DNA from: an uncultured Dysosmobacter sp.
GTDB taxonomy: Bacteria; Bacillota; Clostridia; Oscillospirales; Oscillospiraceae
DNA: 64,000 nucleotides
Assembly (NCBI RefSeq): GCF_947631635.1
Contig: NZ_CANRMB010000006.1
Location: 1 to 64,000 of the forward strand
Direction of reading: 5' to 3'
How positions within the stretch are numbered: the first letter of the stretch is position 1; every line of letters begins with the position of its first letter. The position numbers and the translations under genes were made by a program. The notes beneath the pieces are model-generated. The model worked only from the letters and a program-made list of their open reading frames with translations, did no database searches and was not told the origin of the DNA. Positions 1 to 64,000 of the stretch are shown one piece after another.

Positions 1-69
1 AATTGGCGATTTTCGTCCGGCCGAAATTGGCTGTTTTCTCCCGGCAGAAAATGGCTAATTTCTCCCGAC
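1..69. repeat. Three 21-nt units at 24-bp period (IS end-like)
   Basis: Three near-identical 21-nt units begin at 1, 25 and 49. They share the pattern AATTGGC-N3-TTTC-N-CCGGC; the third unit is the most divergent. Iterated subterminal units of this look are known from ends of IS21-type elements in Firmicutes, so this may be the inner edge of an IS end cut by the window start. The family name is an inference from pattern memory; no transposase is visible in the window. Confidence 0.45.
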
Positions 70-237
70 TCTAACATCGAAGGGAAAATCGCAAAAAAAC
101 AGGCCGAAATTGCTGAACTGGAAGCTCAAAAGCAGAGTCTTCTGCATCCTGTGACAATGAAAGCAGTTATGGCAAAGGCGAAGGAGGCAGGCCTTTCGCC
201 TAAAGAAATTGCCGAAAAACTTGGCATTGAACTCTGA
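70..237 (+). CDS. C-terminal fragment of an unidentified coiled-coil ORF
   Basis: An open frame runs from the window edge through the repeats and ends with TGA at 235-237. The last ~55 residues begin SNIEGKIAKKQ. They contain a Lys/Glu/Ala-rich helix likely to form a coiled coil, followed by a small helix-turn-helix-like tail (LSPKEIAEKLGIEL). The start lies outside the window or was replaced by the IS-like repeat. I do not recognise the protein. It may be the 3' remnant of a gene disrupted by the element at 1-69. Confidence 0.3.
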   Translation, partial: SNIEGKIAKKQAEIAELEAQKQSLLHPVTMKAVMAKAKEAGLSPKEIAEKLGIEL

Positions 238-351
238 TAGGCTGAAATAGAGGAAGAATAAAGGCACGGGAGTTCCCGTGCCTTTTTCTCCAAAGAAGCC
301 GCAAGACTGTATGCGCTCCCTCCGGCCATGTTATATTCGCATATGAATTTG

Positions 352-1230
352 TTATTGCTTCCAGTATTGCTCGACCTTCGTCTCGGCAACATGGGGAAGA
401 AGGTTGAACTGTTTCATGATTTTCTGAACCACGACTGCTTTCTCAATCTCCAGTTCCTTCAGCGTAGAAATCATGGCAGAAATGCCTTCTTCCCGGCCTT
501 CCTCCCGGCCTTCCTCCAGAGCGGCCATTCGGGTGTTGTAGTCATGAATCTCCATCACTTTTTCTTGGTCATACAATGTCACCATGATATCGGCTACCTC
601 CTTCTGCCTTGACGCCAGGATGGGGACTAGAACCCCCTCTTCCAAACACTGCCGGATAGTTGCTTCTACCGCCAGCTGTGTAGGCCCAAACACCCGCCGC
701 TGGTCATCAGCAATCCGGCAAAACCGGACATATTGATACACGATATCGTCCTTGCCGCCGGTATCCCCGCGAAGCACCTTTACCGCGACCTCCGCGCTAC
801 CGGCACCCTCATACAAATCGGAGAGGCGAAGCACATCGGGTACATTCTGCTTTCCTGTGTAGACGACATAGAGTTCCGGTCTTGGTACGGAAACCTTCTT
901 CGGAGCGTACAGATCCAGATTCTGTTCCTCTACATACTCCTTGTAGGTCGCTGCCAGGTAAAGAAGCATTCGCAGGGCCAAATTCACAGAAAATGTGGAC
1001 TGTGCCTCTACCAGGAGGATGAGTTTATCCCGGACAAGAACGCCCAAGTCATTATAGATCCCATTGGTCAGAATAGTGGCGAGCGTGACCAGCTTGAAAT
1101 CTTCTTCCCGCACATCGGTGTCCTCCGGATGGAGGGACAGGTACAGCTTCCGGGTGTACTCCGGCTCCTTAAAGATGTATGAGAAAAGGCTGTCCTTAAT
1201 GGTCCGCCTCATATCGGTCATATGCCTCAT
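352..1230 (-). CDS. Rpn-family PD-(D/E)XK nuclease / putative transposase
   Basis: The ~292-residue product resembles the Rpn/YhgA-like recombination-promoting nuclease family (PD-(D/E)XK fold). After MRRTIKDSLFSYIF it has the family core: NGIYNDLG with the metal-binding Asp, then LILLVEAQS as the E-x-Q half of the active site, then a helix with the YKEY motif. The C-terminus has the EEGREEGREEG repeat common in these proteins, followed by a helical tail. The start was placed at the ATG at 1230 after a G-run; in-frame ATGs at 1221 and 1212 are also possible. A longer frame to 1353 has no homology-like content. The gene stands alone on the minus strand. Family members promote RecA-independent recombination; the role here is unknown. 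Confidence 0.75.
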   Translation of the reverse strand: MRHMTDMRRTIKDSLFSYIFKEPEYTRKLYLSLHPEDTDVREEDFKLVTLATILTNGIYNDLGVLVRDKLILLVEAQSTFSVNLALRMLLYLAATYKEYVEEQNLDLYAPKKVSVPRPELYVVYTGKQNVPDVLRLSDLYEGAGSAEVAVKVLRGDTGGKDDIVYQYVRFCRIADDQRRVFGPTQLAVEATIRQCLEEGVLVPILASRQKEVADIMVTLYDQEKVMEIHDYNTRMAALEEGREEGREEGISAMISTLKELEIEKAVVVQKIMKQFNLLPHVAETKVEQYWKQ

Positions 1231-1396
1231 CCCCCCAGCTTGCTGCCTACCTCTATTATATCGTAAGTTTAGAGAAAATACAAGGGGCAATGCCGCAGGG
1301 AGGCGAATGCCAAATGGACGGCCACGTCTCCCGCGGATACGCCTCTCCACCAAATGGAGATGAAACCAATTAACAAGACGAATCTCATCTCGGGTA

Positions 1397-1858
1397 TCAA
1401 GTGTCTTCGATCAGCGCCACCCAATCTTCTCCATAATTATCTTCATTGAAGTTCTCTTCTAACATGAAAGATACTTTTTGAAAAGCCTCACTCTGCTCCA
1501 TAAGGGCCTTTGTCTGGACAAATGTGTTCGTCCTGAAATCATAAATCCAGAGCTCATCCAGCTCATCGAGAAAGACCTCATCCCAGGAACAATATCTCAG
1601 GCCGGGCGGTGGTGGGGGCAGCTTGTGAAATGACCTGTCAAACTCTTCTTTTGGCATTTCCACACTGATATAATCAAGTATTGCCTTTATGCTATCTCTG
1701 TTTTTTTCATCTATCCAATACTGCACCGGGCACCCAACCGGCAGTTCCACCGTCACTGTCATATTATTTTCAGCAGGACAATCGAAGTGTAACGGAGTCC
1801 TCACAACAGCATATTTTGGAGCTTTAACAGGATACCAGATGAAGTTATCAAGGCTCAT
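1397..1858 (-). CDS. Hypothetical protein
   Basis: A 153-residue acidic soluble protein with no signal peptide or membrane segment. It has a Pro-rich patch (KLPPPPPGL) in the middle and many Trp/Tyr residues around it. A purine-rich Shine-Dalgarno (AGGGGGAG) lies just upstream of the ATG at 1858; a GTG one codon earlier is the alternative start. I do not recognise a family. It is divergent from the RT-fusion gene and faces the same way as the upstream nuclease gene, which starts about 165 bp further on. Confidence 0.55.
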   Translation of the reverse strand: MSLDNFIWYPVKAPKYAVVRTPLHFDCPAENNMTVTVELPVGCPVQYWIDEKNRDSIKAILDYISVEMPKEEFDRSFHKLPPPPPGLRYCSWDEVFLDELDELWIYDFRTNTFVQTKALMEQSEAFQKVSFMLEENFNEDNYGEDWVALIEDT

Positions 1859-1948
1859 CACGCTCCCCCTCTCTTTTTTTGTTCAGTGTAACAGAATCCG
1901 GCCTGGTGCGCAAGGTTTGTTCCCACAATAAATGCCTTCACAATACTT

Positions 1949-1977
1949 TTGACATGGATTGGAAGAATAATTATAAT
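1949..1977 (+). promoter_or_regulatory. Consensus sigma-A promoter
   Basis: TTGACA at 1949-1954 and TATAAT at 1972-1977 are separated by 17 bp, an exact match to the housekeeping consensus. Transcription would begin near 1984, about 98 nt before the RT-fusion start codon and just before a structured, terminated leader. Confidence 0.8.
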
Positions 1978-1983
1978 TAAAGC

Positions 1984-2053
1984 AGGAGCAATGATTTGTG
2001 ATGTCTCATCACACACTCAAAAAGCAGCTGGTGAAACCGCCAGCTGTTTTTTT
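1984..2053 (+). ncRNA. Candidate small RNA / attenuated leader upstream of the RT fusion
   Basis: The segment between the perfect promoter and the RT gene contains two hairpins. The first is TGTGATG/CATCACA with loop TCT (1997-2013). The second is a terminator stem of 9 pairs (2025-2033 with 2038-2046, tetraloop AAAC) followed by seven T. Transcription from 1949 should mostly stop at about 2053, giving a ~70-nt RNA, with read-through into the RT ORF. It could be an RNA partner of the RT or simply an attenuator. No known RNA family was recognised. Confidence 0.5.
2021..2053 (+). terminator. Intrinsic terminator between promoter and RT fusion
   Basis: The stem CAGCTGGTG pairs with CGCCAGCTG (one G-U pair), has an AAAC loop, is flanked by A-residues on the left and followed by TTTTTTT at 2047-2053. 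It sits inside the 5' leader of the RT gene, so expression of that gene needs read-through, anti-termination or another promoter. Confidence 0.75.
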
Positions 2054-2081
2054 GTAAACTGCAGGGGAGACGGAGGCCAAA

Positions 2082-4709
2082 ATGAAAATAACGACGTGGA
2101 ATGTCAATGGGATCGCCGCTTGCCGGCGGAAGGGGTTTCTGCGGTTCTTGGCAGACACCCGGCCTGATATCCTATGCTGCCAGGAAATCAAATCGCAGTG
2201 TGAGCTTAACACCCCAGGCTACAACCAAGTCTGGAATCCTGCCAAGAGATCTGGTTACTCCGGTTCCCTTGTTCTTACGCGGCGACAGCCCCGGTCTATT
2301 ACCCTGGGCTTTGACGCTGATGAGGATCTTGACGCCGAGGGACGTCTGATTGCACTCGAATATGCAGATTATTATGTGGTAAGTGTCTACGTACCCAATA
2401 CCAATCCGCATTCCGACCCGACTCGTCCGGAGTATAGGGCAAGGTGGGAGGCGGCGCTGCGCAAATATATCAAAGGGTTAGATAAACCCGCCATCCTCTG
2501 TGGCGATTTCAACGTGGCCCATACAGATCTGGACATCTATCCGGAGCACGAAAAGGGGCTCCTCCAACCGCTGGGGTTTGAACAGGAGGAGAGAGAGCGT
2601 TTTAATCTGCTGCTTTCCTGCGGATATGTAGATGCGTTTCGAGCTCTACACCCCACGAAAGAGGGGGTATATACCTGGTGGTCACCCAAAAACCACAATC
2701 GGGAGGCGAACCGCGGCTGCCGGCTGGATTATTTTTTGCTCTCGAATGAACTAGTGAACTGCGTCCAGAGTGTAAGCCACCATGTCAATACTGTCGCCTC
2801 TGACCACTGTCCGGTATCCATGGTTATCAGGCCGGCGATTAAGCCAAAGGATATCTCTAATGAAGATCTTGCTGTCATGTGGCACACAATAGACTGGCCA
2901 AAGATGGAAGATGCACTCTATCAAAAACAGATCAATCTGGCAGAGGCGGCGCATTATCGCGATTGGTCAGCCGTGAGTCAGATCCAGACGGAGATAGTCC
3001 ACTCATTTGCCGCCAAGGTTCTCGCTGTGCGTAACGTAGTCAATATGGACGGAGCTGCAGGTGTAGATAATGTGAAGTGGTCTACACCGGCTCAGATGAT
3101 GCAGGCAGCCCTGTCCCTGACTTCACGAGGGTACCACCCTCTCCCATACCGACACCATGAAATCGCGGACAGCGGCCATACACGCATCGTCCATATACCG
3201 GCAGCGCGGGATAAGGCAATGATGGCACTCTATGCCTTTTCTTTGGATCCCGTCGCGGAATCCACAGCTGACCATGGGAGTTTCTCTGCCCGCCGAGGCC
3301 GCTCAGCGTTGGATCTGCATGCATACCTAAGTCAGGAACTCAGTGGCCCGGATGCGCCTGGATTCATTGCAATAGTCGATGTGAAAGCCTATTACAGCAG
3401 CATAGTCCATGAGCGCCTCCTGACTTTAATCCCTATGGATAAGACAATGCTCAGGAAGTTCTTACAGGCGGGAGTCGTCCGGGATGGGCAGTTGTTCGAA
3501 ACCGACCAAGGTATCTCGCTTGGAACATCGCTCTCCCCCATCTTAGGCAACATGCTTTTGGACGGCCTGCAATCTTATCTCTATGATCACCTGTTCCCGG
3601 AAGGCCATAAAAGCCACGATGGAGGCCGTATGTTTCGTTTCGCTGATGATATTGCCGTCACGGCAAGGGACTATAAACAGGCCGCTCAAATCATGGAGAT
3701 TATCGGAGATTTCCTAGCAGATCGCGGGTTGAAGATCAATCACGATAAATCCTTCATTGCTAGTCTACGGGATGGGTTTGACTTCTTGGCCAGGCATTAC
3801 CGAGTGGTGAAGGGAATTCTCGAGATAACTCCTTCCACCAAATCCATCCAAAAAATTGAACGCGAACTATCTGACCTGATTCTCGGCCACAACGGGTCTC
3901 TGAGGACACTAATCGATTTAATCAATAAGAGGCTCAATGGATGGGCTACCTACCACCGCATCACAGATGCCTACATGGTCTTCCGGCATGTTGACGCTGT
4001 AGTTGAGGGACTGTTAGTACGAAGGATGTGCGACCGATACAGCCGGTGGCACCGAGATACAGTCCTCAATAAATTCTGGATAAAAGAAGACGGATATTAT
4101 GTATTCGCTCTCCCGGATGATCCAACGGTCAGGGTGACACGCCTGGCTCCCATCACTATTGTGCGGCATAAGCCCTGCCGGTTAAGTACCAATAGCTATC
4201 TGGACAACGATTATTACGCCTGGCTCAAGTACAAACGCGACACCCAAAAGAACAGCGGAAAGTATAAAGCTGTATGGCAGCGGCAGGGCGGCAAATGTGC
4301 TTACTGCGGACAACCCATGCTTGCCGATCAGGAGGTTGATGTGGTAGAGCGGATTCTGGGGCGGGGCCGCAGGCCGCAGAATCTCATGTACATCCATCGC
4401 CGGTGCGCCTATGACTCATTTTCGGGTTTGGATGATGTCACATTGGAGTCCATAGACCTTAACAACCTTCTCCAGGATGTCTTAGAAGAAACTCCGGCCG
4501 CCGAATCTCCCTACTTAGAATTGCAGGAGTTTTTCAGACTGACAGACAAATCCCCTATATCTCTTTCATTCCGCGAAATCGAACAAATCCTCGGTGACCA
4601 GCTGGACTGGGAGGCTTACTTTTATACTGCGTTCTGGTATGATGCCCAAGATGGGGGTATCACAACTCCTATGTGGGTTGAGGAGGGATTCCCTATCGAG
4701 ACTAATTAG
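2082..4709 (+). CDS. ExoIII/APE endonuclease - reverse transcriptase - HNH fusion protein
   Basis: An 875-residue single ORF starting at an ATG 5 nt after GGAGG. Residues 1-250 form a complete endonuclease/exonuclease/phosphatase domain of the ExoIII/APE type: N7 (TWNVNGI), E35 (CQEIKS), Y103, D142 and N144 (GDFNVA), D216, and D241-H242 (SDHCPV). Residues ~266-330 match the N-terminal RT domain of group II intron proteins. The RT palm follows, with D433 (VDVKAYYSS), RT4 at 477-486 (GISLGTSLSP in place of the usual QGG) and F520-ADD as the catalytic box. Residues ~560-680 form the maturase thumb (LNGWATYHR). Residues 739-775 form an HNH-like zinc site (CAYC ... NLMYIHRRC) that lacks the usual His-His pair. 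No intron RNA domain V was recognised nearby. An APE nuclease joined to an RT recalls eukaryotic non-LTR retrotransposons. Function (mobility, repair or defence) is unknown. Confidence 0.85.
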   Translation: MKITTWNVNGIAACRRKGFLRFLADTRPDILCCQEIKSQCELNTPGYNQVWNPAKRSGYSGSLVLTRRQPRSITLGFDADEDLDAEGRLIALEYADYYVVSVYVPNTNPHSDPTRPEYRARWEAALRKYIKGLDKPAILCGDFNVAHTDLDIYPEHEKGLLQPLGFEQEERERFNLLLSCGYVDAFRALHPTKEGVYTWWSPKNHNREANRGCRLDYFLLSNELVNCVQSVSHHVNTVASDHCPVSMVIRPAIKPKDISNEDLAVMWHTIDWPKMEDALYQKQINLAEAAHYRDWSAVSQIQTEIVHSFAAKVLAVRNVVNMDGAAGVDNVKWSTPAQMMQAALSLTSRGYHPLPYRHHEIADSGHTRIVHIPAARDKAMMALYAFSLDPVAESTADHGSFSARRGRSALDLHAYLSQELSGPDAPGFIAIVDVKAYYSSIVHERLLTLIPMDKTMLRKFLQAGVVRDGQLFETDQGISLGTSLSPILGNMLLDGLQSYLYDHLFPEGHKSHDGGRMFRFADDIAVTARDYKQAAQIMEIIGDFLADRGLKINHDKSFIASLRDGFDFLARHYRVVKGILEITPSTKSIQKIERELSDLILGHNGSLRTLIDLINKRLNGWATYHRITDAYMVFRHVDAVVEGLLVRRMCDRYSRWHRDTVLNKFWIKEDGYYVFALPDDPTVRVTRLAPITIVRHKPCRLSTNSYLDNDYYAWLKYKRDTQKNSGKYKAVWQRQGGKCAYCGQPMLADQEVDVVERILGRGRRPQNLMYIHRRCAYDSFSGLDDVTLESIDLNNLLQDVLEETPAAESPYLELQEFFRLTDKSPISLSFREIEQILGDQLDWEAYFYTAFWYDAQDGGITTPMWVEEGFPIETN

Positions 4710-4727
4710 ATATGACTTGTAGCGAAA

Positions 4728-5252
4728 ATGCATTTGAGATATTTGGTGCTTCATTTGATACCGGACGGTACGATCCAAGACTGTGTAGATGATACCATTC
4801 GGACAACCCAGGAGGTATATCCTCACCCCATGCCAGTGGCTCCGGCCAAGGAGACGGCATCTTTTATCCTGACGGCTATGCAGTTGATTCTCTATCTGCT
4901 TTCTGTAAATGCTGACATAGAGGATGAACCGCTGCCCGTCAAATCGGTTCGAACCGGGCCCAAAACAGTGAATATTATCAGGGACAAAGCCGGAGAGGTT
5001 TCCGCTAAACAGGTCGGAATCCGAGTCGGTTCCGCTCTTCGCAGGGCAACTTCTCACAGCCAACATGAAGCCAATGTCTCAGCAGTTCCAGGGAGCCATA
5101 AACGCCCTCATGCACGGCGAGGTCATTGGCACCACTATTGGACGGGTCCGAAGGACGGCAATCGTGAGTTGATCCTAAAATGGACTGCACCCACCTTCAT
5201 TCACCCGGAGAACGGGCAGGAGAATAGCATTGTCTTGTTTCCGGTAAAATAG
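4728..5252 (+). pseudogene. AcrVA2-like protein, apparently N-terminally truncated
   Basis: This 174-residue frame resembles the C-terminal part of the AcrVA2-like family. The visible patterns are a helix with ILYLLSVNADI and a basic tail with RGHWHHYWTGP followed by ELILKWTAPTFI. Family members are usually about 300 residues, so the N-terminal portion seems missing. The start codon at 4728 has no good Shine-Dalgarno, and the frame begins 18 nt after the stop of the RT fusion. The gene may therefore have been truncated by arrival of the RT module. AcrVA2 of Moraxella lowers Cas12a levels, but most homologues occur without Cas12a, so anti-CRISPR activity should not be assumed. The family call is from motif memory. 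Confidence 0.5.
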
Positions 5253-5396
5253 CATTTAAATGTAAAGAGGTTATTGATCCGAACATGCCATTTTGCTATA
5301 ATGCAATTAAAGATAAAGATACCATTGAAAATGCCCAATTCATTGCGGAAGAGGGAATCGGCGGTTCGAGATCCAAAGTGAGTCATTTTTCCACGT

Positions 5397-5434
5397 CGGA
5401 GCAAGCGTCAGATCGCTTGCTCCGATTTTTTATC
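5397..5434 (+). terminator. Intrinsic terminator
   Basis: An 11-bp perfect stem (CGGAGCAAGCG at 5397-5407 with 5414-5424, loop TCAGAT) is followed by ATTTTTTATC. It probably ends transcription from the RT/AcrVA2-like unit. The stretch 5253-5396 holds no gene that I can support. Confidence 0.8.
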
Positions 5435-5475
5435 AATCAGACCATGCGCATGCTGCTGCGCCTCCTTTCAAAACC

Positions 5476-5503
5476 AGGCCCGCTTTGCCGGGCCTCTTTT
5501 TTT
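5476..5503 (+). terminator. Second intrinsic terminator
   Basis: The stem AGGCCCG/CGGGCCT (5476-5482 with 5489-5495) is followed by CTTTTTTT. It lies only 50 bp after the previous terminator and before the next gene, so region 1 is well insulated. No coding sequence is apparent between the two; 5504-5634 is the leader of the next gene. Confidence 0.7.
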
Positions 5504-5634
5504 GAGAACGGGTATTCCGGATTTCCCCGCATTTCATAGACGTTCCGTGCGAATGCCGCTGAAGATGGACAAAGGCCGGGATATTTGCTATCCTATCTGT
5601 AATACGCAAAGAAACGGACTGAGGGGGACTGCAT

Positions 5635-6687
5635 ATGTTCTTATACCGCTGTGACGGAGACATGCTCCGGGTTCAGAAGGACGGCAGAAGCTGGACAGCG
5701 GCACTGCCGGGAACACCGCCCAGCCATGGGGAGATCTGGGCCCATATCAGCGGAGATGAACGATATATAGCCTTTGGCAATCACCGGGGTGTCCGGGAGG
5801 AAACTCTGTCCGGGGCCAGCCGTTTGGATAGAGTCCATGGGATCTGGGTCTATGACCTGGATGCGGGCCGCCTGATGACAGTTCCCCACAGGGTCCAGCG
5901 GACCGATGTCTTTTGGGATATCATGTTTGATGCGGAAAATGCGCTGTATTACAGTGACGGCAATACCTTCTGGCGGTGGAGGATAGGCGCGGAGAGCGTG
6001 GAAAAGCTGTTCCGCTTTCAAAAGGTGAAGGGCGCGCCGATGGGACTGTGTGTCAGTCCCGGCGGCCGGGTCCTCTCTTATTACAAATACCGGGCGGATG
6101 AAAAGCGGCTCTTCCTGTATGACCTGGAGACCGGAGAGAGCCGGGACCTGCATATCTCCATCTTCTATTACGGTTGGCTGGATGAGGAGCATGTGGTGTG
6201 GACCAGGATGGGTGGCCTGAAGGTGCTGGATGTGAAGAGCGGAACGAATCGGACGCTCCTCCGGGATCACAAGGCCATCCTGAAAAGATGCGGCGGGGAT
6301 GACGCAGCCCGGATCAGCTGCTTTTTGCAGGAGGAAAGCGTCTTTGAAGACCTGGACCTGCTGGGAAGCCATGCGGGGCGCCTGTGGTTCAATCTCGTGC
6401 TGCGGAGCTTTCCCAGAGAGGAGCCGGGGGTGCTGGGGTTCCTAAAAAAGAAACGGGAGCCGCTGCTCCACGACGGCGTCTGGTCCGTGGGGCCGGACGG
6501 AAAAGAGCCGTGCTTTCACTACCAGGTACCGGAGGATTGCCGTCACGGATATTTCAGCAGGCTTTTCCGGCAGGGGAGCCTGTGCTGGACCGGCGGGGAT
6601 AACGTCTTCCGGTGCTGGGACGGCACGGACCGCCGGATGTTCCCATCCGGCTGGAAGCCGGTTTTTCTGCCGGGGGAATGCCAGTGA
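5635..6687 (+). CDS. Hypothetical protein, probable beta-propeller
   Basis: A 350-residue soluble protein with no signal peptide. It consists mostly of beta-strand-like repeats with recurring aromatic-acidic turns, for example SGDERYIAFGN, DLDAGRLMTV, SPGGRVLSYYKY, YDLETGESRDL and DVKSGTNRTLL. These resemble blades of TolB/WD-like propellers. The ATG at 5635 follows a GAGGGGG Shine-Dalgarno. No catalytic motif is visible and I cannot name a family. It is a single-gene unit upstream of the S24 repressor, whose operator array starts 37 bp after its stop. Confidence 0.6.
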   Translation: MFLYRCDGDMLRVQKDGRSWTAALPGTPPSHGEIWAHISGDERYIAFGNHRGVREETLSGASRLDRVHGIWVYDLDAGRLMTVPHRVQRTDVFWDIMFDAENALYYSDGNTFWRWRIGAESVEKLFRFQKVKGAPMGLCVSPGGRVLSYYKYRADEKRLFLYDLETGESRDLHISIFYYGWLDEEHVVWTRMGGLKVLDVKSGTNRTLLRDHKAILKRCGGDDAARISCFLQEESVFEDLDLLGSHAGRLWFNLVLRSFPREEPGVLGFLKKKREPLLHDGVWSVGPDGKEPCFHYQVPEDCRHGYFSRLFRQGSLCWTGGDNVFRCWDGTDRRMFPSGWKPVFLPGECQ

Positions 6688-6723
6688 ATACCGTGGTGGT
6701 GGGCTTGCCGGTTTCTTGATAAA

Positions 6724-6832
6724 TTCACAAGAATCTTGTGAATAAGGACAAGATATCACAAGAAACTTGTAAAGTCAAGACCTATTTTACAAGTTTCTTG
6801 TAAAAATGGATTGACAGTTACAAGAAACTTGT
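6724..6832 (+). promoter_or_regulatory. Array of four ACAAG-N3-CTTGT operators
   Basis: Four palindromes with the core ACAAGNNNCTTGT lie at 6727-6739, 6758-6770, 6789-6801 and 6820-6832. Their centres (6733, 6764, 6795, 6826) are exactly 31 bp apart, close to three helical turns. The first extends to TTCACAAGAATCTTGTGAA. The fourth sits between the -35 and -10 boxes of the repressor gene, which implies autorepression, and the phasing suggests cooperative binding on one DNA face. Confidence 0.85.
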
Positions 6833-6839
6833 GTATTCT
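6811..6839 (+). promoter_or_regulatory. Sigma-A promoter of the XRE-S24 gene
   Basis: TTGACA at 6811-6816 and TATTCT at 6834-6839 are separated by 17 bp. The spacer contains the fourth operator of the array, so repressor binding would block RNA polymerase directly. Confidence 0.75.
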
Positions 6840-6870
6840 AAAACCAGAGAGCAATGAAAGGATGTCTGCT

Positions 6871-7623
6871 ATGAGCTTTGGTGAACGGATGCAGGCCCGC
6901 CGGGAGGAACTGGGACTTTCCCGGCTGGAAGTGGCGGCGATGCTGGGCGTGTCCCCCTCTGCGGTCAGCAATTACGAGAAGAGCATCAGCTTTCCCAAGG
7001 AGGAGGTCATCCTCCGCCTGTTCGACTGCCTGAAAACCGACCCCAACACCCTGTTTCAGGACAGTTTTCAGGCTGGCGGCCAGGTCCTGACCCATCCAGA
7101 GCGGCAGCTTTTGGAGCGTTACCGGGGCTTATCTCCCATGGGGCGGGAGACGGTCCGCTCCGTGGTGGAGGCACTGTGCGCCTACCGGGATGATCTGGAG
7201 GCCAGCAGGACCGAGCAGGAGCCCCGGGTGATCCCGCTGTACCGCAGCCCCGCGGCGGCGGGCTATGCGGCCCCGGTGTTCGGCGAGGACTTCGACTACA
7301 TCCCTGTCACCGATGAGGTGCCCCAGGCGGCGGAATTTGCCGTCCGCATCCAGGGAGATTCCATGGCGCCGTTCATCGCAGACGGTTCCGTGGCCTATGT
7401 GAACCGGGACCCCTTGCAGGCAGGGGACGTGGGGGTGTTCTGTGTGGACGGAGATATCCTCTGCAAGCAGTATTACAAGGACCCGGCGGGGATCGTCTAC
7501 CTGTTCTCCCTGAACCGGGCCAGAGCCGATGCGGATGTGGTGTTCGGCCCCACCAGTGGGCGGACACTGGCCTGCTTTGGCCGGGTCATCATGCATGCGC
7601 TGCCCTTGCCGGGAAGAGCGTAG
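6871..7623 (+). CDS. XRE-family repressor with S24 (LexA-like) autoprotease domain
   Basis: A 250-residue protein. Residues ~1-60 are a lambda-repressor-like HTH ([20 protein letters not shown], then SAVSNYEKS). A linker of ~75 residues leads to a C-terminal S24 peptidase fold with Ser164 in QGDSM and Lys199 in CKQYY, the expected Ser-Lys dyad spacing. The product is probably a dimeric repressor that self-cleaves when RecA is activated, like LexA or the CI-like repressors. The ATG at 6871 was chosen over 6862 because AAAGG is correctly spaced. It is preceded by the four-operator array, so it very likely represses itself. No phage genes are adjacent, so its other targets are unknown. Confidence 0.85.
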   Translation: MSFGERMQARREELGLSRLEVAAMLGVSPSAVSNYEKSISFPKEEVILRLFDCLKTDPNTLFQDSFQAGGQVLTHPERQLLERYRGLSPMGRETVRSVVEALCAYRDDLEASRTEQEPRVIPLYRSPAAAGYAAPVFGEDFDYIPVTDEVPQAAEFAVRIQGDSMAPFIADGSVAYVNRDPLQAGDVGVFCVDGDILCKQYYKDPAGIVYLFSLNRARADADVVFGPTSGRTLACFGRVIMHALPLPGRA

Positions 7624-7625
7624 AA

Positions 7626-7655
7626 GAAAAAGAGAGCCTTTCGGCTCTCTTTTTA
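7626..7655. terminator. Bidirectional terminator between convergent genes
   Basis: The stem AAAGAGAGCC/GGCTCTCTTT has a TTTC loop, A-residues on the left and T-residues on the right. It serves both the rightward repressor gene and the leftward reductase gene. Confidence 0.8.
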
Positions 7656-7671
7656 TATGGATCGGGTGAAC

Positions 7672-8406
7672 TTATACGATAAATCCGCCATCGGCGGTCA
7701 GGACCTGCCCGGTGAGAAAGGCGGCCCGCTCCGAGGCGAGAAACGCCACGGCGTGGGCGATGTCCTCCGGTGTGCCCAGACGGCCCAACGGAGTCTCCTC
7801 CACCAGCATGGCCCGGGTCTCCTCTCCCAATGCCCGCACCATATCCGTTTCGATGCACCCGGGTGCCACACAGTTCACCCGAATGCCGGAGGGGGCCAGT
7901 TCCAGGGCCAGGGAGCGGGTAAATCCGATGATGGCCGCTTTGGAGCAGGCGTAGGCCACCTCACAGCTGGCGCCCCGCAGCCCCCAGATGGAGGAGATGT
8001 TGATGATGCACCCCCGCTTTTCGGACAGCATATGGGGGAGCACCGCTTTCGCGGTATTCCGGGCGCCGGTGAGGTTCACCGCCAGTGTGCGGTCCCAGGT
8101 CTCGTCGTCCGTGTCCTGAAACAGCCCCTGCCGGGAGATCCCGGCGTTGTTGACCAGCAGGTCCACCGGACCTAATTCGGCTTTTACGGCCTGCACCATG
8201 GCCTCCACGGCCTGCCGGTCCGCCACATCCGCGCCAACGGCAATGGCCATGTGTCCGCTGTCCCGCAGCTGGCGCACAAGCGACTCGGCGGCTTCCCGGT
8301 GTTCCAGATAGTTGACGCAGACCGCCCAGCCCTCCCGGGCCAGCTCCACGGCGACGGCCCGCCCAATGCCCCGGGAGGCCCCCGTGACCAGTGCGACTCG
8401 GTTCAT
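7672..8406 (-). CDS. fabG: SDR-family 3-oxoacyl-ACP reductase-like oxidoreductase
   Basis: A 244-residue classical short-chain dehydrogenase. It has the cofactor motif TGASRGIG at residues 8-15, NNAG (VNNAGIS) in the middle, the catalytic Ser in INISS, the YACSK active-site Tyr-Lys pair, and a C-terminal DGGF. Its length matches FabG. NADPH-dependent reduction of 3-oxoacyl chains is the default call, but many FabG-like paralogues act on other ketones and no fatty-acid genes are adjacent. AGGAGG lies 6 nt before the ATG. It is a monocistronic minus-strand gene, divergent from the tRNA. Confidence 0.8.
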   Translation of the reverse strand: MNRVALVTGASRGIGRAVAVELAREGWAVCVNYLEHREAAESLVRQLRDSGHMAIAVGADVADRQAVEAMVQAVKAELGPVDLLVNNAGISRQGLFQDTDDETWDRTLAVNLTGARNTAKAVLPHMLSEKRGCIINISSIWGLRGASCEVAYACSKAAIIGFTRSLALELAPSGIRVNCVAPGCIETDMVRALGEETRAMLVEETPLGRLGTPEDIAHAVAFLASERAAFLTGQVLTADGGFIV

Positions 8407-8473
8407 ATTCCCGCCTCCTGTTTACTCGATGGAGGCAGTATAACAAAAAAACGAAAAAAACGCAAGAAAAGTG

Positions 8474-8502
8474 TTGACAAATCGATATCGTTCGTGTATC
8501 CT
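8474..8502 (+). promoter_or_regulatory. Promoter of tRNA-Val
   Basis: TTGACA at 8474-8479 and TATCCT at 8497-8502 with a 17-bp spacer, ending 16 bp before the mature tRNA 5' end. Confidence 0.7.
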
Positions 8503-8518
8503 ATACCTGTTCCGCTTC

Positions 8519-8595
8519 GGACGATTAGCTCAGCTGGCTAGAGCACCTGCTTGACGTGCAGGGGGTCACAGGTTCGAGTCCTGTATCGTCCACCA
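8519..8595 (+). tRNA. tRNA-Val (anticodon GAC)
   Basis: A full cloverleaf is visible. The acceptor arm GGACGAT pairs with ATCGTCC, the D-arm contains AGCTCAG, the anticodon stem CCTGC/GCAGG encloses the loop TTGACGT with anticodon GAC, and the T-arm contains GGTTCGAGTCC. CCA is encoded at 8593-8595. The last 28 nt are repeated with one mismatch at 28760-28787, suggesting this gene is an integration site. Confidence 0.95.
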
Positions 8596-8599
8596 GAGC

Positions 8600-8637
8600 A
8601 ATCCCTTAGAGCCGCAAGGCTTTGAGGGATTTTCTTT
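8600..8637 (+). terminator. tRNA-Val terminator
   Basis: A 14-bp stem (8600-8613 with 8618-8631, two G-U pairs) is closed by a GCAA tetraloop and followed by TTTCTTTT. A related hairpin with the same AGAGCCGCAAGGCTTTG core follows the tRNA 3' copy near 28811. Confidence 0.8.
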
Positions 8638-8861
8638 TACCTGTATACTTTCCAAAATTTAGAAAATACGACATTTTTACGATTTTTAAGGTTTAATTTG
8701 GGGTTAAGCCTCTGCCTCACAAAAAAGAAACCGCTTCGATTATAAAGCGATTTCCTTGCCCTCGCTCTTCCTCCCTAACTTACTCCGCCCTTCAATGCTC
8801 CTCCCTAATGCGCATTTACTCTACCAGCTTGGAGAACCCCCTTGCGGTTTCCACAAGGGGG

Positions 8862-9329
8862 GTATGGCAATTCGCCTATCTCGGCATTTTCAAGCGCCCC
8901 GAGATTCGGGAAAATGAGCATTTCTCCCACATCGACCGCCGTCCCAAAAGCCTGCCCTAGGTATCCGACTGGTCAATCCATTGGGAAAGATAGATCGAAC
9001 ATCGCAAGTCCTCCATGCGCTGCAAGGTGGGGCACGTTTTCAGGATCGTCAAGTGCCAGTTTGGCTACCGAAAAACAGCGTACCGCGGTTGGAAAAAGAA
9101 TGCGAACCGCCTGTGTGCGCTGTTCATAAGCGCGAACCTGTATACCTTGGTGCATGAAGGGCGCACGTTGCGCGAAGCATGCCCAAGGTGGGAAGTTTGC
9201 CCTGTTCAGCTGGCTTTTCCCCAAAACAGGAAATTTTTCAGGGAACTGCATGGAACCAGGCGAATGGTCCACTATTTGCGCCAAAGTACGGCCATTATAC
9301 TGATTTACTCAGTGGTTCCCGAACGCTGA
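8862..9329 (+). pseudogene. IS5-family transposase remnant
   Basis: One reading frame with two internal TAG codons encodes the C-terminal part of an IS5-type DDE transposase. It reads FAYLGIFKRPEIRENEHFSHI, stop, stop, then IEHRKSSMRCKVGHVF and QFGYRKTAYRGWKKNANRL. The (V/I)EH...VRCKVEH...FGYRKT.YRG...N signature is characteristic of this family. The N-terminal half with the first catalytic Asp is absent, and no inverted repeats were identified. It is a dead relic just inside the putative island's left edge. 8638-8861 contains nothing else I can support. Confidence 0.65.
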
Positions 9330-9518
9330 AAGCCTAGGAAAAAGTACCCGAAAACTCCTTTGAAATTTTCTGAAACCTAGCGATTTGGCGGCGATTTACA
9401 ACACAAATCCATAAGAATTTTCGAGACATCCCTTCTAGCAGAGAGAAGTGTTACACCGTGATGAAGTTCTTGCAATAGGCGTGTTAGAGCCCGGCGAGAA
9501 GCACCTGTTATAGAGAAA

Positions 9519-9575
9519 CCTTACCTCGACAAAACGCGCAGAGACATCGTCTCTGCGCGTTTTGTCGAGGTAAGG
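9519..9575. repeat. Perfect 27-bp inverted repeat with 3-nt loop
   Basis: Left arm 9519-9545 and right arm 9549-9575 are exactly complementary with ATC between them. The arms begin CCTTACCTCGAC and contain an AAAACGCGCAGAGAC core. There is no T-run outside the stem, so it is not a typical terminator. It lies in a non-coding stretch (9330-9760) that also contains smaller hairpins near 9618, 9643, 9659 and 9704 downstream of etfA. Confidence 0.8.
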
Positions 9576-9760
9576 AGAAATTTCCACATGAGCATATCTG
9601 ATACGAATTCTTCTTAAAACGGTTTTACCGTTTTATGAGAGTCACAGCATGTGACTTGGCGGAAAAGTCGCCATAAGAATGTAGTTTATACGTTTCTTGG
9701 CACCGCAGGCGCTGCGGCGTGCAACGCCGCGATAAAGAGGAAAAGCCGCCTTTTACACGT

Positions 9761-10840
9761 TCAAAGAGTCTGGCTTCTCTGATAGGCCTTGATGGCTTCG
9801 GTCAGCTTGGGAACAATGGCGTGCAGGTCACCCACGATGCCCAGATCAGCGATCTTCATCATGGGGCAGGATTCGTCCTTGTTGATGGCGATGATAAACT
9901 CGGAACCCTCCATACCAGCCAGATGCTGGATGGCGCCGGAGATGCCGCAGGCAATGTACAAGTTGGGATGGACGGTCTTGCCGGTCTGCCCTACCTGACG
10001 GTCTTTCTCAATCCAGCCGCTGTCAACACCGATACGGGAAGAGGAGACTTCCCCACCAAGCACGTCGGCCAACTCCCGGAGAGGCTTATAGCCATCCGGA
10101 CCACCGACACCGCGGCCGCCAGATACCAAGATTTTTGCCTCGGTGATGTCCACAGTCTTCTTGTCATCATGGACTACCTTCAAAATCTCCACGTTCATGT
10201 CGTCCATGCTCAGATTAGCGTCAAAGGGCACGATTTCGCCGGCACGGCTGGTGTCCTTCTTGGGCATCTCCATGACACCAGGACGGACAGTGGCCATCTG
10301 CGGCGTGTAGTTTCGGCAGACGATAGTGGCCATGACATTGCCGCCGAATGCGGGACGGGTCATCTTCAGGTAACGGTCAGAGGTATCCAGAGCGTCCACG
10401 CGCTCAGGCTGCAGAGCCAGGGAGGTGGAGGTCTTCAGATACTCCTGATACTTTTTCACATCGATATCCAGACGGGTGGTATCGGCGGTCAGGCCGGTAT
10501 GAACACGGCCCGCCACACGGGGAGCCATATCGCGGCCGATGCTGGACGCACCGAACAGCACGATGTTGGGATCGCAGTCCTTGATGACCTTCGTCACAGC
10601 CTTCACATAAGGCTCGGTGGTGTAGTGCTCCAGAACGGGATGGTCGATAACCAGAACCTTGGAAGCACCGTAGTGGATCAGCATATCAGCCTTGTCTTTG
10701 ATATTATAGCCCAGCAGAACAGCAATCACCTGTTCACCGGAGTCGGCGGCCAGTTTGCACGCCTCGCCAATCAGCTCAATGCTGACCTTCTGAATGGCAC
10801 CGCTGCGCTGTTCTACAACAACATAAATATCCTTACTCAT
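9761..10840 (-). CDS. etfA: Electron transfer flavoprotein alpha subunit
   Basis: A 359-residue EtfA. The N-terminal nucleotide-binding-like domain starts [14 protein letters not shown]. The C-terminal FAD domain carries the family signature: SGGRGVGG, then [37 protein letters not shown] and INKDE. With EtfB it passes electrons from or to the acyl-CoA dehydrogenase encoded upstream; such clostridial Etf/Bcd complexes can bifurcate electrons. The start at 10840 was chosen because AGGAGG lies about 10 nt upstream; a longer frame overlaps etfB. It is the last gene of the acyl-CoA dehydrogenase-etfB-etfA operon on the minus strand. Confidence 0.9.
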
Positions 10841-10857
10841 CGTCGGGGTCCCTCCTC

Positions 10858-11646
10858 TCAAATAATATGACGCTCAATCAGTTTTTCCATGATCGCTTCA
10901 ACAGCCTGGTCAGCGGTCAGATCCTTCAGCAGAGTGCCGGGATCCCGCATCTTCTTGCCGAAGGACTGGAATACGTTGGTGGGAGAACCCTTCAGGCCGA
11001 TCCACTCAGGGTTCAGATCATTCTTCAGATCGTCGAAGCCCCAGACGGTGACGGTCTTCTCGTAAGCGTCCACAATACCGCGGACGGACATATAACGGGG
11101 TTCGCACAGCTCTGACAGAGCGGTGACCAAGCAGGGCATCTTGACCTTCAGGACGTGAGCGGAATCCTCAAACTGACGCTTGACAAAGATGTAGTCGCCA
11201 TCTACGTCCAGCTCCTCGGCATAGCTCACCTGGGGCAGACGCAGCTGTTCGCCAATCTGGGGACCGACCTGAGCGGTATCACCATCGATAGCCTGCCGTC
11301 CGGTGATCACCAGGTCGAAGCCAATTTTCTTCAGAGCGGTAGCAATAATGGTGGCGGTGGCATAGGTGTCGGAGCCGCCAAATTCACGGGCGGAGAGCAG
11401 GTAGGCGTCGTCGGCGCCCATGGCCAGAGCTTCCCGCAGGGCCACATCAGCCTGGGGGGGACCCATGCAGACAACGGTCACGGTGCCGCCGACTCTCTCA
11501 CGCAGCTGTAGTGCGGCTTCCAGACCGGCACGGTCGTCATGGTTGATGATGCTGGGCACACCGTCACGAATCAGGGTGCCGGTCTTTGGATCCAGCTTGA
11601 CCTCAGCGGTGTCGGGGACCTGCTTGATACAAACAACAATTTTCAT
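10858..11646 (-). CDS. etfB: Electron transfer flavoprotein beta subunit
   Basis: A 262-residue EtfB starting MKIVVCIKQVPDTAEVKLDPKTG, a typical clostridial N-terminus. It carries the signature region with DGDTAQVGPQIGEQL and CLVTALSELCEPRYMSVRGI. It binds AMP or, in bifurcating forms, a second FAD, and pairs with EtfA. Its start lies 18 bp after the acyl-CoA dehydrogenase stop, and its stop lies 17 bp before etfA, a tight operon. The length is normal and no defects are seen. Confidence 0.9.
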   Translation of the reverse strand: MKIVVCIKQVPDTAEVKLDPKTGTLIRDGVPSIINHDDRAGLEAALQLRERVGGTVTVVCMGPPQADVALREALAMGADDAYLLSAREFGGSDTYATATIIATALKKIGFDLVITGRQAIDGDTAQVGPQIGEQLRLPQVSYAEELDVDGDYIFVKRQFEDSAHVLKVKMPCLVTALSELCEPRYMSVRGIVDAYEKTVTVWGFDDLKNDLNPEWIGLKGSPTNVFQSFGKKMRDPGTLLKDLTADQAVEAIMEKLIERHII

Positions 11647-11664
11647 TTCTTCTGCACTCCCCTC

Positions 11665-12813
11665 TTACTTCAGCTTCATGGAACCGGAGATGACCATCTT
11701 CATGACCTCAGAGGTTCCCTCATAGATCTCGGTGATCTTGGCATCGCGCATCATGCGCTCCACGGGATACTCACGGCAGTAGCCGTAACCGCCCATGGCC
11801 TGCACGGCAAAACGGGTCACTTCGTTGGCAACATCGGATGCAAACAGCTTGGCCATGGCAGCCAGGGGACCAAAGACCTCATGGTTGTCCTCGGCAATGG
11901 CGGCACGCCAGGTCATCAGACGGGCGGCGTCGATCTTGGTCTGCATCTCGGCCATCTTGAACTGGGTGTTCTGGAAAGAGTTGATAGACTTGCCGAACTG
12001 CTTGCGCTCCTTGCCATACTTGATGGCCTCATTCAGAGCACCCTGGGCGATACCAACAGCCTGGGCGGCAATGCCGATACGGCCGCAGTCCAGGGCGCCC
12101 ATGGCGATCTTGAAGCCTTTGCCCATAGGACCCAGGACACGGTCGGCGGGGACGCGGACATTCTCATAGGTGACGATGCAGTTGCTGGCTGCCCGGATGC
12201 CCATGCGCTCAATGTTATCGCTGACAGTGATGCCTGGCATCTCCTTCAGGTCCACAATGAAAGCGGTAAGACCCTTGGAGGCGGGCACGGTGCGGTCGGT
12301 CAGAGCGAAGACCACGCAGGTGTCGGCAAATCCGGCGTTGGTGGTGAAGATCTTGGAACCATTAAGAATCCAGTCATTGCCGTCCTTTACGGCCACGGTC
12401 TGGGCGCCCTGCACGTCGGAGCCGGCATTGGTTTCAGTAAGGCCGAAGCAGCCCACTTTGCTGCCGTCGATCAGGGGGCGCAGGTACTTCTGCTTCTGCT
12501 CTTCAGTGCCGAAGTTGTTGATGCAGGAGCAGCACAGTGACGTGTGCACAGAAATGGCGATGCCGGTGCTGGCATCCACCTTGGAGACTTCTTCCATACA
12601 CAGGGTGTAGGCCAGGGTGTCACTGCCGCAGCCGCCATACTCCTTCGCGTAGGGAATACCCAGGAAGCCGTACTTTTGCAGTTTGCTCAGAAGTCCCAGA
12701 TCATAGGTCTCATTTTCGTCCATCTCTTTTGCCAGTGGCCTAACCTCATTTTCCGCAAAGCTGCGGAAGAGCTGCTGCTGGAGCTGATGGGATTTGTCCA
12801 GTTTGAAATCCAT
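11665..12813 (-). CDS. Acyl-CoA dehydrogenase (butyryl-CoA dehydrogenase-like)
   Basis: A 382-residue FAD-dependent acyl-CoA dehydrogenase. It has the FAD/substrate motif FGLTETNAGSD, a mid-domain W(I/L)LNGSKIFTTN, and the catalytic base E365 in IYEGTSEV, the position used by short-chain enzymes. It is the first gene of the operon with etfB and etfA, so it likely forms a Bcd-Etf-type complex. The substrate cannot be read from sequence. A divergent MarR gene and a palindrome overlapping its promoter point to ligand-responsive control, and two CaiB CoA-transferases 5 kb away may supply the CoA ester. Confidence 0.88.
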   Translation of the reverse strand: MDFKLDKSHQLQQQLFRSFAENEVRPLAKEMDENETYDLGLLSKLQKYGFLGIPYAKEYGGCGSDTLAYTLCMEEVSKVDASTGIAISVHTSLCCSCINNFGTEEQKQKYLRPLIDGSKVGCFGLTETNAGSDVQGAQTVAVKDGNDWILNGSKIFTTNAGFADTCVVFALTDRTVPASKGLTAFIVDLKEMPGITVSDNIERMGIRAASNCIVTYENVRVPADRVLGPMGKGFKIAMGALDCGRIGIAAQAVGIAQGALNEAIKYGKERKQFGKSINSFQNTQFKMAEMQTKIDAARLMTWRAAIAEDNHEVFGPLAAMAKLFASDVANEVTRFAVQAMGGYGYCREYPVERMMRDAKITEIYEGTSEVMKMVISGSMKLK

Positions 12814-12879
12814 ATGTACCTCCTTGTCAGATCATATAAACTTGCTTACAAATATTTTGCTGGCAAACTAACTGATGCA

Positions 12880-12908
12880 ATCGTAGCAGATAACAAATAA
12901 TTTGTCAA
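12880..12908 (-). promoter_or_regulatory. Promoter of acyl-CoA dehydrogenase operon with MarR-type operator
   Basis: Read on the minus strand, TTGACA (12908-12903) and TACGAT (12885-12880) are 17 bp apart. The perfect palindrome ACAAATAATTTGT (12893-12905) overlaps the -35 box and spacer, a plausible binding site for the divergent MarR protein. Related ATTTG/CAAA half-sites flank it at 12850-12870 and 12915-12925. Confidence 0.6.
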
Positions 12909-12945
12909 CATATAATTTGCAAACAAAATATTTTTTTATTATGTC

Positions 12946-12975
12946 TTGAAAAGGCATGGTTAACTTTGCTATAAT
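12946..12975 (+). promoter_or_regulatory. Promoter of first MarR gene
   Basis: TTGAAA at 12946-12951 and TATAAT at 12970-12975 are separated by 18 bp, oriented toward the marR gene at 13042. Confidence 0.65.
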
Positions 12976-13041
12976 GCAAAACTAATGCAGAACATCGGAA
13001 CGGATATAACATCGGATACTGCTAATGGAACGGAGGGACAT

Positions 13042-13476
13042 ATGGAACTGAATGAATGTATCAATTTTCAACTGAATAACGTACATAATGCGGTGTTCAG
13101 CTACTTCAAGACGATGCTGGCACCCTATGATGTGACGCCGATTCAGTACGCACTGCTGAAATGCCTGTGGACAGAAGACATGCAGCCGCCTACACAGATT
13201 GCGCAGACGCTTCAACTGGATACCTCCACGGTTTCGGGCCATCTTGACCGACTGGAAAAGAAGGGATTGATCGAGCGTGTGTACAATGCTCAGGACAGAC
13301 GGAGCATCCATGTGCATCTTCTGGAGAGCGGTGCCGCGCTTCAGCGCCCAATCGAGGATACGATCCTGAAGGCCAATCAGGAGATCACCACCGGGATCAT
13401 CCCGGAGGATCTTGCGGTGTTCAAAAAACAGCTGAAAATCATTGAAAGCAATGCGAAGGCCGGCAAAGCTGTATGA
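13042..13476 (+). CDS. MarR-family transcriptional regulator (copy 1)
   Basis: A 144-residue winged-helix regulator. After a dimerisation helix (NECINFQLNNVHNAVF) the recognition region reads PPTQIAQTLQLDTSTVSGHLDRLEKKGLIER, and the wing contains DRRSIHVHL. The ATG at 13042 follows GGAGGGAC; the longer frame has no supporting signal. It is divergent from the acyl-CoA dehydrogenase operon, whose promoter carries a palindrome, so it probably represses that operon and responds to a CoA ester or free acid. It is about 82% identical to a second copy at 14337, indicating recent duplication. Confidence 0.88.
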   Translation: MELNECINFQLNNVHNAVFSYFKTMLAPYDVTPIQYALLKCLWTEDMQPPTQIAQTLQLDTSTVSGHLDRLEKKGLIERVYNAQDRRSIHVHLLESGAALQRPIEDTILKANQEITTGIIPEDLAVFKKQLKIIESNAKAGKAV

Positions 13477-13582
13477 TGTCCGGCCTAAAGCGGAGTTTTC
13501 AAAATAGGAGGCAGGGCACCGGAAAAGAGAACACGGTGTATGACTTCGCCGCGCATGAGAAGATGAAGCCGCTGGGTAAAAG

Positions 13583-13639
13583 AAATGCGCCGTCCGGAAG
13601 GAATGCAGATAAACCGCATTCCTTCCGGACGGCGCATTT
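13583..13639 (+). terminator. 24-bp perfect hairpin, terminator-like
   Basis: Arms 13583-13606 and 13616-13639 are perfectly complementary around a 9-nt loop (AGATAAACC), with T-residues at the right foot and A-residues at the left. It lies downstream of the first marR and upstream of the minus-strand gene ending at 13675, so it can serve both directions. Confidence 0.65.
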
Positions 13640-13674
13640 TGCTAAGGCTTGACCCTTCACAAAAGTCTGGTGGA

Positions 13675-14091
13675 TCATTTTGATCCATTGATAGGGAGAT
13701 CATATGTGTTTAACGCAGAAATGGGCAGCTCTCCGCCGGCGGCGATCCACCCTGCCCGAAAAGCGACACGCGCTATGGGGAATAATGCAGCTGCTCTTTC
13801 ATCATACGCTTGTTCATCCAGGAAATCTTGATACGCTTTTTCAAAGTCACGGTTCATTGTGTGCACCTCCGTCAAGAATCGCAAAAATTCTCTGGTTTCA
13901 TAGATATTGGCAAGGTCGTCTCCTGCCGCGAATTTGGATGGTTTCTCCATAGCTGCCCCTGATTTGGCGATTAGAGTTTCCGTGATTTCTTTCGTGAACC
14001 GTTCCTTCACAGTCAGTGGTCCCTCTCGGCAGTGTAATATTAGTTTGCCATCTATGAAAAACATGATATTCCGCTGCTTCAATAAAGTCAA
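13675..14091 (-). CDS. Hypothetical small protein
   Basis: Up to 138 residues, mostly helical and charged. The best-supported part runs from MEKPSKF (about residue 48) to the end, with segments ETREFLRFLTEV and FPIARVAFRAGWIAAGGEL. No transmembrane segment or known motif is seen. The start is uncertain because no strong Shine-Dalgarno is visible at either site. It sits between the two marR copies on the opposite strand and may be coding material left from the duplication event. I do not recognise it. Confidence 0.4.
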   Translation of the reverse strand: MTLLKQRNIMFFIDGKLILHCREGPLTVKERFTKEITETLIAKSGAAMEKPSKFAAGDDLANIYETREFLRFLTEVHTMNRDFEKAYQDFLDEQAYDERAAALFPIARVAFRAGWIAAGGELPISALNTYDLPINGSK

Positions 14092-14246
14092 TATAGCGCA
14101 AACAAATTTTTCGCATACAAATTAAATTTGATCACGATGCACCAGGAATGCGGCTATTCAACATGAAAGGATGAATTACCAGCAAGAAATACAAGTATTG
14201 TTAAATTGTCTTTTCCGAATTTTTGAGCATGTTTTTCTTATATCTA

Positions 14247-14276
14247 TTGAAAGAACGGCGGTTTCTTTGGTATAAT
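14247..14276 (+). promoter_or_regulatory. Promoter of second MarR gene
   Basis: TTGAAA at 14247-14252 and TATAAT at 14271-14276 with an 18-bp spacer, the same architecture as the first copy. The palindrome CAAATTAAATTTG at 14118-14130 resembles the operator-like site near copy 1. Confidence 0.65.
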
Positions 14277-14336
14277 ACAATAAATAAAGTTTGGTAACGG
14301 CAAACATGCCATGGCATTGTCTGGATGGAGGAATAT

Positions 14337-14771
14337 ATGGAGCTAAATGAGTGTATCAATTTTCAGCTGAATAATGCACAAAATGCTGTGTTTCATTATT
14401 TTAAGTTGATGCTGGCACCCTATGATGTGACACCGATCCAATATGCGCTGCTGAAATGCCTTTGGACAGAGGATATGCAGCCGCCTACCCAGCTTGCGCA
14501 GACACTGCAGTTGGACACCTCCACGGTTTCTGGCCTTCTTGACCGCCTGGAAAAGAAGGGGCTGATTGAGCGCATATACAATACACAGGACCGGAGAGGC
14601 ATCCATGTACATCTGATGAACAGCGGTGCTGCATTGCAGGGGCCCATCGAAGAGACGATCATGGCTGCCAACAAAGAAATCACTGCCGGAATCAACCCGG
14701 AGGATTTGGAGCGGTTTCGTCTACAGTTGAAAGTCATTGAAAACAATGCAAAAGCCGGCAGGCATGTGTGA
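14337..14771 (+). CDS. MarR-family transcriptional regulator (copy 2)
   Basis: A 144-residue paralogue of the gene at 13042, identical in length and about 82% identical. The HTH reads PPTQLAQTLQLDTSTVSGLLDRLEKKGLIER and the wing DRRGIHVHL. Most differences lie in the dimerisation helices, where ligands bind, so the copies may sense different molecules while reading similar operators. The ATG at 14337 follows a GGAGGAAT site; the 4-residue longer start at 14325 is less likely. It is followed by a terminator and then by the sigma-54-controlled transporter/CoA-transferase operon. Confidence 0.85.
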   Translation: MELNECINFQLNNAQNAVFHYFKLMLAPYDVTPIQYALLKCLWTEDMQPPTQLAQTLQLDTSTVSGLLDRLEKKGLIERIYNTQDRRGIHVHLMNSGAALQGPIEETIMAANKEITAGINPEDLERFRLQLKVIENNAKAGRHV

Positions 14772-14928
14772 AGATTCGTATGGGACTTGAGACCGCGCGA
14801 TTCGGTGTGTTCCTGTCCTGTTCGCCCTGAATTCGATTGCTCTTTAGCTTTTTCCTTGCTGTTATTCCGCCTGCTTTGAAACTTTTGTGTTTATTTCCTT
14901 AGGTACGGTTTATAATTCTTATGGGTCA

Positions 14929-14974
14929 AGCCTCGCATTTCCGCTGTACTCGGCGGAGATGCGGGGCTCTTTTC
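14929..14974 (+). terminator. Terminator after second MarR gene
   Basis: A 16-bp stem (14929-14944 with 14953-14968, two G-U pairs) is followed by CTCTTTTC. The next ~770 bp to 15748 are AT-rich and hold no gene I can support. They contain palindromes at 15370 (CCGAGT...ACTCGG) and 15492, and the sigma-54 promoter. Confidence 0.65.
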
Positions 14975-15491
14975 ATGCCGTGCCGATTCGGAGAAAGTTA
15001 AGGAAGCACTGATGAAATCCAAGTATGCGCCTTGGCAGGCGAAGAAGATGCCGCCAAGACGTATGCGGGGATCTATTCAGGGATTCCTTAATTGTATCCC
15101 CCTTCTGCCAGGCGACCATTGTTGAGTCAAAAATAACTCAAGAGTTGTCCTTGACTCGCAAAAAGAGACAAGAAGAATGGAAGAAAAACAAAGAACATAT
15201 ACAACATGCACAAATAAATATCAATTGCTGGGAAAAATCAAAAACAACGCCAAAAAAATAACAAGAAAAATATTTACATGGGCGCATATAGCCGTTTCCT
15301 GTGCGATGCGTATGGAATTGCTTTGGGGCATATGAATACAGGAATTCGATAAAAATGCGAAAATCATCCGAGTCCAAACCAACTCGGAAACTATAAATCA
15401 GCAGGATAGCAATTGCCTTGGCATACCAATTTATAAATTAGAGCACATTATCAGTATGAGATATTGGGAAATGAGCATGACATAAATATCC

Positions 15492-15503
15492 GCATGTACA
15501 TGC
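15492..15503. promoter_or_regulatory. Candidate activator site upstream of sigma-54 promoter
   Basis: The perfect palindrome GCATGTACATGC lies about 130 bp upstream of the -24/-12 promoter, the usual distance for a bacterial enhancer-binding protein. A related inverted repeat, CATGCAGA-N3-TCTGCATG, lies at 15664-15682 downstream of the promoter. Binding by the PAS-AAA+ regulator encoded at 20252 is inferred. Confidence 0.4.
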
Positions 15504-15631
15504 AATAAACGCAAATAAAGCCATAATTTTTGCATAAATATTATGAAAATTTGAATAATGTGATGATGCTGGTTAACCCCATTTTCATTCAGAGATGTGT
15601 GTGAAAACCAGTTTATAGAATGCTTTAAAAA

Positions 15632-15647
15632 TGGCACAAGTTTTGCT
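15632..15647 (+). promoter_or_regulatory. Sigma-54 (RpoN) promoter
   Basis: TGGCAC at 15632-15637, five bases, then TTGCT at 15643-15647 match the -24/-12 consensus TGGCAC-N5-TTGCW exactly. It lies 117 bp before the first gene of an operon that ends near a sigma-54 activator gene, so it very likely drives 15749-20213. Confidence 0.85.
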
Positions 15648-15748
15648 AAATAATAAATTAGAACATGCAGATGGTCTGCATGATTCTAGTATAGAGAAAG
15701 GAGTTATTCGGGCATCACTTTAAAAATTATAAAGGAGGCATATATTGT

Positions 15749-15979
15749 ATGAAATTTAAACGTGCAGAAATTATTTGGCTAGTCGCATCTATTGCTGTAT
15801 ACTTGTTCTTCAATATTCCTGGAGTGCCAGCCTACAATGACTTCACGGGGTCCATCGTTCACCATACGATCGGGTTTTTGCTGATCTGGGTCGTGAACTA
15901 TGTTGGATTCCACAAAATTTGCAAGATCTACCGTGCGCGTAAAGCTCCTGATGAAGCTGAATCTGAGAATAAAAAGTAA
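15749..15979 (+). CDS. Small two-TM membrane protein, symporter partner
   Basis: A 76-residue protein with two hydrophobic helices (about 8-26 and 36-56) and a basic, then acidic, soluble tail. Small proteins of this layout (DUF997/YhdT-like) commonly precede PanF-type sodium:solute symporter genes, which is exactly the arrangement here: the symporter starts 15 bp after the stop. GGAGGC precedes the ATG at 15749 but is set about 9-10 nt away. It probably helps assembly or gating of the symporter. The family call rests on size and context. Confidence 0.65.
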   Translation: MKFKRAEIIWLVASIAVYLFFNIPGVPAYNDFTGSIVHHTIGFLLIWVVNYVGFHKICKIYRARKAPDEAESENKK

Positions 15980-15994
15980 GAAAGGAGGCACATC

Positions 15995-17533
15995 ATGCTT
16001 AGTACTACTACATTATGGGTTTGCATAATTACTTACCTCATTATTGTGTTAGGCATCAGCAGCGTTGTGCACTACATTCAGAACAAAAGAACACATGGCG
16101 ACCTGTTCAAAGCAAAATTGCCTTGGCCCCAGGCGGTTATGACTTATATCGCATCTCAGATGTCCACATGGCTGTTTTTCGCCGGGCCCGGCGGATATTA
16201 CCGCGGCGGCTTTGTGTACTTCATGGCGGAAATGGGCTGGGTCCCCATGTTCATGCTGATTTCCCACTTTGTACTGAACAAGGTTTGGGCGCTGAACCGT
16301 CATAGAGACTATGTGACGCCCTCTGACTTCTTCGCTGACCGGTTCCAAAGCCCTGCTCTGCGAGCCATTACCGGTTTGATCTTCCTGGCATCCTCTCTGC
16401 CGTATGTTACCTCCGTTCTGGTGGCTATTGCACAGGGCGCTCAAGTGGCTACCGATGGCGCCGCCAACTATACCACTGTCTGCATCGTGATTGGTCTGGC
16501 AATGGTGATTTTCACCGCCATTGGTGGTTTCAAGTCCGTGGCGCTGACGGATACAATTCAGGGCGTGATTTTTATCATCTGCATCTGGTTTATCGCGCTG
16601 ACCTGCTTGGGCATTGGCTTCAACTTCTCTCTGCCCACCGCTTTGAAGAGCATCTATGACAATGCCGGTCCCGAGTGGTTCTCCATGCCGGGCCTGTATA
16701 ACTGGGTGCCTTACGGCTACCGTTTCGGCTATCCGTTCTCCTGCATGATCGGCCTGTCCGTTATGGTTCCTCATGTGTTTGTCCGTTGCTGCTATGCCAG
16801 TAAGGATCTGGACACCCAGCGGAAAGTAAACAAACTGACGCCCCCCGTCCGTCTGTTTACTTGGTTTGGCTGCCTGATTGTCGGTATCGTCGGTATCGCC
16901 CTGCTGCCCGGCCTGGAAAAGTCCACCACGGAGATGATCATTCCCTTCCTGGTCAAGGATATCGTTCTGCAAGCCTATCCTGCTCTGGCCACTGTGCTGA
17001 TGATCATGTTCTTTGTTGGCGCCACCGGCGTTGGCATTTCCACCGCAGACTCCTATTTGCTGGTTGCGGCTTCCATCGTGTCTGACGACTTCATTGGCAA
17101 GCTGTTCAAGATTGAACTGAACCAGAAGAAGAAAGAGAATATTGGACGGCTGGTCATTCTCATTATCGGCGTACTGAGCGTTTTCATGGCCATGAATCCG
17201 CCCGACCTGATTTATACGCTGATTATGTTTGCCTGCGCCATCGTTATGCCGCTGTTCCCCATTCTGGTTCTGGCAATCTACTGGAAGCGCGCTACCAAGG
17301 CTGGCGCAATTGCCGGCGCTGTGGTTGGCACGATTCTGGTTCTGCTGACCTATTTCGTCTGGAACATTGGAAATACCTGGTACGGCGCCATTGGTGTTCT
17401 GGGTTCTCTGGTTGCGACCGTGGTCGTCAGCCTGTTGACCAAGGACTCCACGCCTGAGGCTACTACGGACTTCTATGCCACGCTGGATAGGGGGCTGGAA
17501 GAAATCTACGACGTCGATCCTGCCGCAAAATAA
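15995..17533 (+). CDS. Sodium:solute symporter (SSS family)
   Basis: A 512-residue protein with about 13 membrane segments and the SSS layout. An N-terminal helix is followed by QMSTWLFFAGPGGYYRGG, a long region with IFTAIGGFKSVALTDTIQGVIF (the SSS signature), and GATGVGISTADSYLLVAASIVSDD. AAAGGAGG lies upstream of the ATG. It should import an organic acid or zwitterion using Na+. It is the second gene of the sigma-54 operon, followed after 210 bp by two CoA-transferases, so the imported compound is probably activated to a CoA ester. The substrate is unknown; pantothenate-permease similarity does not define it. Confidence 0.85.
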   Translation: MLSTTTLWVCIITYLIIVLGISSVVHYIQNKRTHGDLFKAKLPWPQAVMTYIASQMSTWLFFAGPGGYYRGGFVYFMAEMGWVPMFMLISHFVLNKVWALNRHRDYVTPSDFFADRFQSPALRAITGLIFLASSLPYVTSVLVAIAQGAQVATDGAANYTTVCIVIGLAMVIFTAIGGFKSVALTDTIQGVIFIICIWFIALTCLGIGFNFSLPTALKSIYDNAGPEWFSMPGLYNWVPYGYRFGYPFSCMIGLSVMVPHVFVRCCYASKDLDTQRKVNKLTPPVRLFTWFGCLIVGIVGIALLPGLEKSTTEMIIPFLVKDIVLQAYPALATVLMIMFFVGATGVGISTADSYLLVAASIVSDDFIGKLFKIELNQKKKENIGRLVILIIGVLSVFMAMNPPDLIYTLIMFACAIVMPLFPILVLAIYWKRATKAGAIAGAVVGTILVLLTYFVWNIGNTWYGAIGVLGSLVATVVVSLLTKDSTPEATTDFYATLDRGLEEIYDVDPAAK

Positions 17534-17743
17534 TCATTGGGAAAATCTTCGGTATCGTGCGGAGTGTTCCAGCAATATGATGCTTTGATTTTGTACATGG
17601 GCTGTTGGTGGTGCCCGCTCTTTAGGACAGGCCCCTCCTCCCTGCTTGTCCCAATAACGGTCCATCAATAGCCCTGTACAATCAAAATATAAAACAAAGA
17701 ATTTTAAACGAAAAATTAACAAAGAGAGGGGTTCTGCAAAATC

Positions 17744-18937
17744 ATGCGACCTTTAGAAGGAATTAAAATCATTGATTTTTCTTCTGCTCATGCAGCGGTT
17801 TATTCAACAATGATTCTGGCGGACTTTGGAGCGGATGTCCTGAAAATTGAAAGATATGGTACAGGAGATGCTGCTCGCTATTATACGCCTTATCAAAAAG
17901 ACGGCAGTGCCTATCACGCGTATTTGAATCGTGGCAAGAAAAGCCTGAGCATCAATATGAAGACCCCTGAGGGAAAAGAGATTATCAAAAAACTGGTGGC
18001 GGAGGCCGACGTAGTTGTGGAGAACTTCCGCTATGGAAGTCTGGACAAAATGGGCCTTGGGTATTCCGTGCTGAAAGAAGTAAAACCTGATCTTATTTAT
18101 GCTGCCCTGTCTTCCTTCGGCCAGACCGGCCCCCTGAAGAGGCAAAATGGTCTGGATTTGACGCTGCAGGCTATGGGAGGCATTATGGACCTGACCGGCC
18201 GCAAAGACGGTCCCCCGATTAAGATCGGCACCCCCATCGGCGATCAGTTCAGCGGCGTATATTTGGCGCTCGCTATTATGCTGGCACTGGTACATAGGCA
18301 GAAAACCGGCGAAGGCCAGAAGATCGATGTGGCTATGATGGATGCCATTTTCTCTATGCTGGAGATGGGCGTCATTCAACCCGCAATTACCGGCCAGCCT
18401 ACTGTTCGCCGGGGCAATGGTTCCCCGGTCATTTGCCCCTATGATGTATTTCCTGCGGCGGATGGATATGTGTCTATTGGCGTTTCCACAAATGCCCAGT
18501 GGGTAAAGTTCTGCCAGGTGATGGAACTGGATGATTTGGCACAGAACCCGCTCTATGCCACAAACGCCAGCCGTGCGGAGCATTTCGACGAGGGACTGCG
18601 TGCAGCAATTGAGGCAAAGACCAAGACCATGTCCCGGTTTGAGATCGAACAGAAGCTGCGCTCTGTGAATTTGCCCGTTGGTGCGGTCTGTACGGTATAT
18701 GAGGCTTCAGAGAGCGAACAGATTAAAGCCAGAGACATGGTCGTAGAGGTTGAGGACAAGGCGGCCGGCAAGGTGCGGATGTTTGGCATTCCCGCAAAAC
18801 TGTCGGCAACTCCCGGCGCTATTACTTCCAGCGCTCCTTTGCTGGGTGAACACACGACTGCTTGCCTGAAAGAGCTGGGATATACGGAAGCAGAAATTGA
18901 TAAGCTGATTGCGGATAAGGTTGTTGAGCAGTCGTAA
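17744..18937 (+). CDS. CaiB/BaiF-type class III CoA-transferase (copy 1)
   Basis: A 397-residue class III CoA-transferase. It begins MRPLEGIKIIDFSSAHAAVYSTMILADFGADVLKIE, the standard N-terminus, and has VVENFRYGSLDKMGLGY, ALSSFGQTGPL, and the region GEGQKIDVAMMDAIF with the catalytic Asp that forms the acyl-aspartyl intermediate. It moves CoA between carboxylic acids. It shares about 45-50% of its sequence by eye with the next gene, so the two may form a heteromer or act on substrate and product. The 210-bp gap before it has no second promoter that I recognise. It belongs to the sigma-54 operon. Confidence 0.85.
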   Translation: MRPLEGIKIIDFSSAHAAVYSTMILADFGADVLKIERYGTGDAARYYTPYQKDGSAYHAYLNRGKKSLSINMKTPEGKEIIKKLVAEADVVVENFRYGSLDKMGLGYSVLKEVKPDLIYAALSSFGQTGPLKRQNGLDLTLQAMGGIMDLTGRKDGPPIKIGTPIGDQFSGVYLALAIMLALVHRQKTGEGQKIDVAMMDAIFSMLEMGVIQPAITGQPTVRRGNGSPVICPYDVFPAADGYVSIGVSTNAQWVKFCQVMELDDLAQNPLYATNASRAEHFDEGLRAAIEAKTKTMSRFEIEQKLRSVNLPVGAVCTVYEASESEQIKARDMVVEVEDKAAGKVRMFGIPAKLSATPGAITSSAPLLGEHTTACLKELGYTEAEIDKLIADKVVEQS

Positions 18938-19019
18938 GCACACTGCACGAAATGGCTGAAAGCAAAAATTGAGGAAAACGATCCTTATATTGAATTAACT
19001 GTTAAAGGAGCAAAGCGCA

Positions 19020-20213
19020 ATGAAAAAGCCTTTGGACGGCGTTACTATTATTGATTTCACGCATGCCTACAGTGGACCGTTCTGCACAATGAATTTGGCG
19101 GACTTCGGTGCGAACGTAATTAAAATTGAGCGCTGCGGCACCGGTGATCAGTCCCGATACTGGGGACCTTTTAACAAGGAAGGCTACAGCGGGTATTACG
19201 CATATTACAATAGAAATAAACGGGGTATCGCTCTGGATATTTCAAAGCCCGCCGGGCAGGAAATCATTAAAAAGTTGGTAAAAAAAGCAGATATCGTTGT
19301 AGAGAATTTTAAGGTGGGAACCCTTGATAAATTAGGCCTGGGTTATGAGGATTTAAAAAAGGAAAATCCACAGTTGATTTATGCGGCACTTTCCGGGTTT
19401 GGCCAGAACGGGCCGTTGCATAAGTTGGCGGCTTATGATAATGTAATAGAAGCGATGAGCGGCTTGATGGAGATGACAGGCTTCCCAGGCGAACCGGGCT
19501 TGAGAGCTGGTGCCTCCATTGGCGACAGCTATCTGGGACTTTACGGCGCGTTGGCAATTATGCTGGCATATTTCCATAAATGCCGCACTGGTGAAGGTCA
19601 AAAAATCGACCTTGCAATGATGGATGTGCTTTTTGCACTTCCTGAGGCTCCGTTCTTGAATTATACGGTACTTGGCAAGAAGATTACTCGCTGCGGCAAC
19701 GGTGTTCGCCATCTACTGGCCCCCTACGATGTTTACCGCTGCAAAGACGGTTGGTTTGCGGCAGGTGTCACCAGTGAGAATACTTGGCCGGAGTTCTGCC
19801 GCGTGATTGGACATCCTGAAATGGCGGAGGACGCCCGATTTAAAAGTATGCAGCTGAGATGTGAGCACTTTGACGAAATGACGGAACTGGTTTCCCCCTA
19901 TTTTGCGGACAAGACCAAAGCGGAACTAACAGAGGTGTGGTCCAATACAAATCTGGCCTTTGGCCCGGTGATGACGACCAAGGAACTTCTGGATTTCCCG
20001 CAGCTGTGGGAGCGGGAAATGTTGGTTAAGGCCAATGACCCGGGCCTCGGCGAGTATATCGCCGTCGGCAACCCTATGAAATTGGAAGCATCTCCGGCCG
20101 ATATTCGCAAAGGCGCACCCTTGCTGGGTGAGAATACGGAGGAAGTATTGAAAGAAATCGGCTATACGGAGAAAGAGATTGGCGAGTTTATTAATGCTGG
20201 TGTTGCACAGTAA
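19020..20213 (+). CDS. CaiB/BaiF-type class III CoA-transferase (copy 2)
   Basis: A 397-residue homologue of the preceding gene, of equal length. It has the same landmarks: IIDFTHAYSGPFCTMNLADFGANVIKIE, VVENFKVGTLDKLGLGY, AALSGFGQNGPL, and GEGQKIDLAMMDVLF with the catalytic Asp. AAAGGAGC lies before the ATG at 19020. Tandem class III transferases are typical of carnitine-, oxalate- or aromatic-acid-type pathways, in which the entering acid takes CoA from the leaving product. The substrate is not deducible. It is followed after 38 bp by the regulator. Confidence 0.85.
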   Translation: MKKPLDGVTIIDFTHAYSGPFCTMNLADFGANVIKIERCGTGDQSRYWGPFNKEGYSGYYAYYNRNKRGIALDISKPAGQEIIKKLVKKADIVVENFKVGTLDKLGLGYEDLKKENPQLIYAALSGFGQNGPLHKLAAYDNVIEAMSGLMEMTGFPGEPGLRAGASIGDSYLGLYGALAIMLAYFHKCRTGEGQKIDLAMMDVLFALPEAPFLNYTVLGKKITRCGNGVRHLLAPYDVYRCKDGWFAAGVTSENTWPEFCRVIGHPEMAEDARFKSMQLRCEHFDEMTELVSPYFADKTKAELTEVWSNTNLAFGPVMTTKELLDFPQLWEREMLVKANDPGLGEYIAVGNPMKLEASPADIRKGAPLLGENTEEVLKEIGYTEKEIGEFINAGVAQ

Positions 20214-20251
20214 GTATTTCCACAAATGACGTTGGGCGAGGGGGATATTTT

Positions 20252-21655
20252 GTGGCGGAGATGGAATTTCCCTTTGATTTGGTGACGTTTAAAAATCTGA
20301 TCGATCATGCCTATGACGGTATCGGCATTTGGAACAAGGAAGGGAAACTTATTTATATCAACAATGCCTGTTACCGCAGATATGGCGTTTCGCCTGAAGA
20401 GATGATCGGAAAGAATACGGAGTATTTTACAACTGGAGAAAAGCCGTTTTGGGATGTTTCCACTTCGCCTCGCGCATTTCAGGAAAAGAAACCCGTTCTG
20501 CAGAAATATCGCTCTTTATCTGGCCTGGATGTGACAATGATCACGGTTCCGGTGCTTGACAATCAGGGAGAAGTTGAATATGTGATCCAAACCTCGCGGG
20601 ATGACGATCGTCATCTGTTCGAATACATTTCCCCGATGGTACAGGATGCTGCGCTCGGTGAGCATGAAGAGACTGCCGAAAATAGATGCAGGATCGTATA
20701 CAAAAGTGCCCAATTCCAGGAACTGATGAAAGAAGCTTCTGAAATTGCCAATACGGATGTGCCCTGCTTGATTTTAGGCGAAACGGGAACTGGAAAGAAT
20801 ATGCTGGCGGAACATATCCATCGTATTAGCGACCGAAGGAAAAAGCCCTTTATTTATGTTAATGTCGCAAGCCTAAATCCCAATTTGATTGAGTCACAGC
20901 TGTTTGGATACTGTAAAGGCGCTTTTTCCGGCGCCCAGAAGAGCGGCAGCCAGGGACTATTCAAAGCTGCGGACGGCGGTGTGATTTTTCTGGATGAGAT
21001 CGGAGAAATGCCGCTGGAGCTCCAGTCGAAGATACTCCACGTTGTTCAGACAGGAGAGTTTATTCCCGTTGGAGGTGTGAAGGCAGAGCGGGTGGATGTA
21101 CGTATCCTTTCCGCAACGAATTGTTCCCTGCACGACATGGTAAAAAGCGGAAGGTTTCGGCAGGATCTCTATCACCGCTTGAGCGTGGTTGAGCTGTATA
21201 TACCGCCGTTGAGGTCGCGTCCGGATGACTTGGCGCTGCTGATAACGTTCTTCTTAAATCAGTTTAATAAAAAGTATGGAAAACTCTGTACATTGGCGAA
21301 AGAAACGCGGGATATTCTGCTCAGGTATTCATACAACGGAAATGTGCGGGAACTCTCCAACATTATGGAGCGGTGTGTGCTGATGACGAAAGACAGCGAA
21401 ATAAAGCCCATCGCGCTGCCGAAAAATGTCTTTTCGATTGCGGCACAGCAGCAGGTGCATCAGGACTATACCGTTACGCAGGGATCGCTGGAGAAGACCA
21501 TGCAGGAATTCGAGCGGCAGCTTGTTTGTAAAGCCTATCGGGAAAATCCAAGCTCCCGCCGTTTAGCGGCAGCGCTTCAGATCAGCCAGACAAAGGCGAG
21601 CCGATTGATTCGTAAATATGTTTTAGAAGAAAAATCGTCTTTGCCGGAAGAGTAA
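20252..21655 (+). CDS. PAS-containing sigma-54 activator (enhancer-binding protein)
   Basis: A 467-residue protein with a GTG start. Residues ~8-120 form a PAS domain (LIDHAYDGIGIWNKEGKL, NNACYRRYGVSPEEMIG). The AAA+ domain has Walker A GETGTGK at 176-182, the sigma-54 contact loop GAFSGA at 223-228 (usual GAFTGA) and Walker B VIFLDE at 244-249. A Fis-like HTH at the C-terminus (SRRLAAALQISQTKASRLIRKY) binds DNA. The PAS domain probably senses the transported substrate or its metabolite. An exact sigma-54 promoter at 15632 is the obvious target. It sits directly after the operon it should control. Confidence 0.88.
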   Translation: MAEMEFPFDLVTFKNLIDHAYDGIGIWNKEGKLIYINNACYRRYGVSPEEMIGKNTEYFTTGEKPFWDVSTSPRAFQEKKPVLQKYRSLSGLDVTMITVPVLDNQGEVEYVIQTSRDDDRHLFEYISPMVQDAALGEHEETAENRCRIVYKSAQFQELMKEASEIANTDVPCLILGETGTGKNMLAEHIHRISDRRKKPFIYVNVASLNPNLIESQLFGYCKGAFSGAQKSGSQGLFKAADGGVIFLDEIGEMPLELQSKILHVVQTGEFIPVGGVKAERVDVRILSATNCSLHDMVKSGRFRQDLYHRLSVVELYIPPLRSRPDDLALLITFFLNQFNKKYGKLCTLAKETRDILLRYSYNGNVRELSNIMERCVLMTKDSEIKPIALPKNVFSIAAQQQVHQDYTVTQGSLEKTMQEFERQLVCKAYRENPSSRRLAAALQISQTKASRLIRKYVLEEKSSLPEE

Positions 21656-21657
21656 AA

Positions 21658-21704
21658 AATCACAGGCATCCCATCTGCTTTTTGCAGATGGGATGCCTGT
21701 GATT
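21658..21704. repeat. Perfect 21-bp hairpin after the sigma-54 activator
   Basis: Arms 21658-21678 and 21684-21704 are exactly complementary around a TTTTT loop. The left foot is A-rich, so the U-run would be correct for transcription on the minus strand; rightward it lacks a T-tract. It begins 3 nt after the activator stop codon and probably stabilises or terminates that transcript. Confidence 0.65.
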
Positions 21705-21816
21705 CTGAAAAAGTGACCAATGCAGAACTGGCCCGCTGAGGATATCTCTGTGTATTTATAAACCATTCAGGAATTGACCGCATCAAAAACATCTCGGCGC
21801 TAAACCAGTCCTTATC

Positions 21817-22330
21817 TGTATCCTGCACACTTGGGGATCTCAGACGAATTACCATCCTCATATTCATGTGATCCTGCTGGTAGAAGGGCTTACATCTCTT
21901 AATCAATGGAAGGACAAGGGAGGCCGTCTCTTTCTCCCCGTCAGGGTTTTATCCCGTCTGTTCCGAGGAAAATACCTAGCTGAATTAAAGGCGCTTTGGA
22001 AATCCGGTAACTACGATTTCATGGAAGCAGTAAAATTTACGGTGATACCAGCGGGTTCCAGCGACTCTTGGACACCTGCTATGCGAAGAAATGGGTTCCT
22101 CATTGCAAGAAGACCTTCAATGGAGTGCAATCTGTATTGCCATCAGCAATCAGCAAATTATCCGGATGGATGAAAAGACGGTCGCCTTTTCTGTGAAGGG
22201 TTACCGGAACGAAGGACATTGGAGGGGATTGACCCTTTCCGGAACAGAGTTTATTCGACGATTCCTTATGCATATGTTGCTGCGGGGCTTTGTTCGGATC
22301 CGCCTGGGCGGTGTTTCCATCTTGGGCAGT
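21817..22330 (+). pseudogene. IS91-family (HUH/Y1) transposase remnant
   Basis: Two frames encode typical IS91/IS801-type transposase segments. The first reads CILHTWGSQTNYHPHIHVI, with the HUH metal motif HPHIH at 21853-21867, then LFLPVRVLSRLFRGKYL. After a frame change near 22080-22160 comes DEKTVAFSVKGYRN, then LTLSGTEFIRRFLMHMLLRGFVRIR. The start, the catalytic Tyr region and the C-terminus are missing or scrambled, so it is dead. Rolling-circle IS91 elements often mobilise neighbouring DNA. 22331-22414 holds nothing further. Confidence 0.7.
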
Positions 22331-22414
22331 GCCGCCCCCTCCGTGGGATTCCGGGCGGTCAGATGCTTCCGCACCGCCGCGTCCATCGCCTGATGGAGAA
22401 CGCCATGGACGCTA

Positions 22415-23689
22415 TCACGGTATGACTCGATGCTGTTGTACAGCTTTTTCAACAGTTTTTCGTCCACCGCGAATGGAGACGGCCAAGAGTAAGATGATAA
22501 TCATTACACAGACGATTCCAATAGCCAGAACAGTGGGATAGCCCGTTTCATTGCCCAGCCAGTCAATTATACAACCAATCAAACTTGTGGTACCCGCATA
22601 ACCAATAGAAGAAACCATGGTCACATAGGACAGATATTTTTTATAGTCGATTTTTTGGTAGACGTCACGAAACATGACTGGTATCATAACGGAGTTCATA
22701 CCCATTGCCGCGCCAAGGAACAAGGATCCCACCATGTGTATGGGAATCGAGTTGATCAGTAACAGGAGAAGACTGAGGGGGATGAAAATGAGTCCTGATA
22801 TCAATGCGATCTTTAGGCCGTAGCGATCATAAATGCGTCCTAAAGTCAACTTACATGCGATGTTTCCAGCCATACAGCAGGATGTCATCCAAGCGCCCAC
22901 CTCGGCACTGTGACCAGCATTTACAGCAATTGCACTAAGAAAATTCGGGTATGCACACAGAGCGGAGATAAACAGAATAGCCAGTAGCATCAGCCAAAAA
23001 GAAATCGTATAGGCTAGATCTGCTGTATACACAGTGTCACCTTCAACACTTGGCGGGGTCTGCCGGGAACATTCCGCATCATTCTCCCATCCGTAAGGCT
23101 GACAACCGACATCTGCCGGCCGAAGCCGAAGAAGAAAAATCGAAATGGGCAGCTGCAGCAGCAAAAGCCCCCCCATGATCCAATACGACATGCGCCAGCC
23201 GAGGTTCTCGATAACAAAATTGATAACCGGACTGGCTATAACTCCCCCTACTCCGGCAAAAGATGACGCGATTCCCATAGCAAGGCCGGTCTTTTGATAA
23301 AACCAGTTACACAGGAGCAGAGCCAGTAGGTAGTTGCGAAGAAACGCACCGCCTATGCCTTCCAAAAGAGCAGCAATATAAAATGCCGCCAAACTTTGGG
23401 CGGAAGCCATAAGGGCAGCACTGGAACATATGAGCAGTGAGGCTGTTCCTAGAACTATGCGGCAGTCAATTTTGGCGAATACCTTATCCGCGAAAGACAG
23501 AACAACACAGGAACAAATGTTAGAGATTAAAGCGGTCGTGGTAAGGGCTCCCATGCCGAAATCGAAGTCTTCCAAAATAGGAAGATAGAACAGGCCGCGG
23601 CAGTTGACCGTAAGACCAAGGGAAAGCGCCTGAATAATACAGCAACCAATCAGAATGAACCAGGCTTTATGTATGCTTCTATTTTTCAT
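22415..23689 (-). CDS. MFS transporter
   Basis: A 424-residue membrane protein with 12 predicted helices in two halves around a polar loop (~residues 190-220). It resembles oxalate/formate antiporter-like and monocarboxylate MFS carriers, with no large soluble domain. Short basic inter-helix motifs such as LGRIYDRYGLKIALISG match the MFS loop signature (G-x3-D-R/K). The last ~15 residues (GGRKTVEKAVQQHRVIP) overlap degenerate DNA and may be non-native. It is monocistronic on the minus strand, just after the M20/YfcC operon terminator. The substrate is unknown, plausibly a carboxylate. Confidence 0.75.
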   Translation of the reverse strand: MKNRSIHKAWFILIGCCIIQALSLGLTVNCRGLFYLPILEDFDFGMGALTTTALISNICSCVVLSFADKVFAKIDCRIVLGTASLLICSSAALMASAQSLAAFYIAALLEGIGGAFLRNYLLALLLCNWFYQKTGLAMGIASSFAGVGGVIASPVINFVIENLGWRMSYWIMGGLLLLQLPISIFLLRLRPADVGCQPYGWENDAECSRQTPPSVEGDTVYTADLAYTISFWLMLLAILFISALCAYPNFLSAIAVNAGHSAEVGAWMTSCCMAGNIACKLTLGRIYDRYGLKIALISGLIFIPLSLLLLLINSIPIHMVGSLFLGAAMGMNSVMIPVMFRDVYQKIDYKKYLSYVTMVSSIGYAGTTSLIGCIIDWLGNETGYPTVLAIGIVCVMIIILLLAVSIRGGRKTVEKAVQQHRVIP

Positions 23690-23717
23690 ATTTTCATAAG
23701 AATTCCTATAATCCTAT

Positions 23718-23755
23718 AAAAAGTGGGCGTTGCCGTTTTGCAACGCCCACTTTCG
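23718..23755 (-). terminator. Terminator of the M20/YfcC operon
   Basis: A 14-bp perfect stem (23720-23733 with 23740-23753). Read on the minus strand it is followed by TTTTATAGG. It lies between the amidohydrolase stop (23803) and the MFS start (23689), so it ends the upstream operon. Confidence 0.75.
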
Positions 23756-23802
23756 TCACAAGCAGTTACGATACAGATCAAAAAATGATTGCTGAGACTA
23801 TT

Positions 23803-24984
23803 TCACCAACAAAAATCGATGGCATATTGACTGATAAACTCCGCTGCGTTAATGATGCAATCCTCATCCAAACCAAACCGGGGATTATGATGTGGATATG
23901 TAGGAACCTTTTCTGGATTCATCCCGCCGACATTGACATAGAGCGAAGGACGCATTTTGCAGTAATAGCAGAAGTCATCGCAGCCTGTTGCCTTTTCGCT
24001 GTAAAAGAGGGAATCTTCACCTTTCAGCTTGACGCTTACCTTTTCGCCAAGAGCTGCCAGCTTTTCGTCATTGACGACTGCATCAAGTCCCGGGATAAAG
24101 GACACCTCTGCTGTGGCGCCAAATGCGGCAGCTGTGTTTTCGGCAATTCGCTTGAGGGATGATGTGAAATGCTCAAATTCATCCTCATCATAATAGCGGA
24201 TAGTGCCTTCCATATAGGCATACTCGGAGATGATATTTTTTGCTGTGCCGGAATGGAAGCTTCCGATGCTCATCACCAGCGCGCGATTAGGATTCATCTC
24301 CCGGCTGACGAAGGTCTGCAGGTTCATAAGGACCGAGGCAGCCGCCACGGTTGCGTCAATAGCGGTTTGCGGAACACCGCCATGTCCGCCCTTTCCGCGT
24401 ACACCGATGTTAATGCTGCAGGAAGCGGAAGCACGCGCTCCGGGTACTGTATCAAACTTACCGACTGGCATCATACTCTGCACGTGGAAACCCAAAAATG
24501 ACTCACAATCATCCAGGAGACCACTGCCGGTCATGACTGGGCCGCCGCAAGGCAGATACTCCTCTGCCGGCTGAAATACAAATTTGACTGTGCCGTGAAG
24601 CTGCTCTCTGTTGGCACACAGATATCTGGCTGCGGCAATCAGGGCTGCCGCATGGGCATCGTGGCCGCAGGCGTGCATGACGCCGTCGTGCATAGACTTG
24701 TAGGGAACATCGGTCTCTTCCTGAATGGGCAATGCGTCAATGTCCGCACGAATCCCCAACACAGGGCCTTCCTGCGCGCCTTTCAAAACCGCGATCAGGC
24801 CTGTCTTGCCCGGTTGATAGATCTCAAGTCCCAGCTTTCGCATTGCATCCGCAATATACGCAGTCGTTTCAAATTCCTGATTGCTCAGCTCGGCGTGCTG
24901 GTGGAACCAGCGCCGGTCAGCAATTGCCTGCTCAGCCAGGGACTCGTCGATTTTGCATGGAAATGTATGTTCGTTGTTGTTCAT
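23803..24984 (-). CDS. M20-family amidohydrolase (aminoacylase / hippurate hydrolase-like)
   Basis: A 393-residue metallopeptidase-fold amidohydrolase. It has GIRADIDALPIQEE, then HACGHDAHAAALI with metal-binding Cys/His residues, QPAEEYLPCGGPVM with the catalytic and metal Glu pair, and a dimerisation domain with GKGGHGGVPQTAIDA. It should hydrolyse N-acyl amino acids or similar amides. The start at 24984 was chosen for AAGGAG just upstream; the longer frame runs into the transporter gene. It follows the YfcC-type transporter by 40 bp, so the pair likely imports and cleaves the same amide-linked substrate. Confidence 0.88.
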   Translation of the reverse strand: MNNNEHTFPCKIDESLAEQAIADRRWFHQHAELSNQEFETTAYIADAMRKLGLEIYQPGKTGLIAVLKGAQEGPVLGIRADIDALPIQEETDVPYKSMHDGVMHACGHDAHAAALIAAARYLCANREQLHGTVKFVFQPAEEYLPCGGPVMTGSGLLDDCESFLGFHVQSMMPVGKFDTVPGARASASCSINIGVRGKGGHGGVPQTAIDATVAAASVLMNLQTFVSREMNPNRALVMSIGSFHSGTAKNIISEYAYMEGTIRYYDEDEFEHFTSSLKRIAENTAAAFGATAEVSFIPGLDAVVNDEKLAALGEKVSVKLKGEDSLFYSEKATGCDDFCYYCKMRPSLYVNVGGMNPEKVPTYPHHNPRFGLDEDCIINAAEFISQYAIDFCW

Positions 24985-25024
24985 TTTTTTGCTCCTTATT
25001 ACACGTGTTGGAAATTTAGGCCGA

Positions 25025-26425
25025 TCAGAAGGGTCCCAGGTTGATGATCGTGCAGAATGCAACGACTGCGCAGCTAAAGACAGCCACAACGACGACCAGA
25101 GGCATGAAGAACTTGATCCACTTGTTGTAGGGAATTCCGGCCATTGCGAGACCCGCCATGCAAGCCGTGGGCCAAAGGCAATTCGTAAAGCCATCGCCCA
25201 ACTGGAATGCAATGACAGCGGTCTGGCGGGTAATGCCCAGCATATCTGCCAGCGGGGCGATCAGGGGCATCGTGACAGCTGCCTGACCGGAGCCGGAAGG
25301 AACCAGGAAGTTAAAGAAGAACTGGAAAATGTAGATGAAAACTGCCGCCAGCACTTTGGGCATGCCACCCAGCAATTGGAAAGCCGCATAAAGGATCGTA
25401 TCGACTACCATGCCGCCTTCCAGAATGATCAGGATGCCGCGGGCCATGCCAACCATCAGTGCGCCCATCAGCACGTTGTGGGCGCCCTGAACGAAACCGT
25501 CGGCAATGTCATTGAGGCTTTTTCCATCAATCAAGGCTACCACGATGGCCACTACCAGCAGATAACCGCCGATCTGGGAGCCATCCCACCAGCCCAGGAC
25601 GGTCAAACCATAGATTAGGCCGAGGAAGCCAATAACAGTTGCAGCAAGAACGACCTTTTTACGAGCGGTAAATGCAGGGAGGTTTTGGGGGACAGAGCCA
25701 GCCGAAGAAGCTTCACTTGCGTCACTGCTGTACATGAGACTGCGGGTAGGATCCTTGCTGATCTTTCGGGCATACAGAATGGTATAACCAACACCGAGGA
25801 TCATCAATACCGCATAGATAAACAGACGCATTCCCAGACCGGAATACAGCGGCAGTTCACAGATGCCCTGTGCAATACCGGCAGTCCAGTAGTTCATAGG
25901 TCCGGCAGTGAAACCCAGGATGTTGCCTAACATGCACATGGCATAGCCAACAATAGGATCATAACCCATCGTTTTGGCCACCAGGACAAATAGTGGGATA
26001 AAGGCGAAGCAGCTTTCAGAAATGCCGAGAAACGCACCCAACAGAGAGGTGATAAGGCTCATGGCAGGGATGATCAAAAGAGAGTATTTTCTCAGTTTGT
26101 CAACGGAGGCGTTCAGAGCAATTTCGAAAACCTGGGTGGAATTGATAATGCCGAATGCGGCGCCGTAGACCAGCACGATAGCGCCGACAGAAATGCTTTC
26201 AATGATGCCTTTGGGAATCGATTCAAAGATGCCAAAGAAAGAAACACCGTTCTGCTCTACATACTGGAAGGAATTGGGGTCTGTGACGGTACGGCCCGTG
26301 CTGGGATCGACCATGTCTGCATATTGTCCGGCAGGGATGACGTAGGTAAGAATTGCGGCAAAGACAATCATGATCATAATGACTACGATTGCATTTGGGG
26401 CTTTCATTTTGGAGGCCTTTTTCAT
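25025..26425 (-). CDS. YfcC/AbgT-like membrane transporter
   Basis: A 466-residue protein with about 12 membrane segments. After the first helix (IMIMIVFAAILTYVIPAGQYAD, a family hallmark) there is an extracellular loop, and later paired re-entrant-like motifs ISESCFAFIPLF and PSGSGQAAVTMPLIAPLAD. This is the YfcC family of the ion-transporter superfamily, implicated in uptake of amino acids, peptides or carboxylates. AGGAAGG precedes the ATG. It is followed by the M20 hydrolase gene, which suggests uptake of N-acyl amino acids, much as AbgT works with AbgAB for aminobenzoyl-glutamate. Confidence 0.82.
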   Translation of the reverse strand: MKKASKMKAPNAIVVIMIMIVFAAILTYVIPAGQYADMVDPSTGRTVTDPNSFQYVEQNGVSFFGIFESIPKGIIESISVGAIVLVYGAAFGIINSTQVFEIALNASVDKLRKYSLLIIPAMSLITSLLGAFLGISESCFAFIPLFVLVAKTMGYDPIVGYAMCMLGNILGFTAGPMNYWTAGIAQGICELPLYSGLGMRLFIYAVLMILGVGYTILYARKISKDPTRSLMYSSDASEASSAGSVPQNLPAFTARKKVVLAATVIGFLGLIYGLTVLGWWDGSQIGGYLLVVAIVVALIDGKSLNDIADGFVQGAHNVLMGALMVGMARGILIILEGGMVVDTILYAAFQLLGGMPKVLAAVFIYIFQFFFNFLVPSGSGQAAVTMPLIAPLADMLGITRQTAVIAFQLGDGFTNCLWPTACMAGLAMAGIPYNKWIKFFMPLVVVVAVFSCAVVAFCTIINLGPF

Positions 26426-26509
26426 TTGTACCTTCCTCTCTCTTCTTTTTTATTATCCAGATTATACATTTTACAGAGGGTTACAAGGTGGATTTTGCGT
26501 TTTTGCGTG

Positions 26510-27691
26510 TTACTTGAAGACTGCCAGCGCCTGCTCAAAGTCACGCACCAGGTCATCTGCGTCCTCAATGCCCACGGACACCCGGATCATGCCGGGGGTG
26601 ATGCCCATTTTGCGGCGGGTCTCGTCGGGTACGCCTGCGTGGGACGAGAGAACGGGGTAGCTCAAAGTGGTGTGCAGGCCGCCCAGAGTGGGGGCGTAGC
26701 GGGGGAATTTCAGCGCCAGCATGAACTGGTCGATCTTCTCCTTGTCCTCCTCCACAATGAAGCTCAGCATGGCGCAGTAGCCGTTTTTGCCGAACATGCT
26801 GTCCGCCAGTGCCTTCTGGGGATAGGTGGGCAGGCTGGGATGGTTGACCTTCTCCACACAGGGATGCTCGGAGAGCATCTTGGCCAGCTTCTCAGCTGTG
26901 TGCATCTGCTGGGGGACGCGGAGAGAGGCGGTCTTGATGCCCCGCTCAATTAGCCAGGAGCTGAAGGGATCGCCGGGGGTGCCCAGCAGCATGGCCACCG
27001 ACTGGATCTTGTCGCACAGGGCCTGGGTGGTGGTCACGGCGCCGCCCACGGCGTCGCTGTGGCCGTTGAGGAATTTGGTGAGGCTGTTGACCACAATGTC
27101 CGCGCCGAAGTCAATGGGACGGATGGCGATGGGAGAGGTGAAGGTGTTGTCCACCATCAGCAGCGCGCCGTTTTGATGGGCGAGCGCAGACACCGCACGC
27201 AGGTCCACCAGCGTCAGCGTGGGATTGGAGAACACCTCGGAGTAGATCAGCTTGGTGTTGGGCCGCACGGCCTTGGCGATGTCCTCTGTGTTCTGATAGT
27301 CCACGAAGGTCACCTCCACCCCGCACTTTTTCAAGATCTGGGTCATGACGCAGAAGGTCTCGCCGTAGATGTTGGCGTTGCAGATCACATGGTCGCCGGG
27401 CTCCAGCAGCGCCATCAGGGTCGTGGTGATGGCGCCCATGCCGGAGGAAAAGACCAGGGACTCCTCGCCGCCCTCCAGGCAGGAGATGACCTCTCCCAGG
27501 GCGGTGCGGTTGGGGTTGCGGGTGCGGATGTAAGTATAGCCTTTGCTGTCATAGGTGTCCTGCACCTCCTGAAATCCCTTCATGGTGAAGGCGGTGGTCA
27601 GGAAGCAGGGAATGGTCTCCGGGTGCATCCCGAAGCCGGGAAGATGGTCGCCCTTATACAGGGCTTCTGTTGCAACTGAGTAGTCAGGCAT
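26510..27691 (-). CDS. Methionine gamma-lyase / cystathionine gamma-synthase-like PLP enzyme
   Basis: A 393-residue Cys/Met-metabolism PLP enzyme (fold type I). The landmarks are IPCFLTTAFTMKGFQEVQ, YIRTRNPNRTALG with the substrate Tyr/Arg, FSSGMGAITTTLMALLEPGDH, the PLP Asp-binding region LLMVDNTFTSP, and SLTKFLNGHSDAVGG with the Schiff-base Lys. The start at 27691 has AGGAG 7 nt upstream; the longer frame lacks homology. It could release methanethiol or H2S from sulfur amino acids or act in transsulfuration; sequence alone does not decide. It is higher in GC than its neighbours to the left. Confidence 0.85.
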   Translation of the reverse strand: MPDYSVATEALYKGDHLPGFGMHPETIPCFLTTAFTMKGFQEVQDTYDSKGYTYIRTRNPNRTALGEVISCLEGGEESLVFSSGMGAITTTLMALLEPGDHVICNANIYGETFCVMTQILKKCGVEVTFVDYQNTEDIAKAVRPNTKLIYSEVFSNPTLTLVDLRAVSALAHQNGALLMVDNTFTSPIAIRPIDFGADIVVNSLTKFLNGHSDAVGGAVTTTQALCDKIQSVAMLLGTPGDPFSSWLIERGIKTASLRVPQQMHTAEKLAKMLSEHPCVEKVNHPSLPTYPQKALADSMFGKNGYCAMLSFIVEEDKEKIDQFMLALKFPRYAPTLGGLHTTLSYPVLSSHAGVPDETRRKMGITPGMIRVSVGIEDADDLVRDFEQALAVFK

Positions 27692-27825
27692 ATGATTTCT
27701 CCTATTTCTTTGCATTGATATGCGGGTCGAAAAATGCTCCTCCCTTCCTTTGTAAATATACAAGTATACAAGTTTTCCGCGAAAGATATTTGTGTTTCCT
27801 CTCCCAAAATCATACGATGACGTTT

Positions 27826-27944
27826 TAGTGCACTATAAGGTCAATCTAAATTTCTCTGGCAGAATTGACAAAATTCGGCCTCTTGACTCCGCCAATTCCC
27901 ACAATTTTTTGAAAATTGTGCCCACCAAACCTTATAGTGCAGTA
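27826..27944. repeat. Inverted repeat pair enclosing a small hairpin
   Basis: TAGTGCACTATAAGGT at 27826-27841 is matched in inverted orientation at 27929-27944 with one mismatch. Between them is a smaller hairpin (ACAATTTT/AAAATTGT near 27900-27919). The ~120-bp unit looks like a MITE-like element or a regulatory region upstream of the PLP enzyme gene. Confidence 0.55.
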
Positions 27945-28026
27945 TAGACTTTTAAAAAAATTTCAACCATTTTGCACAAAATTTCCTGCTGTTTTTTGCT
28001 TTTGCCACAGGGAGAGGAGGATGGGA

Positions 28027-28086
28027 ATGAAGAAACGCTATACGGTGGGCGAGGCAGCCACGCTGCTGAACATGTCGCCGCAGGCC
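28027..28086 (+). pseudogene. N-terminal fragment of a MerR-type regulator
   Basis: Shortly after GGAGAGGAGG the frame encodes MKKRYTVGEAATLLNMSPQA, the first half of a MerR winged helix. It then loses similarity, becoming unrelated sequence by ~28090. It is a truncated relic. The following 28090-28600 contains only short unrecognised fragments, for example a frame with YRIFKKRK and EPHLWLKEDITALIG at 28450-28590, and no gene I can support. Confidence 0.5.
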
Positions 28087-28663
28087 GCCTTGGTGCCCTT
28101 CATGCATGTCACGTTCCGCAGATACTGCAGCAGGGCTTTCCACGCCTCATAGGCGGTGGTGATTTCTTCACCATAGACATGAAGGCCTCCTTTATAGCAA
28201 TGCCGTCTTGCCGGTGTGCCATCGGCCGACGTGTGTCATTTGAGCAGGATAATGTAAGTTTGTCAAACATATTGGACAGTGAAGTCAAGAGGAAAAAGCC
28301 AACGGGGAGGCCTTATAGGGAAGTTGTTGGAGCGGCGGACATGATGTGCCAGCTGACAAAATCGTTGACCGCTATGACAGAGGCTCAGAATTGGCACATG
28401 GACTGATCCCGGTTTGCGATGTATGCCACATATAGGATAACTCAGGAGATGCCCCCTATCGCATTTTCAAAAAGCGCAAAAGCCAATGCTGGTATTGCAC
28501 CGAACCGCATCTGTGGCTAAAGGAAGATATCACGGCGCTGATAGGCATTTCATATGCCGAAAGGGCAGCCCTGAACCAGAGAAAATAAGACCGTTCAACC
28601 AAACTGCCGGATTGGCCGGTTAAGGATACAGCATGTATCGTATCAAGCAGTTTCCGTGTGCAA

Positions 28664-28708
28664 CAAAAGTACGACACCAGTTAGATATTAACTGGTGTCG
28701 TACTTTTG
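28664..28708. repeat. Perfect 20-bp hairpin
   Basis: Arms 28664-28683 and 28689-28708 are exactly complementary with loop GATAT. The left foot ends in AAAA and the right foot in TTTTG, so it could terminate transcription in both directions. It lies about 50 bp before the tRNA 3'-end copy. Confidence 0.7.
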
Positions 28709-28759
28709 CCGTATAAGAAAAGCTCACAAATCAAGTAATTCCAGGGGCTTCAAGGGGCG

Positions 28760-28787
28760 ACAGGTTGGAGTCCTGTATCGTCCACCA
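28760..28787 (+). repeat. 28-nt copy of the tRNA-Val 3' end (putative att site)
   Basis: Matches 8568-8595 (T-arm, acceptor and CCA of tRNA-Val) at 27 of 28 positions, in the same orientation. Downstream, AGAGCCGCAAGGCTTTG at 28811-28827 also matches the tRNA terminator core at 8608-8624. The rest of the tRNA is absent. This is what integration at a tRNA 3' end leaves behind; a deleted second tRNA-Val gene is the alternative. Confidence 0.75.
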
Positions 28788-28916
28788 CCTGGAAATCCAG
28801 GGGAAGCCCCAGAGCCGCAAGGCTTTGGGACTTTATTTTTGCGGGGCGAATCATACAAAGCTATGCAAAGAATTGCGGAATCATGCAATGCTTTGCGGTT
28901 AAATTTCAGGTTCAAT

Positions 28917-28950
28917 AAGAGGGCGGCACTTTTTAGAGTGCCGCCCTCTT
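28917..28950. terminator. Terminator-like hairpin after the MacB-like operon
   Basis: A 14-bp perfect stem (28917-28930 with 28937-28950, loop TTTTAG) lies 66 bp beyond the permease stop on the minus strand. The T-tract is weak in both directions. 28951-29016 holds no other feature. Confidence 0.55.
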
Positions 28951-29016
28951 GTGCGTGGGTCTCGCATCCGGGCCGCCCTTTGCCCAGCCGGCGGATCTGC
29001 CGCCGGTTACAGGTTG

Positions 29017-31734
29017 TCAGCCCTCCGTCTCCCGCAGGCGCTCCACGATGGTAAAGCGGGCCGCGGAACGGTAGACCGCCAGAGGCACCAGCGCCCCCAG
29101 GATCAGGAACACCGGCAGCACCAGCAGCACCGGCAGGACGGTGAACCGGTAGGTGAAGAACCAGAACAGGCTGCTGACCATGTTCCCCGCCAGGGGTCCC
29201 AGCACCAGGCTCAACGCCAGGGAGAGGGCCATGGCCAGCAGGGTGTAGTACAACCCCTCACACACCAGCATGGTTTTCAGCTGCTTCCCCGTCATGCCCA
29301 CGGACTGGAGGACGGCAAACTCCCGCTTCCGGGTCAGGATGCCCGTCAGGACGGCGTTGACGAAGTTCAGCACGCCCACCAGGCCGATGATGAAGCTCAA
29401 GACCCCGCCCAGGGTGAGGAACATGCCTCTAAAGCCCTCGAACTCGTCCACGTAGGTCTGCCTGCTCTCATAGTTGTAGAGGGGCTGGACCGTCTCGGTG
29501 TACCCCGCCAGGAAGTCCTCCATAGCGGCGTTGGACTCCTCCGTGGTGTTGAAGGGGTAGATCATGACCATATCGGTGCCGGTGTCCCGCTGGAACTGCT
29601 CCGCCCCCAGGATATAGTCGTCGGCCCCTGTGACACCGTAGCGGAAGGAGATGGCGCTGGGTACCCCTACCAGGGCGCAGACGGTGTACTCCTTCTCCTC
29701 ATAGACCTTGGGGCGGCGTACGAAGGTGTCAGTCTCATCCCGGCTGTACCGGGCGTCCACTTCTTCCAGGGAAAGCTCTTCCCCGGTGTCCCTGTCGAGC
29801 CACGTCCACTCGGACACATAGCGCAAGGTCACGGCATCCCCCAGTCTGGCCCAGGCGCTTTTGGGCAGCAGGTTCCCGTAGTCGTCCACCCGGCCCACGG
29901 CGGCGATGGCGTTTTGCCTGGGGTCCTTCAGTGGCTCCAAGTCCCCCTCAATGACGGTCAACTTGCTGAGGGGGAAATCCTCCATGCCGTAGAGCAGGGC
30001 GTCCGCTGCCACCCGTCCGTCGGGCAGGTGCTCCGCGTAATCCACCTGGCTCTGGGCGGCCTCCTCGCCGTGTCCCATCCACGCCTGCTTCAGCCAGTCC
30101 TGGGCGACAAACTGCTGGACGTTCCAGGTCAGGGCGTACACCCGCCCGCTCTCGGTGATGCCGCCCTGGGCCTCAATGTCGGCAATGACCTCCTCCGGCA
30201 CGGCGTTGTCGGCGGAGCGGAAGTTGCCGCTGCCCGCCACGAACTGGTCCGCGTGGCCCACGATGAAATCCGTGCAGACGAAGCTGGCCAGATACTTGTC
30301 CATGTCGAAGCCGCCGGTGAAGGTGCACGTCAGGGTCATCAGCACCACCGCCAGGGTCAGGGACACCACGGTGACCGCCGTCTTGCCCCGGCTTCGGCCC
30401 AGGTTGGCCCAGGCCATTTTCGGCAGGGACGCGCCGCTGGCCGCCCCTCTCACGGCCCGCTTCCCCTTCTTTCTTCCCGATGTCTGGCCGCCCTCGGTGC
30501 AGCGGACGGCCTCCACCGGGGAGACCTTCGCCGCCAGCCGTCCGGGACGCCGGCAGGAGAGGAACACCGTCGCCAGGGAGAACAGCGCCGCGCCGAGAAA
30601 GATCCAGGGGTTGAAGGAGACGAAGGCGCGTTTATAGTTGAGCTGGGCCATGATGACGGGGGTCAGGCCGTTGCCGATCACAAAGCCCAGGAGCAGGCCC
30701 AGAGGGATGCCGATGCAGCTCAGCAGCAGGGCCTGCTGGCGGATGACGCGCTTGAGCTGCCGCCCCGTGGTGCCGATGGTTTTCAGGAGGCCGTAAAACC
30801 GGATGTCGTTGGTGACGGAGATCTGGAACACGTTGTAGATGATGAGATACCCGGTGAAGATGATGAGCAGCAGAATGGCGGCGATGGCGATGACCGTTTC
30901 CGGGTCAAAGCTGCTGGAGAACCGGGAGCCGGTGTGGGCCCAGCTGACGCCAATCTTCAGGTAATTGTCCTTTCCCGGCTCCTGGTTCTGATAGCCGTGG
31001 TTTTCCAGCACGGTCTCCAGGTTCTCCCGGATGTTCAGGGCGTTTTTGAACATCACGTCCAGGGTCCACTTGCCGGTTATGGTGGACAGGTTGGCCTCCG
31101 ACAGGGCAATCAGCTCCTGGGCGGCGGACTGGGGCAGGAGGACGTGGTTGGCGACGACGGCGCTGTCGTACTCCCACCAGCCGGAGAGGGTGAAGGTGCG
31201 CTCCACGATCTTCCCCGCGCCCACGTCGCAGTCGATGGTGATGGGCAGGGTGATTTTTGCCCCCACCTCCGGTTCCACGCCCAGGAGGGCCAGGATGTGG
31301 GTGTCGGTGGCCATCTCGTCGGTGCCCTCCCGTGGCAGGGTCCCCTCCACGGGGTCGCAGAAGAAGTGGGGCGCGCCGTGGGGCTCGATGTAGCTGACCT
31401 CCACGTGGGACTTGTTGAAGGGCGGCTCGGTGAGCATCCCCACAAACAGCCGGGCCCAGGAATCCTGCACCAGCGGGTCGGCCCGGAATTCCTCCGCCTG
31501 CTCCCAGGTGACCTCCTTGATGGCGCCGTGGCCGTCGCCGCCCATCTGGCGGAAGTTCTCCTGCTGGTAGGAGTAGTTGATGGAGGCGGCGATGGTGAAC
31601 AGAGATGTAAACAGAACCGTCGTCAGGGCGATGGCCAGCACCGCCACGATGTTTCGGGTGCGGGCCGCCTTCATGGAGCGGAAGCCCAGATGCCGGATGC
31701 ACTTGCCGTTGGAGACTTTGATCATGGCGCTCAC
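29017..31734 (-). CDS. FtsX-family ABC transporter permease
   Basis: A 905-residue membrane protein. One N-terminal TM helix (~residues 27-47, [22 protein letters not shown]) is followed by a ~220-residue extracytoplasmic domain. Then come three TM segments of a first FtsX domain (~265-385), a second TM and extracytoplasmic domain (~435-760), and a final FtsX domain with three helices. This duplicated layout is common in Firmicute MacB-like exporters linked to two-component systems. It starts inside the end of its ATPase gene (ATG/TGA overlap), so the two are translationally coupled. Likely roles are export or sensing of peptides or envelope-active antibiotics. Confidence 0.82.
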
Positions 31735-32402
31735 CCCCGGACCACGATCCGTCCATCCTCAATGCGGATGATGCGGTCGGCCATCTGGGCGATCTCCTCG
31801 TTGTGGGTGATCATCACGATGGTCTGGACGAACTTCTGGCTGGTGACCTTCAAAAGGCTCATGACGTCCTGGCTGGTCCTGCTGTCCAGGTTGCCGGTGG
31901 GCTCGTCGGCCAGGATGATGGCGGGCTTGGCCGCCAGGGCCCGGGCGATGGCCACCCGCTGCTGCTGGCCGCCGGAGAGGTTGTTGGGCAGGTTCTGGAG
32001 CTTGCTCTCCAGGCCCAGAGTTTCAATGATCCGGTCCACATAGGCCCGGTCCGGCTGGTTGCCGTCCAATTGGATGGGCAGGACGATGTTCTCGTACACG
32101 TTCAGCACCGGCACCAGGTTGTAGTTCTGGAACACAAAGCCGATCTTCCGCCGGCGGAAGATGGTCAGCGCCTCATCCTTCAGCTCCGACAGCTCCCTGC
32201 CGTCCACCGTCACGGTGCCGCCGGTGGGACGGTCCAGCCCGCCCAGCATGTGCAGCAGGGTGGACTTGCCGGAGCCGGAGGTGCCGACGACGGCGACGAA
32301 CTCGCCCTTCTCCACCGCCAGGTCCACGCCGTCCAGGGCATGGACCTCTGTGTCGCCTGAACCGTAGATCTTGCGCAGGTCTTTTGTCTCTAAAATGGCC
32401 AT
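31731..32402 (-). CDS. ABC transporter ATPase (MacB/LolD-type)
   Basis: A 223-residue ATPase. Walker A is GTSGSGKST, the Q-loop is [10 protein letters not shown], the signature is LSGGQQQR, Walker B is AIILADEPT, and the switch His is in MITHNEE. It has the typical MacB-type insert [17 protein letters not shown] sequence after the Q-loop. It pairs with the FtsX permease that overlaps its 3' end. It is the first gene after a hairpin-rich leader and lies downstream of an OmpR-type two-component system on the same strand, the usual arrangement for peptide-antibiotic resistance modules. Confidence 0.9.
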
Positions 32403-32424
32403 GGGATATTACCTCCAAGGAAAA

Positions 32425-32700
32425 GTCTGTATTGCCCTTTGGCAATACAGACCCCTGCATCGAAAAGAATTTCGATACAGGGGCAAGTTTTCAGAAGAGT
32501 TATCTTCTGAAAACTTATGATTGAAAACGAAAGACACCCTTCCTGGGTTTCTTTCGTAGCTATCTTCCTTCCCGGCATCGAATTCTTATACGGTTTTTTC
32601 AGGTTTGCATAGAGTCTGTATTGCCTTTTGACAATACAGACTCTATCACATGAATCTTTCCAGAATCTTTCTGAAATCTTACAGTTTTGAAAGATTTCCA
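32425..32700 (-). repeat. Cluster of hairpins in the ABC operon leader
   Basis: At least four hairpins fill the gap between the ABC ATPase start (32402) and the next gene (32778). They are GTCTGTATTGCC/GGCAATACAGAC at 32425-32452; a 14-pair stem with one mismatch at 32452-32483; a 14-bp stem at 32485-32516; and a 15-bp stem at 32609-32646 that repeats the CTGTATTG core of the first. A looser ACGAAAGA/TCTTTCGT stem lies at 32528-32558. They would form a long structured 5' leader, or be relics of small palindromic repeats. Confidence 0.65.
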
Positions 32701-32777
32701 TTCCGGCGGGTTGGAATTGGGCCACGGGTTGAATTTTGTCCTCTAAAAGGTGTTTGACACCTTGATAAACTGGGGCT

Positions 32778-33308
32778 TCATGTACGATAAACCAAAGAGT
32801 GAATGATTTGTTCTTTGGTCATACCGCCATATAGTTCTTTCAGGCATCCTCCCTCTGTAATCTCTTCCATGATTTTATCAGCTTCAATTTCAGCAGTTAC
32901 TTGTGTGTATTTCCCTTCATGGAAAATGATTTCTCCATTTTCCAACTCAATGATATCCTTGCAATATAACCGCCAATGTTCGATTGAGGGGTTCCATGCC
33001 ACACATTTATCATTCTCACGATTTCTTATTCTAAAGCAGGTGTCATATTGATCAGACTCCGCTGTTCTTCTCATCCACTCACCTAAACTTTCTGAAAACA
33101 AGTTGAACTCAACCGCGAATTTGTACTTTTCTAAAATCCTTATTAAGTCATTTAATTCATCTTGACTTTTTATATGCACCGCAAAATCCATATTGTTATT
33201 TTGGGGGTTGCTCAAAACCCTATCAATCTGTTTCAATGATTGTACCTCCACCAATATTTGCTGAGCTAAAGGTGAGGAAAGCATAGCATTATAAAGCGGC
33301 AAAATCAA
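32778..33308 (-). CDS. Hypothetical protein, AT-rich
   Basis: Up to 176 residues, soluble, acidic at the C-terminus. It contains CFRIRNRENDKCVAWNPSIEHWR and a basic-aromatic middle; no known motif. Base composition is much more AT-rich than the kinase gene before it and the ABC genes after it, which suggests recent acquisition. The start is uncertain: ATGs at residues 1, 9 and 40 are possible and none has a strong Shine-Dalgarno. It lies 30 bp after the kinase stop on the same strand. I do not recognise it. Confidence 0.5.
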   Translation of the reverse strand: MILPLYNAMLSSPLAQQILVEVQSLKQIDRVLSNPQNNNMDFAVHIKSQDELNDLIRILEKYKFAVEFNLFSESLGEWMRRTAESDQYDTCFRIRNRENDKCVAWNPSIEHWRLYCKDIIELENGEIIFHEGKYTQVTAEIEADKIMEEITEGGCLKELYGGMTKEQIIHSLVYRT

Positions 33309-33338
33309 TCATCGGAATAGCGGGGCGGACTGTGCGAC

Positions 33339-34259
33339 TTACCCCCTTGGCAGGTACAGAGAGAATTTGGCGCCCTTTCCCGGGCGGGAGGAGACCTTGA
33401 TATAGCCGCCCTGCCCCTCGGCGATCTGCCGGGCCAGATACAGCCCGATGCCCACGCCCTCCGCCTCCTGAGCGGCGGAGGCGCGGTAGAACCGCTGGAA
33501 GATTTTGGACTGCTCCGCCTCGGGGATGCCGGGGCCGGTGTCGGTGACATTGATGCGGCAGAACAGCTCGTAGGGGATGGCCTGGACGAGGATGCTGCCC
33601 CCGGCGGGGGTGTATTTCACCGCGTTGTCCAGCAGATTGCACACCGCTTCCGCCGTCCACTTGGCGTCAAAGACCGCCGTGGCGTCGGAGGGGACCAGCG
33701 TCAGGGAGACGTTTTTCGCCGCCGCCTTGGGGGCAAACTGCGCGGCGGCGTCCTCCAGCATGGGGGACAGGGGCCCGGCCTTTGGGTGAAAGGCCAGGAT
33801 GCCAGTCTCCAGCCGGGAGGTCTTGACCAGAGCCTCAATGAGGGATTGGAGCTTTTCCGCCTGTCCCTCCAGCGCCTGGACACAGGCGCGGCTGTCCGGC
33901 GGCAGGGCCTGCTCCTCCAACAGCTGGGCATACAGCAGGATGTTGGCGATGGGGGTCTTCGTCTGGTGGGAGATGTCGGCAATCAGGCTTTTGATCTTGT
34001 CTTTTTCCGCCGCCACGTTTTTGGCGGAGATGGCCGAGGCGGAGAGATAGTGGGCCAGCTTGGTCTCCACGGCGGAGAGGAGGCTTTCGTCAAAGGCCTC
34101 CTCGGAAAAAGTCCCCTGGATGGCCGTCTCCAACATCCGGTCCAGCCGCCTCATGACCCGCCGGGTGTGGAAGCGGCTCCATAAAATGGCTGCCGCGGCC
34201 GCGGCGACCGCCGTGATCGCCAGCGCCGCCGCGGGAACGCCCATATAGATCTTTGTCAT
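33339..34259 (-). CDS. Sensor histidine kinase (OmpR-system partner)
   Basis: A 306-residue kinase. A single N-terminal TM helix (~residues 7-27) with almost no extracellular part is followed by a short linker, the dimerisation helix with the phospho-acceptor His in DISHQTKTPIAN, the N-box NLLDNAVKYT, DTGPGIP, and the G-box GVGIGLYLARQI. The lack of an input domain fits kinases that sense through an ABC transporter. It starts 2 nt before the response regulator stop on the same strand, so the pair is co-translated. Confidence 0.88.
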   Translation of the reverse strand: MTKIYMGVPAAALAITAVAAAAAAILWSRFHTRRVMRRLDRMLETAIQGTFSEEAFDESLLSAVETKLAHYLSASAISAKNVAAEKDKIKSLIADISHQTKTPIANILLYAQLLEEQALPPDSRACVQALEGQAEKLQSLIEALVKTSRLETGILAFHPKAGPLSPMLEDAAAQFAPKAAAKNVSLTLVPSDATAVFDAKWTAEAVCNLLDNAVKYTPAGGSILVQAIPYELFCRINVTDTGPGIPEAEQSKIFQRFYRASAAQEAEGVGIGLYLARQIAEGQGGYIKVSSRPGKGAKFSLYLPRG

Positions 34260-34260
34260 C

Positions 34261-34938
34261 TCACTTCACCACCCACGCATAGCCGATGCCGTACACCGTT
34301 TTCAGATATTGGGGCCGGGAGGGGGTGTCCTCCAGCTTGTCCCGCAGGCGCTTGACCGTCACGGACAGGGCGTTTTCATCCACATACTCCGCTCCGTCGG
34401 ACCAGACCCAGTCCAGAAGCTGCTCCCGGGAGAGGGTGCGCCCCCGGTTTTCCACCAGCATCCGCAGAAGCTTCTGCTCCGTCTTGCTCAATTCCACAGG
34501 CTGCCCGTCCCTGCGGAATTCCATCCGCTGAAAGTCAAAGGAGAACCCGTCGATCTCCACAGCCGTTGCCGGGGCCGGGGCGGCCCGGCGGAGCTGGGCG
34601 TTCACCCGGGCCCGCAGCACCGCCAGGGAAAAGGGCTTGGTGATGTAGTCGTCGGCGCCGGATTCCAGGCCCACCACGATATCCGTCTCCATGTCGTTGG
34701 CGGTGAGCAGGATAACGGGCACGGCGCTGGACTGCCGGACCTCCCGCAGCAGGTCCAGCCCGCTGCCGTCCGGCAGGTTGACGTCCAGGATCAAAAGGTC
34801 AAAGGGCTTTTCCGCCAGAAGCCTCCGCCCTTCGGCCAGGGTGCGGCAGAGGGCGATCTCCGCCTGAGGGCTTTGCAGAGCCAACCGGATGCCCTGGCCC
34901 AGGGCGTTGTCGTCTTCGAGAATCAGCAATTGCTGCAT
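34261..34938 (-). CDS. OmpR/PhoB-family response regulator
   Basis: A 225-residue regulator. The receiver domain has the acidic pair in LLILEDD, the phospho-Asp in LLILDVNLPDGSG and the Lys in ADDYITKPFS. The C-terminal winged helix contains LSKTEQKLLRML and DENALSVTVKRLRDKLE with TVYGIGYAW. The ATG at 34938 was chosen because GGAGGTCC lies just upstream; the frame extends far upstream only through the neighbouring kinase gene in another frame. It is VanR/BceR-like and likely controls the ABC genes downstream. Confidence 0.9.
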   Translation of the reverse strand: MQQLLILEDDNALGQGIRLALQSPQAEIALCRTLAEGRRLLAEKPFDLLILDVNLPDGSGLDLLREVRQSSAVPVILLTANDMETDIVVGLESGADDYITKPFSLAVLRARVNAQLRRAAPAPATAVEIDGFSFDFQRMEFRRDGQPVELSKTEQKLLRMLVENRGRTLSREQLLDWVWSDGAEYVDENALSVTVKRLRDKLEDTPSRPQYLKTVYGIGYAWVVK

Positions 34939-34951
34939 AGGGACCTCCTTT

Positions 34952-36238
34952 TCAACTGCGCTGAAGATATAGAGGGAAGCATACGACCAGTTCAAACCGC
35001 CCCTCTTTGACCTGCGTGTCCAGAGAGCCGCCGTACCGCCGGGCAATCTCCCGCATACCGGCGATGCCGAAGCCGTGGGCGGCCCGGTCCGCCTTGGTGG
35101 TGGAGAGGTCCGGATGGACCTCTCCGCAGACGGCGTTTTCCACCCGCAGCATAAAAAGACCCTTTTCCGCCCGGCACCGGACGGTGACGCGCTTATCCGA
35201 CCCCTGCCGGGCGGCCTCCATGGCGTTGTCCAGCGCATTGCCCAAAAGGGCGCACAGGTCCGTGTCCGCGATGGGCAGCGCCTGGGGCAGGGAGACGGCA
35301 AAGTCGCCCTCCAGACCGTCCCGGGCCATCTCCTCCGCTTTCGAGGCCAGCACCACATTGGCGGTCTCGTTTTCGCAGAGCCGCTTGGTCCCCCGCAGGG
35401 CGGGAGAACCGGCGATCTGATCCAGATAGTCCAGGGCCTTTGCGTGCTCGCCTGTTTCCAGCAGGCCCCGGACCGCCGTCAGGTGGTTCCGCAGGTCGTG
35501 GCGGATCTGGCGGACCTGCCGCTCCTCCCGCCGGAGGCCCTGGTAATAGACCTCCCGTAGGTTGGCCATGCGGCTGGCCTGCTCCAGCCGCTCGTGGTCC
35601 GCCAGGACCGTGATGGCGAACAGCAGCACCAGAGAGGTCAGGAACACAAAGGGCAGCACCGCCAGCCCCAGGTTCATGGACAGGCTGTAAACAGAGAAGG
35701 AGTCATATCTGTCGTAGGTCAGCAGCACCACTGACACCAGGGCGCACAGGGGCATGGCGGCCAGACCCAGCACCAGCTTCCACAGCCGCCGGGGCAGGGT
35801 GACGGTCTCCCCCGGCAGACGGCGGCGGAGGACCAGCCACAGCGCGGCGAAAACAGCGGGCCGGGCCAGCCGGGTGAGGAGGTCGTAACCGTGGAAAAAC
35901 TGCAGATAGGTGTCCAAAATCGCGCAGACCGACATCTCCAGGCAGAAGAAAATGGAGCACACCGCCAGCCGGCCCACCCAGTCTCCCTGGGTGCAGAGCA
36001 GGAACAGGAGAAAATAGACGGGCAGGGTATACAGCAGATTGGGGTCGCCGACCCAGATGACCATGCCGGAGGAAACGCCCAGCGCGGCGGTCAGCAGGAA
36101 CCGCCGCCCCCGCTTGGCCCGGAGCCGGACAAAGGTCCCGCAGAGCCGGCACAGGCAGAAGCCGCTGACGGCCAGCGGCAGGAGCCAGCCCCAGCTCCGG
36201 ATCATAAGGATGCAAAATTCCACAAGGTTTTTCAGCAC
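34952..36238 (-). CDS. AgrC-like sensor histidine kinase (GHKL)
   Basis: A 428-residue kinase. About six hydrophobic segments fill residues 10-215, with no large extracellular domain. The cytoplasmic part has a phospho-acceptor His in IRHDLRNHLTAVRGLL, the N-box GNALDNAMEAA and the G-region HGFGIAGMREIARRYGG, all typical of AgrC/LytS-type GHKL kinases. Kinases of this type often sense peptide pheromones or membrane signals. Its start lies 3 bp after the stop of the LytTR regulator, so the two form one system. No AgrB/AgrD-like genes are visible nearby. Confidence 0.85.
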   Translation of the reverse strand: MLKNLVEFCILMIRSWGWLLPLAVSGFCLCRLCGTFVRLRAKRGRRFLLTAALGVSSGMVIWVGDPNLLYTLPVYFLLFLLCTQGDWVGRLAVCSIFFCLEMSVCAILDTYLQFFHGYDLLTRLARPAVFAALWLVLRRRLPGETVTLPRRLWKLVLGLAAMPLCALVSVVLLTYDRYDSFSVYSLSMNLGLAVLPFVFLTSLVLLFAITVLADHERLEQASRMANLREVYYQGLRREERQVRQIRHDLRNHLTAVRGLLETGEHAKALDYLDQIAGSPALRGTKRLCENETANVVLASKAEEMARDGLEGDFAVSLPQALPIADTDLCALLGNALDNAMEAARQGSDKRVTVRCRAEKGLFMLRVENAVCGEVHPDLSTTKADRAAHGFGIAGMREIARRYGGSLDTQVKEGRFELVVCFPLYLQRS

Positions 36239-36241
36239 TTC

Positions 36242-36952
36242 TCATCCCTCCAGCATGGCCCGGGTCAGGGCCACCAGCGCCGTCTGCTGAAAGGCCCGGC
36301 TGACAGGCAGGGACGTCCCGCCCAGGCAGACCTCACTGCCCTCCACCCGGTCCACGGCCCCGGCCCGGACCAGATACCGCTGGTGGATGCGGACGAAGCC
36401 GGACCCCGTATCCCGCTCCACCTCGTCCAGCTTGCCGTAAAACGTGTAGTCCCGGCCCGCCGTGACACAGGTGACCTGGCGGCGGTCCGAGTAGAAATAC
36501 AGGATGTTCCGCTTGGGGATGCGGTAGGTGGTGTCCCCGCTGCGGCAGATAAAGGCCTTGTCCCCCTCCCGGCACAGAGCCGCCGCGCAGCGGTCCAGCA
36601 CCTCCGAAAGCTGCTCCGCCTTGGGCGGCTTCAGGAGATACCCCAGCGCCCCCACGGAGTATCCGTCGAACACATGGTCGGCGTAGCCGGTGACAAACAC
36701 CAGCTGCAGGCCCTCGTCCGCGGCCCGGAGGCGGCGGGCGGTCTCCATGCCGTCCAGCTCCCCCATCTCCATATCCAAAAACACCAGGTCCAGCTCCCCG
36801 GCGTGGCTCTCCAGCCAGCGGAGCAGCCCCTCGCCGGAGGAAAATTCAAAAAACCGGCCCTCCACACGGCGGCGGTCCAGCGCCCGTTCCAGGGCGGCCC
36901 GGAGGGCCATCCGGGCGTCATATACATCGTCGCAGATGCCGATGCGCAGCAT
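36242..36952 (-). CDS. LytTR-family response regulator (AgrA/VirR-like)
   Basis: A 236-residue regulator starting MLRIGICDDVYDARMAL. The receiver has the phospho-Asp in LVFLDMEMGELDGME and the Lys in GYLLKPPK. The C-terminal LytTR domain (~residues 140-236) contains RIPKRNILYFYSDRRQV and the YGKLDEVER...FVRIHQRYLV signature. The ATG at 36952 follows AAGGAAG with good spacing; 14 codons upstream in frame lack a ribosome site. LytTR proteins bind paired direct repeats, and a 25-nt direct repeat lies at 37181 and 37232 in the divergent promoter region. Confidence 0.88.
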   Translation of the reverse strand: MLRIGICDDVYDARMALRAALERALDRRRVEGRFFEFSSGEGLLRWLESHAGELDLVFLDMEMGELDGMETARRLRAADEGLQLVFVTGYADHVFDGYSVGALGYLLKPPKAEQLSEVLDRCAAALCREGDKAFICRSGDTTYRIPKRNILYFYSDRRQVTCVTAGRDYTFYGKLDEVERDTGSGFVRIHQRYLVRAGAVDRVEGSEVCLGGTSLPVSRAFQQTALVALTRAMLEG

Positions 36953-37180
36953 CTCATCACTTCCTTTGCAGGTCCTATTGTGCCGTCCATTCATTTAAAA
37001 AACACATGGGATTTTTCAGGCGGACGCTGTCCGCTGTGCGAAAAGCGCACAGGGACTGCCCATGAAATGCAAATCAAGGCCGCGGCCCGTCACAGCGCGC
37101 TTGTGCTGTGACACTTGAAAAGGGAATGGATCACATTTTCAGTGATTTGATTATACCATACGCAGGTCCGGCCTCCAAAC

Positions 37181-37256
37181 CAAACTTGACATCAGACCTG
37201 CTGAATTTTACATCAAAAGCGCATGCCCTGTCAAACTTGACACCAGACCTGCCGAA
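37181..37256. repeat. Direct repeat pair in the divergent LytTR/BceA promoter region
   Basis: Two 25-nt copies at 37181-37205 and 37232-37256 differ at two positions and are 51 bp apart start to start. Each holds AAACTTGACA followed by CAGACCTGC. The TTGACA could act as -35 boxes toward the ABC genes (weak TACATC at 37209), or the pair could be regulator sites. The rest of 36953-37437 has a hairpin at 37088-37112 and a GC-rich attenuator-like stem at 37260-37282. Confidence 0.65.
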
Positions 37257-37437
37257 AATGACGGCCCCGTTTGCGGGGGCTGTCATTTGGCGTTACGCTG
37301 GGATCAGCAAGGAGGGAACACGCCGTGACCGGTCAACTGACCGTTCCCCACATTCGGGGGATCCTGCGTCCCCTCCCATCCGGCGCTGACCGCGCTGCTG
37401 CAATGCATGCTGTGAACAGGAAAAGGAGAGATCTGCC

Positions 37438-38181
37438 ATGCTGACTGTACAAGACCTGCACAAATCCTATCAGGTGGGAAAGACCACCTATGAAGTGCTG
37501 AAGGGCGTGTCCCTGACCGTGGAAAAGGGGGAGTTCGTGGCCGTGATGGGCCCCTCCGGCTCCGGCAAGACCACGCTGCTCAACTGCATCTCGTGCTACA
37601 TCCCCGCCGACTCCGGCAGTATCCGGCTGGGGGACACAGAGTTGGCCCGGCTGGACGAGGAGGCCCTGGCAAAGGTCCGCAACCGGAAGCTGGGCTTCGT
37701 GTTTCAAGACTTTTTGCTGCTGGACGGCCTGACGGTGCGGCAGAACATCCTGCTGCCCGCCATCATCGGCGGCGCGGTGTCCGGCATGGTGGAGAACCGG
37801 GCGGACCAGCTGTGCGAGGTGTTCGGCATCTCCGCCATCCGGGACAAGTACCCGGCGGAGATCTCCGGCGGCGAGAAGCAGCGCACCGCCGTGGCCCGGG
37901 CCCTCATCAACCATCCCCTGCTGATCCTGGCCGACGAGCCCACCGGGAACCTGGACAGCAGGTCCAGCCGGGCGGTGATCCGCTCCTTTGAACAGGCCAA
38001 GTCCGCCCTGGAGGCCACCATCTTCATGGTGACCCACGACTCCTTCGCGGCCTCCTTCTGCGACCGGGTGGTCATTCTCCGGGACGGCGTGGTTTGGCGG
38101 ACGCTGGAAAAGGGCGCCGCCCAGCGGTCCGCCTTCCAGGACCAGCTGCTGGACGCCATCCGGGAGATGGGGAAGGAGTGA
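37438..38181 (+). CDS. ABC transporter ATPase (BceA-like)
   Basis: A 247-residue ATPase. Walker A is GPSGSGKTT, the Q-loop FVFQDFLLLDGLTVRQNI, the signature ISGGEKQRTAVARAL, Walker B LLILADEPT and the switch MVTHDSFAA. The LDGLTVRQN segment is typical of BceA/VraD-type ATPases of peptide-antibiotic detoxification modules. AAAGGAGAG precedes the ATG. It is followed by its permease with only 5 bp between them, and it is divergent from the two kinase/regulator pairs. Confidence 0.9.
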   Translation: MLTVQDLHKSYQVGKTTYEVLKGVSLTVEKGEFVAVMGPSGSGKTTLLNCISCYIPADSGSIRLGDTELARLDEEALAKVRNRKLGFVFQDFLLLDGLTVRQNILLPAIIGGAVSGMVENRADQLCEVFGISAIRDKYPAEISGGEKQRTAVARALINHPLLILADEPTGNLDSRSSRAVIRSFEQAKSALEATIFMVTHDSFAASFCDRVVILRDGVVWRTLEKGAAQRSAFQDQLLDAIREMGKE

Positions 38182-38186
38182 GCGCC

Positions 38187-40307
38187 ATGAAAAGCTTCCA
38201 TCAGGTCTATGCGGCTCTGCGCCGCCGGAACCGCAAGCAGTATGCCCTGCTGGCCGGATGCTGCTTCTTCTCCGTGCTGCTCATCACCGCCTACGCCTCC
38301 ATGATGCGGGCTCCCACCATCCTGTCGGTCCTGCCGGAGGGCGGCGACTCCCGGAAGCAGGTGATGATGGTGTTCGTGCTGGCGGTCATCGGCTGCGGCG
38401 TGTTCACCACCTATGCCTCCAGTCTCTTTTTCCGGCAGAAGTCCCGGGAGACCGGCGTGTTTCTGGCTCTGGGAGCCGCCCGGCGCCAGCTGAAGCGGGA
38501 GCTGACAAAGGAGCTGGCCCTGCTGTCCTTCGGCTCCTGCGCCGCCGGGGCGGTGCTGGGCGCGCCGCTGGCCTGGGCGGTGTGGCAAATATTCCGGGCT
38601 TTTGTGGTAGACACCCAGGAGATGGCCCTGGCGTTTTCTGCACAGGCCTACCTGCTGGCCCTGGCATTCTCCGCCTTCGTCATCGGGATGCTGTTCTTTT
38701 TGGGCGGGCGGTCCATCCGCCGCACCAATATTATCGACATCGTGCAGGAGTCCCATAAGTCCGAGCCCATCCGGGCCGTGCCCCGGTGGTACGGCCCCGT
38801 GGGCATCGCCCTGCTGGCGGCGGGAGGCTTTCTGGGGTACAGCGCGCCCAGCTGGTTCATTTTGGGCCTTCACTGGTATCCCCCGGAGGGGCTAACCGCC
38901 ATTTTCTATCTGCCCGCTCTGGTCGGGCTGTATATGATCCTGCTTCACACGGTGGTCAACGGCTGGAGCGGGAAAAAGCACGCCTACAAGGACCTGATCT
39001 CCACCAGCATGATGAAATTCCAGGGGCGGCAGACGGTGCGGAACATGCTGGTGATGACTCTGCTGATCGCCGGGGCCTATTTTGCCAGCTTCTATACCCC
39101 CATGCTGGGCACCGGGGCCATGATGGGCTATGACGCCCGGACCGTGGACTATGAGTACCACTGCCGGGCCGACCAGGACATCCCCGGCGAGGACGAGGTG
39201 CGGGCGTTGGCGGAGGACTACGGCGTGACCATCACCTCCTGGGCGGAGGCCCCCATGCTCCGGCTGGGCGTGGATGGCTGGGAGCACGTGGAGGAGGATG
39301 GCCCCATGGGCGTCACCTGGCATGAGGAATACCGGGAGCTGATGCAGTCCGACCTGTTCCTGTCCGAGTCCGGGTACAACGCCCTCACCGGCGAGTCCCT
39401 GGACCTGGCCCCCGGCACGGTGGCGGGCATTTTCGACTCCACCGGCGACGGACAGGGCCGCTTCGGAGGCCATGCGGAGATCCTCACCAACACCGCCAAC
39501 GGCAAGACCCTGTCCGTCACCCCCACAGAGGGCCTGCGGAACGACATTCTCTTTGGCCGCTACGTCATGGACGACGGGGACTACGCCGCCATGGCGGAGG
39601 GCCTGCCCCCAGACTGGCGGGAGAGCACCGTCTGCTTCGATGTGGAGGACTGTGAGGAGACCTATGACTTCGCCAAGGCGCTGTTCTATGAGATCGTGGA
39701 CCGCTCCGGCCCCGAGGTGGAGCAGTACGACAGCTGGGACCCGGTGATCCGGGCGCGGGAGATCCGGGAGGAGGGCAGTTACTTCCTGGACCGGGAGCAT
39801 CTGACTGAGCACGGGTTTGAGATCATTGACTACGAGCAGCGGGACAGCTCCAACTTCCGAATGCGCTGGCAGTATATGCCCCAGTTCCGGGTGCTGGACA
39901 AGGCGGACTTCGTCAAGACCACGGCGGTATTTTTGACGCTGTTCATCTTCATCGCCATCGTCTGCTTCGCGGCGGTGGTCGTCATCGCCTTCACCCGGTG
40001 CATGACCATCGCCCTGACCAACCGGCGGGTCTATGACGACCTGCGGCACCTGGGCGCGCCCGGCGAGTATCTGCGGCGCTCCGTCCGCAGTCAGGTGAAG
40101 CGGGTGTTCCTGGTGCCCGCCGTAACGGGCACGACCCTGATCTACGCCTTCTACGCCATGATCATGTACTTCAACGACAACCGGCTCACGGAGACGGAGA
40201 TCGCCGGGATGCTTGTCTGCCTGGGCGTCATCGCCGCCGCGTCCGCCCTACTGTACGGCGTGTACCGCCTGACGCTGAAAAAAGTGTGCGGGGCCCTGGC
40301 GGTATAG
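38187..40307 (+). CDS. BceB-like FtsX-family ABC permease
   Basis: A 706-residue permease. The first two TM segments at ~22-80 flank a cytoplasmic loop, more TM segments lie to ~300, a large extracytoplasmic domain spans ~310-570, and three C-terminal FtsX helices follow. This single long ectodomain in the middle of ten TM segments is the BceB/VraE signature. Such permeases both remove bacitracin- or lantibiotic-like compounds and signal to a kinase lacking an input domain, matching the kinase at 33339. The ATG at 38187 has GGAAGGAG upstream; a longer frame overlaps bceA. Confidence 0.85.
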   Translation: MKSFHQVYAALRRRNRKQYALLAGCCFFSVLLITAYASMMRAPTILSVLPEGGDSRKQVMMVFVLAVIGCGVFTTYASSLFFRQKSRETGVFLALGAARRQLKRELTKELALLSFGSCAAGAVLGAPLAWAVWQIFRAFVVDTQEMALAFSAQAYLLALAFSAFVIGMLFFLGGRSIRRTNIIDIVQESHKSEPIRAVPRWYGPVGIALLAAGGFLGYSAPSWFILGLHWYPPEGLTAIFYLPALVGLYMILLHTVVNGWSGKKHAYKDLISTSMMKFQGRQTVRNMLVMTLLIAGAYFASFYTPMLGTGAMMGYDARTVDYEYHCRADQDIPGEDEVRALAEDYGVTITSWAEAPMLRLGVDGWEHVEEDGPMGVTWHEEYRELMQSDLFLSESGYNALTGESLDLAPGTVAGIFDSTGDGQGRFGGHAEILTNTANGKTLSVTPTEGLRNDILFGRYVMDDGDYAAMAEGLPPDWRESTVCFDVEDCEETYDFAKALFYEIVDRSGPEVEQYDSWDPVIRAREIREEGSYFLDREHLTEHGFEIIDYEQRDSSNFRMRWQYMPQFRVLDKADFVKTTAVFLTLFIFIAIVCFAAVVVIAFTRCMTIALTNRRVYDDLRHLGAPGEYLRRSVRSQVKRVFLVPAVTGTTLIYAFYAMIMYFNDNRLTETEIAGMLVCLGVIAAASALLYGVYRLTLKKVCGALAV

Positions 40308-40443
40308 AGGACCGGGAACAGACGGCGCGCATGGAGCGCTTGCGTTTTGCCGCGCTTCGCGGTAAGATAAGACCGACCCGCATACGCAGCGGAAAACGTC
40401 TGTGACAGGGAGGAGCGCCGGACGCCGGTCCGGCGGACTGGAT

Positions 40444-41217
40444 ATGAAAGAGAAGCTTCAAGATGGAAAGGTCCTGATGGGGACCATGGTCATGGCCTTC
40501 GACAGCCCGGATATCATGCGCATGATCGCAAACGCGGGGCTGGACTGGGCGTTCCTTGACACGGAGTCCGCCGATCCCGACCCGGCCAGGCTGGGAACGA
40601 TGCTGGGATATGCCCAGATGGCGGGGCTTCCGGCGGTGGTGCGCATTCCGGAGATCTGCAAGACAGAGGTGGGGCGCGTGCTGGACCTGGGCGCGGCGGG
40701 GATCATCTGCCCGGACGTCCGCTCCGCGGCGGAGGCCCGTGAGCTGGTCCGCCTCGCCCGATATTACCCGGAGGGCGAGCGGGGCGTGGCACTGGACCGC
40801 CCCCACACCCGATACAGCGTCTCCGGCGCTGCGGATAAGATGCGGTACATGGAGGCGGCCAACCGGAAGCTCATGCTGGTCTGCCAGATCGAATCCCTGC
40901 CGGGCCTGGAGAATCTGGACGAGATCGCGGCGGTCCCCGGCATCGACGGCCTTTTGATCGGCCCCAACGACCTGACCCAGGCCATGGGGATCTTTGGACA
41001 GACGGAGCACCCGGATTTCCTGGCGGCGGTCCGCCGGATCATCCGGGCGGCGGAGACCCACGGCAAGTATGTGGGCATGAGCTGCGGAAGCGCCGCCGCC
41101 TGCGTGCCCTGGGCGGAGATGGGCGTCCGTTTCTTCCAGGTGGGGACGGATGTGGCCCTGTATACCGGGGCGCTGCGGGCCATGCGCCGACAGTGGCAGG
41201 AGCGCTTTGATGTCTGA
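40444..41217 (+). CDS. HpcH/HpaI-family class II pyruvate aldolase
   Basis: A 257-residue TIM-barrel aldolase. The landmarks are LDWAFLDTESADPDP with the metal/base acidic residues, GAAGIICPDVRSAAEARELV, CQIESLPGLENLDEIAAVPGIDGLLIGPNDLTQAMG with metal-binding Glu and Asp, and a C-terminal helix. Family members reversibly cleave 4-hydroxy-2-oxoacids to pyruvate plus an aldehyde. AGGAG lies ~30 nt upstream, so the start is less certain. It is monocistronic, ending at a strong bidirectional terminator. The substrate is unknown. Confidence 0.82.
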   Translation: MKEKLQDGKVLMGTMVMAFDSPDIMRMIANAGLDWAFLDTESADPDPARLGTMLGYAQMAGLPAVVRIPEICKTEVGRVLDLGAAGIICPDVRSAAEARELVRLARYYPEGERGVALDRPHTRYSVSGAADKMRYMEAANRKLMLVCQIESLPGLENLDEIAAVPGIDGLLIGPNDLTQAMGIFGQTEHPDFLAAVRRIIRAAETHGKYVGMSCGSAAACVPWAEMGVRFFQVGTDVALYTGALRAMRRQWQERFDV

Positions 41218-41282
41218 TGTACCCTGGGCGCGCCCCGCAAACTTGCTGCCGCCTGGGCGGAGACACCATATTTGACACATGG

Positions 41283-41316
41283 AAAATGCCACAGGACGGT
41301 TGTCCTGTGGCATTTT
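41283..41316. terminator. Bidirectional terminator
   Basis: A 15-bp perfect stem (41283-41297 with 41302-41316, loop GGTT) is flanked by AAAA and TTTT, placed between two convergent genes. Confidence 0.85.
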
Positions 41317-41325
41317 ATAGGTCAG

Positions 41326-41637
41326 TCAGGTGGATCGCTCCCACTTGGACATGGCGTCCAGGATCTGCCGGTAGTGTTCGATGATATAGCCGTAATTCTC
41401 CCGCTGATGGGGAATGAGGCAGCGGCTGCAATCCTTATAGCCGTTTTCCAGATAGGTGAAATTGCCGCCGCACTCCCGGCCCAGCATATACAGGGGGCAG
41501 TAGCAGAACAGGCAGTTGAACTCCGTGCCCTCCGGCACCTGGTGGCAGGGGAAGTACTCGCAGGCGGTATTGGAGAAGAAGGAGTATCCCTTTCCATACC
41601 AGCCGGGCCGGTCCTTCCGCTTGGCTTCATCACACAT
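41326..41637 (-). CDS. Cysteine-rich small-domain protein (cobalamin-associated type)
   Basis: A 103-residue protein with eight or more Cys: NTACEYFPCH, FNCLFCYCPLY, GRECGGN and YKDCSRCLIPH. This matches the small Cys-rich metal-binding domain (PF04071-like) often found beside cobalamin genes. The ATG lies inside the end of the LysR gene (8-bp overlap), so the two are coupled. Its position beside CobT and a B12-dependent mutase supports a role in corrinoid lower-ligand or metal handling; the precise function is not known. It probably binds zinc or an Fe-S cluster. Confidence 0.75.
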   Translation of the reverse strand: MCDEAKRKDRPGWYGKGYSFFSNTACEYFPCHQVPEGTEFNCLFCYCPLYMLGRECGGNFTYLENGYKDCSRCLIPHQRENYGYIIEHYRQILDAMSKWERST

Positions 41638-42559
41638 GGGGGGCCTCCTTTTCCGCCTTGCCGTCCTCGCCTTTGGAGATCAGCGCCAAAAATTCCTTTG
41701 CTGACGGGGACAGCTCCGTGTCCCGGTTCCAGACGACATAGATCCTGGATGGAATGATGGGATCGATGATGTCCTTCCGCACCAGGTGGGGGTCCGTGTT
41801 CAAAAGCGAGGAGGAATAGGGCAGGACTGCAATGCCGATGCCGGCCTTCGCCCAGCTCAAAAGGGACATCACATCGTTGTTTTTGCAGATGATATTGGGA
41901 ATAAAATCGCAGGATTTGCAGTATTTGGTGAACATGGAGATATACCGGCGGTGCAGCAGCAGCGGGAAGTCCCGCAGCTCCGAGAGGGGGATGGTGTCGC
42001 CCTCAAAGCTGGCGTAGAAGCCGGGGTCCGCCAGGGCGACAAAGCAGTCGGAATCGTGGGAGCCCAGGGCCTCGTCGTGGATCTGCCGGTAGTTGTAGCG
42101 GGTCTTTGCAAAGGGCTCCCGGACGATGCCCAGGTCGATTTTATGCTCGTCCAGGGAGAAGAGAATATCCGTGGTGCTGGCCTCCGAGACCTGGATATCG
42201 ACGTTGGGGTTGGAGCACTTGTAGGAGTAGATCCAGGAGGGGATCAGCCGGTTGGAGACCGAGTTGACCGTGCCTACCCGGATCTCGACCCTGGGGGAGA
42301 CGGTCTTGCTGCGGACCTCGTTGATTGTCATGTTGATGAGTTCAAAGATCTCCTGGGCGCGCTGTTCCAAAAGCCGCCCGGACTGGGTGATGGTCAAGCC
42401 CTTTCTGGTGCGCTCAAAGAGCGGAACGCCGAATTCATCCTCCAGGGCTTTCAGCTGAAGGCTTAAGGGGGGCTGGGAAACATGCAGGATCTCTGCGGCC
42501 TGTGTGATGCTTTCCGTCTCCGCGATGGCCAAAAAGTATTCCAGTTGTTTGAGAGTCAC
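41630..42559 (-). CDS. LysR-family regulator of the nicotinate locus
   Basis: A 309-residue LysR protein. The N-terminal HTH (MTLKQLEYFLAIAETESIT, then QAAEILHVSQPPLSLQLKALE) is followed by the periplasmic-binding-like effector domain (~90-300). It is divergent from cobT and dmdA and shares with them a 16-nt upstream sequence, so it most likely activates the nicotinate genes, possibly in response to nicotinate or a pathway intermediate. It is followed by the cysteine-rich protein gene on the same strand. Confidence 0.85.
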   Translation of the reverse strand: MTLKQLEYFLAIAETESITQAAEILHVSQPPLSLQLKALEDEFGVPLFERTRKGLTITQSGRLLEQRAQEIFELINMTINEVRSKTVSPRVEIRVGTVNSVSNRLIPSWIYSYKCSNPNVDIQVSEASTTDILFSLDEHKIDLGIVREPFAKTRYNYRQIHDEALGSHDSDCFVALADPGFYASFEGDTIPLSELRDFPLLLHRRYISMFTKYCKSCDFIPNIICKNNDVMSLLSWAKAGIGIAVLPYSSSLLNTDPHLVRKDIIDPIIPSRIYVVWNRDTELSPSAKEFLALISKGEDGKAEKEAPHV

Positions 42560-42589
42560 AGGCTGTCACCCCTTTGTATGGCGTTAAGC

Positions 42590-42642
42590 ATTTAAAAAAT
42601 AAAAGAATGTCCACATCCATGAAGATTTTAAGTATTTGGCAA
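42590..42642 (+). promoter_or_regulatory. Candidate LysR operator module 1
   Basis: ATTTAAAAAATA (42590) and AGATTTTAAGTATTTG (42623-42638) followed by GCA lie between lysR and cobT. The same two elements recur with nearly the same spacing at 44298 and 44330 before dmdA. A further ATTTAAAAAATTA lies near 42716. 42643-43010 contains no gene I can support and no recognisable cobalamin riboswitch. Confidence 0.6.
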
Positions 42643-43010
42643 GCGGAACGACTGCCCTTAAATGATAGCACAGGGGACCATGCGGAGTACAAGAAGTAAA
42701 AATGACTGAAATATCGATTTAAAAAATTATCCCTTTTATACATTATAGCACAAAAATCCCCGCGGCTCAATAGAAAAATCATGTCTAAAATTCCGTATTT
42801 TCACCGCGCCGCAGCCGGCGTGTGCGGCATGAGACGGCCGCATGGCATAGCGGGAGGGAGCGGCGCGGGATGCCGCCGCTCTCTTTTCAAAGAGCTGGAA
42901 GCGGACACAGGAGCGGCCTTTCCCCATCAAAGCACAGGGAAAAGCCGGGTGAAAAAACCCAGATAACTGAACAGGTATCCAAAGGACAGACGGCTTGAAA
43001 GGAGGACAGC

Positions 43011-44111
43011 ATGCGGCACCTGCATACACATATCAAGAGGATCCGGCCCCTGGACCAGATGGCAATGGGACTTGCCTCGATCCGGCAGAGCCAGCTGGCG
43101 AAGCCTCCGGCCAGCATGGGGATGCTGGAGGACCTGGCGGTCCAGATGGCCGGGATCAGCGGGAAGGTGGAAAACCGGATCCAGCAGCGGCGGGTCATCG
43201 TCCTGTGCGCGGACCATGGCGTTACGGCGGAGGGAATCTCCATGGCGCCCCGGTCTGTCACCGCCGCCCAGGCCGTCAACATGACAAGGGGCGGCACAGG
43301 CATGTCCGCCCTGGCCCGGCACTTCGGCGCGGAGGTCCAGGTGGTGGATGTGGGCATCGCCAGCGAATACAGCTGCCCCGAGATCCTGAACCGCCGGATC
43401 ATGCGCGGAACGCACAACTTTGCCGTTCAGCCGGCCATGACGCGGGAGAGCGCGGTGGAGGCGATCCTCACGGGGATCGAGCTTGCCGAACTGGCCAGGG
43501 ACGATGGAATGGACATCATCGGCGTGGGGGAGATGGGTATCGGCAATTCCACATCCGCCTCCGCGGTCCTGGCGGCCCTGACCAGGACCCCGGCGGACCT
43601 GGTGCTGGGGTGCAGCCGGGAGGTCAGCGGCGCGGCGCTTTCCAAAAGAGAGCGGACGATCCGGCGCGCCCTGGAACGCTGCCGCCTGGACCCCAACGAC
43701 CCCATCGACATCCTGGCAAAGGTGGGCGGGCTGGATCTGGCGGCGATGTGCGGCGTCTATCTGGGCGCCGCGGAACACCGGCTCCCCGTGGTGATCGACG
43801 GGTTCGTCTCCGCGGTGGCGGCCCTCTGCGCGGCCCGGCTTTGCCCAACGGCTGTGAAGTACATGTTCCCCTCCCATGCGGCGGAGGAACCCGGATATCA
43901 TGTGGCGGCGGAACAATTGGGGATCGATCCCTGTCTGGACCTGCACATGCGGCTGGGAGAGGGCGCCGGCTGTGTGCTGGCCTTTGAGATCATTGCCGCG
44001 GCCTGCGCCGCCATGTGCGGGATGGCGACCTTTGAGGAGGCCTCCATCGACGACAGCTACTTGGACGACGTGCGGGAGGACAGCCGGTTCGTATACAGCC
44101 TGGAGGCGTGA
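43011..44111 (+). CDS. cobT: Nicotinate-nucleotide:dimethylbenzimidazole phosphoribosyltransferase
   Basis: A 366-residue CobT. It has the family signatures MDLAVQMAGISG-like region, VIVLCADHGVTAEGIS, GVGEMGIGNSTSASAVLA, KVGGLDLAAMCGVYLGAA and a C-terminal GMATFEEA with the expected catalytic Glu. It converts nicotinate mononucleotide plus a benzimidazole-type base to an alpha-riboside phosphate for the cobamide lower ligand, releasing nicotinate. AAAGGAGG precedes the ATG. Placed before the B12-dependent mutase operon, it would supply the right cobamide; its by-product nicotinate is also the substrate of this pathway. Confidence 0.92.
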   Translation: MRHLHTHIKRIRPLDQMAMGLASIRQSQLAKPPASMGMLEDLAVQMAGISGKVENRIQQRRVIVLCADHGVTAEGISMAPRSVTAAQAVNMTRGGTGMSALARHFGAEVQVVDVGIASEYSCPEILNRRIMRGTHNFAVQPAMTRESAVEAILTGIELAELARDDGMDIIGVGEMGIGNSTSASAVLAALTRTPADLVLGCSREVSGAALSKRERTIRRALERCRLDPNDPIDILAKVGGLDLAAMCGVYLGAAEHRLPVVIDGFVSAVAALCAARLCPTAVKYMFPSHAAEEPGYHVAAEQLGIDPCLDLHMRLGEGAGCVLAFEIIAAACAAMCGMATFEEASIDDSYLDDVREDSRFVYSLEA

Positions 44112-44161
44112 ACCCTGCTCCAAAGGCCCCGCGGAGCGCCGCGTATTCGGAATAAAAGTCC

Positions 44162-44194
44162 GCGCCGGCCTGTCTGACACAGACAGGCCGGCGC
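44162..44194 (+). terminator. Terminator after cobT
   Basis: A 15-bp perfect GC-rich stem (44162-44176 with 44180-44194, loop ACA) is followed by TTGTACTTTC. It separates cobT from the dmdA operon. Confidence 0.65.
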
Positions 44195-44297
44195 TTGTAC
44201 TTTCGGGTGCTATTCGGTGGTTTTGTGCAATATATATAAAAAATGGACTGGCCGGACGAAAAGCTTGTCCGTGCGGCCCTTTGAGCGGCGGAATATG

Positions 44298-44359
44298 ATT
44301 TAAAAAATATATAGCAAAGACGAACGGTTAGATTTTAAGTATTTGTCATTTGGACAAAT
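44298..44359 (+). promoter_or_regulatory. Candidate LysR operator module 2 before dmdA
   Basis: ATTTAAAAAATAT (44298), AGATTTTAAGTATTTG (44330-44345) and the palindrome ATTTGTC-N5-GACAAAT (44341-44359) precede dmdA by about 115 bp. The palindrome has the T-N11-A layout of LysR boxes. Confidence 0.6.
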
Positions 44360-44474
44360 ATCCCGTACAATCGAAAATGGGAAGTTAACAGTACGGAAGC
44401 TGGCGGCGTGCCTGCCCCGCCCTGCCGCCGAAGAATTTTTGGGAAAGTATTATTTTTGGAATGGAGTGAGAGCC

Positions 44475-45659
44475 ATGAACCTTGTAGAAAAATATCTGGC
44501 GAAAGCCGCCGGAAAGGAGACCGTATCTCCGGGCATGGATCTGAGCTGCCGTGTCAGCTATGTTGCAGCCCACGATGTGACGGCCCCGATCGCCATCAAG
44601 ATGTTCCGGCAGATCGGCGTGAAAAAGGTGTTCGATCCCGACCGTGTGGCCCTGATCGTGGACCACATCTATCCCGCCTCCTCTGAAAAGGCCCGGGACA
44701 ATGTCTGGGCCATGGATGACTTCGCCAAGGAGTTTGGCGTACATATTTATCAGCGGGGCGAGGGCGTGATCCACCAGCTGATGTATGAAAAGCACCGGGC
44801 GCAGCCCGGCGAGCTGGTGGTCATCGCGGACTCCCACACCGGCACCTGCGGCGGCTACGGCGCGGTGGGCGTGGGCGTCGGCTCCACGGAGCTGGCTGCG
44901 GCCATGGCCACCGGCAAGCTGGACCTGGAGGTCCCCGAGGTGGTCCAGATCTATCTGACCGGAAAGCGCCCCGGCAATGTGTTCGGCAAGGATGTGATCC
45001 TGTACCTGGGCAGCAGGTTCGGCACCGACCACCTGGTGGACCGGGCGCTGCTGTTCACCGGCCCCGGCATCGAGGAACTGAGCGTGGCGGAGCGCATGAC
45101 CATCTGCAACATGGGCATTGAGCTGGGCAGCATGATCACCCTCTTCGGCACCACCGAGAGAGAGCCTGACACCGCGGAGGACCTGGAGCTGGACCTGGGC
45201 ACGCTGGAGCCCCAGATCGCCCGCCCGTTCTCCCCGGCCAACGTGGTGCCGGTGAGCCAGGTGGCCGGAACTCCCATTACCCAGGTGGTGGTGGGCAGCT
45301 GCACCAACGGCCGCCTCAACGACATGGAGCAGGTGGCGAAGGCCTTTGAGGGCAAGCATGTCCACCCCGACGTGAACACCCTGGTGGTCCCCGCCTCCAA
45401 GGAAATTCTGGAGGAGATGGAAAAGCGGGGCTGGTGCAAGATCATCCGGGATGCCGGCGCCACCGTACTGAACCCGGGCTGCGGCTCCTGCTTCGGCGCC
45501 CATGAGGGCCTGACCAGCGCCCGGGACGTGGTGGTTTCCACCACCAACCGCAACTTCCCCGGCCGCATGGGCAGCATGAAGGCAAATATCTATCTGGCGT
45601 CGCCGGCCACCGCTGCGGCTTCGGCGCTGGCCGGAAAGATCACCGTGCCGGAAGCGTGA
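44475..45659 (+). CDS. dmdA: 2,3-dimethylmalate dehydratase large subunit
   Basis: A 394-residue aconitase-superfamily large subunit of the LeuC-like short type. It has DSHTGTCGGYGAVGVGVGSTE, VVGSCTNGRLND and NPGCGSCFGAHEG, the last two carrying the three Cys of the [4Fe-4S] cluster. In Eubacterium barkeri, DmdAB hydrates 2,3-dimethylmaleate to (2R,3S)-2,3-dimethylmalate. The ATG at 44475 was chosen for the GGAG upstream; a longer frame from 44343 reaches into the promoter. It is the first gene of a seven- or eight-gene operon. By sequence alone it could be isopropylmalate dehydratase; context decides. Confidence 0.88.
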   Translation: MNLVEKYLAKAAGKETVSPGMDLSCRVSYVAAHDVTAPIAIKMFRQIGVKKVFDPDRVALIVDHIYPASSEKARDNVWAMDDFAKEFGVHIYQRGEGVIHQLMYEKHRAQPGELVVIADSHTGTCGGYGAVGVGVGSTELAAAMATGKLDLEVPEVVQIYLTGKRPGNVFGKDVILYLGSRFGTDHLVDRALLFTGPGIEELSVAERMTICNMGIELGSMITLFGTTEREPDTAEDLELDLGTLEPQIARPFSPANVVPVSQVAGTPITQVVVGSCTNGRLNDMEQVAKAFEGKHVHPDVNTLVVPASKEILEEMEKRGWCKIIRDAGATVLNPGCGSCFGAHEGLTSARDVVVSTTNRNFPGRMGSMKANIYLASPATAAASALAGKITVPEA

Positions 45660-45677
45660 GCGAAGGAGGAGACAACG

Positions 45678-46172
45678 ATGGATAAAATCAAGGGAAAAGT
45701 GATCGTCCTGGGGGACGATGTGGATACCGACCAGATCCTGCCCGGCTACGCCATGGCGGAGTCCTATGACCAGCTCGGCAAATTTGCCATGGCGGGTCTC
45801 GCGGGCGTGGACTTCAAAGCGGTCTATGAGCCGGGGTGCATCCTGGTGGCGGGCCGGAACTTTGGCTGCGGCTCCTCCCGGGAGCAGGCGCCCATCGCCC
45901 TGCAGCAGGCGAAGATCGCCCTGGTGATCGCCAAGGGCTTTGCCCGGATCTTCCGGCGCAACTCCATCAACATCGGCCTGCCGGTGTGGGTGGCGGACGT
46001 TGCGGACGGCCTGAAGACCGGAGACCGGATCGAGGTGGATCTGGAACAGGGCACCGTCACGGTGAACGGCGAGACGAAGCAGTTCCAGCCCATGGCGGAA
46101 AATGTTGTAAAGACACTGTCCTATGGCGGCCTGATCCCCCGTGTTCGGGCCGAACTGGGCATTACAGAGTGA
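45678..46172 (+). CDS. dmdB: 2,3-dimethylmalate dehydratase small subunit
   Basis: A 164-residue LeuD-like swivelling-domain subunit, with [15 protein letters not shown] near the start and [18 protein letters not shown], the substrate-binding loop. It completes the Fe-S hydratase with DmdA. The ATG follows GGAGG by 7 nt and lies 18 bp after dmdA. The length is normal for archaeal/clostridial LeuD-type subunits. Assignment to the dimethylmalate reaction rests on the surrounding mutase, isomerase and lyase genes. Confidence 0.88.
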
Positions 46173-46191
46173 GAAAAGGGAGGATTGCGTT

Positions 46192-48054
46192 GTGAAAGAT
46201 CCGCAGGAGAGAACCAAACGAATCATTAAAGAGGATATTGAGACCATCCGCGCCTATGCCGACTGCTTTGGCGTGGAGATGCCCGATCTGGACGAAAACG
46301 GCGAGGTCGTGGGCCTGCCCGCCCCCTATCCCCGCGAGGTGGCCGGTGTGGTCCGCAGCGGCTACCGCATCTATGAGCTGGGCCAGAAGGCCCTGGAGAC
46401 CGGCGTACCCTGCCTGAACCCCATCCTGGGCCGCAACACCGCGGAGGAGACCTGGAAAGAGTCCTGTGACATCTACAAGTATGCCGACATGTACGATGAC
46501 ACCATCTTCCAGTTCGTCCACTCCGAGGCCACCCGCCACATCGACCCCCTGAAGGGCCGGGAGCTGATCGAGCAGTCCCGGGGCAAGGGCGGCATCACCC
46601 CCAAGGGCGAGCGGGAGTTCATCCAGATGGGCGGCGGCGCCAAGCACCCCGTGCGTATCAACGCCACCGGCGATACCGCCCACATCAACATCCTCAACGC
46701 CCTGATCGCCGGTTTTGACGGCACGGACATCGGCCCGGTCATCCATGTCCACTTCGGCGGCCGCGGCATCCATGACTTCCGCACCAAGGTCGTCAACGGC
46801 TACAAGGCCATCCAGATCTGCGGCGAGAACAAGATCTTCGCCCAGCTGGACACCCATAAGCACATCAACAACATCGGCGGCACCGACGGCATGGCCATCG
46901 CCATGTGCCTGCTGGCCGAGGGCCTGGCGGCCCACGGCGGCCTGCCCTGGGAGCTGAGCGGCATCCAGATGAACGTGGGCGGCAACAACCTCTACCGCGA
47001 CCTGGCCATCATGCGGGCCTTCCGCCACAACATGCTCTCCAAGAGCCTGATCGTGGTGCCCGAGACCTTCCAGAACCCGCCGGGCAACCTGATCGCCGAG
47101 CAGGCCCACTTCGCCCGCATGGCCATCGCCGCCAAGCTGGGCGGCGCCAACTTCTACCGTCCCAAGGCGGCCGAGTCCGTGGGCATCCCCACCGGCGACT
47201 CCATGGGCCAGGCAGTCTGGGCCAGCGAGGATGTGTTCCGCCGCACCTACAACCCCGGCATCGAGTCCCCCAAGATCGACGAGTACGAGGCCATGATGAT
47301 GGACGAGGCCTTCGCCGTTCTGGAAGCCGTGCTGCACCTGCCCGCCCACAGCCTGAAGCCCGGCTGCCTGACAGAGGAGTTCTGGAAGCAGTGGACCGAC
47401 GAAGAACTGATCGACCTCATCGTGGAGGGCGGCAAGAGCGGCATGATGGATACGCCCCGCGCCGGCGGCTGGGACCTGAAGCGCTATGTCAAGACCAACC
47501 GGGACCCCGACGGCATCACCCGCTATGTGGAGGGCTACACCCCCCTGGGCGTGGACCCCACCCGCTGCCCCATCACCAAGGAGCACGTCACCGTGCACAT
47601 CGAAAAACCGCCCACGCGGAAGGAGAAGATCGTCCTGGCCACCGTCGGCGCGGACGCCCATGTCAACGGCATCAACGTGGTGCGTGAGGCGTTCCAGGAC
47701 GCCGGCTATGACGTGGTGTTCCTGCGGGGCATGAACCTGCCCGAGACCGTGGCCGAGGTGGCCGCGGAGGTCAAGGCGGACGCGGTGGGCGTGTCCAACC
47801 TGCTGGGCCTGGGCGTCACCCTGTTCCCCCGCGTGGAGAAGCGCCTGAAGGAGCTGGGCCTGCGGGACAAGACCGTGGTCTGGGCCGGCGGCCGTATCGC
47901 GGAGAAGGAAGAGGAGCATCGGATGTACGAGGAGAAGATCACAAAGGAGGGCGTCGGCTTCATGGGCGTGGACGCCTTCTTCGGACCCGACTCCACCCCC
48001 GAGCAGTGTGTGGAGAAGATTACCCAGCTGATCGAGGCAAAACAGGGCAAGTAA
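46192..48054 (+). CDS. mgm: 2-methyleneglutarate mutase (adenosylcobalamin-dependent)
   Basis: A 620-residue mutase, close in size to E. barkeri Mgm. The N-terminal ~470 residues form the catalytic barrel related to glutamate mutase E/methylaspartate mutase. The C-terminal ~130 residues form the B12-binding domain with D488-A-H490-V-N-G493 (the base-off/His-on DxHxxG motif), VSNLLG and WAGGRI. It converts 2-methyleneglutarate to (R)-3-methylitaconate by a radical mechanism. The start is GTG at 46192, 8 nt after GGGAGG; a frame extending upstream overlaps dmdB. CobT and a MutL-like reactivase are encoded beside it. Confidence 0.92.
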
Positions 48055-48088
48055 GTTTACAGAATATATTTTCGAAGGAGTTTTCAAT

Positions 48089-49231
48089 ATGGATCAGTTT
48101 AGGATTCCCTGCGTGATTATGCGCGCAGGCACCAGCAAGGGCATCTTCCTGAAGGAAAACGATCTGCCCGCTCCCGGTCCCGAGCGCGATAAAGTTGTTC
48201 TGAACATTTTTGGTTCCCCCGATAAGCGTCAGATTGACGGCCTGGCCGGCGCTGACCCTCTGACCAGCAAGCTGGCTATCATCGGCCCCGGCTCTGTGCC
48301 CGGCGCTGATGTGGACTATACCTTTGCGCAGGTGTCCATCACCGATGCCAAGGTAGACTGGAACGGCAACTGCGGCAACATCTCTTCCGGCGTGGCCCCC
48401 TTTGCGATCGATGAGTCCATCGTCCGCAGCCATGAGGGTCTCAACGAGGTCACCATCTGGCAGACCAACACCCAGAAGATGATGAAGTCCTACGTTTTGG
48501 TGGAGAACGGCAAGGCAAAGGTTACCGGCGATGCCGAAATCGCCGGTGTGCCCGGCACTGCTGCCCCCATTCAGATGGATATGTCCGGCACTGCCGGCGC
48601 TGCTACCGGCAAGCTCCTGCCCACCGGCAATGTGGTGGACGTCATCGAGACCAGCCGCGGCCCCATTGAGGCTTCTATCGTTGACTGCGCCAACCCCGTG
48701 ATCTTCGTCCGGGCTGAGAGCGTCGGCATGAAGGGCACAGAAAGTCAGGAGGAGATCGACGGCAACGCTGACCTTCTGAAGTATCTGGAAGAGATCCGTG
48801 GAATCGCATGCGTCAAGTGCGGTATGGCCAAGGACCTGGAAGACGCCACCAAGAACAGCCCTGCTTTCCCCATGGTCGCTTTCATCACCGAGGCTCAGGA
48901 TTACTACTATCCTCCCGAGAAGAAGACCATCAAGAAGGAAGAGGTTGATCTGGTTTCCCGCCTGATGTTTATGCAGGTGCTGCATAAGACCTATGCCGGC
49001 ACTGCCACCGTCTGCACAGGCGTGGCCGCCAAGATCAAGGGCACGCTGGTCAATCAGGTGCTGCATAATGACAATCCTCCCGAGCTGGTTCGCATTGGCC
49101 ACCCCGCCGGCATGATTCCCTGCTACTCCGAGGTGGATGAAAACAACAATGTCAAGAAGGCTGCCATCGTCCGCACCGCCCGCCGCTTGATGGAAGGCTA
49201 TGCGCTGCTGGAGCAGGCTCGTTTCGAGTAA
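48089..49231 (+). CDS. mii: 3-methylitaconate isomerase (PrpF family)
   Basis: A 380-residue PrpF/DAP-epimerase-fold protein. It starts MDQFRIPCVIMRAGTSKGIFLKENDLP, the PrpF hallmark, with DWNGNCGNISSGVAPFAI in the first half and the matching C-terminal region HRTYAGTATVCTGVAA-like (KTYAGTATVCTGVAAK). The enzyme shifts the double bond of (R)-3-methylitaconate to 2,3-dimethylmaleate, the step between Mgm and DmdAB. GAAGGAG precedes the ATG. It uses less GC-rich codons than its neighbours, with more GCT and TCC/TCT, which stands out slightly. Confidence 0.9.
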   Translation: MDQFRIPCVIMRAGTSKGIFLKENDLPAPGPERDKVVLNIFGSPDKRQIDGLAGADPLTSKLAIIGPGSVPGADVDYTFAQVSITDAKVDWNGNCGNISSGVAPFAIDESIVRSHEGLNEVTIWQTNTQKMMKSYVLVENGKAKVTGDAEIAGVPGTAAPIQMDMSGTAGAATGKLLPTGNVVDVIETSRGPIEASIVDCANPVIFVRAESVGMKGTESQEEIDGNADLLKYLEEIRGIACVKCGMAKDLEDATKNSPAFPMVAFITEAQDYYYPPEKKTIKKEEVDLVSRLMFMQVLHKTYAGTATVCTGVAAKIKGTLVNQVLHNDNPPELVRIGHPAGMIPCYSEVDENNNVKKAAIVRTARRLMEGYALLEQARFE

Positions 49232-49293
49232 TCCAATCAACCGTGTCCGCCCCAGAACCGCTTGGCTCCGGGACGGGAAAAGAGGTTAGACCA

Positions 49294-50739
49294 ATGCTGG
49301 CAAATATTCTTGTATACGATGTAGGCAGCACCTATACCAAAGCAGCCGCCTTCCGTCTGGACCACGACGAATTTACGTTCCTGGGCCGGGGACAGTCCCC
49401 CACCACCCTGGAGAACATCTTGGAGGGCGCAGGCAAGGCGGAGGCTGCCATCCGGGCGCAGGGCGTGGAGTTTGATAAATTCGTAAAGCGCTACAGCTCC
49501 TGCAGTGCCGCCGGCGGCCTGCGGATGGTTGCCCTGGGCTACATGCCCAGAGTCACTGCCAAGGCGGCCAAGGAGGTGGCCATGACCGCCGGCGCCCGCG
49601 TGATGCAGGTGGTTTCCGCAGACGAGCCGCTGGATTACCGGCAGGAAGTGCTGATGGAGATCAACCCGGATATCATTCTGCTGTCCGGGGGCACCGATGG
49701 CGGTGACGAGACCTGCGTGCTGGAGAATGCGGATATGATCTGCAAGCTCCACACCAAGGCCACGGTCATCATCGCCTGCAACAAGTATGCCCAACGGGAC
49801 GTGGCCGAAAAGCTCGGCAAGGCCGGCGTCAATTATGTCCGGGTGCCCAACATCATGCCCACCATTCATGAGCTGAATGTGAAGCCCGCCCGCGAGGCCA
49901 TTCATGAGCAGTTCATCAAGCAGATTACCCGGGCCAAGGGATTGCTGGACTTCCGGGATACCCTGGCTGATCGAACCGTGGTCCCCACCCCCGGCGCAGT
50001 ACTGCTGGCCAGCGAGCTGCTGGCAAAGGGCACCTATGAGGAGGAGGGCGTCGGCTCTCTGATCCTGGTGGACATCGGCGGGGCCACGTCAGACATCCAC
50101 TCGGCCCTGCCGGAGCTGGATAAGCTGGCCATCGAAGAGCGGGGCCTGGTGATCAACAACGAGAAGCAGTTCTCTTACCGGACAGTGGAGGGCAACCTGG
50201 GCCTGCGGGTCAGCGCCACCGGAATTCCCGAGGCTGTAGGCCCCAATGCCATCATCCGTGCCATGGATATGGAGAGCGACGTCACGCCTGACCAGGTGCT
50301 GGACTTCGCGCAGCATCTGGAGGACCATCCGGATTACATCCCGCAGGGGGAAGTGGAAAAGTCTCTGGAGCGCGCCTTGGCCACCTGTGCCGTCAACACG
50401 GCCCTGCGGCGCCACGCCGGCCACTACATTGAAAAGGCGGATCCTATCATGGGTCTGCTGGCTGGTGAGGCAGTGGGCCGGGATCTGCGCAATGTGGAGC
50501 GGGTGCTCTGCGTGGGCGGTATCTTTGTCCATTCGGATGAGGACAAAGCCAAGGCACTGGTGCGCCGCTGCTTCGCGGAACCGGGCATTTCCCTGCTGCC
50601 CCTGTATGAGCCCCAGGTGATCCTGGACCGCAGCTATTTGCTGTACGCCATGGGCGTTTTGGGAAAACACTATCCTGACGCCGCCCTGCGCTTTTTGAAG
50701 AAATATGTTTCCGGAGAAGCTGCTCCGGCAACAGAATAA
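49294..50739 (+). CDS. MutL/GlmL-type ASKHA protein, probable B12-mutase reactivase
   Basis: A 481-residue ASKHA-fold ATPase of the glutamate mutase L family. It starts NILVYDVGSTYTKAAAF (phosphate-1 motif), has ILLSGGTDGGDET, a second nucleotide motif ILVDIGGATSDIHS and a C-terminal CVGGIFVHS. MutL/GlmL proteins are thought to reactivate or repair adenosylcobalamin mutases after loss of the adenosyl group. Placed between mii and dml it should serve Mgm. AGAGGTT precedes the ATG at 49294; the upstream in-frame start at 49243 is less likely. Confidence 0.85.
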   Translation: MLANILVYDVGSTYTKAAAFRLDHDEFTFLGRGQSPTTLENILEGAGKAEAAIRAQGVEFDKFVKRYSSCSAAGGLRMVALGYMPRVTAKAAKEVAMTAGARVMQVVSADEPLDYRQEVLMEINPDIILLSGGTDGGDETCVLENADMICKLHTKATVIIACNKYAQRDVAEKLGKAGVNYVRVPNIMPTIHELNVKPAREAIHEQFIKQITRAKGLLDFRDTLADRTVVPTPGAVLLASELLAKGTYEEEGVGSLILVDIGGATSDIHSALPELDKLAIEERGLVINNEKQFSYRTVEGNLGLRVSATGIPEAVGPNAIIRAMDMESDVTPDQVLDFAQHLEDHPDYIPQGEVEKSLERALATCAVNTALRRHAGHYIEKADPIMGLLAGEAVGRDLRNVERVLCVGGIFVHSDEDKAKALVRRCFAEPGISLLPLYEPQVILDRSYLLYAMGVLGKHYPDAALRFLKKYVSGEAAPATE

Positions 50740-50771
50740 TTACAATTTAACAGAAATAGGAGATTAATATT

Positions 50772-51650
50772 ATGAACGGACCTCAGAAGATGCGCGAACT
50801 GTTCGCCGCCAAGAAGACCATCGTTGCTCCTGGCGCCCACGATATGCTGACCGCCAAAATCATTGGCCAGCTGGGCTTTGACGCTGTTTACATGACCGGC
50901 TACGGCCAGTCTGCCAGCCACCTGGGCAAGCCCGACGTGGGCCTGATGACCATGAGCGAGATGGTCGCCCGTGCCGCCAACATGGTGGAGTGCGCCGGCG
51001 TGCCCGTGGTGGCTGACGCCGATACCGGCTTCGGCAACGCCGTGAACGTCATGCGTACCGTCCGCGAGTATGAGAAGGCCGGCGTGGCCGTCATCCAGCT
51101 GGAGGACCAGGTCATGCCCAAGAAGTGCGGCCACATGATCGGCCGTGAGGTTGTCTCCATGGAGGAGATGGTCGGTAAGATCAAGGCTGCCTGCGATGCC
51201 CGCCAGGGTGACATGATGATCATGGCCCGTACCGATGCCCGCACCGTCCACGGCATTGATGTGGCTCTGGAGCGTGCCCACGCTTACAAGGAAGCCGGCG
51301 CCGACATCATCTTTGTCGAGTCTCCCGAGAGCGAGGAGGAGATGCGCCGCATCAACACCGAGCTGCCCGGCGTTCTGACCCTGGCCAACATGGTCGAGGG
51401 CGGCCGTACCCCCATGTTCACCTATGACAAGCTGTCCGAGTTCGGCTACAACCTGGTCATCTATCCCACGGCTTCCGTCTATGTGACCACCAAGGCCATG
51501 GTGGACCTGTGGGAAGGCCTGAAGCGTGACAAGACCACCGAGACCATGATCGACCAGATGATCGATTTCCCCAAGTTCAACGAGATCATGGGCCTGCCCC
51601 GCATCCGGGAGATCGAGGCCAACTACTCCACCGGCCGGGTGGTCAAATAA
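50772..51650 (+). CDS. dml: 2,3-dimethylmalate lyase
   Basis: A 292-residue member of the isocitrate lyase/PEP mutase superfamily. It has VAPGAHDMLTAKIIGQLGFDAVYMTGYG, VVADADTGFG (metal-binding Asp), QLEDQVMPKKCGHM with the KKCGH loop holding the catalytic Cys, and ARTDART. It splits (2R,3S)-2,3-dimethylmalate into propionate and pyruvate, the final step of the pathway; the size equals the E. barkeri enzyme. AATAGGAG is upstream. 2-Methylisocitrate lyase is the main alternative by sequence, but the pathway context supports Dml. Confidence 0.9.
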   Translation: MNGPQKMRELFAAKKTIVAPGAHDMLTAKIIGQLGFDAVYMTGYGQSASHLGKPDVGLMTMSEMVARAANMVECAGVPVVADADTGFGNAVNVMRTVREYEKAGVAVIQLEDQVMPKKCGHMIGREVVSMEEMVGKIKAACDARQGDMMIMARTDARTVHGIDVALERAHAYKEAGADIIFVESPESEEEMRRINTELPGVLTLANMVEGGRTPMFTYDKLSEFGYNLVIYPTASVYVTTKAMVDLWEGLKRDKTTETMIDQMIDFPKFNEIMGLPRIREIEANYSTGRVVK

Positions 51651-51671
51651 CTGCTGAAGGCAGGTGACGAA

Positions 51672-53087
51672 ATGTCTGATTTGAGAAGCGCGGTCAAGGC
51701 GAAAATGCCCCTGACCATGGGCGAGACCATCGCACTGGCGAAGGAGCACAACACCCGGGTGGTGGATGTGGTCCTCGTGGAGAACGAGATCAGCACCGGG
51801 CTGCCCCGGGAGGAGCTGCTCAACCGCGTGATGGACGAATACGCCCACAACCTGAAAGCTGTGGAGCTGGGCGTCACGGAGGGCAACAGCTTCCTGCTGG
51901 GCAACGTGGCCTCCCAGCTGCGGGAAAAGGGCCCCGGCGTATGCTTCAAGGAGGAGTTCCTGGATAAGGCGCTGATGTACACCGTGGGCGCGGAGATCGG
52001 CAACCACTGCATCGGCATGCGCCCCTGCGCGGGCACCGGCGACTCCTGCCCCTACACGGGCTATATCCGGGCCATGATGGATACCGGCGTGGACGCCAAG
52101 ACCATCGCCGAGATCGCCGCATTGATGCTGAAGATCGGCGGATTGTTCCGGGTGGGCAAGGTCACCACCGGCTGCAACATGGAGGGCTTCGGCGCGGGCT
52201 CCGCCTGCGTGGCCGCCGCCACTGTGGCACTGGAGGGCGGCACCCCGGAGCAGATGGAGAAGGCCATGGTCCTGGCCATGTCCCCCACCATCGGCGTGCC
52301 CTGCACCCCCCGGGTGCTGGTCCCGGCGCTGTGCACCACCCATGTGGGCGGCGCCATCCTGATCGGCATGTACGCCGCCCGCATCTGCATGGCGGTGGAT
52401 ATGAACGTCAACGTTCCCTTTGACGTGATGCTCTCCATGGCCTCCCTGGTCCACGTAGCCTCTGCCAAGAACATCGTCCCCACCGTGGTGGAGTACATGG
52501 AGCCCTTCTTCCAGCGCACCGCCGCCGTGGAGTCCCTGGTCAGCCAGGAGGTCCGGGACGCGGAGAAGAAGCAGATCGAGGAGACCTTGAAAAAGGCCGG
52601 AGAGATCTCCAAGAAGCTGGCCGAGGGTGCCGGCAATGTGCTGAGCACCTTTGGCGACGCCGTGGTAGGCGGCAGCAGCCAGGCGGTGGGAAGCCCCACC
52701 AACTGCGGCCGCATCGCCCACGAGCTGCTGAACGAGGGCGAAAAGGTGCGCAAGATCACCGTAGAGCTGTATCCCGAGCTGTTCGCCCGCCGGACCATCA
52801 ACATCCCCGGCGTACTGATGGGCGCCGTCTACGGCGCGTCCACCGCGGACCATGAGATGTATGAAAAGGCTGTGGACATGGTGAAGGCCGACGGCGTTGA
52901 GGTGGAGATCGTAGAGGGCCATGAGCCCAGCATCCAGAAGGTCACGCTTGTCACTGACCAGGGCAACACCGTGCAGGTGGACTCCCTGAACCGGGGCGGC
53001 GGACGGCTGGTGCTGCGCAACGCCGTGCCCAGTCTGGAAAAGGCACAGGAGGCCGCGAAGCGTCTGGGGATCGTTGTGGTACAATAA
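51672..53087 (+). CDS. hmd: Serine dehydratase-like Fe-S enzyme, probable 2-hydroxymethylglutarate dehydratase
   Basis: A 471-residue protein with the alpha-domain of [4Fe-4S] L-serine dehydratases in the first ~290 residues, including MRPCAGTGDSCPYTG, TGCNMEGFGAGSACVAA and GVPCTPRVLVPALCTTHVGG with candidate cluster Cys. A C-terminal ACT/beta-like region (~330-471) follows. In E. barkeri a homologous gene was proposed to dehydrate (S)-2-hydroxymethylglutarate to 2-methyleneglutarate, the step otherwise missing here. AGGCAGGTG lies upstream, 21 bp after dml. The assignment is by context and homology. Confidence 0.82.
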   Translation: MSDLRSAVKAKMPLTMGETIALAKEHNTRVVDVVLVENEISTGLPREELLNRVMDEYAHNLKAVELGVTEGNSFLLGNVASQLREKGPGVCFKEEFLDKALMYTVGAEIGNHCIGMRPCAGTGDSCPYTGYIRAMMDTGVDAKTIAEIAALMLKIGGLFRVGKVTTGCNMEGFGAGSACVAAATVALEGGTPEQMEKAMVLAMSPTIGVPCTPRVLVPALCTTHVGGAILIGMYAARICMAVDMNVNVPFDVMLSMASLVHVASAKNIVPTVVEYMEPFFQRTAAVESLVSQEVRDAEKKQIEETLKKAGEISKKLAEGAGNVLSTFGDAVVGGSSQAVGSPTNCGRIAHELLNEGEKVRKITVELYPELFARRTINIPGVLMGAVYGASTADHEMYEKAVDMVKADGVEVEIVEGHEPSIQKVTLVTDQGNTVQVDSLNRGGGRLVLRNAVPSLEKAQEAAKRLGIVVVQ

Positions 53088-53239
53088 TACATCGTATCAT
53101 GGGTCGCCCTGTCGCTTGCCTGCGGCAGGGCGGCTGAATATTCGTAGAACTTTTAAAAGAATAACGGCTGCCGCCGGAGCGTTTTCCAACCGCTCTGTCA
53201 TAAGCTGCCGTTGGACGTATATCCTTAAAAAAGGAGAAC

Positions 53240-53947
53240 ATGCAGATGATCGTATGGAAAGAGGTCCTGCCGGGGGTGCGCCCCGGCAAGGCGCTGGATG
53301 TGGGGACCCGGTTCGGGGAATTTGCCGTCCGCCTGGCGGAGGCCATGCCGGTGGGCTCGGAGGTGATCGGCATCGACAACGACGCCTCTGCCGCGGAGAA
53401 GGCCCGGGAGAAGTTCGCGGAAAAGGGACTGCTGTTTGAGCAGATGGATGCCGCTGCCATGGACTATCCCGACGATACCTTTGAGGTGGTGGCCCTCTCC
53501 AACACCCTGCACCACATCGAGGACTACGGCAAGGTCCTTGCGGAGATGCTGCGGGTGCTGAAACCGGGCGGCTTTTTTGTCCTCAATGAGATGTACCGTG
53601 ACGGCCAGGACGCAGCCCAGCAGGTGCATGAGGCCCAGCACACCCTGGAGGCGAAGCTGGACTGTCTGCTGGGCAGCTACCAGCGCCGGACCTGGAAGCG
53701 GGAGGAGATCATTGAGATCTTCCGCACCCTCCCCCTGAAAGACATGACGTTTACGGATTTCCAGGAGGACGCGGCCTATGACGCCAAGCTGGAGGCCAAG
53801 AACCGGAAGCTGGCGGCAGAGGTGGAGAAGATCGCCGGACGGCCGGAATACGAGGCGCTGAAGCGGGAGGCGCTGGAGATCCAGGACCGCTGCCAAAAGG
53901 ACGGCATCCGGCGCTGCACCCAGCTGCTCTGCGTGGGCAGGAAATAA
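53240..53947 (+). CDS. Class I SAM-dependent methyltransferase
   Basis: A 235-residue methyltransferase of the UbiE/Methyltransf_11 type. It has ALDVGTRFGEFAVRLAEAM (motif I; usual DxGxGxG altered to DVGTRFG), VIGIDNDASAAEKAR (acidic end of strand 2), DDTFEVVALSNTLHHIEDYGKVLAEMLRVLKPGGFFVLNEM, and a helical C-terminus. AAAAGGAG precedes the ATG at 53240; ATG at 53246 is possible. It lies in the 1.1 kb between hmd and hnr on the same strand. No step of nicotinate fermentation needs methylation, so its role is open. Confidence 0.8.
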   Translation: MQMIVWKEVLPGVRPGKALDVGTRFGEFAVRLAEAMPVGSEVIGIDNDASAAEKAREKFAEKGLLFEQMDAAAMDYPDDTFEVVALSNTLHHIEDYGKVLAEMLRVLKPGGFFVLNEMYRDGQDAAQQVHEAQHTLEAKLDCLLGSYQRRTWKREEIIEIFRTLPLKDMTFTDFQEDAAYDAKLEAKNRKLAAEVEKIAGRPEYEALKREALEIQDRCQKDGIRRCTQLLCVGRK

Positions 53948-54082
53948 GCGGATCAGGCTTCCGCACACCAGTTGCCCCCGCAGAAAACTGTAAAGAGTGA
54001 ACAAAAACGGGGCGGTTTTTTCTGTAATTATGTCAGTTCTTAACGTTTTTTAAATGAAAACGCCCTGAGCCTAATCTTTTTT

Positions 54083-54092
54083 GTATTTGTCA
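54083..54092 (+). promoter_or_regulatory. GTATTTGTCA motif upstream of hnr
   Basis: The same decamer as at 44339-44348 before dmdA. It lies ~90 bp before the hnr start in a 230-bp intergenic region that is AT-rich for this part of the window, and probably marks a LysR-controlled promoter for the second nicotinate operon. Confidence 0.5.
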
Positions 54093-54179
54093 AGAACTTG
54101 GGATTGCAGTATCCTAAAGTAAAAGGGGAAACCATGGATCACCACAACGATTTGAGTGGAAACAAGGAGGACGAGGACC

Positions 54180-55706
54180 ATGCTGAGAATTAAAGAGGAC
54201 CTGTGCAAGAAGTGCCGCATCTGTATGAAAAACTGCCCCATCGAAGCGATCGTCGCCGGAGAAGAGAACGGCCAGAAGTATGTGCGCATCACGGATAAGT
54301 GCGTGGAGTGCAACATCTGCCGCCGTGTATGCCCCTTCGGCGTGATCGAAAACGACGAACAGACCGAGGGCATCGTGCAGTGCTCTTCCTGCTCTGTCCA
54401 GTGCAAGATCCCCGTTGGGTCTACCGGCGCCTGCAAGCGCTACACCAATGAGGGCGGCAAGCTGGTGCGCAACCGCGCACTGGTGGTGGAGCCCCTGCCC
54501 CAGGTAGAGGTGGATGAGAAGATCCGCAAGCCCATCATCACCGCCGTGGGCGCAGGCACCAACTATCCCTGCATCCGGCCCGCCCCCCACATCGTCTGCG
54601 AGAAGCGGGACGGCGTGGACGTGGTCACCACCGTCACCGAGGCGCCCCTGAGCTACAGCGGCGTTCTGGTGAAGCTGGACACCAATACATACATCGGCGA
54701 AGAAGGCGCCACGGTCTATTGCGAGGGCAAGCCCGTGGGCATGGTCCAGACCGAGGAATACGGCTCCAAAATGGTCTATGTGGGCGGCGCCAACCGCCTG
54801 ACCGCCAAGGACGGCGGCTTTGCCACCGCCCGCACCATCTGCGCCCTGGCCAACGGCGAGGAAGTGGAGCTGACGGTCAAGACCGAGGATAAAAAGGCCA
54901 TCAAGATCCGCTGCCAGCAGGGCAAGGCCCCTGTCATCAACGGCGTGGAGGAGCAGACCATGCGCATCGGCTGCGGCAGCGCCACCATCGGCCTGCTGGC
55001 GGACATCATGAAGGAGAGCGTGGACGAGTGCATCGTCATCGACCACCACGTCACCGGATTGTTCAGCGAGCACCTGGCTGGCCGTGAGGTCGGCATGAAG
55101 TGGTCCGGCGTCATTCCCAATGCCACCAAGAGCACGGTGGGCCGGTACTTCGGCGGCCACGGCGACGGCATCGGCGGCACGGTGCTGCAGACGCCCCGGG
55201 ACGCCATCAAGAGCGTCGACATGTCCGTTGCCCACGCCGGCATGACCATCCTGGTCACCAACACCACCGGCGAGATCGCCGCCCTGTTCGAGGTCCAGGA
55301 GGACGGCGACGTCAAGGAGATCCCCATGACTGAGAAGGCCGCCAAGGTGGCCAAGACCATCCAGGAGAACTGCCAGAGATCCACGACCAGCGTTCTGTAC
55401 TGCGGCGGCACCGGCGGCTCCGCCCGGGGCGGCGTGTGCAAGCACCCCGTTGCCATCACCGAGGCGGTCCACGACGGCCGCGCCCGGCTGACCATCGGCG
55501 GCGCTCCCGCGTTCGTCTATCCCGGCGGCGGCATCAACTTCATGGTGGACACCGCCAAGGTGATCAACAAGGCCTTCACCTGGGTGCCCACTCCCGCCAC
55601 TGTGGCCCCCGTGGAGTACACCATGACCAAGGCCGACTATGAGAAGATCGGCGGCCACATGGATCAGATCAAAAACGTCGAGGACTTCCCGGAGTACCGG
55701 AAATAA
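54180..55706 (+). CDS. hnr: 6-hydroxynicotinate reductase
   Basis: A 508-residue Fe-S flavoprotein. Residues 1-60 form a two-cluster ferredoxin domain (CKKCRICMKNCP and CVECNICRRVCP), with further Cys at CSSCSVQC. The rest is a large domain with MRIGCGSATIGLL (~261-273), GGHGDGIGGTV and YCGGTGGSARGGVCKHP. It reduces 6-hydroxynicotinate to 1,4,5,6-tetrahydro-6-oxonicotinate with reduced ferredoxin. The E. barkeri enzyme is reported, from memory, to carry covalently bound flavin. AAGGAGG is 9 nt before the ATG at 54180. The next gene is an ApbE-related UPF0280 protein. Confidence 0.9.
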   Translation: MLRIKEDLCKKCRICMKNCPIEAIVAGEENGQKYVRITDKCVECNICRRVCPFGVIENDEQTEGIVQCSSCSVQCKIPVGSTGACKRYTNEGGKLVRNRALVVEPLPQVEVDEKIRKPIITAVGAGTNYPCIRPAPHIVCEKRDGVDVVTTVTEAPLSYSGVLVKLDTNTYIGEEGATVYCEGKPVGMVQTEEYGSKMVYVGGANRLTAKDGGFATARTICALANGEEVELTVKTEDKKAIKIRCQQGKAPVINGVEEQTMRIGCGSATIGLLADIMKESVDECIVIDHHVTGLFSEHLAGREVGMKWSGVIPNATKSTVGRYFGGHGDGIGGTVLQTPRDAIKSVDMSVAHAGMTILVTNTTGEIAALFEVQEDGDVKEIPMTEKAAKVAKTIQENCQRSTTSVLYCGGTGGSARGGVCKHPVAITEAVHDGRARLTIGGAPAFVYPGGGINFMVDTAKVINKAFTWVPTPATVAPVEYTMTKADYEKIGGHMDQIKNVEDFPEYRK

Positions 55707-55708
55707 CC

Positions 55709-56545
55709 GTGAGTGAATATTTGCACGAGCTGCCTGACGGGCGGGTATTCGTGGACTATGGACCCACGTCCATGGTGATCACGGCCCGCCGGCAGGGCGC
55801 CCCGGCCGTGGACCTGGCGAAAGCGGCCTTCCCGCTGATCCAGGACGCGCTGGGGGAGATCGCCAAGGCCCTGTCCGTTCTGCGGCAGTATCCCGGGGAG
55901 GGAGACTTCTCCCAATTGGAGGGACTGCCGCGGGTCATGGCCGAGGCGGTGCTGGCCACCGGCGAGGAGACGCTGACCCCCATGGCGGCGGTGGCCGGTA
56001 CGGTGGCCGACGCGGTGGCCGACTGGATCTTCGCCCAGGGAGCGGAATTTGTGGCCGTGAACAACGGCGGGGACGTGGCGCTCCGCCTGGGACCCGGCCA
56101 GCAGATGCGGATGGGCATCCTTCCGGACCTGAACGGGAGCATCTCCCAGGTCGTCACCCTGCGGGCGGAGGACGGCATCGGCGGCGTCTGCACCAGCGGC
56201 TTGGGCGGGCGGAGCCTGACCCGGGGCATCGCAAACTCTGTGACAGTGTTTTCCCACCGCTGCGCCCTGGCGGATGCCTGTGCCACCCACATCGCCAACT
56301 GCTCCTACATCGACTCCCCCCGGGTGCACACGTGCCTTGCCGGAGAGCTGGAACCGGAGAGCGACATCGCCGCCCTCCGCATCGTCCGGCAGGTGGAGGC
56401 CCTGGAGGAGCGGGAGATCCGGCAGGGTCTGGAGCAGGTCCACCAGGAGGCCCTGCGGCAGCTGGAGCGCGGGAACCTCGTCTCTGCGGCGGCGGATATC
56501 CAGGGCCTGCAGCTGTGGGTGCCGGAGCCGCTGAACAACACCTGA
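55709..56545 (+). CDS. UPF0280 (ApbE-superfamily, COG2122) protein
   Basis: A 278-residue protein starting with GTG 2 bp after hnr. It shows the UPF0280 layout: VFVDYGPTSMVI at the N-terminus, MAAVAGTVADAVADWI, EFVAVNNGGDVALRL and EDGIGGVCTSGLGGRSLTRGIANSVTVF. The family is related to ApbE, the FMN transferase that attaches flavin to Thr/Ser of target proteins, and shares its NNGGD- and GIA(D/N)SVTV-like motifs. Because 6-hydroxynicotinate reductase has covalent flavin, this gene is a good candidate for its flavinylation enzyme. The family has no established activity. Confidence 0.85.
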   Translation: MSEYLHELPDGRVFVDYGPTSMVITARRQGAPAVDLAKAAFPLIQDALGEIAKALSVLRQYPGEGDFSQLEGLPRVMAEAVLATGEETLTPMAAVAGTVADAVADWIFAQGAEFVAVNNGGDVALRLGPGQQMRMGILPDLNGSISQVVTLRAEDGIGGVCTSGLGGRSLTRGIANSVTVFSHRCALADACATHIANCSYIDSPRVHTCLAGELEPESDIAALRIVRQVEALEEREIRQGLEQVHQEALRQLERGNLVSAAADIQGLQLWVPEPLNNT

Positions 56546-56599
56546 AACACCCCAGGGCGGCCGACGTCCAGGGTAATTCAAAATAAGGAGAACGCAGCT

Positions 56600-57499
56600 A
56601 TGAAAATTGGATTTATCGGTCTTGGCCGTATGGGCAAGCATATGGCGACCAATGTGGTCAAGGCTGGCTTTGATACCTATGTCAACGATCTGGTCCCCGC
56701 GCTGGTGGAGCAGCTGGTGGCGCTGGGCGCCAAGCACTGCCCCACCAACCAGGCGCTGGCCGCCGAGGTGGACGTGGCCTTCACCATGCTGCCCAACGGC
56801 GCCATCGTGGAGAGCGTGATGTGCGGCCCCGAGGGCGTGCTGGCCGCCTGCAAGCCCGGCACCATCATCGTGGATATGTCCTCCGTGGCCCCCGCCACCA
56901 CCCAGAAGATGGCGAAGATCGCCGCCGAGAAGGGCGTGAAGTACATCGACGCCCCTGTCAGCGGCGGCACCGTGGGCGCCGAGGCCGGCACCCTGACCAT
57001 CATGGTGGGCGCTGACGATGAGACCTTCGCCAAGGTGGAGCCCGTTCTGCAGGCCATCGGTAAGCGCATCCACCACATCGGCGGTGTGGGCATGGGCGAC
57101 GCCATGAAGATCGTCAACAACATGCTGCTGGGCGCCAACATGGCCTCCCTGGCGGAGGCGCTGGTCCTGGGCGCCAAGTGCGGTCTGGACCCCGACACCA
57201 TGTACGATATCATCAGCACCTCCTCCGGCAACAGCTACGCCCTGACCGCGAAGATGAAGAAATTCGTGATGGCCGACGCCTTTGAACCCGGCTTTGCCCT
57301 GGATGTCCAGTACAAGGACCTGACCCTGGCCCAGGAGGCCAGCCGCACCACCCACGTGCCCATCCCCATGTCCAACACCTGCATCTCTGTGTATGAGCAG
57401 GCCCGGGCCGCCGGCCTTGGCGGCGAGGACATGTCCGCGGTGATCAAGGTCTGGGAGAAGCTGTGCGGCGTTGAGATCCGCGCCCCCAAGGAAAACTGA
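56600..57499 (+). CDS. hgd: 2-(hydroxymethyl)glutarate dehydrogenase
   Basis: A 299-residue beta-hydroxyacid dehydrogenase. It has the N-terminal Rossmann motif IGFIGLGRMGKHMATN, substrate motif DAPVSGGTVGAEAGTL, the catalytic Lys in MGDAMKIVNNMLLG and the cofactor-side KDLTLAQE. It reduces 2-formylglutarate to (S)-2-hydroxymethylglutarate with NADH. The length matches the E. barkeri enzyme (about 300). AATAAGGAG lies before the ATG. By sequence alone 3-hydroxyisobutyrate or tartronate-semialdehyde reductase activity is possible; the surrounding genes point to Hgd. Confidence 0.9.
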   Translation: MKIGFIGLGRMGKHMATNVVKAGFDTYVNDLVPALVEQLVALGAKHCPTNQALAAEVDVAFTMLPNGAIVESVMCGPEGVLAACKPGTIIVDMSSVAPATTQKMAKIAAEKGVKYIDAPVSGGTVGAEAGTLTIMVGADDETFAKVEPVLQAIGKRIHHIGGVGMGDAMKIVNNMLLGANMASLAEALVLGAKCGLDPDTMYDIISTSSGNSYALTAKMKKFVMADAFEPGFALDVQYKDLTLAQEASRTTHVPIPMSNTCISVYEQARAAGLGGEDMSAVIKVWEKLCGVEIRAPKEN

Positions 57500-57554
57500 T
57501 CCCCCCTGCCGCGAGCGGCGGCAGAAACTAAATTGATAGAAGGGAAATCCACAC

Positions 57555-58447
57555 ATGAAGCCATTTGATTTTTATGCGCCTACGACTGTGGATGAGGCTC
57601 TTGAGCTGATGCACAAGTATCAGGACAGCGTTTCCGTCATCGCCGGCGGAACGGACCTGGTCCTGGAGCTGAACGAGTACAAAGCCGCTCCAGCAGTCGT
57701 GATCGATCTGAAGCAGATCAAAGAGCTGGACTACATCCGCGTGGAGGACGGTGTGCTCCGCATCGGCGCCATGGCGACTCACGCCAGTCTGGCGGCGGAC
57801 CAGACCATCAAGGAAAAGGTCCGCATCCTGTACGAAGCCACCCGTCAGGTGGGCTCTCCCCAGATCCGGAACCTGGGCACCATCGGCGGCAATATCGCCC
57901 AGTCCTCCGTGGCGGGCGACGGCCTGGCGGCCTGCGTGACGCTGAACGCCGACGTGACGCTGCGCAGCGTCCGGGGCACCCGCACCATGAACATCAACGA
58001 CTTCCTGGCCGGAGAGGGCGCCCAGAAGCGCAATATCCTGGCTGCGGATGAACTGCTGACGGAGATCTCCTTCCCCGTCCCCGATACGAAGCATACCGCC
58101 ACCGCCTTTTACAAGCTGGCCAAGCGCAAGTCCCTGGCCATCAGCGTCATCGGCGGCTGCATGGTGGTCACCGTGGACGATAACGGCGTCTGCACCCACG
58201 TCTCCATGCGGGGCGGCGCGCTGGGACGGTATCCCATGCACTTCGCCACCTGTGAGGAGCATCTGCTGGGCAAGAAGCTGACCTACGCCACCATGCTGGA
58301 GACCCTGCCCATTATGCACGACCAGATCCTGGAGGCCAACCGCTCCCGTCCCTGGTCCGTGTTTTACAAGAAAGAGGGCGCCCAGGGCGTTTACAAGAAG
58401 CTGTTCGCGGATGTCCTGGGACAGCTGGGCATTGAGGAGGTGCAGGA

Positions 58448-58451
<4 letters not shown>
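57555..58451 (+). CDS. ndhF: Nicotinate dehydrogenase FAD subunit
   Basis: A 298-residue FAD-binding subunit of the xanthine-oxidase family. It has VSVIAGGTDLVLELNE and GSPQIRNLGTIGGNIAQSSVAGDG, both FAD-binding loops, and a C-terminal CO-dehydrogenase-flavoprotein domain. It passes electrons from the Fe-S subunit to NADP+. AGAAGGGAA precedes the ATG. Its stop overlaps the NdhS start by 4 bp (ATGA). Size matches E. barkeri NdhF (about 296 residues). Confidence 0.92.
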
Positions 58452-58927
<476 letters not shown>

Positions 58928-58929
58928 GC

Positions 58930-60219
58930 ATGAAGGACTATGCCGTTCTCGCGCAGGACCACGTAAAAGTTGACGCGCTGGAAAAGGTGCTGGGCACCGC
59001 AAAATTCGCGGCGGACTACAAGATGCCCAACATGCTTTACGGCGGTGTGTTTCGCAGCACCGTACCCCACGCCTATATCAAAAAGCTGAACATGGATAAG
59101 GCCCGGGCCCTGCCCGGTGTGGCCTGTGTGCTGGACCACACCGCCATCCCCGGCAAGAACCGCTTCGGCATCATCTTCAAGGATGAGCCCTGCCTGGTGG
59201 ATGACAAGGTCCGCCGGTATGGCGACGCCATCGCCGTGGTGGCGGCGGAGACCCCGGAGCTGGTGCACGAGGCTCTGGACCTGATCGAGGTGGAATATGA
59301 GGAGCTGGAAGCTGTTTCCACCTTCGAGCGGGCCATGGAGGAGGATTCTCCCAAGGTCCACGGCGACACCAATGTCAACGTGACAAAGCATCTGGAATAC
59401 GGCAATGTGGACGAGGCGTGGGAAAAGTGCGACGTCATCGTGGAGAACACCTACACCACCCACATCCTGTCCCACATGTTCATCGAGCCCGACGCGGGCA
59501 TCGCCTATCTGGATGAGCAGGGCGTTATGAACGTGATCGTCTCCACCCAGAACGCCCACTATGACCGCAACGAGGTGGCGGCGATGCTGGGCGTGCCCCA
59601 GAACCGCGTCCGTGTGAAGCAGGCCGTCACCGGCGGCGGCTTCGGCGGCAAGCTGGATATCAGCGTGCAGCTGCACTGTGCGCTGCTGGCGCTGTATACC
59701 AAGCGCCCGGTGAAGATGGTCCGCTCCCGCACGGAGTCCACTATGGTCTCCTCCAAGCGCCATCCTATGACCATGAAGTGCAAGACCGGCGCCACCAAGG
59801 ACGGCAAGCTGGTGGCGGTGGACTGCTACATGACCTGCGACGCCGGTGCGTACAGCTCCTATGCCCCCGCGGTCATCGGCCGCGCGCCGGTGCATATCGT
59901 GGGCCCCTACGAATGCCCCAATGTTCGCTGCCATGCGGTGTTCGCCTATACCAACAACCCCATGTGCGGCGCGTTCCGCGGCTTCGGCGTGCCCCAGGCC
60001 GCCGTGTGCCATGAGGGACAGATGACCGCCCTGGCAAAGGCGCTGCATATGGACCCGCTGGAGATCCGGATGATCAACGCCCACCGCGTGGGCTCCGTGA
60101 TCCCCACCGGACAGGAGCTGACGGAGAGCGTCGGCTTCCTGGATACGCTGACACAGGCACGTGACAAGGCCGCGGAGGTTATGCCCGAGGCTTTGGAACG
60201 CCTGCAAGAGACGGAATAA
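58930..60219 (+). CDS. ndhL: Nicotinate dehydrogenase large molybdopterin subunit
   Basis: A 429-residue subunit that corresponds to the N-terminal half of a single-chain xanthine-dehydrogenase Mo subunit. It has [12 protein letters not shown] at the start, [15 protein letters not shown] and [16 protein letters not shown], all molybdopterin and substrate-channel motifs. It ends where a classical enzyme would continue and the rest is in NdhM; this split Mo subunit is the hallmark of nicotinate dehydrogenase. GGAGGCG precedes the ATG. It hydroxylates nicotinate at C6 in complex; the E. barkeri enzyme carries labile selenium. Confidence 0.92.
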
Positions 60220-60232
60220 GGGAGGACTTGAT

Positions 60233-61234
60233 ATGAAAAGAAGAGGAACAGGCGTCGGCTGTATGTTCTACGGCGTCGGCAATACCGGTCTTCCCAATCC
60301 CGCCGCTGCATTTGTGCAGGTGCTGCCGGATACCAGCGTCCATGTGACGGTGGGTGCGGCGGATATCGGGCAGGGCTCCTCCACCATGGCGGCCTCCGTG
60401 GCCGCGGAGACGCTGGGCCTGAACTATGAGGATATCCAGGTGAGCTGGGCGGACACCATGTACGCCCCCGAGGGCGGCGCCACCTCCGCCAGCCGCCAGA
60501 CCTTTATCACCGGCAACGCGGTGAAGAACGCCTGCCAGACGGCCATGGGCGAGCTGAAGCGCACCGCCTCCGAGGAACTGAATGTCCCCGAGGAGGACCT
60601 GGTCTTCCGCAAGCGGGAGATCTACAGCAGCAAGGATGAGTCCATCCGGATGACCTATCCCGCGCTGATGGCAGCCATGGGCAAAAAGGGCCGTCTGGCG
60701 GTGGGCGCCGGCTACTACAACCCCAAGACCACCTATCTGAACCCCGCGGACATGTCCGGCGTCCCCTATGAGCTGTACTCTTACGCCACCTGCATCCTGG
60801 AGGTGGAGGTGGACACCGATACCGGCGAGGTCTCCCTGCTCAAAGCGGTCTCTGCCCACGACGTGGGCACCCCCATCGGCATCAAGCTGGTGGAGGGCCA
60901 GATCGAGGGCGGCACCGCCATGGGCACCGGCTTTGTCATCAGCGAGAAGATCGATATCGACCCCAAGACCCTGGCCATCAAAAATCCCACGCTGTCCAAG
61001 TACATCATCGAGACCAGCATGGACGTCCCTGTGGTGTATCCCATCGTGGTCAGCAGCGAGGGTGAGGCCGGTCCCTTCGGCGCCAAGGGCGTCGGCGAGC
61101 CGGCACTGATCCCCAGCATCCCCGCCACCGTCGCGGCCATCAACGACGCGATCGGCAGCAATTTCACCTCCACGCCCATCTTCCCCGCCGACATCGTGAA
61201 GGCCTGGAAGGAAAAGCAGGAGACCCAAGGTTAA
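60233..61234 (+). CDS. ndhM: Nicotinate dehydrogenase medium molybdopterin subunit
   Basis: A 333-residue C-terminal half of the molybdopterin domain. It has [37 protein letters not shown] and, near the end, GAKGVGE with E289 as the active-site Glu that activates the Mo-bound water. It starts [16 protein letters not shown] after GGGAGG; the start at 60233 was chosen over longer frames that overlap ndhL. Length matches E. barkeri NdhM (about 330). With NdhL it forms the complete Mo site. Confidence 0.93.
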
Positions 61235-61387
61235 AAGTACTTTTCCCTAAGGGTGCTTTCAACATAACTCATGGCCCGCCGGAACGCGGCGGGGCCCGCC
61301 AGAGGCAGCCCTGCGTACCCGCGCCTCTAGTACCTTTACTGTCATGCAAAGATACCAAGAAACGCGTATTGAGGGAGGAATTTAATT

Positions 61388-62515
61388 ATGTCAAACACCA
61401 CTACTGAATTGACCGGCTGGAAGAAGTATTGCAAAGAGCAGAACATTGAGTTCTCTGTTCAGCGGATCCTGATCGACGGTCTGGGCGGCATGGCCCACGG
61501 CCTGTTCGCGTCCCTGCTGATCGGCACGATCTTCAGCACCATCGGCGTATATCTCTTTGACCTGAATTACAGCATCTGGGGCCAGGAGTTCGCGCTGCTG
61601 GTCGACTCCAAGACCTTTGCCTACGCTGTGCAGGGCGCGGCAATGGCCGGCGCTATCGCCTACTCCATGAAGGCGCCGCCCTTTGTCATCTACTCCTGCC
61701 TGGCAGTCGGCTATGCCACCAACTCTCTTGGCGGCGCCGGCGGCCCCTTGGCCGTGTTCTTTGTGACGCTGATCGCTGTGTTCCTGGGCAAGCTGGTCTC
61801 CAAGCGGACCCCTGTGGACCTGATCGTCACTCCCACTGTCACCATCGTGGGCGGCGTATTCGTTGCCACGCTGATCGCACCCCCCATTGGCGCTGCCGCC
61901 AGCTGGCTGGGCAACATCATCATGTGGGCCACCAACCAGCAGCCCTTCCTGATGGGCATCCTGGTCGCCGCCATCATGGGCATCGTGCTGACTCTGCCCA
62001 TCAGCTCCGCCGCAATCTGCGCCGCTCTGGGCCTGGTGGGCCTGGCCGGCGGCGCTGCCGTGGCCGGCTGCTGCGCCCACATGGTGGGCTTTGCCGTGGC
62101 CTCCTATCGTGAGAACGGCATCAATGGCCTGACTGCCCAGGGCATCGGCACCTCCATGCTCCAGGTCCCGAACCTGGTCCGCAAGCCGGTCCTGTGGCTC
62201 CCCGCTGTTGTGGCCTCGGTGGTCAACGGCCCCATTGCCACTTGCCTCTTCAAGCTGAAGATGAACGGCGCGGCCATCTCCTCCGGCATGGGCACCTGCG
62301 GCTTTGTCGGCCCCATCGGTGTCATCACCGGCTGGATCAATCCCTCTGAGGCCGCTGCGGCCCAGGGTGAAGTCGCCTACTCTGCCGGCGCTTTTGACTG
62401 GATCGGCCTGATCATCATTTCCATCATTGTCCCCGCCGTTGTTGCCTGGCTCACCTCTGAGTTCATGCGCAAGAAGGGCATGATTCAGGAAGGCGACTAT
62501 AAGCTGGACCTGTAA
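61388..62515 (+). CDS. PTS_EIIC_2-like integral membrane protein, candidate nicotinate carrier
   Basis: A 375-residue protein with about 9-10 hydrophobic segments. The first is in LIDGLGGMAHGLFASLLIGTIFS (~residues 30-55), and later segments include GGAGGPLAVFFVTLIAVF, GAAASWLGNIIM and GTCGFVGPIGVITGWI. Gly/Ala-rich helices and the GLGGMAHGLFASLLIGT start resemble the EIIC-like domain family PF13303. No EIIA or EIIB gene is nearby, so it is unlikely to be a phosphotransferase. GAGGGAGG precedes the ATG. Its place between ndhM and ena makes uptake of nicotinate the natural guess. Confidence 0.7.
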   Translation: MSNTTTELTGWKKYCKEQNIEFSVQRILIDGLGGMAHGLFASLLIGTIFSTIGVYLFDLNYSIWGQEFALLVDSKTFAYAVQGAAMAGAIAYSMKAPPFVIYSCLAVGYATNSLGGAGGPLAVFFVTLIAVFLGKLVSKRTPVDLIVTPTVTIVGGVFVATLIAPPIGAAASWLGNIIMWATNQQPFLMGILVAAIMGIVLTLPISSAAICAALGLVGLAGGAAVAGCCAHMVGFAVASYRENGINGLTAQGIGTSMLQVPNLVRKPVLWLPAVVASVVNGPIATCLFKLKMNGAAISSGMGTCGFVGPIGVITGWINPSEAAAAQGEVAYSAGAFDWIGLIIISIIVPAVVAWLTSEFMRKKGMIQEGDYKLDL

Positions 62516-62734
62516 GTGACCCCGCGCCGCCTATCCGAAGAGTCTCTGGAAAGAGATTGGCGGAACATCATCGACTGTGCGGAATGGCTGCACGCAGGCA
62601 TTTGAGTTATCATACCGCCGCCCGCTCCCGGCGCTGAATCGCCGGGAGCGGGGGAGGACGGTACTTAGGGAAAAAGGTCTCGTCCGGCATCCGGCCGGAT
62701 ACAGGGGGACGAGCACCCTGGAAGTTCATCTATT

Positions 62735-62744
62735 GTATTTGGCA
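62735..62744 (+). promoter_or_regulatory. GTATTTGGCA motif upstream of ena
   Basis: Part of TGTATTTGGCAAATGC, the same variant as at 42633 between lysR and cobT, ~90 bp before the ena start. A 13-bp GC-rich hairpin (62621-62633 with 62640-62652) lies 80 bp further upstream. The rest of 62516-62823 holds nothing I can support. Confidence 0.5.
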
Positions 62745-62823
62745 AATGCTCCGTTGGTAGATCTGACAGAGGAGTTGCAAATAATGAATTGCCGCGCAGA
62801 CTGCGGCAGAAGGGAGTTCAATC

Positions 62824-63984
62824 ATGGCAACATTAGTAATCAAGAACATTGGAACCATCGTTTCCGGTGACATTACGAAGCCTATTCTCGAGGGCAGCGT
62901 CATCGTGGTGGAGGACAATCTGATCTCCGCTATCGGCGGCGAGGAGCTCCTCGCTAACATTGGGGACGCGACTGTGGTCGATGCCAACGGAACCACCGTC
63001 ACCCCCGGCCTGTGGGATACCCACGTGCATGTTACCACTGCCGACGGTTACGGCACCCGCCAGAAGACCTTCGGCTTCATTGAAAGCGCCAAGAACGGCG
63101 GCGTGACCACTATGATCTCCGCCGGTGAGTGCCACTTCCCCGGCCGTCCCAAGGACCCCGCCGGCACCAAGGCCCTGGCTGTTGTGGGCCACAAGAGCTT
63201 CGCCAACGCCAAGCCCGCCGGCGTGAAGGTCGAGGGCGGCGCCCTGATCATGGAAAAGGGCCTGGTGGAGAAGGACTTTGAGGACCTGTCCAAGGAAGGC
63301 GTTTGGGTCGTCGGCGAGATCGGCCTGGGCTCCGTCAACAATCCCGAGCTGGCTGCTCCCATGGTGGAGTGGGCCCACAAGTACGGCTTCAAGGTGCAGA
63401 TGCACACCGGCGGCACCTCCATCCCCGGCAGCTCCACTGTTACCGCTGACGACGTGATCAAGACCAAGCCCGATGTGGTCTCCCACATCAACGGCGGCCC
63501 CACCGCCATCCCCGAGCATGAGGTGGACCGCATCATGGACGAGACTCCCTTCGCCATGGAGATCGTGCAGTGCGGCAACCCCAAGATTGCTACTTACGTG
63601 CTGAAGCGCGCCACCGAGAAGGGCCAGCTGGGCCGTGTCATCTTCGGTAACGACGCTCCCTCCGGCACCGGCATCATCCCCCTGGGCATCATGCGCAACA
63701 TCTCCTTCGCTGCCTCCATGGGCGGCATCGAGCCCGCTGTCGCTGTTGCCATGGCCACCGGCAACCCCGCGAAGGTCTATGACCGCCTGAACCGCGGCAC
63801 CATCGCCGTTGGCAAGGAAGCCGACCTGCTGATTATGGACGCCCCCATGGGCTCTGTGGCTGACGACGCTCTGGGCGCTTTCGCCGCCGGCGACCTGCCC
63901 GGCCTGAGCTATGTCATCATCGATGGCAAGATCAACGTCAAGAAGAGCAGCAACACGCCCCCCGCCAAGAGAAAGCCCTGCTAA
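62824..63984 (+). CDS. ena: Enamidase (amidohydrolase)
   Basis: A 386-residue amidohydrolase-superfamily enzyme, equal in size to E. barkeri enamidase (about 385). It has TPGLWDTHVHVTTADG (metal-binding His pair), EGVWVVGEIGLGSVNNPE with the Glu ligand, FKVQMHTGGTS and SHINGG with further His ligands, and FGNDAPSGTGI with the catalytic Asp. It hydrolyses 1,4,5,6-tetrahydro-6-oxonicotinate to 2-formylglutarate and ammonia, the third step. AGAAGGGAG precedes the ATG. The gene ends 16 bp before the window edge. Confidence 0.92.
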   Translation: MATLVIKNIGTIVSGDITKPILEGSVIVVEDNLISAIGGEELLANIGDATVVDANGTTVTPGLWDTHVHVTTADGYGTRQKTFGFIESAKNGGVTTMISAGECHFPGRPKDPAGTKALAVVGHKSFANAKPAGVKVEGGALIMEKGLVEKDFEDLSKEGVWVVGEIGLGSVNNPELAAPMVEWAHKYGFKVQMHTGGTSIPGSSTVTADDVIKTKPDVVSHINGGPTAIPEHEVDRIMDETPFAMEIVQCGNPKIATYVLKRATEKGQLGRVIFGNDAPSGTGIIPLGIMRNISFAASMGGIEPAVAVAMATGNPAKVYDRLNRGTIAVGKEADLLIMDAPMGSVADDALGAFAAGDLPGLSYVIIDGKINVKKSSNTPPAKRKPC

Positions 63985-64000
63985 GACCGTATCCAGTCTG

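Follow-up and report, generated by a model that had tools for sequence, protein, structure and literature searches.

A Conserved Bacterial Fusion of an ExoIII-Type Nuclease With a Domesticated, Group II-Derived Reverse Transcriptase

We found that an uncultured Dysosmobacter sp. encodes, in one reading frame, an ExoIII/Xth-type EEP nuclease joined to a reverse transcriptase (RT) of group II intron descent, and that this fusion occurs patchily, as single-gene cargo in integrative elements and in variable chromosomal slots. The RT is domesticated, group II-derived and free-standing, without a ribozyme and without the HNH histidine pair, and strong purifying selection keeps the full-length relatives of the fusion as an accessory gene. 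Domesticated RTs derived from group II introns are known; what was not met in the literature searched is a conserved nuclease fusion on such an RT.

Fusion gene and domain organization

The window, as we call the whole 64,000-nt stretch of DNA that was analyzed, is the start of a contig in a 59-contig genome. The fusion gene and its adjoining features are as follows.

2082..4709, + strand: EEP-RT fusion gene, 875 codons, 3′-truncated relative to its family
2082..2831, + strand: ExoIII/Xth-type EEP nuclease domain with the full catalytic set (residues 1-250)
2880..3119, + strand: RVT_N, the N-terminal extension of group II-type RTs (residues 267-346)
3174..3788, + strand: RT fingers/palm, RVT_1 (residues 365-569)
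3510..3539, + strand: RT motif 4, GISLGTSLSP in place of the GTPQGGxxSP of group II proteins (residues 477-486)
3639..3650, + strand: FADD catalytic motif (residues 520-523)
3846..4079, + strand: GIIM maturase thumb / X domain (residues 589-666)
4296..4406, + strand: HNH remnant, CxxC...HxxC zinc ligands present, catalytic His pair absent (residues 739-775)
4515..4694, + strand: DUF7662-like segment, a sub-cut-off match (residues 812-871)
4697..4750, + strand: probable deletion junction; family homology stops at 4697, and the next ORF is missing the initial ~170 positions of its own family
4728..5252, + strand: downstream ORF corresponding to the C-terminal half of phrog_6160 (profile positions 170-318 of 322)

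The uninterrupted 875-codon ORF of the original prediction was confirmed at positions 2082-4709 (+ strand), running from an ATG start to a TAG stop with zero internal stops and encoding 875 amino acids. Pfam domains lie in the order Exo_endo_phos (residues 5-242, 5.5e-28), RVT_N (267-346, 2e-15), RVT_1 (365-569, 7e-19) and GIIM (589-666, 8e-10), so that the predicted maturase thumb was found as well. The NCBIfam ExoIII/Xth model, xth, matched at 237 bits (cut-off 99), and group_II_RT_mat reached 202 bits, below its cut-off of 300; the fold of the RT matched the intron protein of PDB 6me0. Upstream, a hairpin resembling a terminator (GCAGCTGG...CCAGCTGT, followed by a run of T) was read from the sequence at window positions 2024-2053, ~30 nt before the fusion start codon, and may be the end of an upstream transcript or an attenuator. 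Window positions 352-1353 (- strand) encode an Rpn-like recombination-promoting nuclease that scored 28.4 bits, below the family cut-off of 52.1.

All eight EEP residues that had been named as the catalytic set (N7, E35, Y103, D142, N144, D216, D241 and H242) were invariant across 10 aligned members, as were D433, D522 and D523 of the RT. At the position aligned with the Trp of the GWR motif of ExoIII/Xth enzymes, which we take to be W280 in APE1 numbering, the window's subclade has Cys or Ser and L158 has Leu, so ordinary AP-site recognition may be altered. The predicted FADD is present in the window copy, and FADD, YADD or LLDD was found in 17/17 clade rows read (L054 is too short), with YIDD in none. 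For RT motif 4, GTPQGGxxSP occurred in 8/8 intron rows read, while TPQGG was missing from 15 of 17 clade rows, these being the 15 that could be read. The window copy has SLG here; because QG is kept as SQG in L051, L156 and L157, loss of the XQG element is not general. This element is part of the RT active site with a role in dNTP binding, according to the accessible text of PMC12337344.

The zinc-type HNH domain of the original prediction stood in part. The zinc ligands are in place in the window copy (C739/C742 and H772/C775), and the zinc remnant was present in 14/14 fused rows; the catalytic His pair is missing, leaving an active HNH nuclease unsupported. Between the zinc pairs the intron protein of 6me0 reads EIHHI, and the fused rows read DVVER, EVIEK, EITEK and others. 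An En domain with the catalytic His pair is not present in every group II intron class; it is absent in the fused proteins. The pair is also missing from true introns, L052 and L057, so its loss is not specific to the fusion.

Full relatives are 932-962 amino acids long (947 in L061), and the window copy, whose 3′ end is a junction, stops ~75 C-terminal residues early. The missing end is present in L054, the most similar relative over the common part (71%), and was not found elsewhere in the window's own genome, which is 94% complete. A deletion joining two genes, real or of assembly, fits this 3′ end, and the window copy, being truncated, may have no activity. The downstream ORF at 4728-5252 is probably not a partner of the fusion; neither it nor the gene at 5635-6687, which encodes a 350-aa protein without a Pfam or NCBIfam match, had any match among 85 other genomes of the genus. 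The DUF7662-like segment scored 20.7 bits in the window copy against a cut-off of 26, which L045 passes at 32.2 bits; a weak resemblance to a winged helix was seen in the corresponding part of L061. A viral-collection contig (L160:2008-2265) encodes a small stand-alone protein related at 31% (E 2e-5) to the C-terminal region of the fusion.

Members and distribution

We counted 14 fused loci (window, L045-L051, L055, L061, L151 and L156-L158, with L159 uncounted) and one split locus, L056, with EEP and RT as separate genes that share 4 nt; the members are 38-59% identical to the window copy. An EEP domain was present in every clade member with a readable upstream side. Within the genus, full-length fusions occurred in 5/86 genomes as eight copies (three in G049, two in G011 and one each in G000, G035 and G048), and the ordinary ExoIII of the hosts is a separate gene, ~45% identical to the EEP domain. 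The family-level search of 400 genomes returned clade members in five (G000, G277, G356, G446 and G099), of which the G356 copy is split and the G446 and G099 copies end at contig ends, and the order-level search of 394 genomes returned them in four (G000, G277, G756, at a contig end, and G758). For the class (391 genomes) and phylum (398 genomes), the window genome alone had a clade member at the threshold used; the other five matches scored 240-284 bits with ORFs of 400-588 amino acids, versus at least 420 bits for clade members in the order search, and G990, the one of the five that was checked, has group II RNA. L061 comes from a named Clostridia MAG, and four fusions (L156-L159), two of them identical in sequence, lie in viral-collection contigs.

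Origin from group II introns

The predicted intron-like character of the RT was upheld by the RT tree (32 rows), in which 16 EEP rows, with L150 inside, formed one clade on a long stem (support 100/100) beside clostridial group II introns (86/77 for that neighborhood). This tree covers group II relatives, without G2L4, CRISPR-RT, UG, DGR or retron rows, and within that scope a test for an already described fused family placed EEP-RT in a clade of its own. The EEP tree (43 rows) likewise grouped all 15 EEPs, whether fused or split, in one clade (99/97), with an internal order broadly as in the RT tree, shifts of L158 and L055, and several long-branched rows. Because the EEP-RT rows form one clade in both trees, the fusion most likely arose once, and the split L056 copy, nested in both, probably broke apart later.

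Group II RNA was detected at Rfam gathering scores in 0/15 EEP-RT loci (window, L045-L051, L055, L056, L061, L151 and L156-L158) versus 13/13 relatives without EEP (L052, L057-L060, L152-L155 and L163-L166), which identifies the RT as domesticated. Of the features of a mobile group II intron, the RT and the X/thumb domain are present and ribozyme RNA around the ORF was not found. The protein thus belongs among G2L RTs in the broad sense of a group II-derived RT that has no ribozyme and keeps the maturase domain; the definition, in the domesticated sense, is that given in the accessible parts of PMC4244168 and PMC4424553 (section 31). In phage and viral-collection contigs we also noted RTs of the group II intron type (L163, from Pseudomonas phage phi3, and L168-L202); in phi3, intron RNA flanks the RT on both sides and a tRNA is adjacent. 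Group II introns had been considered absent in phage, as stated in the accessible text of PMC12350094.

Selection, carriers and flanking sequence

Whole-gene dN/dS was 0.04-0.06 in seven of nine pairs with defined dS, the other two being saturated; the window copy lies outside this test. The zinc part and the tail were also constrained, and the DUF7662 segment was the loosest (0.16 in L156/L157). Between L045 and L046, which share one genome, dS was 0.18 in the RT, compared with 0.75 for EEP and 1.2 for the zinc part, a pattern that resembles the one expected after gene conversion or recombination.

Large serine recombinases were encoded downstream in 8/14 fused loci in the sequence at hand (L045, L046, L047, L048, L051, L061, L156 and L157). 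Other carrier genes included a ParB-type gene and an integrase in L051, YqaJ and RecD2 genes in L156, and a relaxase in L055; no recombinase gene was seen in the ORF lists of L049 and L050. A YpsA (SLOG) gene lies upstream in 6/14 fused loci (L045, L047, L051, L061, L156 and L157); we rejected it as a partner and consider it probably part of the carrier elements, since it also occurs near the true intron of L052. L048 and L151 have a different upstream gene of ~400 amino acids, with only sub-cut-off sigma-70 region 4 matches in the case of L151. Y-family translesion polymerase genes lie at most 2 kb away in L055 and L158, the latter also with a YolD-like gene. In L158 (10458-17886), EEP-RT stands beside a match-less 949-aa protein, a GajB-like helicase, a BrxP/DndC-like protein and a class-V (cysteine desulfurase-like) aminotransferase, a group that is perhaps an undescribed defence or DNA-modification cluster.

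Comparison of genomes with and without the gene did not yield the clean insertion boundaries that the original prediction proposed to look for. In the two G011/G049 locus pairs compared, other sequence fills the slot in the gene-less genome without an exact boundary (4660 versus 600 unaligned nt for G011 L050 against G049 L235, and about 4.8 versus 2.8 kb for G049 L049 against G011 L251). Exact flanking repeats, sought as target-site duplications, were at most 9 nt long in 14/15 loci, the exception being a 12-nt repeat at L049, above the shuffle maximum of 10; apart from it, the fusion has no look of self-mobility. A conserved flanking ncRNA of the retron or DRT kind was sought in 400 nt on each side of 15 loci, compared pairwise, and matches (5/105 pairs upstream and 7/105 downstream) occurred only between close relatives. 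An RT-18 RNA was found on the contig of a partial clade member (L053:5444-5524) and was rejected as the ncRNA of EEP-RT; it adjoins a different RT gene (411 aa, RVT_1 67 bits).

Relation to known systems

The group II intron protein of PDB 6me0/8fli, which we take to be T.el4h of class CL/IIB, has the same kind of RT, and the RT of the fusion derives from such a protein; the fusion differs in having no cis ribozyme that we could find, no HNH His pair and no TPQGG, and in its N-terminal EEP domain and extra C-terminal part. Like the fusion, the G2L4 RT is group II-derived, ribozyme-free and free-standing, but it has YIDD, AQG and no D or En domains (PMC12337344, accessible text). The fusion, in contrast, has FADD, YADD or LLDD, mostly no XQG, a zinc remnant, the EEP nuclease and a C-terminal part; judged by its motifs, with no YIDD and the zinc region kept, it is not a G2L4 protein. 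ExoIII/Xth enzymes (XthA, 8igi; ExoA, 5cfe) differ from it by having no attached RT. RT-Cas1 fusions (Cas6-RT-Cas1, 7kft, E 1.2e-7) likewise join a group II-type RT to a DNA-acting enzyme, but their nuclease differs and their sequence is far more distant from EEP-RT than that of 6me0. APE-type non-LTR retrotransposons such as LINE-1 place EEP before RT, and the original prediction rightly saw this order in the fusion; the nearest relatives found for both domains are nevertheless bacterial.

The prediction that no such arrangement had been described in bacteria agrees with the literature matches listed, which come from the openly licensed literature and include no bacterial EEP-RT protein; an earlier description elsewhere is possible. 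Other RT fusions are known with nitrilase, primase, HEPN, McrA and Cas1 (PMC8934634, accessible text). The words exonuclease and Exo_endo_phos are absent from the main text of that paper, and exonuclease is absent from the accessible text of PMC4244168 and PMC12337344.

Possible function and rival explanations

We tentatively favor, from domain content and comparative sequence data, a DNA 3′-end processing and gap-filling enzyme that would nick or trim and then synthesize, in repair or defence. The fusion protein would act on DNA ends and nicks: its EEP domain would cut abasic or damaged sites, or trim 3′ flaps and blocked 3′ ends, and would thereby leave a 3′-OH, which the RT would extend on a DNA template by gap filling, strand displacement or microhomology end joining, while the zinc knuckle and the winged-helix-like C-terminal part would hold the substrate. 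One protein would thus combine steps that would otherwise be divided between a G2L4 RT and separate nucleases. Counted in favor of the repair reading are the domains and fold, the single fusion, the lack of group II RNA, the low dN/dS, the retention of EEP and RT together when split (L056), the absence of TPQGG in motif 4 and the Y-family polymerase neighbors in L055 and L158. Against it count the patchy presence (5/86 genus genomes), mostly in mobile elements, which is unusual for a repair enzyme, as well as the host's own separate ExoIII, the SQG of L051, L156 and L157, and the changed residue at the W280 position. ExoIII resection gives 5′ overhangs and MMEJ uses 3′ overhangs, which also counts against repair. 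As background, the accessible texts report that G2L4 RT acts in double-strand break repair (PMC12337344) and that in MMEJ nucleases remove tails before gap filling (PMC13015716).

An anti-phage defence RT encoded by a single gene and set off by infection is a real possibility by analogy with other defence-associated RTs; its EEP domain would nick or degrade invader DNA, its RT would make toxic or blocking DNA, or both. Such a role would suit a patchy single-gene cargo of variable slots and integrative elements whose members diverge and yet show low dN/dS among close ones, and it draws on neighbors such as type IIG/MmeI restriction enzymes, present as C-terminal fragments immediately downstream in L045 and L061, the GajB-like UvrD helicase and BrxP/DndC-like protein of L158, and a ParE/Phd-YefM toxin-antitoxin pair in L049. 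The best DRT model with a curated cut-off, NCBIfam Drt3a, nevertheless gave 29 bits for the window copy and 40 bits each for L061 and L158 against a cut-off of 200; PADLOC RT_UG17 scored 65 bits on the fusion, where PADLOC models carry no cut-off. A PADLOC scan of 20 chosen neighbors left 12 match-less, with broad helicases making up four of the other eight, and the absence across 15 loci of an ncRNA conserved beyond close relatives also speaks against defence. Nick-primed writing, in which the AP endonuclease would open a lesion or chosen site and the RT would write from an RNA supplied in trans, as RNA-templated repair or immunity, appears unlikely; if true, it would be a bacterial, non-mobile, independently reached counterpart of LINE-type target-primed reverse transcription.

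Besides the repair enzyme and the defence RT, both still viable, the original prediction offered a target-primed mobile element. We regard an APE-type retroelement, whose EEP would nick the target and whose RT would copy its own mRNA in LINE-1 fashion, as quite improbable: the domain order, the multiple copies in G049 (three) and G011 (two), and the L049 repeat point toward it, but no ribozyme, no flanking RNA conserved beyond close relatives and, in the 14 other loci, no target-site duplication was found. Furthermore, the closest within-genome pair, L045/L046, is 89% identical in DNA and sits in a shared integrative-element backbone; the 15 loci contain no second fragment; the genus has no partial RT copy above 36% identity, and the 36% one has group II RNA; and the two locus pairs exchange several-kb segments rather than a clean gene-sized insertion. 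Short EEP-like pieces (31-47% identity) do occur in a few genus genomes. A group II intron with a ribozyme too divergent for Rfam would accord with the clear intron descent of the RT but is very improbable given the contrast between the EEP-RT loci and their EEP-less relatives, the absence of hits even at E values as high as 5 for L061, L050, L158 and the window gene, and the extent of the DNA common to L045 and L046, which ends 13 nt upstream and 58 nt downstream of the gene and so leaves no room for a ribozyme common to both. An assembly or annotation artefact joining two genes might be suggested by the window's place at a contig start and its 3′ junction, but it is hardly credible for the fusion itself and was rejected: the same fusion recurs in 14 loci from several assemblies, among them whole genomes, the named MAG and viral-collection contigs, and with the split L056 these form one clade in both trees.

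Significance

Bacteria, too, place an AP endonuclease before an intron-derived RT in the layout of LINE-1, here with neither an intron nor signs of mobility. Should the two activities be coupled, a single polypeptide would both create its primer and elongate it, and the family would offer a directly testable model for the entry of RTs into DNA repair or defence, as well as a compact, naturally occurring nick-and-write enzyme that would be of practical interest.
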